Of a stretch of 33,792 bases of DNA, positions 1-33,792 are shown piece after piece. A program made the translations under genes and the position numbers. The first letter of the stretch is position 1. Every line of letters starts with the position of its first letter. The notes under the pieces are model-generated. The model was not told the origin of the DNA, ran no database searches, and saw only the letters and a program-made list of their open reading frames with translations. Where the stretch lies: positions 1-33,792 of IMG/VR virus record IMGVR_UViG_3300005095_000458. One strand, given 5' to 3'. This DNA is from a virus.

Positions 1-81
1 TATAGAATTCTTGTGGAACACTCCCAAACAACCTCCGAAACGCTTTCTTTGCAACTTCTTGAGCCTCGTAGGGGTTGCTTG
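1..81. repeat. 81-bp direct terminal repeat, left copy (circular overlap)
   Basis: These 81 bases are identical to 33712-33792. A perfect repeat limited to the two ends is typical of a circular molecule opened by an assembler. The minus-strand gene that crosses the join reads through without a stop, which supports a real circle of 33,711 bp. A true terminal repeat of a linear genome is the less likely alternative. Confidence 0.9.
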
Positions 82-169
82 TTGAGATGTCGAAGAACCG
101 CTCCTTTCTAACTACTAATCCGGCGAGTTCTCCGACTTTTTCTACATACCATACCCTAAATACCGCCAC
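1..169 (-). CDS. Small hypothetical protein crossing the circle junction (5' part)
   Basis: A GTG start at 169 follows the ribosome binding site GGTGATG. The frame runs to base 1 and, on the circle, continues from 33711 to a TGA at 33692-33694, giving 62 residues. The protein starts MAVFRVWYVEKVGELAGLVV and ends in a basic and aromatic tail (KKAFRRLFGS, then FYIHQMGA). I do not recognise a family. Its stop overlaps by one base the ATG of the zinc-ribbon gene downstream, so the two are probably co-translated. No membrane segment or signal peptide is visible. Confidence 0.7.
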   Translation of the reverse strand, partial: MAVFRVWYVEKVGELAGLVVRKERFFDISTSNPYEAQEVAKKAFRRLFGSVPQEFY

Positions 170-175
170 GCCCCA

Positions 176-331
176 TCACCCCCGCAAATACCGGCTCTCG
201 GCGAGGAGGTGCTGAGCCTCTTTGTTGCCGGCCTCGGCGAGGCGTCGGACGTAGGCCTCCTCCGCCTCGTTGAGAGGCATTGCGTCCCTCCAAACCTTCA
301 CCGCCAAAACTCCGAGGTCAAAGCGCCTCAT
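176..331 (-). CDS. Small hypothetical helical protein, 51 aa
   Basis: The ATG at 331 follows GGAGGTGATGGAGA, and the frame overlaps the end of the upstream gene by 14 bases. The product (MRRFDLGVLAVKVWRDAMPL, then a helix rich in Glu, Ala and Arg) contains EAEEAYVRRLAEAGNKEAQH, which resembles a single Sel1- or TPR-like helical pair. One unit is too short to assign a fold. The TGA at 176-178 lies just before the GTG start of the junction gene, so it belongs to the same leftward operon. Confidence 0.65.
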   Translation of the reverse strand: MRRFDLGVLAVKVWRDAMPLNEAEEAYVRRLAEAGNKEAQHLLAESRYLRG

Positions 332-575
332 TCTCCATCACCTCCATGAGGACCGCTTTCTCTTCGGCTTCGTCAATCTCCCTAATCAAGGCGTCAAATT
401 CCATCTCGGCGTCGCTGATAAGGTGCTTGGCGTCCCTAATGTTCTTCTTGAGGAATTGGAGAAGGCGCGGAAGTTCGTTGAGCGGGGCGCTCTCAAGCTC
501 GTCGAGAAGGCGCTCGCTGAGGTCAAGGAGTTGGTAGGCATCAACAAGGTTATCCGTTATGCGTTCGGCGCTCAT
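318..575 (-). CDS. Acidic coiled-coil hypothetical protein, 85 aa
   Basis: I start at the ATG at 575 because GGGGGTGGTC lies at good spacing before it; a start at 602 is possible but has no such site. The product is almost all helix, with Leu-rich heptad-like stretches (LLDLSERLLDELES, LPRLLQFLKKNIRD) and an acidic end (REIDEAEEKAVLMEVMEN). It is the first gene behind the promoter at 621-640. Function is unknown; a small oligomerising or protein-binding role is all the sequence suggests. Confidence 0.7.
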   Translation of the reverse strand: MSAERITDNLVDAYQLLDLSERLLDELESAPLNELPRLLQFLKKNIRDAKHLISDAEMEFDALIREIDEAEEKAVLMEVMENEAL

Positions 576-620
576 CACGACCACCCCCATCACGTTCTTC
601 AATTATACATAGTGCCCTCA

Positions 621-640
621 AGCATATAAACCTTTCGCAA
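621..640 (-). promoter_or_regulatory. Archaeal promoter with TTGCGAAAGG upstream element
   Basis: Read on the minus strand this is TTGCGAAAGGTTTATATGCT: a TATA box (TTTATATG) behind a purine-rich BRE-like element. The expected start about 25 bases downstream falls near 598-600, just ahead of the gene starting at 575. The same 17-base core occurs at 31585-31602 (minus) and 31949-31966 (plus). Confidence 0.7.
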
Positions 641-680
641 GAAAAGGGAAAACATATGCAAGCCAAAGCTTCCGCACCGG

Positions 681-696
681 ATACATATATAGTATA
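681..696. repeat. 16-bp AT-rich repeat shared with 31836-31851
   Basis: The minus strand reads TATACTATATATGTAT, identical to plus-strand bases 31836-31851. Both copies lie in gene-free stretches that also carry the TTGCGAAAGGTTTATAT promoter element. It could be a second TATA box or a binding site. The gap 603-728 holds this repeat, the promoter and the hairpin at 706-724, and no gene. Confidence 0.55.
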
Positions 697-705
697 ATAA
701 TCAGT

Positions 706-724
706 CCCGGGGCGCAAGCGCCGG
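706..724 (-). terminator. GC hairpin after the 729-1214 gene
   Basis: Just downstream of the stop codon, GGCGC-AA-GCGCC can pair, extended by CCC with GGG around a bulge, and is followed in the direction of transcription by ATTATTATAC. A stem followed by an AT-rich run suggests a 3' end or RNA-stabilising hairpin. Archaea mostly terminate on T-runs, so the role is not certain. Confidence 0.4.
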
Positions 725-728
725 GGCG

Positions 729-1214
729 CTATGCCTCCACCTCCTCCGCCCAAGGCGGCGTGAGGTAGGACCGACGGTAGTGTGGCAGAACGTAGCGCTC
801 GAAATACTCGACGAACTCCCAGGGAACCCAGTAACCCGTCCGCCCGTAGCCCCGGCGGTAGAAGTCGGCCGGGTCGAGGCCGTTCCGCTCGCACCAGAGC
901 TTGAACTCCCTTCTGAGCGCCGAAGGGCTGAGGTAGTCCTTGTATTTCCTCGCCAACGCTGAAAGCTTTATCAAGCCGTCCACGATGTCAAAGCCGAGCG
1001 CGATGAGGAGCAAATTAAAGTCCCGGTCCGGCTCATCCGGCTCCGCCGGGAAGTGCTCGAACTCCCAACGATAGCGCGTGAGGAGGCGCTTCGACTTGGC
1101 GTCGTTGCTGTGCAAGTAGGTGTGTATCGTGCTGAGCTTTAGGCCCCGGACAATCCACAGATAGGCGAAAAAGCCGTCGTCCCGCTCAAAGCGGAGGATT
1201 GGGTTGCTCGGCAT
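729..1214 (-). CDS. Hypothetical protein, 161 aa, possibly DNA-binding
   Basis: The ATG at 1214 follows GGTGGTGAGCC. The protein is rich in aromatic and basic residues, with a helical N-terminal half (residues about 10-60, including LKLSTIHTYLHSNDAKSKRL) and a central segment SALRREFKLWCERNGLDPAD that could be a helix-turn-helix-like pair. The C-terminal part is Tyr- and Arg-rich (FYRRGYGRTGYW, VLPHYRRSYLTPPW). It resembles no family I can name with confidence, and no integrase or nuclease catalytic motif is visible. It is the last gene of the helicase operon, followed by a hairpin. Confidence 0.7.
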   Translation of the reverse strand: MPSNPILRFERDDGFFAYLWIVRGLKLSTIHTYLHSNDAKSKRLLTRYRWEFEHFPAEPDEPDRDFNLLLIALGFDIVDGLIKLSALARKYKDYLSPSALRREFKLWCERNGLDPADFYRRGYGRTGYWVPWEFVEYFERYVLPHYRRSYLTPPWAEEVEA

Positions 1215-1217
1215 GGC

Positions 1218-1724
1218 TCACCACCCCCACTCGGCCTTGAGCTTCTCCCACACCTCCCAAAGTTCCTCCGACGACGGCGCCGGCTCCGGGTTGAGCGACG
1301 GGGCGTAGGGGTTCGGCTTCACGGCCTTTATCTCCCTCGCGAGGGGCCTAAGCGCCATCGAGAGAGCGAACGGGCCGAGGCTCGGCGTGAAAAAGCGGAC
1401 CTCAAAGAACTTCGGGTATTTCGAGGCGGTGAACTTCCACGCCATTTTCGGGTCGTCCGGGAGAACGGCGCCGATTTTGACCCACTCAGCCCATTCCGTA
1501 TCAACGCCACCGTAGAGCTTCCAACCGGCGAAGGCCTTCGGAGCGTCAATGAGCCGCCCGATGCCGTGCTTTGAAAGCGCCGTGAGGAGCTTATCAATCT
1601 CAACCGGAGCCACGCCGTCGGCGCGCATTTCTATCGCGGTTGTCTTGAGCCGAACCCTCGCGACCCAACCGTGCTCCTTCTTTTCTAAAATCTCAACCTC
1701 AACCGGGGGCTTCCTCTTCCTCAT
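1218..1724 (-). CDS. Hypothetical protein, 168 aa, coupled to the helicase
   Basis: The ATG at 1724 overlaps the helicase TGA as ATGA, so the two are translationally coupled and the longer upstream extension is not used. The N-terminal half looks like mixed alpha/beta (VEVEILEKKEHGWVARVRL, then GVAPVEIDKLLTALSKHGIG), and the C-terminal tail is Pro-rich before a helix ending in KLKAEWGW. No catalytic motif is evident. Position suggests an accessory role in replication with the helicase, but this is inference only. Confidence 0.7.
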   Translation of the reverse strand: MRKRKPPVEVEILEKKEHGWVARVRLKTTAIEMRADGVAPVEIDKLLTALSKHGIGRLIDAPKAFAGWKLYGGVDTEWAEWVKIGAVLPDDPKMAWKFTASKYPKFFEVRFFTPSLGPFALSMALRPLAREIKAVKPNPYAPSLNPEPAPSSEELWEVWEKLKAEWGW

Positions 1725-3385
1725 TTTTTCACCTCCATCAAGCGTTGAGCGAGGAGCCGGGCCTGAGCGAGTTTGGGCGCCAAAAACGGTTGGTCGCCCC
1801 GGATTAGGAAAACAAACTCCCTCGCGCGGGTGAGCGCAACATACCAAACCCTAACCTCCGCCTCAAAGTCGTCGCGGGAGCCTTCCTCAAGCTCCTCGCG
1901 TATGCGGTTCGTGATGCTGTCGTAAATCACAACCACATCCGCCTCGCGGCCCTTCGCGGCGTGGATGGTGTCAATGTAGATTTTGCCGGCCGGCTTCTTC
2001 ATCTTGCCGCTCAGACGGGCCTCAAGTGCCCGGATTGCGACCTCCGCGTTCGCCTGGCTTCCGAGCATCTCGGCGAGGATTGGGAGCTTTATTGGGCTTA
2101 CTGGGTCGCGGAGAATTTTCACGGCGACGAGGTTGCGTGGGTTCTCCGCGAGCGCATCAACGACGCGGTTGAGCGTCTCGCCTTCGAGGCCCGTTAGGCG
2201 AAGGTAGAACCGCGCCTCGGCCTTTGATACCTTACCGGCCTTCAAATCGTTGATGAACGCCTCAATTCTGTCCACGAAGTCCTTCCACACCTGCATGCGG
2301 CGCGTCTTGAAGCGGTAGTAAGGAACCCTCTGGCGGAGGAACTCCTCCTCGATGGTTCGGACCTGCGCGTTCGTGCGGGCGAGAACCATGACGGTGGCGC
2401 CGCCCATCGCGAGCTTGTAAACGGCGCGGGGGAGTTGAACAAAGGTTATGTTCCGCACGAAGACGCCGCCGCCCTCCTTGCGCGGCTCGAAGGTCTTCGG
2501 ATAGCGGTTCCGGATAAAGAGGCGAACGAGGAGCTGAGAATGGGCCAAAACGCGGGACGGGAGGCGGAACGAGCGCTTCAGAACGACGGATTTGTCGGCG
2601 TCGAACTCGTGTAGAAGAAAATTCGGCGACGCTCCTTGAAAACTAAAAATTGTTTGGTCATCGTCCCCCGCCACTATAACATATTCGGTGTCCACCATCC
2701 AGTTCTTGAAGACCTCCCATTGGAGCGGCGAGAAGTCCTGGAACTCGTCCGCGACGAGGACCGGCCGGCCGGGATAGACCTCGCCAATCAAGGCGAGCGC
2801 GAGGATGTCGTCGAAGTCAATTATCTTTTCTTGTGCTTTGAACTTCAACCACGCCTCCGCGAGGTCGCCGAACTGCTCATCCTCGGCCTTGAGTTTGTCC
2901 ACGACGCGCTGAAGGCTCAAGTAGCGCGGGAAGTAGACGTTCACGGCCCGCGTGTAGGCGTTGAAGAATTGGTTCCCGAGAAGGACCGTCAACTCCTCGT
3001 TGGGGTCGTAGGGGATGCCGTATTTGTGGGCGAACTTCGCCTTCCACCAACCGGCCGCGCCGGGCTTCTGGAGCGTCCGGCTCACGACGCGGGCCGGGAT
3101 GAGCCGCGCTTCGCGGAGGAGGTGCAAGGCGATGCCGTGCATCGTGCCGAAGTTCCCGGTCTTGTAGCCCCTCGCCAAGCCGACCCTCGAAAGAAGCTCA
3201 TCAACGGCGCTGTTCGTGAAGCTCATGAGGACCGTTTCCCGGGGCGAGTATTTGCCGTGTGGTAGCTCGATGCCATATTCGTCGAGGAAGTCCCCCGCGT
3301 CGAGGCGGCCGATTAGGTGCCCGAACGTTTGCGTGAGGGCGTGGGTCTTCCCCGTGCCCGGCGGCCCGAAAATGCGGAGCCTCAC
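1721..3385 (-). CDS. UvrD/PcrA-like superfamily 1A DNA helicase
   Basis: This 554-residue protein has the ordered SF1A motifs: Walker A GPPGTGKT (residues 7-14), TMHG in the motif Ib position (81-84), Walker B DEFQD (213-217), GDDDQTIFSFQGA (240-252, motif III), IHAAKG (from 474, motif V) and VALTRAR (from 516, motif VI). Such enzymes use ATP to move 3' to 5' and unwind DNA. It is shorter than bacterial UvrD (about 720), so the accessory 1B/2B subdomains are probably small. The start at 3385 overlaps the stop of the PriL-like gene by four bases. SF1 helicases also serve as the replicative helicase of Thermococcales pTN2-type plasmids, and the neighbours here fit that role. Confidence 0.93.
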   Translation of the reverse strand: MRLRIFGPPGTGKTHALTQTFGHLIGRLDAGDFLDEYGIELPHGKYSPRETVLMSFTNSAVDELLSRVGLARGYKTGNFGTMHGIALHLLREARLIPARVVSRTLQKPGAAGWWKAKFAHKYGIPYDPNEELTVLLGNQFFNAYTRAVNVYFPRYLSLQRVVDKLKAEDEQFGDLAEAWLKFKAQEKIIDFDDILALALIGEVYPGRPVLVADEFQDFSPLQWEVFKNWMVDTEYVIVAGDDDQTIFSFQGASPNFLLHEFDADKSVVLKRSFRLPSRVLAHSQLLVRLFIRNRYPKTFEPRKEGGGVFVRNITFVQLPRAVYKLAMGGATVMVLARTNAQVRTIEEEFLRQRVPYYRFKTRRMQVWKDFVDRIEAFINDLKAGKVSKAEARFYLRLTGLEGETLNRVVDALAENPRNLVAVKILRDPVSPIKLPILAEMLGSQANAEVAIRALEARLSGKMKKPAGKIYIDTIHAAKGREADVVVIYDSITNRIREELEEGSRDDFEAEVRVWYVALTRAREFVFLIRGDQPFLAPKLAQARLLAQRLMEVKK

Positions 3386-4308
3386 TCGTCATCACCCCAA
3401 TCCTTGATGTTCTTGTAGATGTCGTCGAGGCTCGCGATGGCCTCGTCGAACTCCGCCGAGACTGGCGTCGGGTCGGAGCCGAGAAGCTCACGGAACACCG
3501 AGAACGGAACGAGGTAGTAGTAGGCCCGCTGGCGGGAAACCATGATGCGGCGCTTCTCGATGCCGAAGCGGCGGAGGAGTTGAGTCAGCTTTCTAATCGA
3601 GGTGATGCCAAGCAAGGAGCGGGCTTTCTGGCGGACGTGCTTCGCGAGGACGGCGTAGTATTTGCCGTGCCGGTCGGCGTAGATGAAGGCGTCCGGCAAG
3701 GTCGTGGGCTTCTCAACGGGCGGGTAGAGATTGTAAAGCTCCGTCAAAAGCTCGCCGATGCCGATGTCGTCCTCGCGGACGTGGATGGCCCTCGCGAAGG
3801 CGCGGGTGATGAACTGTTGGAGTTGGTCAATCCGCTCGCCGGTGTCCTCCTTCGTGAAGGTGCGCAGAACGATGGGCGTGTTGAACATTTCGAGCGTGAA
3901 AGCGGAGATGTCGCCGAGAACCGAGCGCCTATCCGTCGCGATGGCCTTGACCGGGATTATGAGCGGCTCATCCTTGCCGGCGAAGTAGATTTTAAGCTCC
4001 TTCGTTGCGCGGTTGTAGATGATTTTGTCGGCGAAGTTTAGGAGGAGGGAAACAGGGTCGGTCGAGACGAGCGGGCAGTTCGTTATGTCGCAGGCCCCGG
4101 GGAAGCGCTCGGTTACCTGGATGCAAGAAAACGTCGCCGTCGTGTCTTTGGCCTCCTCGAAAAGCTCGTTTGCAACATCCGTGCCGACAATTTCCGCCAC
4201 GTCGTTGTAGCGGGGCTGATATTCCCTTATGAAGCCGACGATGAGCTTTCGGGCCTTCTCGTCCTCCGTGATGCTGAGAAGGGCCTCGATGCACGGCGGA
4301 AGCCTCAC
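3382..4308 (-). CDS. PriL-like Fe-S domain protein with C-terminal winged helix
   Basis: The N-terminus begins MRLPPCIEALL, matching the PPC entry to the iron-sulfur C-terminal domain of archaeal primase large subunit PriL. Further cysteines at about 62 (FSC), 73 (GAC) and 78 (NCPL) complete a four-Cys set in PriL order. Residues about 237-270 form a likely winged helix (KLTQLLRRFGIEKRRIM, then YYYLVP) that is closely matched by the C-terminus of the 5885-6457 gene. The 308-residue protein lacks any visible AEP catalytic triad, so it is more likely a DNA- or primer-binding initiation factor than a polymerase. It overlaps both neighbours by four bases in a tandem with a second PriL-like gene. 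Confidence 0.65.
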   Translation of the reverse strand: MRLPPCIEALLSITEDEKARKLIVGFIREYQPRYNDVAEIVGTDVANELFEEAKDTTATFSCIQVTERFPGACDITNCPLVSTDPVSLLLNFADKIIYNRATKELKIYFAGKDEPLIIPVKAIATDRRSVLGDISAFTLEMFNTPIVLRTFTKEDTGERIDQLQQFITRAFARAIHVREDDIGIGELLTELYNLYPPVEKPTTLPDAFIYADRHGKYYAVLAKHVRQKARSLLGITSIRKLTQLLRRFGIEKRRIMVSRQRAYYYLVPFSVFRELLGSDPTPVSAEFDEAIASLDDIYKNIKDWGDDE

Positions 4309-4898
4309 GGTCTCACCCCCGCCACCAGCTCGTGCGCCCTCTCGGGCGTGAGATAATCGCGATATATATAATATAATAGGTATCCAGCAACCTCGCGCTC
4401 CGGCACCGGGATGTCCATGTCGGCCGCCTTTAGCTCCTCAAGGAGGTAGCGGGCGGCCACGACGAAGAAGGTCGCCGGGGTCATCGGGTTATAGGTGAAC
4501 GGGCCGAGGCGGAGCGTCATGCCGGCGATTTTGACCACGAGGTAGCGCGAGACCGGGAGCGGCCCGCGCTCAAGCCAAGCGTCCTTGAGCATCAGGCGAA
4601 ACGCCTCGCCAGGGTTCGCGTAGGGACAATGGCGGCGGCGCTCGTCGGTGCAGTATTTGCCGAGATGCTCGGGCCTCTTTCCGAGAGGGCACGGGAAGAA
4701 CGGGGCCGAGCGGAGCATGGCGAGGGCCGTCTGCTTCCTCTGCTCGTAGGTGTCAAGCGTGAAGTAGCCGAGGCTCCAAAGGACCGGCTCAAGCTTTTCG
4801 TCGCCGAAGGTGCGGAAGAACGAGAGTATATCCTCAAGGGCGTCGAGGTCCTTCATCACCACGGCGTCCTTGATGCACGGGGGGAGCTTGAGGCTCAT
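4305..4898 (-). CDS. Second PriL-like Fe-S domain protein
   Basis: This 197-residue protein begins MSLKLPPCIKDAV, again the PriL-type PPC motif, and has cysteines at 70 (FPC), 83 (KYC) and 91 (RHCPY), the same order and similar spacing as its downstream neighbour. It lacks the C-terminal winged helix; instead it ends in an amphipathic helical region (YLLEELKAADMDIPV). It probably binds a 4Fe-4S cluster and primer-template or single-stranded DNA. The four-base overlap with the next gene suggests that both products are made in step and may form a complex. The catalytic partner is not identifiable in the window. Confidence 0.6.
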   Translation of the reverse strand: MSLKLPPCIKDAVVMKDLDALEDILSFFRTFGDEKLEPVLWSLGYFTLDTYEQRKQTALAMLRSAPFFPCPLGKRPEHLGKYCTDERRRHCPYANPGEAFRLMLKDAWLERGPLPVSRYLVVKIAGMTLRLGPFTYNPMTPATFFVVAARYLLEELKAADMDIPVPEREVAGYLLYYIYRDYLTPERAHELVAGVRP

Positions 4899-4902
4899 TC
4901 GC

Positions 4903-5067
4903 TCATCCCTCCTCCCGCCTTATTATGAGCTTGTCCGGGTAAACCTCAAGACGGACGTATTCCGCGCCTTTGAGCCATCCCCTCGGGATGCTCACCTTCG
5001 GCGAGGTTTTTAGCTTCGGGTCGAGATGTATGACCTTCCTCTTAAGAACTCTCTCCGGCTCCTCCAT
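4903..5067 (-). CDS. AbrB/MazE-like swapped-hairpin transcription regulator, 54 aa
   Basis: The ATG at 5067 follows GGGGGTGGCAAC; longer upstream starts lie inside the promoter. Residues about 11-50 (KVIHLDPKLKTSPKVSIPRG, then a WLKGAEYVRLEVYPDKLII segment) match the short beta-loop-beta pattern of AbrB-type DNA-binding proteins, which bind as dimers. It heads the operon for the PriL-like proteins and helicase. Two copies of the palindrome AGTGCACT sit between its TATA box and start codon, so autoregulation is likely. The size and fold also fit an antitoxin, but no toxin gene is adjacent. Confidence 0.65.
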   Translation of the reverse strand: MEEPERVLKRKVIHLDPKLKTSPKVSIPRGWLKGAEYVRLEVYPDKLIIRREEG

Positions 5068-5081
5068 GTTGCCACCCCCTA

Positions 5082-5103
5082 AGTGCACTATGAGTAGTGC
5101 ACT
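5082..5103. promoter_or_regulatory. Double AGTGCACT palindrome, likely operator
   Basis: The 8-bp palindrome AGTGCACT occurs at 5082-5089 and 5096-5103, centres 14 bp apart, between the TATA box and the start codon of the AbrB-like gene. A protein bound here would block initiation. The adjacent AbrB-like protein is the natural candidate. Confidence 0.6.
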
Positions 5104-5106
5104 AAA

Positions 5107-5118
5107 GGTATATAACGG
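5107..5118 (-). promoter_or_regulatory. TATA promoter of the replication operon
   Basis: Minus strand CCGTTATATACC, preceded by TTTTCGCAA, places the start of transcription near 5085-5090, inside the AGTGCACT operator. It drives the leftward operon AbrB-like, PriL-like pair, helicase and two small genes. Confidence 0.65.
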
Positions 5119-5130
5119 TTGCGAAAACAA

Positions 5131-5884
5131 ATCCGTTTAACTTCTTGACCGAGCGAAAGCATGTAAACAAAAGTGTTTAACTATTTTGGCTTTGTTAAGC
5201 TTTGGTTTTTGACGACTGCCCAAATTGGAAAATTCCCAAGCAATCGGAAAAAACATAATCAGGGGGTGGGTTTGCCCGTCTATCGACGAAAAATTTGTTG
5301 CCCATATAGGCCCGGCGCAACCTCCGAATGCAGAAGTTGGGCAATTCAGAGTGAAATTTTGGGCACGAATGGGAAGAAATGAATATACTTGTGCATCGAA
5401 ACGGCCACGAGAGGGCTTATTTGGTGCACAAAAACGGACGTTGGGCAATTTTTCCCCGTTTTTTGCCAATAAATCCCACTTAGTTGGACACCGACCCCCC
5501 TTTAGTTGGACAACAACCCCCCCGAAGTTGGGTAACGAATTTTCGGACCTTTTTCCATAGGTCATGGTAAACCATCACTCGGAGGTGTGATTAGCAACCC
5601 CCGTGTTTGGGGGGCGCTTTCGAAAAAATGTATACATTTTTCCCGATGAACACTTTTGTGCTTGCCCAACATGTGTCCAACTAAAGGAGGGTTGTTGTCC
5701 AACTAAAGGGGGGTCGTTACCGCTAAACGGGGGGGTCGTTACCGCTAAACGCCCTCCAATTACCCAACTTTCGGTTAGCCTAATGGGTATTTTCGACTAC
5801 CGTCGAGAATAATGCACAGAAATGCTCACCGGTGATAACGAGTTCCAACAAAAGGCCAAGCGTTCGTCGAGAAAAGGTGTAAAA
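5131..5884. other. Repeat-rich noncoding block, candidate replication origin
   Basis: No credible gene lies in these 750 bases; small frames on both strands are interrupted by repeats. The decamer TAGTTGGACA occurs at 5481 and 5503, with the variant AAGTTGGGTA at 5525, all 22 bp apart. Inverted copies lie at 5674-5683 and 5696-5705, again 22 bp apart. A perfect 28-bp inverted repeat has arms at 5492-5519 and 5689-5716. TCGTTACCGCTAAAC is repeated at 5714 and 5736, and its GGTAACGA half recurs at 5531. TTGGGCAATT occurs at 5337 and 5441. Near the middle are a C5/G6 hairpin (5598-5614) and an 18-bp AT palindrome (5624-5641). Helically phased iterons between replication genes are the mark of a plasmid or virus origin. 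Confidence 0.65.
5492..5716. repeat. 28-bp perfect inverted repeat flanking a central hairpin
   Basis: The arms are 5492-5519 and 5689-5716, with C-tracts on one side and G-tracts on the other. The centre (about 5604) coincides with the CCCCC-GTGTTT-GGGGGG hairpin. The outer ends extend the symmetry: TAGTTGGACAC at 5481-5491 faces GTGTCCAACTA at 5673-5683. Confidence 0.85.
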
Positions 5885-6457
5885 TCAAAGGAGATATGGT
5901 GGGAAGAGGTAATAGTGTTTGCGGACCCGATTTATCATCACTTGGCGTTTCTCGATGCCCCACTTGGCGAGTATCTTGGTCAATTTGTGGGCGTTCGCCT
6001 CAACGAACCTCCGGACAATCCTCGCCTCGACGACGACATATGCCGCTCCCTTTATGGGCACCACTTTGCCATGCTTCCGTGCAACCTCGCATGCCTCTTT
6101 GAACACTTGAAACTCTTCCAAACATTCCTTTGGTAGTGGGGTTGGCATGACGACCCACCACTTGCCGTTGCGCTCCACGACTTGATACTTGCCCTTAAGT
6201 GCCTTTCCAATGGGCGACTTAACTTGCTCGACCAACCACTCTTCCGGAACGAGTAGATGGTTGTCAAAAACCGGCCAACGGTATGTCCTTAGGTATTCGC
6301 ACGGGTGTGCTCCAATGTCCCTTAGAAGGTCCTCAACGATTGCTTTGCTCCCTTCGTTTAGTTTTTGCCGTATTGTCCAAAGCTCTGCTTCGAGTTTTCG
6401 TTTCAATTCGTCTAAGGTTGTATACTCCACGACAAAAACCCTATTTGGCCCCTTCAT
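5885..6457 (-). CDS. Origin-adjacent protein with C-terminal winged helix, 190 aa
   Basis: The ATG at 6457 follows GGTGATGC and the promoter at 6487-6498. Residues 156-190 (HKLTKILAKWGIEKRQVM, then HYYLFPP) align closely with residues 237-270 of the PriL-like protein at 3382-4308, sharing KLT, GIEKR, M, R and YYL-P. The N-terminal part is helical and charged (TLDELKRKLEAELWTIRQKL) and has two cysteines (HPCEYL, KECLEE). The gene ends exactly at the candidate origin and is less GC-rich than most of the genome. A role in origin recognition is plausible from position and the shared DNA-binding module, but no initiator catalytic motif is seen. Confidence 0.7.
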   Translation of the reverse strand: MKGPNRVFVVEYTTLDELKRKLEAELWTIRQKLNEGSKAIVEDLLRDIGAHPCEYLRTYRWPVFDNHLLVPEEWLVEQVKSPIGKALKGKYQVVERNGKWWVVMPTPLPKECLEEFQVFKEACEVARKHGKVVPIKGAAYVVVEARIVRRFVEANAHKLTKILAKWGIEKRQVMINRVRKHYYLFPPYLL

Positions 6458-6486
6458 GGTGCATCACCAAAAAGAGTAGGTGCTCA

Positions 6487-6498
6487 AAATATATAAGG
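6487..6498 (-). promoter_or_regulatory. TATA promoter for the 5885-6457 gene
   Basis: Minus strand CCTTATATATTT is preceded by GAGGAAAA. Expected initiation near 6465 gives a short leader with GGTGATGC before the ATG at 6457. A second AT-rich element (TTTTTATACTTTTT, about 6511-6524) upstream may instead end the previous operon. Confidence 0.6.
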
Positions 6499-6537
6499 TT
6501 TTCCTCAAAAAGTATAAAAAGTTGCCAGGGCGACGGC

Positions 6538-6852
6538 TCAGAGCCGGCGCTCCCGGATGGCCTCCTTGAGAAGCTCAACCCCGCGCTCGCCGAGAAGCTC
6601 GCGGGCGAAGTCTTCCGGCACCTCGCCGTTCCAGACCGAGGCGATGAAGTGCAGGAGCACCTTCACCGGGACCACGACGCTCGCCGGTTTGCCGCCCCGG
6701 TCCACGCCGTCAATCTCGACCACGTCTGCCCCTGGGCCGGCGCCGACCGGGTGCTGAAGGTAGAGGTCGTAAACAACCACCTGGCTCGTCCCGTTGCTCA
6801 GCTCGACCCTGACGCGGTAGCTCTTCGAGGCGACGGTGGCGTAAACGCTCAC
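6538..6852 (-). CDS. Beta-rich hypothetical protein, 104 aa
   Basis: The GTG at 6852 overlaps the stop of the preceding small gene. The first 75 residues look like beta strands (YATVASKSYRVRVELSNGTS, QVVVYDLYLQHPVG) ending in a Val-rich strand, followed by a helical tail (EDFARELLGERGVELLKEAI). It is the last gene of the 10286-6538 leftward run and is followed by AT-rich termination-like sequence. No family is recognised. Confidence 0.7.
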   Translation of the reverse strand: MSVYATVASKSYRVRVELSNGTSQVVVYDLYLQHPVGAGPGADVVEIDGVDRGGKPASVVVPVKVLLHFIASVWNGEVPEDFARELLGERGVELLKEAIRERRL

Positions 6853-7010
6853 GGCTCACCCCTCCGGCGGAGTTCGCGCTCGATGTCGGCGAGCGGCCCG
6901 AGGGCGCGGTAGATGTGGCGCACAAGCTCGTCCTCGGGCGGAAGCTCGTTCGCCAGCTTCGCCAACTCCTTCTTCAGCGCGGCCACCCTATCTGCGAGCA
7001 CGTCAATCAC
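6849..7010 (-). CDS. Small helical protein, 53 aa
   Basis: A GTG at 7010 overlaps the TGA of the upstream gene and the TGA at 6849 overlaps the GTG of the downstream gene, a double coupling that argues for a real gene. The product is a short helical protein (VLADRVAALKKELAKLANEL, then HIYRALGPLADIERELRRRG) with heptad-like Leu spacing. Function is unknown. Confidence 0.65.
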   Translation of the reverse strand: MIDVLADRVAALKKELAKLANELPPEDELVRHIYRALGPLADIERELRRRGEP

Positions 7011-7735
7011 CCCCTATGGTTTTTCCAAGCGTGGTAAGAGTTGAGCAACTGATTAAACATATCGCGGGCGAGCGGGCGCATTCTCGACTTCACGCCGTTT
7101 ATGAAGTTCTCGTAGACCTCGACCTCGCCCGGCTCAAGCTCGTTCGCCTCAAGCTCCCGTATGAGCGTCCGGACTTGTGCGAGCGCTATTCCTTCGTCAA
7201 TTTTTTGCCGGCCGCTCTTGCCTTCGAACATCAACGCGAACTCGTCCCCGTCGTAGAAGCCGAGCGTCGTGTTCCGGAATTTGTAGAGGGGCAAGTATTT
7301 CCCAACCTTGCTTTTGCCGTCCAAGTTATAAGTGTATTTTCCGCGCTCGGCGTCCCACTCAAAGTGTCCGGGTTCGACCAAGCGGTTGCGCTTGGGCGGC
7401 TTTGTCCGCTTGGCCGATTTCATCTTCGCCTTGACGAACTCCTCAACCGGGTTGACTTTGGCGTTGGTCTTTTTCTTGGCCGGCTTTTCATCCTTCGGTG
7501 GCTCGGACTTTTCAACTGGCTCCGTTTTGGGCACGGTTTTTGCTTTGGGTTCGTCCTCCGGCCCCGACATCTTTCTCTTGCCGAGCCTCACGTTGTCCTC
7601 AAGGTTCTTCACGAAGTTGCGGGCGGTCCTCTTGCTCGCGCCCGCCTTCAACATCTCCTCGATGAGCTTCTCTTTAGCCTCAAGGTAGCCGGAGTAAAGC
7701 TCGACGAACCGCTTCACGGCTTCATCGAGGCTCAT
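7007..7735 (-). CDS. Two-domain hypothetical protein with Lys/Pro linker, 242 aa
   Basis: The ATG at 7735 begins a helical N-terminal domain (residues 1-55) containing KAGASKRTARNFVKNLED, which resembles a small DNA-binding helix-turn-helix. A disordered Lys/Pro/Glu linker follows (about 56-105), then a compact C-terminal domain (residues about 120-242) with FEWDAERGKYTYNLDG and FYDGDEFALMFEGKSG. The layout suggests a DNA-tethered protein, but neither domain can be named. Confidence 0.7.
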   Translation of the reverse strand: MSLDEAVKRFVELYSGYLEAKEKLIEEMLKAGASKRTARNFVKNLEDNVRLGKRKMSGPEDEPKAKTVPKTEPVEKSEPPKDEKPAKKKTNAKVNPVEEFVKAKMKSAKRTKPPKRNRLVEPGHFEWDAERGKYTYNLDGKSKVGKYLPLYKFRNTTLGFYDGDEFALMFEGKSGRQKIDEGIALAQVRTLIRELEANELEPGEVEVYENFINGVKSRMRPLARDMFNQLLNSYHAWKNHRG

Positions 7736-7739
7736 CTAA

Positions 7740-7904
7740 TCACCTCCTTTCCCACCCCAAGCTCTTGAGTATATCTTCCCAAGCGTAGCGGCGAAACACC
7801 TCGCCAACAAGCGCCCCAACGATTAGGCCAACGTCGTTCTTCAACAGCTCTCGGCCGACGATTGCCCCAACGATGTCCGGGAGGAACTCAACGACGAGCT
7901 TCAC
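7740..7904 (-). CDS. Small hydrophobic protein, 54 aa
   Basis: I prefer the GTG at 7904, behind GGGGTGAGG; a GTG at 7913 is also possible, and either start lies inside the end of the upstream gene. The protein has hydrophobic, Gly/Val-rich helices (VVEFLPDIVGAIVGREL, then DVGLIVGALVGEVFRRYAWE), like a small peripheral or integral membrane protein. It follows the two-TM protein in the same operon and may act with it. Confidence 0.55.
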   Translation of the reverse strand: MKLVVEFLPDIVGAIVGRELLKNDVGLIVGALVGEVFRRYAWEDILKSLGWERR

Positions 7905-8364
7905 GACCCTCACCCCGAAAAAACTTCTCAAGCTCGTCCGCGACGGCCTCGAAGAACCCCCGCGCCTCGTCGTAGTCGTCAAAGTAAAGGAACTTCCAAT
8001 GACTCACGCCGGTTGGGACGGCCACCACCCACTTCCTCTTCCATTTGTCGTATCTCAAGCTCACGGTTACCCAGCCGGCTGGCGTCGCTATGGTCCGGCT
8101 CTTCTCTTTCGCCTTGAGCTTCTCAAGCTCCTTTTCTTCGAGGATTTTTTCGGCGGCCATCTTTGCGAGCCGGCGCGGGTCGGTGAAGAACCTAATGGCG
8201 AAGAGCATCACCGCACCGACGCCCGCAAGGGACGCCCCGAAGAACACAAGCGGTTCTGCGGCGTGCGGTTTGCCCGCGAGGACCCCCACGACCGTCGCGG
8301 TGATTGCTACTATGGAGCCATACACAAGGAGGGTAATCGGTATGATTTCGTTGTCGTCCCTCAC
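7888..8364 (-). CDS. Membrane protein with two TM segments, 158 aa
   Basis: Two transmembrane helices lie at about residues 8-30 (IIPITLLVYGSIVAITATVV) and 37-59 (AEPLVFFGASLAGVGAVML). A charged coiled stretch follows (KMAAEKILEEKELEKLKAKE), then a soluble domain (WVTVSLRYDKWKRKWVVAVP) that resembles a small beta-hairpin fold. The soluble part is probably cytoplasmic given its charge. No known family is recognised. Confidence 0.7.
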   Translation of the reverse strand: MRDDNEIIPITLLVYGSIVAITATVVGVLAGKPHAAEPLVFFGASLAGVGAVMLFAIRFFTDPRRLAKMAAEKILEEKELEKLKAKEKSRTIATPAGWVTVSLRYDKWKRKWVVAVPTGVSHWKFLYFDDYDEARGFFEAVADELEKFFRGEGREARR

Positions 8365-8370
8365 GGCGCA

Positions 8371-8556
8371 TCACCCCATCACTTGGCCGATGAGCTTCGG
8401 CTTGCACTCGACGACGGCGATGCGGCCGACGAACCCGGAGTTCTGGCCGAGGAAGTTGTCAAGCCATGCCTTGGCCTCGTCGAGCGAGGCGTGGGCGCTC
8501 ACGAGCCGCCACTCCTTCCACTCCGGCTTTTTGACCTCGACGATGAACAGCTCCAT
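8371..8556 (-). CDS. Small alpha/beta hypothetical protein, 61 aa
   Basis: The ATG at 8556 gives MELFIVEVKKPEWKEWRLVS, then a helix (SLDEAKAWLDNFLGQN) and a strand (VGRIAVVECKPKL). This beta-alpha-beta outline is complete despite its size. It lies between coupled genes of the accessory operon; no family is recognised. Confidence 0.65.
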   Translation of the reverse strand: MELFIVEVKKPEWKEWRLVSAHASLDEAKAWLDNFLGQNSGFVGRIAVVECKPKLIGQVMG

Positions 8557-8559
8557 TGT

Positions 8560-9519
8560 TCATCCCTCCAACATTTTTCGTATCTCGTTGGTGGCGTTCG
8601 GGTTGTAGAACACCATCCCGACGAATTCCATTTCCTCAACGAGGTTCTCTCCGGTCTCGTAGGTTACGGCCTTGATGCGCACGTGGTCGTCTTGCACGAA
8701 AATCATCACGGGCAACCTCGCCATGCGGGAGCGCTTGTATACGTTGCGGTCGAACGGCACGGGGACTTCCCTGTATTCGTTGACGCCGACCCAAATCTCG
8801 TCGGCGAGTGGTTTGCCTTTGGCAATGACGCCCCAGATGGCGAGGAGTGAGAAGTGAGGCAACTTGAAGTCGGCGATGGTGGTGAGTTTGGCCGGCCCCG
8901 GATACTTGATGGCCCAGTCCTTGCGCCCAAGCCAAGGGGGTGTTATAAGGTTGTGGTGTATGGGATTGGGCAATAGTTTTTTGGATATTGTATATGCTGA
9001 GATAACGACCTCAACACCGATATCGGAAAATGGCATGTTTTTCACCATCTTTATTGGGGTCTTAAGAAACTCTTTGTCTTCGAGGGTGAGTTCCCAATAC
9101 GCTTCAAATTCTCGCCTACATGGGAAGGTTATTTCGACAGTTCCGACCGATGGTTTGCGCTCTTTGTTTGTGGTTTCTTTGTTTTCTTGCTCTGCGGGTT
9201 TGTTGTCTTTCTTCCCAAAAATCTTGAAGGCGCACATCGGGCACCACCTCATAGCGTCGAGCAACGCCTCAACGAACTGCCACGCCTTTGGGCCGGTGAT
9301 TATGGCGTCGAAGTGGTCGTCGTGCTCAAGCGTGTGGACCTCACGAAGCTCGGCCCTAAGGCCGGCCCGCTTGAGCTTCCACGAGCCGGTCTTGGCGTCG
9401 AACTGCCAGCCGGCCTTGTCTAAAACGGCGGTCAGCGTCGTCGGGCGCATCTCTGGCACCAAAACGAAAAAGGAGCGGAGGCCCCTCGGCGTCGAGAGGC
9501 GAAGCTCGAACTCAATCAT
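8560..9519 (-). CDS. Hypothetical protein with CxxC motif, 319 aa
   Basis: The ATG at 9519 is best placed behind GGGGTGATG; an ATG at 9525 is the alternative. The N-terminal domain has alternating strands and helices (MIEFELRLSTPRGLRSFFVL; FDAIITGPKAWQFVEALLDA) leading to RWCPMCAFKIFG, a possible half zinc site. A polar linker (NKPAEQENKETTNKERKPS) separates it from a second beta-rich domain. The middle (about 8935-9230) is noticeably more AT-rich than both ends, as if the domain had been exchanged. Function is unknown. Confidence 0.7.
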   Translation of the reverse strand: MIEFELRLSTPRGLRSFFVLVPEMRPTTLTAVLDKAGWQFDAKTGSWKLKRAGLRAELREVHTLEHDDHFDAIITGPKAWQFVEALLDAMRWCPMCAFKIFGKKDNKPAEQENKETTNKERKPSVGTVEITFPCRREFEAYWELTLEDKEFLKTPIKMVKNMPFSDIGVEVVISAYTISKKLLPNPIHHNLITPPWLGRKDWAIKYPGPAKLTTIADFKLPHFSLLAIWGVIAKGKPLADEIWVGVNEYREVPVPFDRNVYKRSRMARLPVMIFVQDDHVRIKAVTYETGENLVEEMEFVGMVFYNPNATNEIRKMLEG

Positions 9520-9838
9520 CCTCATCACCCCAGAGAACCTTTCGGCGTAGCTCCAACTTCCCCTCAATCCTAATCACGTCGCTGTCGAAGTGGACTTCCT
9601 TGACTTGCATAACGAACGTCCTCGTCCGGCCGGCGTAGTCCACCGGCCCGATATTGGTGATTTCCACCCCGATGGCGTCCCCACGTAGCATCGCCTCGAA
9701 AAGCTCCGTCGCGTTTTTCTTAGTGTTCGGTATTGAGACGACGATTGGGGCCTCGATGACTTCCACGTTGGGTTCCCCCCCATACGGCGCCCGAAATGCT
9801 TCGCCCGCTTTCACGAGCTTGACCTCAAACACCGGCAT
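9512..9838 (-). CDS. Beta-rich hypothetical protein, 108 aa
   Basis: The ATG at 9838 follows GGGGGTGGCGGCG; the longer frame reads into the upstream gene. The product is largely strand-forming (MPVFEVKLVKAGEAFRAPYG; EVIEAPIVVSIPNTKKNA; FVMQVKEVHFDSDVIRIEGK), a compact barrel-like pattern without catalytic residues. It is coupled to the gene that follows. Confidence 0.65.
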   Translation of the reverse strand: MPVFEVKLVKAGEAFRAPYGGEPNVEVIEAPIVVSIPNTKKNATELFEAMLRGDAIGVEITNIGPVDYAGRTRTFVMQVKEVHFDSDVIRIEGKLELRRKVLWGDEDD

Positions 9839-10121
9839 CGCCGCCACCCCCGTCCGAGCTTTCGGCCTGATTTGAGCGGGCCGTCTGCTTCGCCTCCTCA
9901 AGCACCGCCTTGGCGGCGCCTTCGGCGAGCTTCGTCATGACGCTCTTGCCGTCCGTGTCAATCATCATCAGGGCGTAGGCGAAGCCCGAGCCTTCCTGCT
10001 CGCGGTTGGCCTCCTCCGCCTTGCGGCGCATCTCGGCGTTCCACTCCTCCCGTGAGAGGCCGCTCTCTTTCCACAGCTCCTCCGGCGTCTTCACGGCTGG
10101 GCGGATTTTCTTGGACTTCAC
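9825..10121 (-). CDS. Charged helical hypothetical protein, 98 aa
   Basis: The GTG at 10121 comes shortly after the stop of the first operon gene. The N-terminus is basic (MKSKKIRPAVKTPEELWKES), the centre is a long charged helix, and the C-terminus is Gly/Ser-rich and probably disordered (SNQAESSDGGGGDAGV). No enzyme motif is seen. Confidence 0.6.
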   Translation of the reverse strand: MKSKKIRPAVKTPEELWKESGLSREEWNAEMRRKAEEANREQEGSGFAYALMMIDTDGKSVMTKLAEGAAKAVLEEAKQTARSNQAESSDGGGGDAGV

Positions 10122-10124
10122 GGC

Positions 10125-10286
10125 TCAGCCCTCCAGCAGAGCCTTCACGAGCAGAACCCGGTCGAAGGCCTCGCCGAGCGCTATGGCGTCGAAGACCCGC
10201 TTGGCGTCGTCCTCGTTGTCGGTCCTTGCGAGCACCCTAAGGACGGGCGACCCGCCGACGTTTTCCTCACCCAGAACAAGGAACAC
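10125..10286 (-). CDS. Small hypothetical protein, 53 aa, first gene of leftward accessory operon
   Basis: A GTG at 10286 follows GGTGATGCGCC and a TATA box at 10318-10325. The product (MFLVLGEENVGGSPVLRVLA, then RTDNEDDAKRVFDAIALGEA and FDRVLLVKALLEG) has a clear beta-alpha layout and good codon structure. Being the leader of the operon that faces the RHH gene, it is probably expressed early or under RHH control; this is inference. Confidence 0.65.
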   Translation of the reverse strand: MFLVLGEENVGGSPVLRVLARTDNEDDAKRVFDAIALGEAFDRVLLVKALLEG

Positions 10287-10297
10287 GGCGCATCACC

Positions 10298-10400
10298 GCA
10301 CCTACTACGGTGCTTCGGTTTATAAGCGTTACCACCAAAACGTAAAAACGCACCTTGACATATACCAAAGCGTAAGGCTTATAACCGCCGGTGCCGTAGT
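10298..10400. promoter_or_regulatory. Divergent promoter with paired ACTACGG/CCGTAGT sites
   Basis: Two TATA boxes face apart: CTTATAAA on the minus strand (about 10318-10325) and CTTATAA on the plus strand (about 10378-10384). ACTACGG at 10304-10310 and CCGTAGT at 10394-10400 form a distant inverted repeat with one copy near each start. GCACC-TACTAC-GGTGC (10298-10313) is a local dyad. Together they look like operator sites for the adjacent RHH protein, covering both promoters. Confidence 0.6.
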
Positions 10401-10416
10401 GCTCTTGGTGGTGCGC

Positions 10417-10551
10417 ATGGACGACTGGGTAACCATAAAGGTCCGGCAGGAGACGCGGGAGCGCCTCAAGGCGCTCGGCCGCAAGGGCGAAACCTACGAC
10501 GACGTGATACGCCGGCTCATAGAGATGGCGGAAAGGGGGGAGAGGAAGTGA
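10417..10551 (+). CDS. Ribbon-helix-helix transcription regulator, 44 aa
   Basis: The ATG at 10417 follows GGTGGTGCGC; longer frames run into the promoter. The sequence has the RHH pattern: a strand (DDWVTIKVRQETRERLKALG) followed by helix A and then helix B (TYDDVIRRLIEMAE). RHH proteins bind as dimers to short repeats. The stop overlaps the GTG of the glycosyltransferase, so they form a two-gene unit. It probably represses its own divergent promoter. An antitoxin role is possible, but no toxin follows. Confidence 0.8.
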   Translation: MDDWVTIKVRQETRERLKALGRKGETYDDVIRRLIEMAERGERK

Positions 10552-11645
10552 TTGTCTGGGTGAGCGATTGCCCGGACGCGCCAGGTGGCTTCGGCAAGGT
10601 AACCCGCTACATGCTCTACCACCTAAGGAGGGCGGGCTTCAGGGTCGCCTCGGTGTGCTTCGGCCGGACGACTATTGCCGAGATGGACGGCTACAAGGTC
10701 TATCCCTTCGCCACGCCGTCGAAGTGGCTCCTCGAGCGCATCAGGCGGGACCACGGCGAGGACATTGAAGCGGTGGTTGTGCACGGCGCCCCCTGGGTCT
10801 ACCCGTTCAACCAGGCAATCCAAGAGCTACGTGCTTACCTCCCCGGCGTGAAGTTCTTCGGCTACTACGTGCACGAGGCGTTCTACTTGCCGCCGGACAT
10901 TAGGGCGGTCTTCCAGACGGCGGACGTGCTCATCACACCGACGGAGTTCACGGCCGAGGTTTTGGAGATGCCGGCCGAGAAGGTGCCGCACGGCGTCGAC
11001 CCGAAAATCTGGCGCCCGCTCGACGTTCCGAAGTTCGGCCGCTTCACCATCGCTATGGTGGCGAAGAACCACCCCCGCAAGCGGTGGGATTTGTTCTTCG
11101 AGGTCATCGGGCGGCTCCGCAAAGAGGGCTACGACGTGCAGGCGCTCGCCTGGACGACCAGAAAGGGCTACTGGGACATCGAGAAGCTCGTCAAGGCTGT
11201 CGAGTGGCGGCTCGGCGTCGAGGTGCCGGTAATCATGCCGAACCCATACGACGCCACCTTCGGCGTGCCCGACGGGGAGTTGGCGAAAATCCTCGCTCAG
11301 GCGCACGTGCACCTCGAAATGACGATGGGCGAGGCGTGGGGTCTGCCAATCACGGAGACGCTCGCGCTCGGCATTCCAAACCTCGTCGTGGACTACCCGG
11401 CCATTCACGAGTGGGCGAAGGGGAAGGTGGGCTACATCGAGAGCGCCGGGCGCTTCTACAGCGTCGAGGGGTTGGTTCACCCGGTCCCGGGCGTCGAGGA
11501 CGCCGTGATGAAGCTCCGCGACATGATACACTCATATGAGAAGTGGTCGGAGAAGGCGCGGAAGTCTTCCCGTACAATCCGCCGCGAGTTCAACTGGAGC
11601 CGGGCCGGGAAGCAAATGGTCAGGGTCCTTGAATGGCACTTGTGA
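10548..11645 (+). CDS. GT4-type glycosyltransferase
   Basis: This 365-residue protein has the GT-B layout. The Gly-rich N-terminal loop is DAPGGFGKVTRYMLYHLRRA, and the segment ITPTEFTAEVL leads into PHGVDPKIWRP, typical of GT4 enzymes. The acceptor domain holds KNHPRKRWD and the EX7E motif in MGEAWGLPITETLALG (about 259-275). Such enzymes move a sugar from a nucleotide sugar to a protein, lipid or glycan. There is no signal peptide, so it acts in the cytoplasm. Its substrate is unknown; in viruses such genes modify virion or host surface glycans, and the Asn-rich spike at 15488-16621 is a possible target. The GTG start overlaps the RHH stop. Confidence 0.85.
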   Translation: MIVWVSDCPDAPGGFGKVTRYMLYHLRRAGFRVASVCFGRTTIAEMDGYKVYPFATPSKWLLERIRRDHGEDIEAVVVHGAPWVYPFNQAIQELRAYLPGVKFFGYYVHEAFYLPPDIRAVFQTADVLITPTEFTAEVLEMPAEKVPHGVDPKIWRPLDVPKFGRFTIAMVAKNHPRKRWDLFFEVIGRLRKEGYDVQALAWTTRKGYWDIEKLVKAVEWRLGVEVPVIMPNPYDATFGVPDGELAKILAQAHVHLEMTMGEAWGLPITETLALGIPNLVVDYPAIHEWAKGKVGYIESAGRFYSVEGLVHPVPGVEDAVMKLRDMIHSYEKWSEKARKSSRTIRREFNWSRAGKQMVRVLEWHL

Positions 11646-11683
11646 ATTCCTCATCTATAAAATTTTTAGAAAAGAAAAGGGGG
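11646..11683. terminator. Convergent terminator between glycosyltransferase and structural operon
   Basis: The plus strand carries AAATTTTTAG after the glycosyltransferase stop, and the minus strand carries CCCCCTTTTCTTTTC after the last structural gene. T-rich runs like these end archaeal transcripts, so this short gap probably stops both. Confidence 0.5.
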
Positions 11684-12157
11684 TCATGAGCTTCCCATGT
11701 TGTCGAGCCACCTTGCGTACTCGACCGCCGTCCCGGCCACGACCGAGGCGCCGTATATCAGGGCAGGAAACACTGTCGGGCTGTACGGTAGTGTCGAGAC
11801 GCCGTTCACCGCCGCCGCGAGCAGATAGATGGCCGAGCCGAATATCAGCCCGATGACGTTTCCATAGATGAAGCCCTTTATGATGCGGAACAGGACGCTC
11901 TGGCCCTTCTTCTCCTCAAGCCAGTGGCTGTACTCGACGGCGGTTCCGGCGGTAACACTGGCGCCGAATATTAGGGCCGGCCACAAGTCGGGGTTGAAGG
12001 ACAGTGTCGAGATGCTGTTCACTGCCTTCGCAAGCATGTAAATGCTGGTGCCGAATATCAGGCCTATCACCGCCCCATAGAGGAACCCCTTAAACAACCT
12101 AAACAGCAGGCGTCCTTTCTCGGGCGCGGTCTGGGTCGCGTTTGGCTCATCAACCAT
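11684..12157 (-). CDS. Four-TM membrane protein with internal duplication, 157 aa
   Basis: After a polar 15-residue start the protein consists of two similar halves. The first has LFRLFKGFLYGAVIGLIFG and ALIFGASVTAGTAVEYSHWL; the second has LFRIIKGFIYGNVIGLIFG and ALIYGASVVAGTAVEYARWL. Each half has two hydrophobic segments rich in Gly and Ala, so four membrane helices are expected with both ends on the same side. A recent tandem duplication of a two-TM unit explains this. It is the last gene of the structural operon, so a virion membrane component or lysis-related protein is possible. I do not recognise a named family. Confidence 0.75.
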   Translation of the reverse strand: MVDEPNATQTAPEKGRLLFRLFKGFLYGAVIGLIFGTSIYMLAKAVNSISTLSFNPDLWPALIFGASVTAGTAVEYSHWLEEKKGQSVLFRIIKGFIYGNVIGLIFGSAIYLLAAAVNGVSTLPYSPTVFPALIYGASVVAGTAVEYARWLDNMGSS

Positions 12158-12197
12158 TCACACCACCTCCTTTTTACTGTTCGCGTTATGGGTTGAT

Positions 12198-12314
12198 TTA
12201 AGCGGCCTCCGCCTCTTTAATCTTTTCCTTAACCCACATTGTGTATTTCCACCATGCGTACGTGCCGGCGCCAAGTAGGAAGATGTAAAACGCAATCTTT
12301 AGGGCTTTGCTCAT
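12198..12314 (-). CDS. Single-TM micropeptide, 38 aa
   Basis: The ATG at 12314 gives MSKALKIAFYIFLLGAGTYA followed by WWKYTMWVKEKIKEAEAA and a TAA. One hydrophobic helix (about residues 5-21) is followed by a charged amphipathic tail, as in small virion or holin-like membrane proteins. It sits between two membrane protein genes of the structural operon, and the frame is clean for its length. Confidence 0.55.
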   Translation of the reverse strand: MSKALKIAFYIFLLGAGTYAWWKYTMWVKEKIKEAEAA

Positions 12315-12327
12315 GGCCCCTCACCGC

Positions 12328-13584
12328 TCACTCCTTGCTCAGCCTCCAGTTCTCGATGGCCTTCGCGACCGCGTAGGCGCCGATGACCACCGCGATGCCG
12401 ATGCCGATTTTCTCAGCGGTGGTGGCGATGCCGGAGCTTGGGCCTGACGGCTTGCTCGCATTGGCCACCGGCGTGATGTTCTCAAGCGCCTTCTGGCAGA
12501 TTGGGCTGTGCGGGTCCTTGCAGACGCTCGTAACGAAGTTCACATACTGCTCGTAGGCTTCGGAGCGCTTCAACTCCGCAACGGCGTAAACCGCTTGCAC
12601 CTTCTCAATCTCGACCGCGATGGCGTAGGCCACTATCAGGGCCAGCGCTATGATGACGGCGTAAACTATGAGCGCCACCGGTATTGCGAGCGAGCCAGTT
12701 CTCCGCACCGGTAGGACGACGGTGTAGGTATCGCTTCCAGCCTTGACGATATACGGACCCTTGAGCTCCATGCCGTTGTAGGTGTAAGCGGTCGTCGTGT
12801 CAATGACGAAGCCGAGCGGCGTGAGTTCCTTTGACATCGCGGCGACCGTTTGCCTGAGCACCTCGTCCATCTTCGGGCACTTCTTGACGAGGCCGAAGAG
12901 GTATTTCTTGCAGGCGTCCTTGACGGTAACGGCAAGCACGGCGAAGTTTGCCGTCGCGAGGGCGCCGGGCAAGAGTAGGTAGCTCGCCTCGTAGGCGACC
13001 CAATACCAGCCGCGCGGGAGCTTGACGCCCCACTTCTGCTCGTACTCCTCGAGCTTCTCCTCTGGGACGTTGTCGTTAGGGAGCTGAACCCTTGCGAGCA
13101 TGACGCCGTTCTCCCAGTCCTTGAGCTGGGCCTCAAGCGGTCTGTCGGGCGGCCGCTCCGTGCCGGCGTACTTGTAGCCGATGACGACCGAGTAGTCCAC
13201 CATCAGCGTCGGGAGCTTCTCTATGATGTCAATGCAGGCCGTGTCCGGCACCGGGAGGGCCGGCCCCGGTAGGTTTGGGCTCTTGTGCCCGCAAATCCTC
13301 TGCGTGTAGAACTGCATCGTCGCCAGCCAGAGGTTGGGGCTTGTCCAGACGGCCACCTTGCCGTTGCCCTGCGTGATGAGCTTCTGCTTCCAGTTAGGCT
13401 TCGCCCCAGGGAGCTGGCCGGTATCAACGTCGAGCGGCGTGTAGATTGCGCGGTAGGTCTGTTGGAAGGCGGCCTGGCTAAGGAGTATCCAGAGCAGAGC
13501 GGTGCGCTTGTCCATCTTCGACGGGTCAATCGGTTCGAGGCCGACTGCCTCCACGTAGGCCATTCTGCTCGCGTAGGTCGGCAT
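12328..13584 (-). CDS. Large membrane-anchored structural protein candidate, 418 aa
   Basis: The ATG at 13584 follows GGGTGATGCTCT. The first 295 residues form a soluble, probably exposed domain with cysteines (RICGHKS, TACIDII, DACKKYL, KKCPKMD) that could pair. A long TM helix follows (IPVALIVYAVIIALALIVAY, about residues 300-325), then a loop with two more cysteines (VCKDPHSPICQKAL) and a Ser/Pro stretch, and a last hydrophobic segment (GIGIAVVIGAYAVAKAI). There is no N-terminal signal peptide. It is likely a virion membrane or surface protein, by position among structural genes; no homologue is recognised. Confidence 0.7.
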   Translation of the reverse strand: MPTYASRMAYVEAVGLEPIDPSKMDKRTALLWILLSQAAFQQTYRAIYTPLDVDTGQLPGAKPNWKQKLITQGNGKVAVWTSPNLWLATMQFYTQRICGHKSPNLPGPALPVPDTACIDIIEKLPTLMVDYSVVIGYKYAGTERPPDRPLEAQLKDWENGVMLARVQLPNDNVPEEKLEEYEQKWGVKLPRGWYWVAYEASYLLLPGALATANFAVLAVTVKDACKKYLFGLVKKCPKMDEVLRQTVAAMSKELTPLGFVIDTTTAYTYNGMELKGPYIVKAGSDTYTVVLPVRRTGSLAIPVALIVYAVIIALALIVAYAIAVEIEKVQAVYAVAELKRSEAYEQYVNFVTSVCKDPHSPICQKALENITPVANASKPSGPSSGIATTAEKIGIGIAVVIGAYAVAKAIENWRLSKE

Positions 13585-13599
13585 AGAGCATCACCCGCT

Positions 13600-14487
13600 T
13601 CACTTCTTCGCGAACGCAATCGCCGCAAGGATTGAGCCGATGAAGATGATGGGGCCCCAGGCGGAGGAGGTCTTCTTCTGCGTTACCTCGCCGACGCTCG
13701 GGCTTGGCGCAGGCTGAGGGGCCGGCTGTGGCTTCGGCGTCGGCTTGGGCGTAGGCGTCGGCTGGGGTTGTGGTTGAGGGCTTGGAGAGAGCACGTGGAG
13801 CTGGACGTAGGCGGTCGCCTTGAGCTTGCCGTCCACGTAGCCCTTGATTGCCAGCCTGTATAGGCCAGGCTTGGCGTTGCTCGGCACCTGAATGGTGAAG
13901 CTCGGGCTTATCCCAAAGGCGCCCTTCGTCGTTGCCGGCTCGGTCTTGTAGATGCCCCAGGGCGTGTCCACCTCGACGGCGAAGGTGTGGCTTGAGTAGT
14001 CGTTGGGCACGCGGAGATAAGCTCTTAGCGTGAAGCTCCCGCCAGCCACGACCTCTGCGGAGCTTGGGTTCACGGTCAGCTCGGCGTTGGTTACGAGCAC
14101 TTGGCTCGGCTTTATCGTCCAAGTTGAGAGCAGTTTTCCACCCTCGACGTATGCCGGGCTGACGACGGCCATCACGATGGCGCCGTCGCTCGGCAGACTG
14201 AAGTCGCCGATTATTCTGCGCTCGCACTTCCTAAGCGTTGCGGAGCCGAGCTTTATGCCACCGCCGTTGCTCAGCCTATCGTAGGCGTTCACGTCAGTCC
14301 CGGCGATGTAGTAGACGGCCACGTTCACGGTGTCGGGCAGTATGGCCCAGTTAGGTATTCCGACCTCGACCTGAATTCTGCTCCCCGGAGGAGCCTCCTT
14401 CGGCAGGCCGAGGAGTATGCTCTTCGGGCAGTCCACGGTTATTGGTCCCGGAGCCGGTTCGGGGGTTGGTTGGTTCGGGAACACCAT
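13600..14487 (-). CDS. Surface protein with Ig-like domains, Pro stalk and C-terminal TM, 295 aa
   Basis: The ATG at 14487 follows GGAGGTGGTGCGAA. Two beta-sandwich-like parts are visible (about 30-130 and 135-235), the second with SSAEVVAGGSFTLRAYLRVP, typical of CARDB/Ig-like archaeal surface domains. A Pro/Gln/Thr stalk (about 236-273, PQPQPQPTPTPKPTPKPQP) leads to one TM helix (GPIIFIGSILAAIAFAKK) at the very end. This is the layout of a stalked surface projection anchored in a membrane. The lack of a signal peptide is odd for host export but common in virion proteins. Confidence 0.7.
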   Translation of the reverse strand: MVFPNQPTPEPAPGPITVDCPKSILLGLPKEAPPGSRIQVEVGIPNWAILPDTVNVAVYYIAGTDVNAYDRLSNGGGIKLGSATLRKCERRIIGDFSLPSDGAIVMAVVSPAYVEGGKLLSTWTIKPSQVLVTNAELTVNPSSAEVVAGGSFTLRAYLRVPNDYSSHTFAVEVDTPWGIYKTEPATTKGAFGISPSFTIQVPSNAKPGLYRLAIKGYVDGKLKATAYVQLHVLSPSPQPQPQPTPTPKPTPKPQPAPQPAPSPSVGEVTQKKTSSAWGPIIFIGSILAAIAFAKK

Positions 14488-14552
14488 TTCGCACCACCTC
14501 CCTTGTTTTTTCGGGTTTCAGCCGGTTGATTTTACCCGGTGATTGGTGAGGG

Positions 14553-15059
14553 TCAGACCTCCGGCACGTAGAAGATGCCGACGCTCGCGGTCGTGTTCGG
14601 GCTGAGGCTCGGCGTCCCGGAGCCGTCCGTGTAGGCCGCCGCGATGTAGCTCCCGTTGTAGTTCTCGGAGATGAAGTAGATTGGGTTGCCGGCCGTGTCC
14701 TGTATCGCCGCCCCGTTGCCGTCCCAAAGCTCCCAGTAGTAGGTGCTTGTGGCAGTCGCTCCAGCAATCGAGCCGGAGCTCAGCCACTTGTGGCGGTGTA
14801 GGTGGGTGTAGAGCGCCACCGTTACGACCGAGCCGCTCACCGAGACGATGCCGGCATGGAGCGTCGGGTTGAGGCTGACCGCGACGATGGGCTTCGTCGT
14901 GTCCGGAACCCGGCTCAGCGTTACCGTTGCCTTGCCGGTGCTGTCCGTCGTTACGCCGAAGGCCTCGAATACTGCCACGCTCTCGCTGTTCAGCTCGCCC
15001 CTCACCATTCCGGGCACGACGCGCTCAATGAGCCGGAGCGGGCTTATCTGGACTGGCAT
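14553..15059 (-). CDS. Beta-rich structural protein candidate, 168 aa
   Basis: The ATG at 15059 gives MPVQISPLRLIERVVPGMVR followed by Ser/Thr/Val-rich strands. Segments such as STGKATVTLSRVPDTTKPIV and AGIVSVSGSVVTVALYTHLH resemble the C-terminal domain of the beta-helix spike, which has the same type of alternating pattern. Two possible N-glycosylation sequons (NGS, NTT) are present near the end. Likely a virion or spike-base component, judged from operon position. Confidence 0.65.
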   Translation of the reverse strand: MPVQISPLRLIERVVPGMVRGELNSESVAVFEAFGVTTDSTGKATVTLSRVPDTTKPIVAVSLNPTLHAGIVSVSGSVVTVALYTHLHRHKWLSSGSIAGATATSTYYWELWDGNGAAIQDTAGNPIYFISENYNGSYIAAAYTDGSGTPSLSPNTTASVGIFYVPEV

Positions 15060-15070
15060 AGTTCAACACC

Positions 15071-15475
15071 TCAGACCCTCTTCAAGACGAACAGCTTCAA
15101 GCTCGACCCGGTCTGGGCGGCGTTGCTCAGGTATAGGTTTGCTCCCGCCAAAAAGTTCACGCCGTCGCCGACGTTCAGGTCGTCGGGCACGACAATCGGC
15201 GGGTTGCTTGGGCTGAACAGGGCTATGCTCGCCGTCGCGCCGGCCGTGATGTCGAGTATCGTGAACCCGACGACGCTCCCGGTTACGAGGCTTGCCGTCC
15301 TAGCCGTGCCGAGGTCGAGGTCGAGTATCTCGTAGGCGTTCGCTAGCATCTCGCCGACGAGGGCGCTCAGGCCGTCGAGCTTGCCCGAGAGTTGGGCGTT
15401 CATGTCCTCAATCGCCTGCACAACGTCTGAGTTGGCGTCGCTCCCGACCGGGACGCCGTTGTAGATGCGCGCCAT
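15071..15475 (-). CDS. Structural protein candidate, 134 aa
   Basis: A helical N-terminal third (DVVQAIEDMNAQLSGKLDGL, SALVGEMLANAYEIL) is followed by a strand-rich domain (ITAGATASIALFSPSNPPIV; GDGVNFLAGANLYLSNAAQT) ending in LKLFVLKRV. A coiled stem plus beta head is typical of phage and viral fibre or baseplate-like proteins. It lies directly after the beta-helix spike gene in the operon and may form its stem; no homologue is recognised. Confidence 0.65.
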   Translation of the reverse strand: MARIYNGVPVGSDANSDVVQAIEDMNAQLSGKLDGLSALVGEMLANAYEILDLDLGTARTASLVTGSVVGFTILDITAGATASIALFSPSNPPIVVPDDLNVGDGVNFLAGANLYLSNAAQTGSSLKLFVLKRV

Positions 15476-15487
15476 TCACACCACCCC

Positions 15488-16621
15488 TCAGACCTCTGCG
15501 TACCAGCTGAACGTCGCCGTTGAGCCAGACGGTAGGGCCGTCGGAAAGGCGACCACCAAGTAAGCCCCGCTGGCGGTGATTGAGCTGTACCCCTTGGCGT
15601 TCTCGTCGAGCGGTATCATCCAATATTTACTCGGTGTAGCGACCAATCCGGTGGCGACGCTGAAGGTCGTTGTCGTGCCGTCTCCCGTGAAGGTAACGAT
15701 GCCGGCATTTTTGCCCATTTTTCCATTTAAGTTGATGCTCCCCCAACTCCGACTTGTGGAGGGGTTCAACGATATGGTTGAGTTGTTCAAGTAAACGTTT
15801 TGATAATTAACGTGGTCGGCGTATTGTCCCTCAATTATTCCGTAGTTTGTTGTATTGTAGATATAGACGTTGTCCAATGTTACATTATGACCGGCATACA
15901 AGTTTATGCCATAATAGGTGCTTTCTATGTAAACGTTCTCAAGCCCAACGTTCCACCCAGCAACGTAGATGGCGTTTGTATAGCTCGTACTTATGCTTTC
16001 AACCGTCGTGTTTTTTATGCCAACTAAGTATATTGAATACAAGTGGATACCATTTTTGGCAGTATTGTATATGTGGGTATCCTCTATGAACAACGTGGTA
16101 TTTATTGAGGTGTTGGTTGTGGCCACTATTCCAAACAACGTGTTCTTTATTTGTGCTCCACGGATGTATGTTAAGTATGTGTCCTCTATGTGGATACCAC
16201 TTACGGTTTGGTCCACGCCATCTATGATAATGTTGTCAAGCTCAACGTTGAACGAGTGGTAGATTTTTATGAATGAGTCCGATAAGCCATTTGCTTTTGT
16301 TAGTTTTAGATTAGCCAATATTATTCTGTTGTTAGCTCCTGCAATCGAGAACTCCGATATATTTATTGTTGTTTTGGTTGGTAATTTAGTTGATAAGTCG
16401 CCTACAATCACTCCACCAACGTCTTTTATAACTTCGTAGATTTTGTTTATTATTTCCCCAGCGTCATCGCCTGAGAATTCAATCTCTCCTGTTTTTCCAT
16501 TTTTGGCGTAAATGGTCTCTGCTATGCCGTCCCCATTTGAATCCACTCCATATACCATATATGTTGCTCCAATTGCCGGAACCTCGACGCCTGAGTTCGG
16601 GTACGGGCGTCTAAACTCCAT
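15488..16621 (-). CDS. Pectate-lyase-like beta-helix spike protein, 377 aa
   Basis: The ATG at 16621 follows GGAGGTGATGTTA. Residues about 85-300 consist of regularly repeated strands with Asn/Ile/Tyr ladders (NVELDNIIIDGVDQTVSGIH; NVGLENVYIESTYYGINLYA; NVTLDNVYIYNTTNYGII), the signature of a right-handed parallel beta-helix used by tail spikes and receptor-binding proteins. The N-terminal 40 residues and the C-terminal 70 (TFTGDGTTTTFSVATGL onward) are GC-rich like the rest of the genome, but the beta-helix core (about 15700-16560) is strikingly AT-rich. Several N-X-S/T sequons are present. It is probably the host-recognition protein; whether it cleaves glycans is unknown. Confidence 0.75.
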   Translation of the reverse strand: MEFRRPYPNSGVEVPAIGATYMVYGVDSNGDGIAETIYAKNGKTGEIEFSGDDAGEIINKIYEVIKDVGGVIVGDLSTKLPTKTTINISEFSIAGANNRIILANLKLTKANGLSDSFIKIYHSFNVELDNIIIDGVDQTVSGIHIEDTYLTYIRGAQIKNTLFGIVATTNTSINTTLFIEDTHIYNTAKNGIHLYSIYLVGIKNTTVESISTSYTNAIYVAGWNVGLENVYIESTYYGINLYAGHNVTLDNVYIYNTTNYGIIEGQYADHVNYQNVYLNNSTISLNPSTSRSWGSINLNGKMGKNAGIVTFTGDGTTTTFSVATGLVATPSKYWMIPLDENAKGYSSITASGAYLVVAFPTALPSGSTATFSWYAEV

Positions 16622-16635
16622 TAACATCACCTCCA

Positions 16636-16950
16636 TCAAGGTATTGCACCAACGAGGTGCAAAATCTCCAAGATGGCGGCAATTATGCTTATGCTACCAA
16701 TCGCCCCCCAAAGCTTTGCCAGTTGTCGCTTTACGCTGTTCAGCTCCGCCTCAAGGCGACCAACCTTCTTTTCGAGGTCGTGAAACCGGCCGTCGGTTTC
16801 CTCCCGTATGTCCTGAAACATCTTCTTCCACTCCTCATCGCGCTTGTCGAGCTTCTCATCGAGGCGTTGGAGCATCTCCTTTATCCACTCGATATCGGTG
16901 CGGAGTACCGCCACGTCCTCGCGGATTTTGGTGCCGTTGTTCTCGGGCAT
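16636..16950 (-). CDS. Coiled-coil protein with C-terminal TM, XhlA-like layout, 104 aa
   Basis: The ATG at 16950 follows GAGGTGGTGCGCC. A long coiled coil (about residues 8-75, with KEMLQRLDEKLDKRDEEWKK and FHDLEKKVGRLEAELNSVKR) leads to LAKLWGAIGSISIIAAILEI, a single TM helix, and a short end. This matches the layout of phage haemolysin XhlA-type proteins and of membrane-anchored stalks. A trimeric or tetrameric anchor for the adjacent spike is as likely as a lysis role. Confidence 0.65.
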   Translation of the reverse strand: MPENNGTKIREDVAVLRTDIEWIKEMLQRLDEKLDKRDEEWKKMFQDIREETDGRFHDLEKKVGRLEAELNSVKRQLAKLWGAIGSISIIAAILEILHLVGAIP

Positions 16951-16961
16951 GGCGCACCACC

Positions 16962-17567
16962 TCACGGCTCGAAGCCGGAGTAGGTGCCCGCCTGCGGCAC
17001 CGGCGACGGTAGCTGTTGTGGCGTTGGCGGTGCGACCTCTTTAGCGGTTGCGTAGGTGTATTTGCTGATGAGCTGGAGGAGCTGGTCAAGCGAGGCGATG
17101 CCCAGGACTGCCTGCAGGCTCTCGGTGAACGCACTTGGGTCGCCGATGCGGACGAGCTGGGCGTCATAGGCAACGGTGGCGTCGCTTGAGCCGCCGATGA
17201 GGCTGACCGCCAGCTGGCCGACGAGCGGAAGCACGGTTGAGGGCTGAAAGATGGCCCCGTAGCTGTTCGCCGTGTCGTCGTATACCGCTACATACGGCTC
17301 GACGCGGTTCGGCTGTGTGAAGCCGTTGGCGTAGAGCTTGGCCGGGTTCAAGTCGTAGGTGAGCGTCTGGCCACCCGGCGTGTAGAGGTTGAGCACCAGC
17401 CCCGCGTCGGCCACGTCGCTGTGGAAGACCGCGCCGATGAGCCAGCTCTGTTCGTCGCCGTCGCTCTCGTAGAGCGTTACCGTCTCGCCCGCCGGGAGGC
17501 TCTGGCTACCGTTCACGCGGAGGTAGCTCCAGCCGTCAAGGAGCGGGAGCATGCCGAGTATGTCCAC
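16962..17567 (-). CDS. Beta-rich structural protein candidate, 201 aa
   Basis: The ATG at 17567 gives a strand-rich domain (LPAGETVTLYESDGDEQSWL; ADAGLVLNLYTPGGQTLTYD; QLAVSLIGGSSDATVAYDAQ), then a helical segment (FTESLQAVLGIASLDQLLQL) and a Pro-rich tail (VAPPTPQQLPSPVPQAG). The composition and operon place mark it as a virion component. It is not assigned to a family. Confidence 0.65.
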   Translation of the reverse strand: MDILGMLPLLDGWSYLRVNGSQSLPAGETVTLYESDGDEQSWLIGAVFHSDVADAGLVLNLYTPGGQTLTYDLNPAKLYANGFTQPNRVEPYVAVYDDTANSYGAIFQPSTVLPLVGQLAVSLIGGSSDATVAYDAQLVRIGDPSAFTESLQAVLGIASLDQLLQLISKYTYATAKEVAPPTPQQLPSPVPQAGTYSGFEP

Positions 17568-17580
17568 ATTATCACCCCCT

Positions 17581-18150
17581 CTACTCTTCCCACCACAACA
17601 CGGTGAAGCTTATGTCGTTCGAGTTGGCGGAGGTGTTCGTAACCTCGATGACGCCGTTGTGGCCGGGCGGGATGCCAATGGCCACAAGCCCGATGGTGCT
17701 TGAGCCAACCGCAAACCGCCCCGACCCACCGGGAATGACCCTCTGCATCAGCGTCGTGCCGCCCGTGTAGGTAACGCCCTGATAGCCCTTCATCTCCATG
17801 CTCACCGTTTGGCCGAGCATCGGCATAAACGGCGTTAGGGCAGTTGCCGAAGCCGTGTCCACGCTCGCATCGGCGATGAACTTAACGTGGGCTTGGTCGG
17901 TCGTGTCAATCACGACGATTGCTATGTAGGCGGTTTTACTCGACGTGGACGGGTTTATCAAGGCAACGTTTGCCGTCCCGCCGGAGGCCACGCCCGTCGC
18001 TATGGCGTTCACGACCGCCACGTCGCCGTCCGCCAGCTTCCGCTCAAGCGGGCTGTAAACGTAGGTCTGGTCGGTGTCCGCTTTGAGGATTTTGTCGTTT
18101 AGCTCGCTGAGTATCTGAAGGATGGAAGGGTCGGAGCGGAAGGCGCCCAT
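17581..18150 (-). CDS. Beta-rich structural protein candidate, 189 aa
   Basis: An N-terminal helix (DPSILQILSELNDKILKADT) precedes a Gly/Thr/Val-rich domain with SGGTANVALINPSTSSKTAY, a receptor- or capsid-like strand pattern, and a final domain (GVIEVTNTSANSNDISFTVL) ending in WWEE. The phrase ANVALINPS resembles TASIALFSPS of the 15071-15475 protein, so the two may share a small beta domain. Confidence 0.65.
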   Translation of the reverse strand: MGAFRSDPSILQILSELNDKILKADTDQTYVYSPLERKLADGDVAVVNAIATGVASGGTANVALINPSTSSKTAYIAIVVIDTTDQAHVKFIADASVDTASATALTPFMPMLGQTVSMEMKGYQGVTYTGGTTLMQRVIPGGSGRFAVGSSTIGLVAIGIPPGHNGVIEVTNTSANSNDISFTVLWWEE

Positions 18151-18163
18151 GCTCCCGCCCCCT

Positions 18164-18502
18164 TCACTCCAGCTCGTAGGTCAGCGTTACGTGCACCGGG
18201 TAGCTGGTGGTGTTTGCTTCCAGGGCCAGCCCGAACGCCTCACCCTTGTCGAGGTCGTAGACGGCGAGCTTTTCGGCCGTGATTATCTCGTTCTGCCCGC
18301 TCGCGAGGTTAGTTACCCTAATGACGCGGGAGGCGGTGATGTTGCCGTTTGCGTCAAGCCTCAGCCCGTAGAAGGTGAGCTTGTGGCCGATGACGTCCTC
18401 GTTGTAGAGCATCTGGGTTTCTACCCTAATCTTGCGGTGCTTCGGCGGAGCGTAGAGCACGGCAACCGTCGAGGAGGTAACCGCACCGTAAACGGTCGGC
18501 AT
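18164..18502 (-). CDS. Beta-rich small structural protein candidate, 112 aa
   Basis: The ATG at 18502 gives an almost all-strand protein (YGAVTSSTVAVLYAPPKHRK; KLTFYGLRLDANGNITASRV; YPVHVTLTYELE), about the size of a single jelly-roll or barrel protein. It is separated by one base from the upstream gene. A minor capsid or cement protein is a reasonable guess, from position only. Confidence 0.65.
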   Translation of the reverse strand: MPTVYGAVTSSTVAVLYAPPKHRKIRVETQMLYNEDVIGHKLTFYGLRLDANGNITASRVIRVTNLASGQNEIITAEKLAVYDLDKGEAFGLALEANTTSYPVHVTLTYELE

Positions 18503-18503
18503 T

Positions 18504-19199
18504 TCACCTCACCCCCCTAACCTCTTTCCAGAGCTTCGCGATGTAGTCGAACAGGTTCGTCGCGCCGACCTGCTGGAAGGCTTCCCTCAGCTCGGGGTTC
18601 GAGGTCGAGCACTTCTCGACCGTGTCCACGAGCCAGTTCGGGGCCTCGAACGGGTAGATGAACGAGTAGAACTTCATCGGCTTCTTACCCTCGATGAGCT
18701 TCTTTATCGTGCTCGGGTCGGTTACGATGCCGTACGTGAACTTCGCGATGTGGAAGGCCATCTCGACGTAGAGGTCGCGACCGCTCTCATTGGCGATGTT
18801 GAACTCCGGGTAGAGGTCGCGGAAGGTTATCAGCTCGGCCTCCTCGCTCGGGTCGTCGAACGGGCTTGTGGCTCCGTCAATCCACTTTATCGGGCCGGGC
18901 ACCGGCCTTAAGCCATCGAGCGAGTAGCGGCCCACCATTCCCGGATAGTTTAGGTATACCTCCGCCTCCTCTGGGTTCACGCCGACGAAGGCCTGATAGA
19001 GCACGCCGGTTCTCGGCGGCTCAAGGACGTTGTCGCCGTTGCTGAGCTTCGGGCTGAAGAGGCCGGTTGTATTGCCGGCGCTGACCACTCCGACCCCGTA
19101 CGGCTCGTAGTGGACGACCTCCCTCGCGTTGAGCAGGAAGAACAACGGCCCCTCCTTGAAGGCGACGCCGAGGTAGTAGTTAGGCTTCATGAACTCCAT
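18504..19199 (-). CDS. Structural region protein, 231 aa, function unknown
   Basis: The ATG at 19199 gives MEFMKPNYYLGVAFKEGPLF. The protein mixes strands with conserved-looking Tyr/Pro-rich loops (YLNYPGMVGRYSLDGLRPVP) and a helical C-terminus (NPELREAFQQVGATNLFDYI). It is less repetitive than the other structural proteins. It could be a portal-like or vertex protein, but nothing proves this. Confidence 0.65.
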   Translation of the reverse strand: MEFMKPNYYLGVAFKEGPLFFLLNAREVVHYEPYGVGVVSAGNTTGLFSPKLSNGDNVLEPPRTGVLYQAFVGVNPEEAEVYLNYPGMVGRYSLDGLRPVPGPIKWIDGATSPFDDPSEEAELITFRDLYPEFNIANESGRDLYVEMAFHIAKFTYGIVTDPSTIKKLIEGKKPMKFYSFIYPFEAPNWLVDTVEKCSTSNPELREAFQQVGATNLFDYIAKLWKEVRGVR

Positions 19200-19238
19200 C
19201 TTTCCTCACCTCCAAATAATGGTGGAAAGGAGAGGCGC

Positions 19239-19553
19239 TCACTCTCCTATCGCCAGAATCTTGAAGTTCACGGAGCTGAGGTCGGTTCCGGCGGCGACCT
19301 CCTTCACGGCAACGGCGCTCGCGGTGGCGTCGTAGTAGTACTCATAGACCTGAATGGTTATGGTGTTGCCGTTGATAGCCCACCCGGGCTTGTAGAGGTT
19401 GTCTCCGCTTTCGAGGACGACTATGGCGTCGTGAACCTTGCTCAGCTCGTCGAGGGCGACGGTAAAGCCACCGGTCGGATAGGAGCTGGTTCCGGGAACG
19501 GTCTTCGCCTCAATTAGGTAGTACTTTCCCTTCCCAAGGGCCGCAATCACCAT
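19239..19553 (-). CDS. Capsid-associated beta protein candidate, 104 aa
   Basis: The ATG at 19553 follows GGAGGTGGTGTAA. The sequence SYPTGGFTVALDELSKVHDA, followed by an ITIQVYEYYYDATASAVAVK strand and GTDLSSVNFKILAIGE, recalls a family of about 100-residue proteins next to capsid genes in many HK97-type phages (PTGG near the start, GTDLS near the end). That link is from memory and needs a profile search. It follows the probable major capsid gene. Confidence 0.65.
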   Translation of the reverse strand: MVIAALGKGKYYLIEAKTVPGTSSYPTGGFTVALDELSKVHDAIVVLESGDNLYKPGWAINGNTITIQVYEYYYDATASAVAVKEVAAGTDLSSVNFKILAIGE

Positions 19554-19680
19554 TTACACCACCTCCAAAGCTTTTTTCAAGCGGGGCAGAAGAGCTTCAC
19601 GCCTCCGCTCCTCCGCCCCGCTCTGTCTGTTCGGCGGGGAGCGTCAATCAAATGCTAAGAAGGAAAGAGCCGAAGAGCCA
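19554..19680 (-). terminator. Intergenic hairpin after the probable major capsid gene
   Basis: This 127-base gap has no gene. On the minus strand a T/C-rich stretch follows the capsid stop, then AGCGGGGC and GCCCCGCT (19615-19622 and 19580-19587) can pair around a 27-base loop, then GGAGGTGGTG leads into the next gene. In an otherwise tightly packed operon this suggests partial termination or RNA processing that raises capsid over downstream products. Confidence 0.45.
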
Positions 19681-20334
19681 TCAGATAGCGCTGTTGAGGA
19701 ACCTTCCGAGGCCGACGGTAACGCCGAGCAGAGCAATCTCGTCGGTCGGTGGGCTGTTGGCGTCCCACTGGTCGCTGTGGAGTTCGATGGTGTAGGTCTG
19801 CTTCGGGGTTATCGGGGTGGCCGGGAGAGGCCAGATGGCAATCTGGTTGCGGTTGTCCTTGACCTTTATCGGGCTGACGACCTGCGGAAGGAATATATTC
19901 TGACCAATCTGCATCTTTATAGCGTCAAGCTTCGGGTCGGCGGAGTAGCTGAGCAGGCCGATGATGAGTATTCCGGCATCCTCATCCATCGTGCCGCTGG
20001 CGAAGGTAACCCAATCGGCGTTGTAGCTGACGCTCCAATCGGTCCTCTTGGAACCGTTGAGCTGGAGGTGCTGTGGAGCGATTAGGCTTATGCCGAGCTG
20101 GGTGTCAGCGGCGGTAACGCCGCCGAAGGCGGGGTTGCTAAGCTCGTTCTTCATGACCTCGACGAAGGCGACTATCTGGTTGTAGTACTTCCTTATGGCG
20201 TCCTTGATGGTGGCGTCGTCGAAGCCGAAGAGGTTGTCAAGCTGGGCGTCGAGCTTGCTCTTCTCGGCCGGAGTAAGGGGTATGGCGTTGTAGGTGAAAA
20301 CGCCCCCAACAAAGGCAACTTCCTTAACCGCCAT
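19681..20334 (-). CDS. Probable major capsid protein, 217 aa
   Basis: The ATG at 20334 follows GGGGGTGAGAAA, one of the strongest sites in the region. A helical N-terminal part (LTPAEKSKLDAQLDNLFGFD; AIRKYYNQIVAFVEVMKNEL) precedes a beta-rich domain (GISLIAPQHLQLNGSKRTDW; IAIWPLPATPITPKQTYTIE; EIALLGVTVGLGRFLNSAI) that could be a jelly roll. Position near the start of the structural operon, the hairpin that follows it and the size favour a major virion protein. No known capsid family is recognised, and no Walker ATPase accompanies it. Confidence 0.55.
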   Translation of the reverse strand: MAVKEVAFVGGVFTYNAIPLTPAEKSKLDAQLDNLFGFDDATIKDAIRKYYNQIVAFVEVMKNELSNPAFGGVTAADTQLGISLIAPQHLQLNGSKRTDWSVSYNADWVTFASGTMDEDAGILIIGLLSYSADPKLDAIKMQIGQNIFLPQVVSPIKVKDNRNQIAIWPLPATPITPKQTYTIELHSDQWDANSPPTDEIALLGVTVGLGRFLNSAI

Positions 20335-20347
20335 TTTTCTCACCCCC

Positions 20348-20785
20348 TCAGTAGTTGAATACCTCGGCGGTTACGGTCTGGCTCGCGGCGGGCGCAACCG
20401 GCTTGGGCTGTGGCTGGACCTCGACGGGCTGAACGATGACGGTCTCGGCGGCCTGGCTCCAGTTGAGGCCGAGGCTCATAGCGGCCTTGGTGGCCAGCTC
20501 CTCCGGGTTAATCTTCTCGGTAACCCAGTTGTATATCGGCGGGAAGAGTGCTCCGAAGACGGCGTAGCCCTTCAGCCCGGGCTTGCCGAGGAAGCGGTCG
20601 GCGACGTAGGCCATCGTGGCACCGCCGAGGACGTAGCCGGCGTACTGGACGTACTTGTTGCCGGTGGCCTTGCCGAGGAGTGCGCCGAGCGTCGCTGAAG
20701 CGAGGCCGCTTATGGTGGCGTAGCCGAGGCCCTCGAAGGTCTTCTCGGTGAAGATGCTCTTTATCTCATCAACAAATCCGGCCAT
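20348..20785 (-). CDS. Membrane or virion protein with Gly/Ala-rich helices, 145 aa
   Basis: The ATG at 20785 gives a short amphipathic start (VDEIKSIFTEKTFEGLGYAT), then two weakly hydrophobic Gly/Ala segments (ISGLASATLGALLGKATGNK; YAGYVLGGATMAYVADRFLG), a third (YAVFGALFPPIYNWVTEKI) and a Pro/Gln tail (VQPVEVQPQPKPVAPAASQT). Such proteins occur as major or minor membrane proteins of spindle-shaped and membrane-containing archaeal viruses. The tail could be exposed on the virion. Confidence 0.65.
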   Translation of the reverse strand: MAGFVDEIKSIFTEKTFEGLGYATISGLASATLGALLGKATGNKYVQYAGYVLGGATMAYVADRFLGKPGLKGYAVFGALFPPIYNWVTEKINPEELATKAAMSLGLNWSQAAETVIVQPVEVQPQPKPVAPAASQTVTAEVFNY

Positions 20786-20821
20786 TTCGCCTCACCTCCG
20801 TGAAATAATTAGGGGCGGGCG

Positions 20822-21280
20822 TCAGAGCCCTCCTTCGAAGAACCTTCCGGCGCGGGCGAGCGCCTCCTCCTCCCTTGCGGTCGCGGTGGCCCTTCCTCCC
20901 TGAGCCATCTTCTTGTTGAGCATGGCCTGAAGCTGGGCGAGGGTGTGGTAGCTCCTCCTGACCTTGCTCGGGTACTCGTCCGGGTTCATCCTAAGGCTGG
21001 CGCGGTAGCCCCTCATCCTCTCGGCTATGACCTGGAGCCTCTCGGCGAGAGGCATTCCAGCGGTCTGGGAAGCAATCCTACCGAAGTGAACCCTCGTCTG
21101 CATCTGGCCGGGGTGCGGGCTCTCAATGGTGTAGGGCAGGTTGGCGACGACGACGCCCTTCCTGTGTATCCACCACCTTCCGCCAACGCTCTGGATGTAG
21201 AAGCCCTTCGCACCGACGTTGTTCATCGGGGTAACTTTGCCGGTCATACCGGCGACGAAAGTCTGCGGCCTTATCTTCAT
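20822..21280 (-). CDS. Basic protein opening the structural operon, 152 aa
   Basis: The ATG at 21280 follows GGAGGTGGTGTGT; frames beginning earlier run through the leader hairpin and promoter. The protein is basic, with FYIQSVGGRWWIHRKGVVVA and a helical half (LAERLQVIAERMRGYRASLR; YHTLAQLQAMLNKKMAQGGR). Arg-rich helices suggest genome binding or scaffolding inside the virion. It is the first gene after the strongest-looking promoter of the window, so it should be abundant. Confidence 0.65.
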   Translation of the reverse strand: MKIRPQTFVAGMTGKVTPMNNVGAKGFYIQSVGGRWWIHRKGVVVANLPYTIESPHPGQMQTRVHFGRIASQTAGMPLAERLQVIAERMRGYRASLRMNPDEYPSKVRRSYHTLAQLQAMLNKKMAQGGRATATAREEEALARAGRFFEGGL

Positions 21281-21307
21281 ACACACCACCTCCGGGTGTT
21301 TTTTCTC

Positions 21308-21343
21308 GACCGGGGTTTCGGCCCCCCGGCGGGGCGCCCGGTC
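21308..21343 (-). promoter_or_regulatory. GC-rich hairpin in the leader of the structural operon
   Basis: GACCGGG (21308-21314) pairs with CCCGGTC (21337-21343), with further G/C pairing inside. It lies between the promoter (21375-21391) and the ribosome binding site of the 21280 gene, so it is in the 5' leader. Long structured leaders are unusual in hyperthermophilic archaea and may stabilise the mRNA or control translation. Confidence 0.6.
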
Positions 21344-21374
21344 TCTATCTCTGTGAAAATTTTTTGCAAAACTT

Positions 21375-21391
21375 CTATTTATATCTTTCGC
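21375..21391 (-). promoter_or_regulatory. Promoter of the structural operon
   Basis: Minus strand GCGAAAGATATAAATAG combines a BRE-like GCGAAAG with the TATA core ATATAAAT. Initiation near 21350-21355 gives a leader of about 70 bases to the ATG at 21280. No other TATA box is visible until 11684, so it probably serves the whole 9.6-kb structural operon. Confidence 0.7.
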
Positions 21392-21482
21392 CGTGAAAGT
21401 TCTACCTTTGCAAAATCCAAGAGAAACGCAAGGTTTTTTGACGTTTGTAAAGTCAAATGGCGAAAAAAATAAAGACAAAGCT

Positions 21483-22040
21483 TTACGAACTCACGCCGAG
21501 CACGTCTTCGAGAACCTCGATGAGCTTTTCGAGGGCGCTCTTCCGCCTTGCGAACCGCTTGCCCCTCATGAGCTTCGCTATGGCCTGCGTCTTGTTGAGG
21601 AGCTGGCCATCGAGGAGTATGGCCTTCCTGCCCCTTAGCTCCGGCCGGCCGGTGTGCTCGCCGACATCAACCACCCGTCCGCCGACGAGCTCCGCTATCT
21701 CCTCGTAGCTCATCCGCTTGGCGGCCCTCGTGAGGGTCGTGAGGAGGTTCCACGTCTTCAGCTTAGCCCTCGTCGGCGGCTTTCTCGGCGGCCGACGGAA
21801 GTAGGTCTTGTTTCTGCGCTTCGCCACGACGATGAACTGCTCCTTGACCGGCTTGACGGGCGTCGCCATAGCAACCTGCCGTATCCTTTCGAGGCGCTCA
21901 AGGAGGTCTTCGCTAACCGGTCCGCCGTGTAGCTCCTCAAGAAGGCGCATGTTCCACCGGTCGGCCAACTCCTCCCACGCCGTCTGTTTTCTCGGCCTCG
22001 CCCGCTCCGCAACCTTCACGGCGAGCATGAGCTTGTTCAT
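21483..22040 (-). CDS. Basic helical hypothetical protein, 185 aa
   Basis: The ATG at 22040 follows GGGGTGTGAGCG. The protein is very basic, with a helical N-terminal half (ELADRWNMRLLEELHGGPVS), an Arg/Lys/Pro-rich middle (KRRNKTYFRRPPRKPPTRAK) and a C-terminal stretch (QAIAKLMRGKRFARRKSALE). Nucleic acid binding is likely from charge. It ends just upstream of the structural promoter and may regulate or package; neither is shown. Confidence 0.65.
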   Translation of the reverse strand: MNKLMLAVKVAERARPRKQTAWEELADRWNMRLLEELHGGPVSEDLLERLERIRQVAMATPVKPVKEQFIVVAKRRNKTYFRRPPRKPPTRAKLKTWNLLTTLTRAAKRMSYEEIAELVGGRVVDVGEHTGRPELRGRKAILLDGQLLNKTQAIAKLMRGKRFARRKSALEKLIEVLEDVLGVSS

Positions 22041-22043
22041 CGC

Positions 22044-22574
22044 TCACACCCCGAAGCCGAGGAACCCGAGTTGCTCAAGCTCCGTGAGGCGGCGCTTGTT
22101 GAGGATTTTTATCTTGCCGTTCTCCCACATCATCACGCCCTCGCGACTGAACACCGCCAAGACCTCCTGTGGGTTCTCGTAGCCCATGTCCTTGAGCCTC
22201 TCAAGCAATTCCTGCATCGTGTACTCGCCGCCCCGGAGGAACTCATACGCCTTGTCATACGGCTCGGGCACCTTTGGTATCTCGGCGATGAGCTTGGCGA
22301 CGGCCTTCTTCACGCCGGTCGAGACGCTCCCGAACTGGCGCTCAAGCTCCCTCGCGTGCTCAAGCGGGATGAAGACGTTGCTGAGCCGGACGGTCTTGTA
22401 CTTCAGCCGCCGGATTTGGGCCGGGCTGAGCCTGTAGCCCCAACGCCGCTCAATCTCCGCTTGCAAGGTCTTGTCGGTGAACTTGCTCGTTACGGGCATC
22501 TTGCCCCAGTTCTTCTCGACGAACTCCTCAATCTGCGCCAAAATCGGCGCCGGGATGTCAGCGAGCCTCACCAT
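22044..22574 (-). CDS. Predicted DNA-binding protein (RHH-like plus winged helix), 176 aa
   Basis: I choose the ATG at 22574, eight bases after GGAGGTGAT. The middle region NVFIPLEHARELERQFGSVS followed by TGVKKAVAKLIAEI has the outline of a ribbon-helix-helix (strand, helix, GSVSTG turn, helix). The C-terminal part (MQELLERLKDMGYENPQEVL, then a hairpin with GVMMWENGKIKIL) looks like a winged helix. It lies in an operon that precedes the structural genes, so a regulator of late expression is plausible. Confidence 0.6.
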   Translation of the reverse strand: MVRLADIPAPILAQIEEFVEKNWGKMPVTSKFTDKTLQAEIERRWGYRLSPAQIRRLKYKTVRLSNVFIPLEHARELERQFGSVSTGVKKAVAKLIAEIPKVPEPYDKAYEFLRGGEYTMQELLERLKDMGYENPQEVLAVFSREGVMMWENGKIKILNKRRLTELEQLGFLGFGV

Positions 22575-22579
22575 CCCTA

Positions 22580-24700
22580 TCACCTCCGCGAGAACTCCTC
22601 AACCATCTTCGAGATGAACTTTTCGTAGCCGATGCGCCACGGCTCGGGCAAGTCGGCCTCGCTCCCGCCAACCGTCTTCAACGCCTCCACAATGGCGGAC
22701 ATCATCAGGTAGTAAAGGCCCGGCTCACAGGTGTAGCCCGGCTCCTTCTTCCGCACCACCTTGACCTTGTGGTAGTCCTCGGCGCTGTAGCAGACCTTGT
22801 AGTCGGTGGCGAACTTGAGGGCGAACCCGCACTCCCTCGCCGAGCAAGTCTTGAGTAGGTATTTGACCCAGCCGGCGGCCCGCTTGTAGAGTGCATCCAT
22901 ACCGCCCTCGACGAGGACGCCGCCGTAGTTCTCAAGGAGGTAGAGCGCCAAACCCTCGCGGAGGTTCCGCCTCTTCGCTTCGAGGCGCTTGATGGTCTTG
23001 TAGATGACGTTCTCGGCAAGCCACTTGGCGAGGAAGTCGGCGTAGGCCTCCGCGCCGGGGAACTGCTCCGCCTTCCCCCTGAGGTGGCGCTCGACGCCAT
23101 AGAAGAGCATCTCGCCGACCTCCTTCGGGTTGCTCAGGGCGTCCTTGAGCCACTCCGGGATTTTGCCCGTGTACTCCCAAACGTACTCGGGGAACGTCTC
23201 CCTACGCTCCACAATCTCGGAGGCCGTCTTCGCCTCCACCTTCTTCCTTTCCTTCGACAGCTCCCTCGGTGGGGCCGCCCCTATGGAGACCCTACGCTCG
23301 TAGAGCGTCTTTGCGAGCCTGCGGGCAACTTGCAGGGCTTGGAGGTAAGTCATGCGCCCGTCCTCGACGGCCTCGGCGAGCTTCTCAAGGTCGGGCACAA
23401 GCTCATCCACAATCTCGTTTAGGATTATACCGTTCTTGATGGCCCACCGGTCGAGGTCGGCGTAGAGGCGCTCGAAGACTTCCCCCCTTGCGCCGGCCTC
23501 CTCTTCGGGCGTAAGTTCCTTGACTTCTTCCCGCTTGACCCCGAGCTTCCTCAGGGCGCGCTCCTTCTTCGCCTCCGCCAAATCCCACTCCGCCACGCGG
23601 AGGATTTCCGCCATCGCCTTCACTTGCTTGAGCCGGCCCTCGTAGACCTCCCTCGCGAGGCGGTCTATCAGCTCCATCGGGGGCCTGATTTCGTCCTCCT
23701 TGAAGCCGTGCAGAAGGAACTTGCCGACGTAGGCGTCGCGGAGCTTCTGCCGGATGAAGCGGAGGCCTTCCTCCTCTGGCGGGACTTCCATCTCCGCCAC
23801 TTCCTCAAGTGGCATCTCGGTCTTCTCACCGTGCACCTCGACCGGAACTTCAATCCCTTCGAGCGAGCTTTCTTCGGCTTCCTCTTTGCGCTCCGGCTTC
23901 TTGGTCCTGCGCTCCCGTTTGGTGGGCGGCTTCGAGAACTCCTCCGGCTTGACGCCGCTCCAATTCAACGTCGCCAAGAGGACGACGCCGTAGGCAATCC
24001 GCCTCGGATAGCGGTAGAACGACCTCGGGAGCATGTGGGCGCCAAGCTCATCGTAGAGCATGAGCGAGCAGACACCGTCGGAGTAGCACGTTAGGAGCGC
24101 CATGCCTTCCTTGCCGTCCTTCTTGAGCACGATTTCGGTCGTGTCTTTGGAGCGCTTCTTCACCTTCACGTCGAAGCCAAGCCTCTTAAGGGCGCGCTCA
24201 AACTCCTTTATGCTCTTCGGTGAGTTCTCCTCAAGCCAGGCGATAACCTTCCGGCCCTCTTCGGCGGCCTTCTCGGCCTCCTCGAAAAGCTCGTTGGTGC
24301 ACGGAAGGCCGAGGGTGTGCGCTTTCTCCACAATCTCAACGAGTGGGCGCTCGTGAACCTCGCCCGTCCACTCCGAGGTCGGCAACAAAGTTCCTTCCCA
24401 CGCGCTCTTGGCCAAAAACTCAATCTCTTTTTTGTAGTGTTGGCAAAGGACCTTTTCCCTCCCGCCGAGAACCTGCCACCCCTTCTCGGTCGGCGAGAGG
24501 TAGGTCATCTCGCCCCTTACGGTTTTCTCCTTCCGGGCCGTTAGGTAGCCTTCCTTGATGAGCTTCTCCACGAGCGCCCGCGCTTCCTCTTTCGGTAGCT
24601 TGTGCTTGTAGTGCAAGAACGACGACACGGTTTCGAGCGTGTTAAGCGCCCCGGTCGCAACGAGTTGGAGCGCCTCCTTCTCCAAATCTGTGAGCGCCAC
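22580..24700 (-). CDS. Large protein with N-terminal MarR-like winged helix, 706 aa
   Basis: The GTG at 24700 follows GGGAGGTGGT; a longer frame overlaps the promoter and the divergent gene. Residues 1-85 form a winged helix (LTDLEKEALQLVATGALNTL; ARALVEKLIKEGYLTARKEK). A charged linker (about 270-320, PPTKRERRTKKPERKEEAEE) separates it from a long helical region and a C-terminal domain with cysteines (KTCSAREC, KVCYSAEDY, YTCEPGLYY). No ATPase or nuclease motif is visible. It is the largest gene after none other in the window, and the first of the operon leading to the structural promoter. Confidence 0.75.
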   Translation of the reverse strand: MALTDLEKEALQLVATGALNTLETVSSFLHYKHKLPKEEARALVEKLIKEGYLTARKEKTVRGEMTYLSPTEKGWQVLGGREKVLCQHYKKEIEFLAKSAWEGTLLPTSEWTGEVHERPLVEIVEKAHTLGLPCTNELFEEAEKAAEEGRKVIAWLEENSPKSIKEFERALKRLGFDVKVKKRSKDTTEIVLKKDGKEGMALLTCYSDGVCSLMLYDELGAHMLPRSFYRYPRRIAYGVVLLATLNWSGVKPEEFSKPPTKRERRTKKPERKEEAEESSLEGIEVPVEVHGEKTEMPLEEVAEMEVPPEEEGLRFIRQKLRDAYVGKFLLHGFKEDEIRPPMELIDRLAREVYEGRLKQVKAMAEILRVAEWDLAEAKKERALRKLGVKREEVKELTPEEEAGARGEVFERLYADLDRWAIKNGIILNEIVDELVPDLEKLAEAVEDGRMTYLQALQVARRLAKTLYERRVSIGAAPPRELSKERKKVEAKTASEIVERRETFPEYVWEYTGKIPEWLKDALSNPKEVGEMLFYGVERHLRGKAEQFPGAEAYADFLAKWLAENVIYKTIKRLEAKRRNLREGLALYLLENYGGVLVEGGMDALYKRAAGWVKYLLKTCSARECGFALKFATDYKVCYSAEDYHKVKVVRKKEPGYTCEPGLYYLMMSAIVEALKTVGGSEADLPEPWRIGYEKFISKMVEEFSRR

Positions 24701-24814
24701 AACACCACCTCCCGACCGCATTCTCTTGGTTGACATTTCGCACCGAAAATATTTACCTTTTTCGCCGGCGAAAGGTTTTTCGGGAGTTCGGCGCAAGTGC
24801 CTTTGGTGGTCGCC
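24701..24814. promoter_or_regulatory. Divergent promoter region between 24700 and 24815 genes
   Basis: On the minus strand GCGAAAAAGGTAAATATTTT (TATA about 24745-24756) is well placed for the GTG at 24700. The plus-strand gene at 24815 must start within the same stretch; CGCCGGCG (about 24769-24776) is a central palindrome next to CGAAAGG. A shared, mutually exclusive promoter is likely. Confidence 0.5.
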
Positions 24815-25114
24815 ATGCCGTCCCACAAATTTCACCGCGCTTTGAACCGGCTCGTGCTCGGGGACGACTACGAGCTTGTGAACCTCATCAAGGACGCCCC
24901 ATACCGCCTCTACCCCGGCAAGAAGCACCGCGAATACTTCCACGACAGAACCACGAACCTCATTCTCGGCTTGATTTTCGGGCCGAAGGGCTTCGTTGCG
25001 GGTGAGCTTCACGACTGGCTGGATAGGGAGTTCATCGAGGACAGAGAAACCGGCAAGTTGATGCTCCGGAGCGAGTGGGTGAAAAAGAAAAGGAGCCGGC
25101 GCTCACGACGGTGA
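24815..25114 (+). CDS. Small His-rich protein, possible metal binding, 99 aa
   Basis: The ATG at 24815 follows GGTGGTCGCC. Histidines are placed as MPSHKFHRAL, KKHREYFHD and GELHDWLD, a pattern reminiscent of YdjM/DUF457-type metal-dependent hydrolases (HR..HS and SH..LD), but the protein has only one weakly hydrophobic segment (NLILGLIFGPKGFVAGEL) and lacks the family's TM helices. The tail is basic (KKKRSRRSRR). It overlaps the end of the convergent gene by 12 bases. It is one of only four plus-strand genes. Confidence 0.65.
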   Translation: MPSHKFHRALNRLVLGDDYELVNLIKDAPYRLYPGKKHREYFHDRTTNLILGLIFGPKGFVAGELHDWLDREFIEDRETGKLMLRSEWVKKKRSRRSRR

Positions 25115-25432
25115 GCGCTTCCGCACCTCAACGAGCCTCGCCTTCGGTTTCTCCTTCTCCGAGCGCTTCAGCCAGCGCCAGAGCGCCTTGAGGATGTTCT
25201 CGACAATCGGTATCGCGCCGGCGTAGAGGACGAACTTCTGCTCCCACGTGAGCTGGTTAACCACCTGTCCGTTGAGGGCGAGCGCCAAAGCGACCGCCAC
25301 CGCAACCACTTCGGTCGCCGCGAGCTTCCAGGGGTCGAACTTCTCGCCGTTTTGGACTTTCTTTAGGTAGTGCGTGAAGCCGTAAACGAGGCCCGCAAGA
25401 AGGGCCGTCAAAATCTCCTCAAGAACCGCCAT
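25103..25432 (-). CDS. Small membrane protein, holin-like layout, 109 aa
   Basis: Three hydrophobic segments can be seen: EEILTALLAGLVYGFTHYLK, KLAATEVVAVAVALALALNG and KFVLYAGAIPIVENILKALW, followed by a basic tail (KRSEKEKPKARLVEVRKRSP). Size, TM number and charged tail resemble phage holins, but archaeal holins are poorly known and there is no lysin nearby. It overlaps the HNH gene upstream. Confidence 0.6.
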   Translation of the reverse strand: MAVLEEILTALLAGLVYGFTHYLKKVQNGEKFDPWKLAATEVVAVAVALALALNGQVVNQLTWEQKFVLYAGAIPIVENILKALWRWLKRSEKEKPKARLVEVRKRSPS

Positions 25433-25775
25433 CCGCTTTCACCTCCTCGCGGCGCTTCTGGATGAGCGAGAAGAAGGCTTTGGCGTCCTCGACCACGTGG
25501 GGGTTGTAGCTGTCCCAATCGCAGAGGTGTCCAAGCCGGAAGTGGCACGCCCGGCAGAGCGGGATTAGGTTGCTCTCGTCGAAGATTTTGTCGGGCGCGA
25601 TGTGGCGCGGAATGATGTGGTGAAGCTCCACGTGCCTCTTTTCGCCGCAGGCGTGGCAGTATTTCTCGTCCGGGTGCCGCTCCCAATATTTCCGCTCGAA
25701 CTCCTCCCATTGCTCCTTTATCGCCTCGTAGTGCTCCGGGTGCTTTTTTTGGTGGAGCTTATAGCTCTTCACCAT
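25419..25775 (-). CDS. HNH endonuclease, 118 aa
   Basis: The ATG at 25775 is spaced correctly from GGAGGG. The motif runs YCHAC (Cys 40 and 43), ELHHIIP (His 52-53), SNLIPLC (Asn 69, Cys 74) and RACHFR (Cys 77, His 78), the full metal-stapled beta-beta-alpha HNH fold with catalytic His. Such enzymes cut DNA with a divalent metal. In phages they often sit next to packaging genes; here the neighbours are membrane proteins and no terminase is seen. It could also act in defence against rivals or genome processing. Confidence 0.9.
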   Translation of the reverse strand: MVKSYKLHQKKHPEHYEAIKEQWEEFERKYWERHPDEKYCHACGEKRHVELHHIIPRHIAPDKIFDESNLIPLCRACHFRLGHLCDWDSYNPHVVEDAKAFFSLIQKRREEVKADGGS

Positions 25776-26115
25776 CGCCATCCCTCCAGAACTCATCAAG
25801 GCCGGGAACGTCGTCCTCGAAGAGCGCCTTCACGGCCTGCTCCTTCGCCTTCTTCATAAGCTCCTTGAACTCCTCGCTCTCAATCTTTGCCTTGATGTAT
25901 TCGTTGAAGTAGCGCTCGCTGGTCTTCTTGAGCCAGTCAACCGCGAGGCCCCTAAGCTCCTCGTCGCTCAGGAGCTTTCTTAGCCACCGCTCCGTCCGGC
26001 GGTAGGCTATCTCCGTCCCGATTATGGTTCCGAGCGTCGCTCCCAAGAGGACGCCGAGAAGCATCGTCAGTAGGCTCTTCGGGTCCAGTCCATACGCCCA
26101 TGACGGCGGAAGCAC
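25759..26115 (-). CDS. Membrane-anchored coiled-coil protein, 118 aa
   Basis: The GTG at 26115 is placed after GGAGGTGGTC. One TM helix (LLTMLLGVLLGATLGTIIGT) is followed by a long charged helix (WLRKLLSDEELRGLAVDWLK; YIKAKIESEEFKELMKKAKE). The product overlaps the adjacent small membrane gene in another frame by about 50 bases. Function unknown. Confidence 0.65.
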   Translation of the reverse strand: MLPPSWAYGLDPKSLLTMLLGVLLGATLGTIIGTEIAYRRTERWLRKLLSDEELRGLAVDWLKKTSERYFNEYIKAKIESEEFKELMKKAKEQAVKALFEDDVPGLDEFWRDGDGEEL

Positions 26116-26210
26116 TTCGACCACCTCCTAACGTCCCAATACGCCTTCAGGAAGCCGATACCAACCGCAATGAGGCAGAGGCCGACGACAACTTGGGCGT
26201 TCAGCTCCAT
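26067..26210 (-). CDS. Single-TM small protein, 47 aa
   Basis: The ATG at 26210 follows GGAGGCGGACAG. A hydrophobic helix (LNAQVVVGLCLIAVGIGFLK) is followed by a basic tail (YWDVRRWSKCFRRHGRMDWT). It overlaps both neighbours in other frames, an arrangement of dense small membrane genes seen from 25759 to 26448. Confidence 0.5.
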   Translation of the reverse strand: MELNAQVVVGLCLIAVGIGFLKAYWDVRRWSKCFRRHGRMDWTRRAY

Positions 26211-26299
26211 CTGTCCGCCTCCTTTGCGGCCTTCCAGTTTGCCCAAATCCACGCGCCGACCACTATGAAGGCCAGCGCCTCGATGATTAGCCACCTCAC
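26201..26299 (-). CDS. Single-TM micropeptide, 32 aa
   Basis: The GTG at 26299 overlaps the stop of the gene upstream (GTGA), and the TGA at 26201-26203 overlaps the next start region. The product MRWLIIEALAFIVVGAWIWA continues NWKAAKEADRWS: one TM helix and a short polar end. Coupling on both sides supports it; the size makes it uncertain. Confidence 0.45.
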   Translation of the reverse strand: MRWLIIEALAFIVVGAWIWANWKAAKEADRWS

Positions 26300-26448
26300 T
26301 CTTCCACCGCCTCGTCAAGCTCTATGAGTGCGTAGTCTATCTGCTCAAGCGCCGTCAGCTCGTCGCCGACCTTGAGGCTCTGCCGGGCCTTGTTGAGGCG
26401 CTTCTTTATCTTCTTCAGCAAGGCGTGCGTGTTAACTCTTCTTCCCAC
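26296..26448 (-). CDS. Small helical protein, 50 aa
   Basis: The GTG at 26448 follows GGGGTGGGAGA. The product begins MGRRVNTHALLKKIKKRLNK and continues ARQSLKVGDELTALEQIDYA with an acidic end, a helical hairpin without TM. It overlaps the end of the caspase-like gene and is coupled to the micropeptide downstream. Confidence 0.55.
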   Translation of the reverse strand: MGRRVNTHALLKKIKKRLNKARQSLKVGDELTALEQIDYALIELDEAVEE

Positions 26449-27217
26449 TCTCCCACCCCCCGATTAGGAGGAGGCCGAGTGGGAGGAGTATCAACCCGGC
26501 GCTCGTCGTTTGGACGGGTCTCTGCATCGGTAGGCTCAGCTTGAAGGCCTTTCTCGGGCCGGGCTTTGTTACCGTCGCCGTCTCGTCGCCATAGAGCTTT
26601 GAAATCATTTTGTCGGCCAAGATAATCCTCGCGTTGAGCGCGGCCGCGTCGAGCTTTGAACCCTCGCCGGTGGTGAAGTAGTTGAGCCACCGCTCGTAGG
26701 CATTCATCCTTGCGCTCTGAGCCTCGCCGGCCGTCATGCCGGAGAGCATCGCCGCATCGGTGGTGAACTCGGCCATAAACGGAGCGGCCGTAACGATGTC
26801 AATCTTGCCGGTCTTCGGCATGAGGAACAGAAACTCATTGTCGTGGGCGAAGACGGCCCACGCGCCCTTTTGAACCATCACTTGGGCGAGCTGGCGGCCG
26901 CACCAACAACTGTGCACGTGCCAGACGCGGCCCTTCACGATGTCGAGGTTGAGTTCTTGTGAGCAGTAGGCGCTCATCTGCGGCTCGTTGAGGCTGATGA
27001 ACGGCTCCTTGTTTTGGAGCGTTGTAACGCAGGGCAACCCGTGTCCTGTCGTGAAGACGTAGGGATAGTCCGTCTCCAGAACGAGCTTCCGGGCATTTTC
27101 CGGCGTCGCCTCGTCGCCCCAGAGGATTACCGGCTTCTCGTCAATCTGTGGGGCGATGGCCTTCATGATTGCGCTCGGAACGTCAACGCCGAAGGTCGTC
27201 GGCAAGAAGTAGAGCAC
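26432..27217 (-). CDS. Candidate membrane-anchored caspase-like (clan CD) cysteine peptidase, 261 aa
   Basis: The GTG at 27217 follows GGGGGATGAGCG. The pattern YVFTTGHG (His 59) and, 45 residues on, VWHVHSCWCGRQLAQVMVQK (Cys 104, with 106 as alternative), then GAWAVFAHD, matches the His and Cys strands of caspase-like enzymes such as gingipain, metacaspase and CHAT proteins (HG, then C..G followed by a helix and GA..V). The N-terminal strand (EKPVILWGDEATPENARKLV) fits the first beta-alpha unit. A C-terminal TM (SAGLILLPLGLLLIGGW) would anchor it. It may process virion or host surface proteins. No signal peptide is present. Confidence 0.55.
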   Translation of the reverse strand: MLYFLPTTFGVDVPSAIMKAIAPQIDEKPVILWGDEATPENARKLVLETDYPYVFTTGHGLPCVTTLQNKEPFISLNEPQMSAYCSQELNLDIVKGRVWHVHSCWCGRQLAQVMVQKGAWAVFAHDNEFLFLMPKTGKIDIVTAAPFMAEFTTDAAMLSGMTAGEAQSARMNAYERWLNYFTTGEGSKLDAAALNARIILADKMISKLYGDETATVTKPGPRKAFKLSLPMQRPVQTTSAGLILLPLGLLLIGGWESGKKS

Positions 27218-27220
27218 CGC

Positions 27221-27514
27221 TCATCCCCCCATTTCCCTGAGCATCAGCTCGACCTCGCTGAGGAGGAACTGGGCCAGAACGGGGTTCCAATGGCCGCGCC
27301 TGACCATCTGGACAAGCTCCTTCGTCGAGTAAACGACGCCGTTGGAGCTTGTTATGTAGCCGTGCGGGTCGCTTTCGAGCGCCCGGATTACCCTCGACAC
27401 GACGGCTTGGTATAGCGTCGGGTAGTTGCTCAAGAGCCGTATTGCGTCGGCAAAGTCGCCCTGAAGGAGATACTCCTTTACTTGTCTGAGCACAACGACC
27501 GAGCTGTTCGCCAT
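27221..27514 (-). CDS. Helical hypothetical protein, 97 aa
   Basis: The ATG at 27514 follows GGGGGGTGATTGAG. A helical protein (VVLRQVKEYLLQGDFADAIR; LYQAVVSRVIRALESDPHGY; STKELVQMVRRGHWNPVLAQ) ending in Glu/Leu-rich LSEVELMLREMGG. It resembles its upstream neighbour in ending with a section NPxLxxxxxAxx/Sxx-like (NPVLAQFLLSEVELML against NPALKLLAQADILLAK), so the two may be old paralogues. Confidence 0.65.
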   Translation of the reverse strand: MANSSVVVLRQVKEYLLQGDFADAIRLLSNYPTLYQAVVSRVIRALESDPHGYITSSNGVVYSTKELVQMVRRGHWNPVLAQFLLSEVELMLREMGG

Positions 27515-27515
27515 C

Positions 27516-27920
27516 TCAATCACCCCCCGCGAGCTTCTTCCCAAGCTCAAGATACTTTTTCGCCAAAAGGATGTCCGCCTGAGCGAGGAGCTTTAAGGCC
27601 GGGTTTGTTAGGCCCTCCCTCGCCACAATCTCGGCGAGTTGGTCGGTCGGCATAGCGTAGCCTGTGAGGGTTGCGAGTTCGTAGCCCTTAGCCCGCTTTA
27701 GCAAAAGCTCAAGCCTCGCCCTCGCGAGGGCCTGAAGGTCCGTGCCAAAGCGCCCTTGCTCTACCAACTGTTGGAGCTTTTCGCCGACGCTCGTTCCCTT
27801 CTCAACCTCGCGGAGCGCTTGCAATGGCGTGTAGAAGACGTGGCCGACGTGGAGCATCGGCAAACTCCTTTCCACCGGCGGTAAAGAGGCGACCCATTTC
27901 CGCATCAACTCAAGGCTCAT
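27516..27920 (-). CDS. Helical hypothetical protein, 134 aa
   Basis: The ATG at 27920 follows GAGGTGGTGCGG. It is helical throughout (TPLQALREVEKGTSVGEKLQ; LQALARARLELLLKRAKGYE; TDQLAEIVAREGLTNPALKL) and ends with LLAQADILLAKKYLELGKKL. The C-terminal pattern recalls the next gene. It is the first gene after the AT-rich promoter at 27931-27960. Confidence 0.65.
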   Translation of the reverse strand: MSLELMRKWVASLPPVERSLPMLHVGHVFYTPLQALREVEKGTSVGEKLQQLVEQGRFGTDLQALARARLELLLKRAKGYELATLTGYAMPTDQLAEIVAREGLTNPALKLLAQADILLAKKYLELGKKLAGGD

Positions 27921-27930
27921 CCGCACCACC

Positions 27931-27960
27931 TCATCGTATAATATAAATAAGGAAATATTT
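27931..27960 (-). promoter_or_regulatory. AT-rich promoter for the 27920-25103 operon
   Basis: Minus strand AAATATTTCCTTATTTATAT, continuing TATACGATGA, contains two possible TATA cores (AAATATTT, TTATTTATAT). It lies between the end of one gene and the ATG at 27920, and gives a very short leader. Confidence 0.5.
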
Positions 27961-28279
27961 AAGGCTTCACCATGCCGAGCATCACGGCAAGTTGGTAGGC
28001 CTTCGACGTTATGTCCTTGATGAGCGGCCTATACTCGGGCTTCCAAATCCAGAGCCACTCGAAGACACCGCGTGGGCTGACGAGCCACTCGACGAACTTC
28101 TGAGCGCCGGTCAATGGGTCCTTCTCGACCTTCTCAAGTAGGGCATCTAAGACGGCCTTCACGAGCCTGTCCCTCTGCTCGTCGCTGAGCTTGTCCCACT
28201 TCGCCTTGTATTCCTCGAACTCCGCCCACCACTTGCGGTTCAACTCGTCGAGGAACTCTTGCTCGCTTTTGAATTGCAC
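27959..28279 (-). CDS. Helical hypothetical protein, 106 aa
   Basis: I choose the GTG at 28279, which follows directly on the upstream stop; a longer reading overlaps that gene and lacks a ribosome binding site. The product is helical and aromatic-rich (FLDELNRKWWAEFEEYKAKW; QRDRLVKAVLDALLEKVEKD; GVFEWLWIWKPEYRPLIKDI). It contains no known motif and ends MLGMVKP. Confidence 0.6.
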   Translation of the reverse strand: MQFKSEQEFLDELNRKWWAEFEEYKAKWDKLSDEQRDRLVKAVLDALLEKVEKDPLTGAQKFVEWLVSPRGVFEWLWIWKPEYRPLIKDITSKAYQLAVMLGMVKP

Positions 28280-28280
28280 T

Positions 28281-28478
28281 TCAGAGGGCGAGGAGCTTCT
28301 CAACGAGTTCGGCATACTCCTTGAACTCTGGTCGAACCGCATCTTCGAACGCCTCCTTTACGATTTCTTTCTTCCCCCTAAGCTTCTTCGCAACGGCAGG
28401 GAGCGAGGCCGGGTTTTCGAGGGCCTTTGTGAGGAGGGTATCGACCCACTTGAGAACCGCTCTCGTTTTATCAGGCAC
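28281..28478 (-). CDS. Small helical basic protein, 65 aa
   Basis: The GTG at 28478 follows GGAGGTGGTGAGG. The product begins with VPDKTRAVLKWVDTLLTKAL, then ENPASLPAVAKKLRGKKEIV and EFKEYAELVEKLLAL. It overlaps the upstream coiled-coil gene by eight bases and shows no known motif. Confidence 0.6.
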   Translation of the reverse strand: MPDKTRAVLKWVDTLLTKALENPASLPAVAKKLRGKKEIVKEAFEDAVRPEFKEYAELVEKLLAL

Positions 28479-29622
28479 CCTCACCACCTCCGGCCTCGCC
28501 CTCGCTCAGGAACTCGTCAATGTCGGGGAGGTCTTCCACCTTCGGCGGCTCCGGGGCGGGCATGTTCCCCGTCGCAACGGCCCCGGCCTGGTCATAGACG
28601 GCCGGCGCCGGCCCTCTGCGGAAAATCCCCGTGATTGCGTTGAGGAGTATCTGGAGGTTCTGCGGGTTGCTCAAGAGGTTTGCGAAGGCGTCCGCTATCT
28701 TCTCCATGAAGGCCCGCTTCGCCTCTGCCTCCTTGTGCTTCATCTCAAGCTCCTTCAGTTTGAGCTGAAGCTCGAAGGCCTTGAAGGGGTCCTCCTTGTC
28801 CGGCTTCTCGACCTTGAAGCCCAAGCTTTCGAGCGCTTCGGTCATGCGCTTGAGCTTCTCGGAGAACTCGGCCATCTCCTCAAGCGGGTCCTTCTTTGCG
28901 TTGGCCTCAACGGGTTGGCTTTGGGTGGCGTCGGCTATCATTTGGAGACGCTGGTCGAGGTAGTCAATGAGGTCGGCGAGGACCTCCCTGAGCGCCTGCC
29001 CCTCATCCTGCTTCTTCTCAAGAAGGAGCTTATAGAGAAGCTCCTCCTTCTTCTCCTTCTCCGCCTTCATGTCCTTAATCATTTCGAGGATTAGGGCCTT
29101 CAGAACGTCGTTGAAGTCGCCGCTCGGCTTCTTCTCGTCCTCCTCGAACATCTTCTTGATGAGCTTGAGCTTCATGGCCTGCTTCTGAACCTCCGCGAAC
29201 TCGCGCACAATGTCGTCGTCTCTGCTTACGCCGGCCTGAGCGATGAGGCTCTGCAAAAGCAAGGGTGCTAACGGGTTCTTTGACTGCGCAAGCGCCGGCA
29301 CGACACCGAGCGTGGCCTTCTTGAGCTGGAACTCTTGGTCTTGCTTCTTTTCGAGGAGCTTCATGACCATTTGGAGCGTCATCTCGGCCTCAACGTCGTC
29401 CATGCCGTAGCGCTCTTTTATCCGCTCCTTGATGGCCTCGTCGTCAAGGCCGGCCATCTTGCCCTGCAGAACGTCGGTCAGGACTTGGTTGTTTACGTCG
29501 GGCTTTGGCTCGGGCGCTTCGGCCTCTTTCGGCTTGGTCGCTTCTTCGAGGAAGTCTCCGATGTCGGGGAGGGCTTCCTCAGTTTCGGGCTTTTCAACCT
29601 CCAAAACGGCCTGTTCACTCAA
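28471..29622 (-). CDS. Long coiled-coil protein with matching LPDI-FL end motifs, 383 aa
   Basis: A TTG at 29622 sits where ATG sits in similar sites (GGGAGGTGGTGCGG before it). The centre (about 60-320) is charged coiled coil (MKLKLIKKMFEEDEKKPSGD; EMIKDMKAEKEKKEELLYKL; FELQLKLKELEMKHKEAEAK), and the ends are disordered and acidic. LPDIGDFL (18-25) and LPDIDEFL (365-372) repeat the same short motif at both ends. This suggests two copies of a linear docking site on a scaffold, perhaps for capsid assembly or replisome tethering. Confidence 0.65.
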   Translation of the reverse strand: MSEQAVLEVEKPETEEALPDIGDFLEEATKPKEAEAPEPKPDVNNQVLTDVLQGKMAGLDDEAIKERIKERYGMDDVEAEMTLQMVMKLLEKKQDQEFQLKKATLGVVPALAQSKNPLAPLLLQSLIAQAGVSRDDDIVREFAEVQKQAMKLKLIKKMFEEDEKKPSGDFNDVLKALILEMIKDMKAEKEKKEELLYKLLLEKKQDEGQALREVLADLIDYLDQRLQMIADATQSQPVEANAKKDPLEEMAEFSEKLKRMTEALESLGFKVEKPDKEDPFKAFELQLKLKELEMKHKEAEAKRAFMEKIADAFANLLSNPQNLQILLNAITGIFRRGPAPAVYDQAGAVATGNMPAPEPPKVEDLPDIDEFLSEGEAGGGEGA

Positions 29623-30697
29623 CCGCACCACCTCCCTGCTCAGCGGTCAAAACGCCCCACTCTTGTAGGGCTTCCTTCATAAACACATACGTGGCGAGCT
29701 TTTCCAACTGCTTCTTGTTTAGGAGGCCGATTAAAAACCTCAAGGCCTCTTCATACTCCTTGAGCGTGTCGGCGAGCATATCGGCGGTCGCTTGAAGGAC
29801 ACGGACACGCCTCCTCAAAAGCATGTTCTCCTGCCACGTCTTCATCAGAGCATCGGGGTCGGTAACTCTGAGCACGGCGTCGAGCTGATGGCGGATATAC
29901 TCGTAGAGCGCATTCGGGTCCTCGATGAGCTTTTCTGAGTAGCGCACGATGTCGTCCCTCGTAACGACGCCGAGCTGAAGTAGGCTGAATATCAAAAGCT
30001 CCCCGAGACGGGCGTAAACCTCGCGCTCGACCGCGTAGCGGTGAAAGGTCTGGCCAAGCACTTCGGCGACAGTCTTGTCAATCTCCTTGAACGTCGTTGT
30101 GTTGGCGCTCTTCGTGTAGAGCGCGGAGGTGATTTTCTCTTCCTTCCCGCCATCGTTGGGGTTCTTTCTCGGGCGCCCGCGTTTCTTTGGCGGTTCGGGC
30201 AGTTCCTCGACCGGCTCAGGCTCGATTTCGGCTTTCGGCTCGGGCATCGGCTCGGCCTCCTTTTTCTCCGCCTTCTCCTCTTCCTCTTTCTTCCCCAGAC
30301 TCGCCTGGTAGCGGTCCCATGAGCGCAAAATCGAGTAGATGCGGCGCTTTACGTCGGAAGGCGAGATGTGGAGCTTGTGAGCAATCCTTTTGACGTTGTT
30401 GAACTTCTGAGCGAGGTTGTAAATCTGCTTGTGGGTGTCGGTGAAGGGCTTGTTGTTGCCGAGCCGGCCGGTTTCCATAAACCAGCCCGGCACTTTACGT
30501 AGTTCAAGGATGAGTTCATCAACCTCGCCCTGTTCGTCCGCTTCGTCGTCAAGCTCGCCCTGTAGCCCGTTGGCGTCATCGGGGAGAAGTCCAACCTCCT
30601 GAAGGAGCTTGAGGAACTCATCTTCCTCGCTCGGTTCCTGCTCGCTGGCGTTTTCCTCGCCTTGCACCTTGTCGTTTGTAAAATCGCCGTCGGCCAA
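29615..30697 (-). CDS. DNA-binding protein with HTH and AT-hook-like motif, 360 aa
   Basis: A TTG at 30697 follows GGGGGTGAGAGCC and opens the operon. The first 65 residues are acidic and disordered. Residues about 93-127 (NLAQKFNNVKRIAHKLHISP, then SDVKRRIYSILRSW) form a helix-turn-helix like those of resolvases or small terminases. A Glu/Pro/Lys linker carries an AT-hook-like KKRGRPRKNP (171-180). The last 150 residues are helical (LQATADMLADTLKEYEEALR). DNA recognition is likely; a packaging or partition adaptor is possible. Confidence 0.7.
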   Translation of the reverse strand: MADGDFTNDKVQGEENASEQEPSEEDEFLKLLQEVGLLPDDANGLQGELDDEADEQGEVDELILELRKVPGWFMETGRLGNNKPFTDTHKQIYNLAQKFNNVKRIAHKLHISPSDVKRRIYSILRSWDRYQASLGKKEEEEKAEKKEAEPMPEPKAEIEPEPVEELPEPPKKRGRPRKNPNDGGKEEKITSALYTKSANTTTFKEIDKTVAEVLGQTFHRYAVEREVYARLGELLIFSLLQLGVVTRDDIVRYSEKLIEDPNALYEYIRHQLDAVLRVTDPDALMKTWQENMLLRRRVRVLQATADMLADTLKEYEEALRFLIGLLNKKQLEKLATYVFMKEALQEWGVLTAEQGGGAVE

Positions 30698-30739
30698 AGG
30701 CTCTCACCCCCTTGACATTCTAAAAGCCTCTATGCGAGA

Positions 30740-30755
30740 AAAGTATATATACTTT
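30740..30755 (-). promoter_or_regulatory. Palindromic TATA promoter for the 30697 operon
   Basis: AAAGTATATATACTTT is a perfect 16-bp palindrome, about 42 bases before the TTG start. As a symmetric TATA box it might fire both ways, but no gene lies in the other direction, where the gap 30756-30876 only holds the end of the convergent transcription unit. Confidence 0.55.
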
Positions 30756-30859
30756 GCTCTGCCCCTTTGCAAACGTAAAAGGACAAAGCGGGCCTCAGAG
30801 GGTCGCTTTCACGTCAAGGGAAGAAGGGACATATGGGAGAAAAAGCTTACACATTGGGC

Positions 30860-30876
30860 GCAAAAAATAAGGAGGG
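30860..30876 (-). terminator. T-run after the 31536-30877 gene
   Basis: The minus strand reads CCTTATTTTTTGCG shortly after the stop codon. Poly-T runs like this release archaeal RNA polymerase. The rest of 30698-30876 is promoter and unassigned sequence. Confidence 0.45.
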
Positions 30877-31536
30877 TCAATCTGCGCTCGGCCTTTCTAT
30901 CGCTTTGTTCCGGACGGCCTTCCACCCATCCCCGGGAAGGAAGAGTGGGGTGTGTTCATTGTGGCGAATGAGCCAACCACCCTCGACCTTCTCCGCAACG
31001 TGGTCCGTTCCCTCAAGCGCCTTGAAGTTGTTCCGCTTCGTCTTTAATTTGATGAAGAAAAAGTCGCCCTGCCGGAGAACGGTTTTGCCCTCCTTCTCGG
31101 CTTTCTTGACCTCGGCGGGCTTGAGCCACTCTAAAGCCTCGTCTATGCCCTCCACCGAACGGGGTACTCTGACGACCCAAATGTGTCCGTTGTCAACGCC
31201 GATGAGCCACCCGCCGCGTTGGCCGTGAGAGTAGAACTCCCCGTTGCCCTCATAGGTGATGAGGACCATCTTTTTGTTTGTATCCACTTCAAAGAGCCAA
31301 TCCCCGCCTTGCAGATGTTTGTTGCTCTTGTACCCGTAAAAATCAGTCGGAATTTCAACCTTGCCGTCCTTCACCTCGATGAGCCGGGAGGTATGCACCC
31401 CCCAACATCCATGCGAAAGCTCGTAGAACTTAACTTTGCCATCCAAGGCCTCCATAATGGCCTTCTTTTGCTCCTCCGTTAAGTGGGCTTCGCCCCAACC
31501 TGGGTAGTGGACCTCAAACCTCATCGTCTCCACCAT
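30877..31536 (-). CDS. Hypothetical protein with RQGD...H...HxEH domain, 219 aa
   Basis: The ATG at 31536 follows GGGAGGTGTTGAAG. The C-terminal 70 residues (VLRQGDFFFIKLKTKRNNFK, GTDHVAEKVEGGWLIRHNEH and TPLFLPG) resemble a family I recall from phages and plasmids with RQGD near the start, a GTxH in the middle and HPEH-L at the end; its role is unknown and the His pattern suggests metal binding. The N-terminal half has beta pattern with WLFEVDTNKKMVLITYEGNG. It is a stand-alone gene behind the promoter at 31585-31602. Confidence 0.65.
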   Translation of the reverse strand: MVETMRFEVHYPGWGEAHLTEEQKKAIMEALDGKVKFYELSHGCWGVHTSRLIEVKDGKVEIPTDFYGYKSNKHLQGGDWLFEVDTNKKMVLITYEGNGEFYSHGQRGGWLIGVDNGHIWVVRVPRSVEGIDEALEWLKPAEVKKAEKEGKTVLRQGDFFFIKLKTKRNNFKALEGTDHVAEKVEGGWLIRHNEHTPLFLPGDGWKAVRNKAIERPSAD

Positions 31537-31584
31537 CTTCAACACCTCCCATATCTATCTTCAATCTTATGTAGTCGCTTCAAC

Positions 31585-31602
31585 TATATAAACCTTTCGC
31601 AA
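31585..31602 (-). promoter_or_regulatory. Conserved-type promoter for 31536 gene
   Basis: Minus strand TTGCGAAAGGTTTATATA is identical in its first 17 bases to the plus-strand promoter at 31949-31966. The expected start is near 31560, leaving a leader of about 25 bases. Confidence 0.7.
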
Positions 31603-31911
31603 GGCGTTGCTTGAATATGTAAGCCCGCACTTGCTCGTGCCTTTGCAAAAATTTTTTGAAATTTTTTTGCAACCCGATGAATACGCGTGAGTTTCTGACG
31701 CGAAACCTTCACACCTATGCAAGAAAATCTTCATACCTACGAAGAGGACTTAGCTCAAGTGGGCAAAAACTAAAGCACAAGTGTGAAGGCGAACGTGCGC
31801 ACGTCTGAGACTGTGCTTTCAACGTGAGCGCACTCTATACTATATATGTATATATGCGACTGCGCTGCTGTGCGGTGAGGACCCCGCCAAGGCTGTCAAG
31901 GTTTGCCTAAC

Positions 31912-31937
31912 CACGTGCAACTTTCCGCTTGCACGTG
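31912..31937. promoter_or_regulatory. CACGTGCAA inverted repeat upstream of the 32014 promoter
   Basis: CACGTGCAA (31912-31920) and TTGCACGTG (31929-31937) are perfect 9-bp inverted repeats separated by eight bases, about one turn upstream of the promoter element. A dimeric activator or repressor site fits this position. Confidence 0.55.
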
Positions 31938-31948
31938 AACGCCAAAGG

Positions 31949-31966
31949 TTGCGAAAGGTTTATATA
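31949..31966 (+). promoter_or_regulatory. Conserved-type promoter for 32014 gene
   Basis: TTGCGAAAGGTTTATATA provides BRE and TATA elements. Initiation near 31988-31992 leaves a short leader that carries GGAGGTG before the ATG at 32014. Confidence 0.75.
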
Positions 31967-32013
31967 ATTGAAGGTGCTATGTAAGATTGAAGACGGATAT
32001 GGAGGTGTCGGCA

Positions 32014-32406
32014 ATGAAGGTGTTAGTGTCAATGAATATAAACGAGTTTGGGGAGCTTATGAAGGAGCTTGGCTACGAGCTTTGGGAGGACGACGGATAT
32101 ACTTTCGTTTTTGGTAGGGTTACTTACACGGACGGCGACCTCCAGGATTGGCAGGAGGTCGTCGTCAAGACGGAGAACGGCGAGGTCCTCATCGACCTCG
32201 CCTCGGGAGAGACCCTCGGCTCAAGAGTTCTCTATGGCACGAATAGGAGTGTGCCGGGGTGGAGGCTTTGCCCCACCACCGGCGAATGGATGAGCGAGCA
32301 AGAGTACGAGGAGCGGTGCGACGAGGACCCACAGCCGTTTTACGTCCCGGAGAGGCTCTTAGAGCGCCTCCGCTGGAAGGCGTCCCATATTGCGGACGCC
32401 TATTGA
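32014..32406 (+). CDS. Plus-strand orphan protein, 130 aa
   Basis: The ATG at 32014 follows GGAGGTGTCGGCA, so the longer frame from 31987 is not used. The acidic protein (MKVLVSMNINEFGELMKELG; YTFVFGRVTYTDGDLQDWQE; VVKTENGEVLIDLASGETLG) looks alpha/beta with a C-terminal helical tail (ERLLERLRWKASHIADAY). It has a strong promoter of its own and opposite orientation to its neighbours, as expected of an early or host-interaction gene. No family is recognised. Confidence 0.7.
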   Translation: MKVLVSMNINEFGELMKELGYELWEDDGYTFVFGRVTYTDGDLQDWQEVVVKTENGEVLIDLASGETLGSRVLYGTNRSVPGWRLCPTTGEWMSEQEYEERCDEDPQPFYVPERLLERLRWKASHIADAY

Positions 32407-32497
32407 TTTTCCCTTATTTTTTTGCGCCCGCTTTTGCAAAAATTTTTCAAAATGCTCGTTTCTGTGCGTCGAGAAGGCAAAAAATAAAGAGAAAAGC
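32407..32497. terminator. Convergent terminators
   Basis: After the plus-strand stop comes CCTTATTTTTTTGCG; after the minus-strand stop comes CTTTTCTCTTTATTTTTTGC on the other strand. Between them is TTTGCAAAAATTTTTCAAAA, which resembles the AT-rich near palindrome at 31643-31672. Both transcripts should end here. Confidence 0.55.
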
Positions 32498-32809
32498 TCA
32501 CTTCTTCCGCTTCGCAATCTCAGCCATAAGCGCCTTGAAAGCGCTTTTCGCAACCCACGCCCTCGTCGAGGGGGCGCGGAAGCTCTTCACGAACTCGTCA
32601 AAGCCAACCTCGTGAAACTCACCGTAGCGGTCCACATAGCGGACCTTTGCGCCGTCCCTCGTCAGCTTTATCCAAGCCATCAACCTTTTCTTTGTCGCGA
32701 CGAGGAAGGCTTCTCGGACCTCGATTGGCTCCATAGCGCCTTGCTCGACGAGCTTCTCAAGGCTCCTAACAAGGGCGTAGTAGTTTGAATTGCTTTTCTT
32801 CTCAGACAT
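32498..32809 (-). CDS. Small hypothetical protein, 103 aa
   Basis: The ATG at 32809 is spaced six bases from GGAGGTG; an ATG at 32815 is too close to it. A helical start (NYYALVRSLEKLVEQGAMEP) precedes a beta-rich part (MAWIKLTRDGAKVRYVDRYG) and a basic helical end (AFKALMAEIAKRKK). It ends the operon that contains the GINS-like gene and overlaps it by eight bases. No family is recognised. Confidence 0.65.
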   Translation of the reverse strand: MSEKKSNSNYYALVRSLEKLVEQGAMEPIEVREAFLVATKKRLMAWIKLTRDGAKVRYVDRYGEFHEVGFDEFVKSFRAPSTRAWVAKSAFKALMAEIAKRKK

Positions 32810-33101
32810 GCACATCACCTCCTCCGTTTTTTGCAAAGCCCGGCCATTCCGGGCGGAGGCGGAACGGTTGGACGGCACCCCGCTTGAGGAGCACCGCCCA
32901 GATACTGGGTGGAAGGGCGTTCTCACTCACGAGGTCGCCCTTCCGGAACGGCCCGGCAGGACCGTCCGGCGTCATCAAGCCCTCTGGGAAGTCGAGAAGG
33001 AACCGGTAGACCCACTCCGGGGCCGGGCGCTCAGTTTTCCTCCTCGCCGTCTTGGTTTTCTGCTTCGGCTTCACCCAGCCGAGAAGGCTCGCTTGGGGCA
33101 T
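32802..33101 (-). CDS. GINS B-domain-like protein with N-terminal PIP-box-like motif, 99 aa
   Basis: The ATG at 33101 follows GAGGAAAGAAAA. Residues 3-10, QASLLGWV, fit the PCNA-binding consensus Q-x-x-hydrophobic-x-x-aromatic-aromatic/hydrophobic, followed by a basic linker. Residues about 29-80 (EWVYRFLLDFPEG, then DGPAGPFRKGDLV, LPPSIWAVLLKRGAVQPF) match the archaeal GINS B domain, whose pattern is roughly FVG.DG..YGPF..GD...LP...A..L..RG.A. The protein lacks the GINS A domain. It could connect host PCNA and the host replicative helicase complex to viral replication, or jam them. This is an inference from motif match. Confidence 0.55.
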   Translation of the reverse strand: MPQASLLGWVKPKQKTKTARRKTERPAPEWVYRFLLDFPEGLMTPDGPAGPFRKGDLVSENALPPSIWAVLLKRGAVQPFRLRPEWPGFAKNGGGDVHV

Positions 33102-33522
33102 TTTTTCTTTCCTCCTCAAGCTTCTTTATGAGCTTATCCACTATTCCGTTTACTGTGGACTTCACAACTCCAAGCGCAAACAACTCTGGGCCGGCAATGG
33201 CTATTAGAGCATCGGTAGAGGCCTTCTCCATAAGTTGGTGAAGCAATTCAAAGGCCATTGCTTCATACATTCTTGCGCGCTCTTTAAGTATGAATTCGAA
33301 TTGTTCTTCCTCCAACAAAGCTCTAACGTTGGCGTCGTCTTCGGCAAGCTCTTTGATGGCTTCAAGGGCGTGCTTAACGGTCTCAGCTTTCTCCTTGTAG
33401 TATTTTATGTAGTATATCAACATCTCAAGCTCCTCTTCCTCAGTTGCGCTGTCTGGGACAGTTACATCCAATTGGAACCAACCCTTGTTTATAGAACAAA
33501 CTTTCCTCACCACTCTAATCAC
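33031..33522 (-). CDS. Coiled-coil hypothetical protein, 163 aa
   Basis: The GTG at 33522 overlaps the stop of the zinc-ribbon gene. The N-terminus has a strand pair (MIRVVRKVCSINKGWFQLDV) and then a long helix-rich body (EEELEMLIYYIKYYKEKAET; RMYEAMAFELLHQLMEKAST) with a less polar segment (ALIAIAGPELFALGVVKSTV), ending in an acidic disordered tail. Base composition is more AT-rich than its neighbours. The tail overlaps the GINS-like gene by 71 bases. Confidence 0.65.
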   Translation of the reverse strand: MIRVVRKVCSINKGWFQLDVTVPDSATEEEELEMLIYYIKYYKEKAETVKHALEAIKELAEDDANVRALLEEEQFEFILKERARMYEAMAFELLHQLMEKASTDALIAIAGPELFALGVVKSTVNGIVDKLIKKLEEERKNAPSEPSRLGEAEAENQDGEEEN

Positions 33523-33692
33523 CCCCTTTCGCCTTCCATGTCTACCGGCTCCAACAAGATGCGCGGGCTGAAGTCCGGCGGCGCCAAATCAAGGAGCGCT
33601 CCACACCGGGGACACCGAAATGGCCGGTGCGGGTCGGAAACCGAAAAAACGAAACCGCAAAACGGACAAACCACCCGCTCACTCACGGCCAT
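33519..33692 (-). CDS. Zinc-ribbon protein, 57 aa
   Basis: The ATG at 33692 follows GGGAG and overlaps the stop of the junction gene. Cysteines 9, 12, 27 and 30 (VVCPFCG, RCPRCGALL) form a classic two-knuckle zinc ribbon. Such proteins bind nucleic acid or protein partners. The C-terminal 20 residues (PRILLEPVDMEGERG) are unassigned. It is co-translated with the genes on both sides. Confidence 0.75.
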   Translation of the reverse strand: MAVSERVVCPFCGFVFSVSDPHRPFRCPRCGALLDLAPPDFSPRILLEPVDMEGERG

Positions 33693-33792
33693 CACGCTCC
33701 CATCTGGTGGATATAGAATTCTTGTGGAACACTCCCAAACAACCTCCGAAACGCTTTCTTTGCAACTTCTTGAGCCTCGTAGGGGTTGCTTG
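33692..33792 (-). CDS. Junction-crossing hypothetical protein (3' part and repeated overlap)
   Basis: This is the C-terminal part of the gene described at 1-169. Bases 33712-33792 repeat 1-81, so only 33692-33711 is new sequence, encoding the end HQMGA and the stop. It is not a second gene copy. Confidence 0.7.
   Translation of the reverse strand, partial: SNPYEAQEVAKKAFRRLFGSVPQEFYIHQMGA
33712..33792. repeat. 81-bp direct terminal repeat, right copy
   Basis: Identical to 1-81; see the left copy. It marks the closure of the circle. Confidence 0.9.

Follow-up and report, generated by a model that had tools for sequence, protein, structure and literature searches.

The Candidate Peptidase and Its Gene

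The window (the whole stretch of viral DNA analysed here, 33,792 nucleotides) carries on its minus strand a gene whose product is best read as a candidate member of a new, very divergent family of clan CD-like, tail-anchored cysteine peptidases. Three members of this family were found: the window protein and one homologue in each of two other viral genomes, G001 and vir519. The complete proposal, in which the enzyme would be tethered to a membrane and encoded by a host-directed accessory gene, is given about an even chance of being right, as judged from comparisons of sequence. The features on which it depends are as follows.

26432..27217, minus strand: candidate clan CD-like tail-anchored cysteine peptidase CDS (syntenic homologue 73% identical; dN/dS ~0.23)
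27038..27046, minus strand: GHG, residues 58-60, with His59 as the proposed catalytic histidine (invariant in 3/3 members)
26897..26911, minus strand: SCWCG, residues 103-107, with Cys104 as the proposed nucleophile and Cys106 not conserved (translation, three-way alignment)
26840..26866, minus strand: GAWAVFAHD at residues 118-126, putative strand following the Cys helix (translation, three-way alignment)
26720..26740, minus strand: GMTAGEA at residues 160-166, the second stretch that is conserved (GMTxGxA in 3/3 members)
26453..26500, minus strand: hydrophobic segment of the C-terminus, residues 240-255, putative membrane anchor (hydropathy; present in both relatives)
27221..27550, minus strand: small predicted helical protein of 109 aa, directly upstream of the peptidase candidate (G001 neighbour 51% identical)
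25759..30697, minus strand: gene block containing the peptidase-candidate CDS, order kept in G001 (homologues at L006, 11513-16295)

The first-pass annotation had proposed this reading frame without giving a strand; the frame is confirmed and is now assigned to the minus strand, where it encodes 261 aa from a GTG start with the stop included, the plus strand across the same positions being interrupted by stops. Upstream of the GTG lies GGGGGGATGAG. Compared with its syntenic G001 homologue, the CDS differs at 56/40/107 first, second and third codon positions, with dN 0.22 and dS 0.95, and it is a genuine coding gene under purifying selection. The 109-aa protein encoded upstream is a possible partner of the peptidase candidate; its identification as a TPR partner was dropped, as the match (E 0.059) was below the cut-off and came from one homologue only.

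Relatives and Viral Context

The closest relative is encoded by G001 (IMGVR_UViG_3300026488_000006, 39,192 bp), within a block of the same gene order whose orientation is reversed with respect to the remaining genome. The other, vir519_00054 (DBA34719.1), is 27% identical at E 3e-4, being the sole match among 50,697 phage records, and an HMM built from the window and G001 proteins reaches it at E 4e-11 among the vir519 ORFs. It belongs to a head-tailed virus of Methanofastidiosa (BK063666, Caudoviricetes sp.) and is annotated only as a hypothetical protein; it shares with the window protein the motifs and a C-terminal transmembrane segment, but lacks Cys106 and has a segment of different length ahead of the Cys strand. 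Among viral contigs, protein, alignment and DNA-pattern searches returned the G001 relative only, and the neighbouring genes used as bait led to the same contig. No relative was seen in GTDB genome contigs or plasmids by scans that need fairly close matches and may miss distant relatives, and PDB sequence searches gave chance-level matches only.

Bases 1-81 of the window recur exactly at 33712-33792. From this 81-bp direct repeat at its two ends, the window is most likely circular and complete, with a genome length of 33,711 bp. Archaeal-type TATA/promoter sequences (CGAAAGGTTTATATA) occur near 631, 31593 and 31953; together with the relative in a Methanofastidiosa virus, they agree with the archaeal virus context assumed by the first-pass annotation, which is considered likely from these sequence features. 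A cluster of inverted and tandem 22-bp repeats of the GTCCAACTAAAGGGGGGTCG type at 5454-5751 is possibly a replication origin. The product of the minus-strand gene at 11684-12157 consists of two hydrophobic hairpins that resemble each other. It matches phrog_22428 (function unknown) at 5e-19 and has a weak match to an Acidianus rod-shaped virus 3 protein; it may be a membrane or capsid protein of the hairpin type. The minus-strand gene at 22580-25012 encodes 810 aa, while its G001 counterpart (L006:3722-8761) encodes 1,679 aa and is homologous at both ends.

Terminase, portal and HK97 head genes are present in vir519; among the window proteins scanned, neither a packaging gene nor an HK97 gene could be recognised, and a UvrD-like helicase is the sole plausible Walker-A ATPase. 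The peptidase candidate is the only gene that the window and vir519 share at E 1e-3, while G001 and vir519 share the candidate, a dpdA gene (40% identical, 2e-39; Pfam DpdA match ~1e-20) and perhaps a small zinc-ribbon protein. No dpdA homologue was seen in the window. The two dpdA genes are located as follows.

L006:17321-18271: DpdA-like DNA-modification gene of G001, within ~2 kb of the peptidase gene
L003:17850-18743: DpdA-like DNA-modification gene of vir519, within ~2 kb of the peptidase gene

Motifs and Proposed Active Site

Clan CD peptidases are ordered as a strand ending in His-Gly, a strand ending in a small residue and Cys-x2-Gly, a helix and a Gly-Ala strand. In the window protein, the hydrophobic strand leading to His-Gly is present as YVFTTGHG, and the second hydrophobic strand, followed by the predicted helix and strand, as VWHVHSCWCG...GAWAVFAHD. 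The motifs listed by the first-pass annotation, TTGHG with His59, HSCWCG with Cys104 and Cys106, and GAWAVFAHD, are thus found at their places in the 261-aa translation. GHG, SCxxG, LAQ, GA..VFA and GMTxGxA are invariant in the three-way alignment, across 27% identity. Cys104 and Cys106 had both been put forward as nucleophiles; Cys106 is a valine in the vir519 homologue, so that Cys104, invariant, is the only one of the two that could be a shared nucleophile. The proposed catalytic dyad would therefore consist of His59 and Cys104.

A loose pattern, HG-x(20,60)-[SAGD]C-x2-G-x(7,15)-G[AV], was found in 3 of the 646 ORF fragments from the loci scanned (101,443 residues), and a strict pattern also in three, which are the family members. 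Among shuffled sequences, the loose pattern appears in 3/20,000 derived from the window protein and 5/20,000 derived from the vir519 protein, and the strict pattern in none; as both patterns were composed after the sequence was seen, these counts are descriptive and constitute no test. Subject to that caveat, the motif set exceeds chance expectation.

Comparison with Peptidase Families and Structure Prediction

The first-pass annotation had suggested C25, C14, C11 and CHAT as the families for comparison. No Pfam, NCBIfam or PADLOC family matches the window protein, and its matches to PHROG profiles are at chance level. Relative to the Pfam gathering scores (PF01364, 23 bits; CHAT PF12770, 24; C14 PF00656, 21.4; C11 PF03415, 25.8), the Peptidase_C25 model gives no match for the window and G001 proteins and 15.0 bits, below 23, for the vir519 homologue (E 0.015-0.016), over residues 65-147, spanning the GHG and SC motifs. 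When Peptidase_C25 is searched as a single family against the vir519 genome, the match lies on the vir519_00054 ORF alone (E 2.3e-4). The CHAT, C14 and C11 models find nothing in the three genomes, while control genomes give matches.

For hhalign, the targets were CHAT and C14 proteins from cyanobacterial and Azospirillum plasmids, the C14 set including one phage metacaspase; the C14 proteins were fetched with a yeast metacaspase bait, the evidence being its database matches only. Against the CHAT proteins, the best path extends over 132 columns and aligns both catalytic residues, with a score that is not significant: 97/150 column-shuffled profiles reach that score, and 0/150 align at least 130 columns. 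Scores against C14 and CHAT fall within the range of the shuffled controls, in a comparison of low power, where even C14 against CHAT, two bona fide families of the clan, did not succeed (10.8% probability). Two AlphaFold models from two-sequence alignments, of the full length and of residues 1-212, were unusable (pLDDT 37.6 and 40.5). Their order of elements, a strand at 54-56 before His59, a helix at 105-116 after Cys104 and a strand at 121-125, fits the expected one but has little weight at pLDDT 38-41, and Foldseek found nothing with either model, a result that is meaningless at that confidence.

Taken together, the motif, profile and hhalign results support a clan CD likeness of the family but not its membership of a named one, so that the window protein is placed in no named peptidase family. 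What stands of the original clan CD assignment is the order of the motifs, their conservation in vir519 and the weak C25 match of that homologue; for the window protein itself, no clan CD model gives a match.

Predicted Membrane Tail and Topology

The most hydrophobic 19-mer of the window protein lies at its C-terminal end, with a mean Kyte-Doolittle value of 1.74, and the 19-mers at the same place in the two relatives reach 1.81 and 2.32. The membrane anchor of the first-pass annotation is hence retained as a prediction, the hydrophobic tail being present in all three members. There is no obvious signal peptide at the N-terminus, which leads directly into the presumed first strand; for this reason a cytoplasmic, tail-anchored enzyme is favoured, and cutting of the S-layer from outside, one of the functions suggested at first, appears less likely. 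The tail of the vir519 protein has an acidic, proline-rich stalk before the hydrophobic segment and basic residues after it, charges that, by the positive-inside rule, would favour the opposite side of the membrane for that protein.

Possible Role and Alternative Explanations

In the proposed mechanism, the product would be a divergent cysteine peptidase resembling those of clan CD (the caspase/gingipain superfamily); lacking an apparent signal peptide, it would be held at a membrane by its C-terminal tail. Its gene would be an accessory one, common to otherwise unrelated archaeal viruses. The most likely substrate belongs to the host and is located at the membrane or close to it, where its cleavage would serve counter-defence, takeover or exit; a virion substrate is less likely. 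The dpdA gene directs 7-deazaguanine modification of DNA, which guards against restriction. Since the candidate is common to structurally different viruses and, in two of the three genomes, is close to this protection gene, a host-directed accessory role is suggested over virion maturation. The broader claim, that archaeal viruses carry a membrane-tethered caspase-like peptidase exchanged between unrelated lineages and used against a host membrane or defence protein, or for triggering host cell death or exit, is tentative and rather doubtful.

A clan CD-type peptidase could also be anchored where virions form, trimming virion or scaffold proteins, as the window and G001 genes lie within the block of conserved order alongside several uncharacterised helical and membrane proteins, and as the conservation of the protein (76% over the matched part) is comparable to that of core proteins. 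However, the HK97 head genes of vir519 have no recognised counterpart among the window proteins scanned, making a shared virion substrate unlikely, and the vir519 homologue is located far from the head genes, beyond the large late genes; this role in assembly is regarded as improbable. The same fold without active peptidase, serving for binding or as a scaffold, is the least probable explanation. The protein is remote in sequence from every known peptidase family and its activity is a prediction, but a degenerate active site would not be expected to keep both His59 and Cys104 invariant at 27% identity.

It is likewise improbable that the family lies outside clan CD, as an alpha/beta protein without relation to it that conserves GHG and SCxxG for another reason. 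Such a protein would agree with the lack of a significant profile match for the window protein, the unusable AlphaFold models and the weak profile-profile scores. Nevertheless, the region over which the vir519 homologue matches C25, below threshold, covers exactly the two motifs, and the loss in vir519 of Cys63 and Cys85, as well as Cys106, fits poorly with a metal site or a conserved disulphide. The reading as a divergent, membrane-tethered clan CD-like peptidase directed at the host is thus the one retained.

Relation to Known Caspase-like Systems

Prokaryotic caspase-like proteases are known mainly as host proteins, some of them antiviral, such as TPR-CHAT in Craspase. If the proposal is true, the family would mirror, on the viral side, the CHAT and caspase-like proteases with which hosts fight viruses. 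Its presence, anchored in the membrane, in viruses unrelated to each other would imply a hitherto unknown target in the membrane of the archaeal host, and whether viruses take over archaea by proteolysis would become directly testable. A clan CD peptidase of an archaeal virus was not found in the literature searches, whose limited coverage makes this weak evidence, and to this extent the earlier remark that none had been described holds, while metacaspases of giant viruses, medusavirus and Heterosigma akashiwo virus (HaV01), are known (PMC6450098). For the medusavirus enzyme, manipulation of host cell death has been proposed (PMC6450098). The main text of a 2026 survey of Thermococcales viruses mentions no caspases, proteases or peptidases (PMC12934983). 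In addition, a C14 metacaspase is encoded at 346159-346599 of LR745208.1 (L021), an unannotated 485-kb uncultured phage, as the sole match among the 50,697 phage records to the yeast metacaspase bait. Clan CD genes in viruses are rare but already known.

These virus metacaspases are, as proposed for the candidate family, clan CD peptidase homologues carried by a virus; they can be recognised as members of C14, from eukaryotic viruses or, in one case, a large phage, whereas the candidates match no C14 model and have a hydrophobic C-terminal tail. CHAT proteins have the same succession of His-Gly, Cys-x2-Gly and Gly-Ala, and the best hhalign path pairs the catalytic residues; yet they are host proteins, and the viral candidate has no match to their model, no significant hhalign score and no fused TPR region. 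Peptidase C25 has the order GHG, small residue-Cys-x2-Gly and subsequent GA strand in common with the family, and it is there that the vir519 homologue gives its sub-threshold match; in contrast to C25, the family described here falls below the cut-off, is much shorter, ends in a hydrophobic tail and is borne by viruses.
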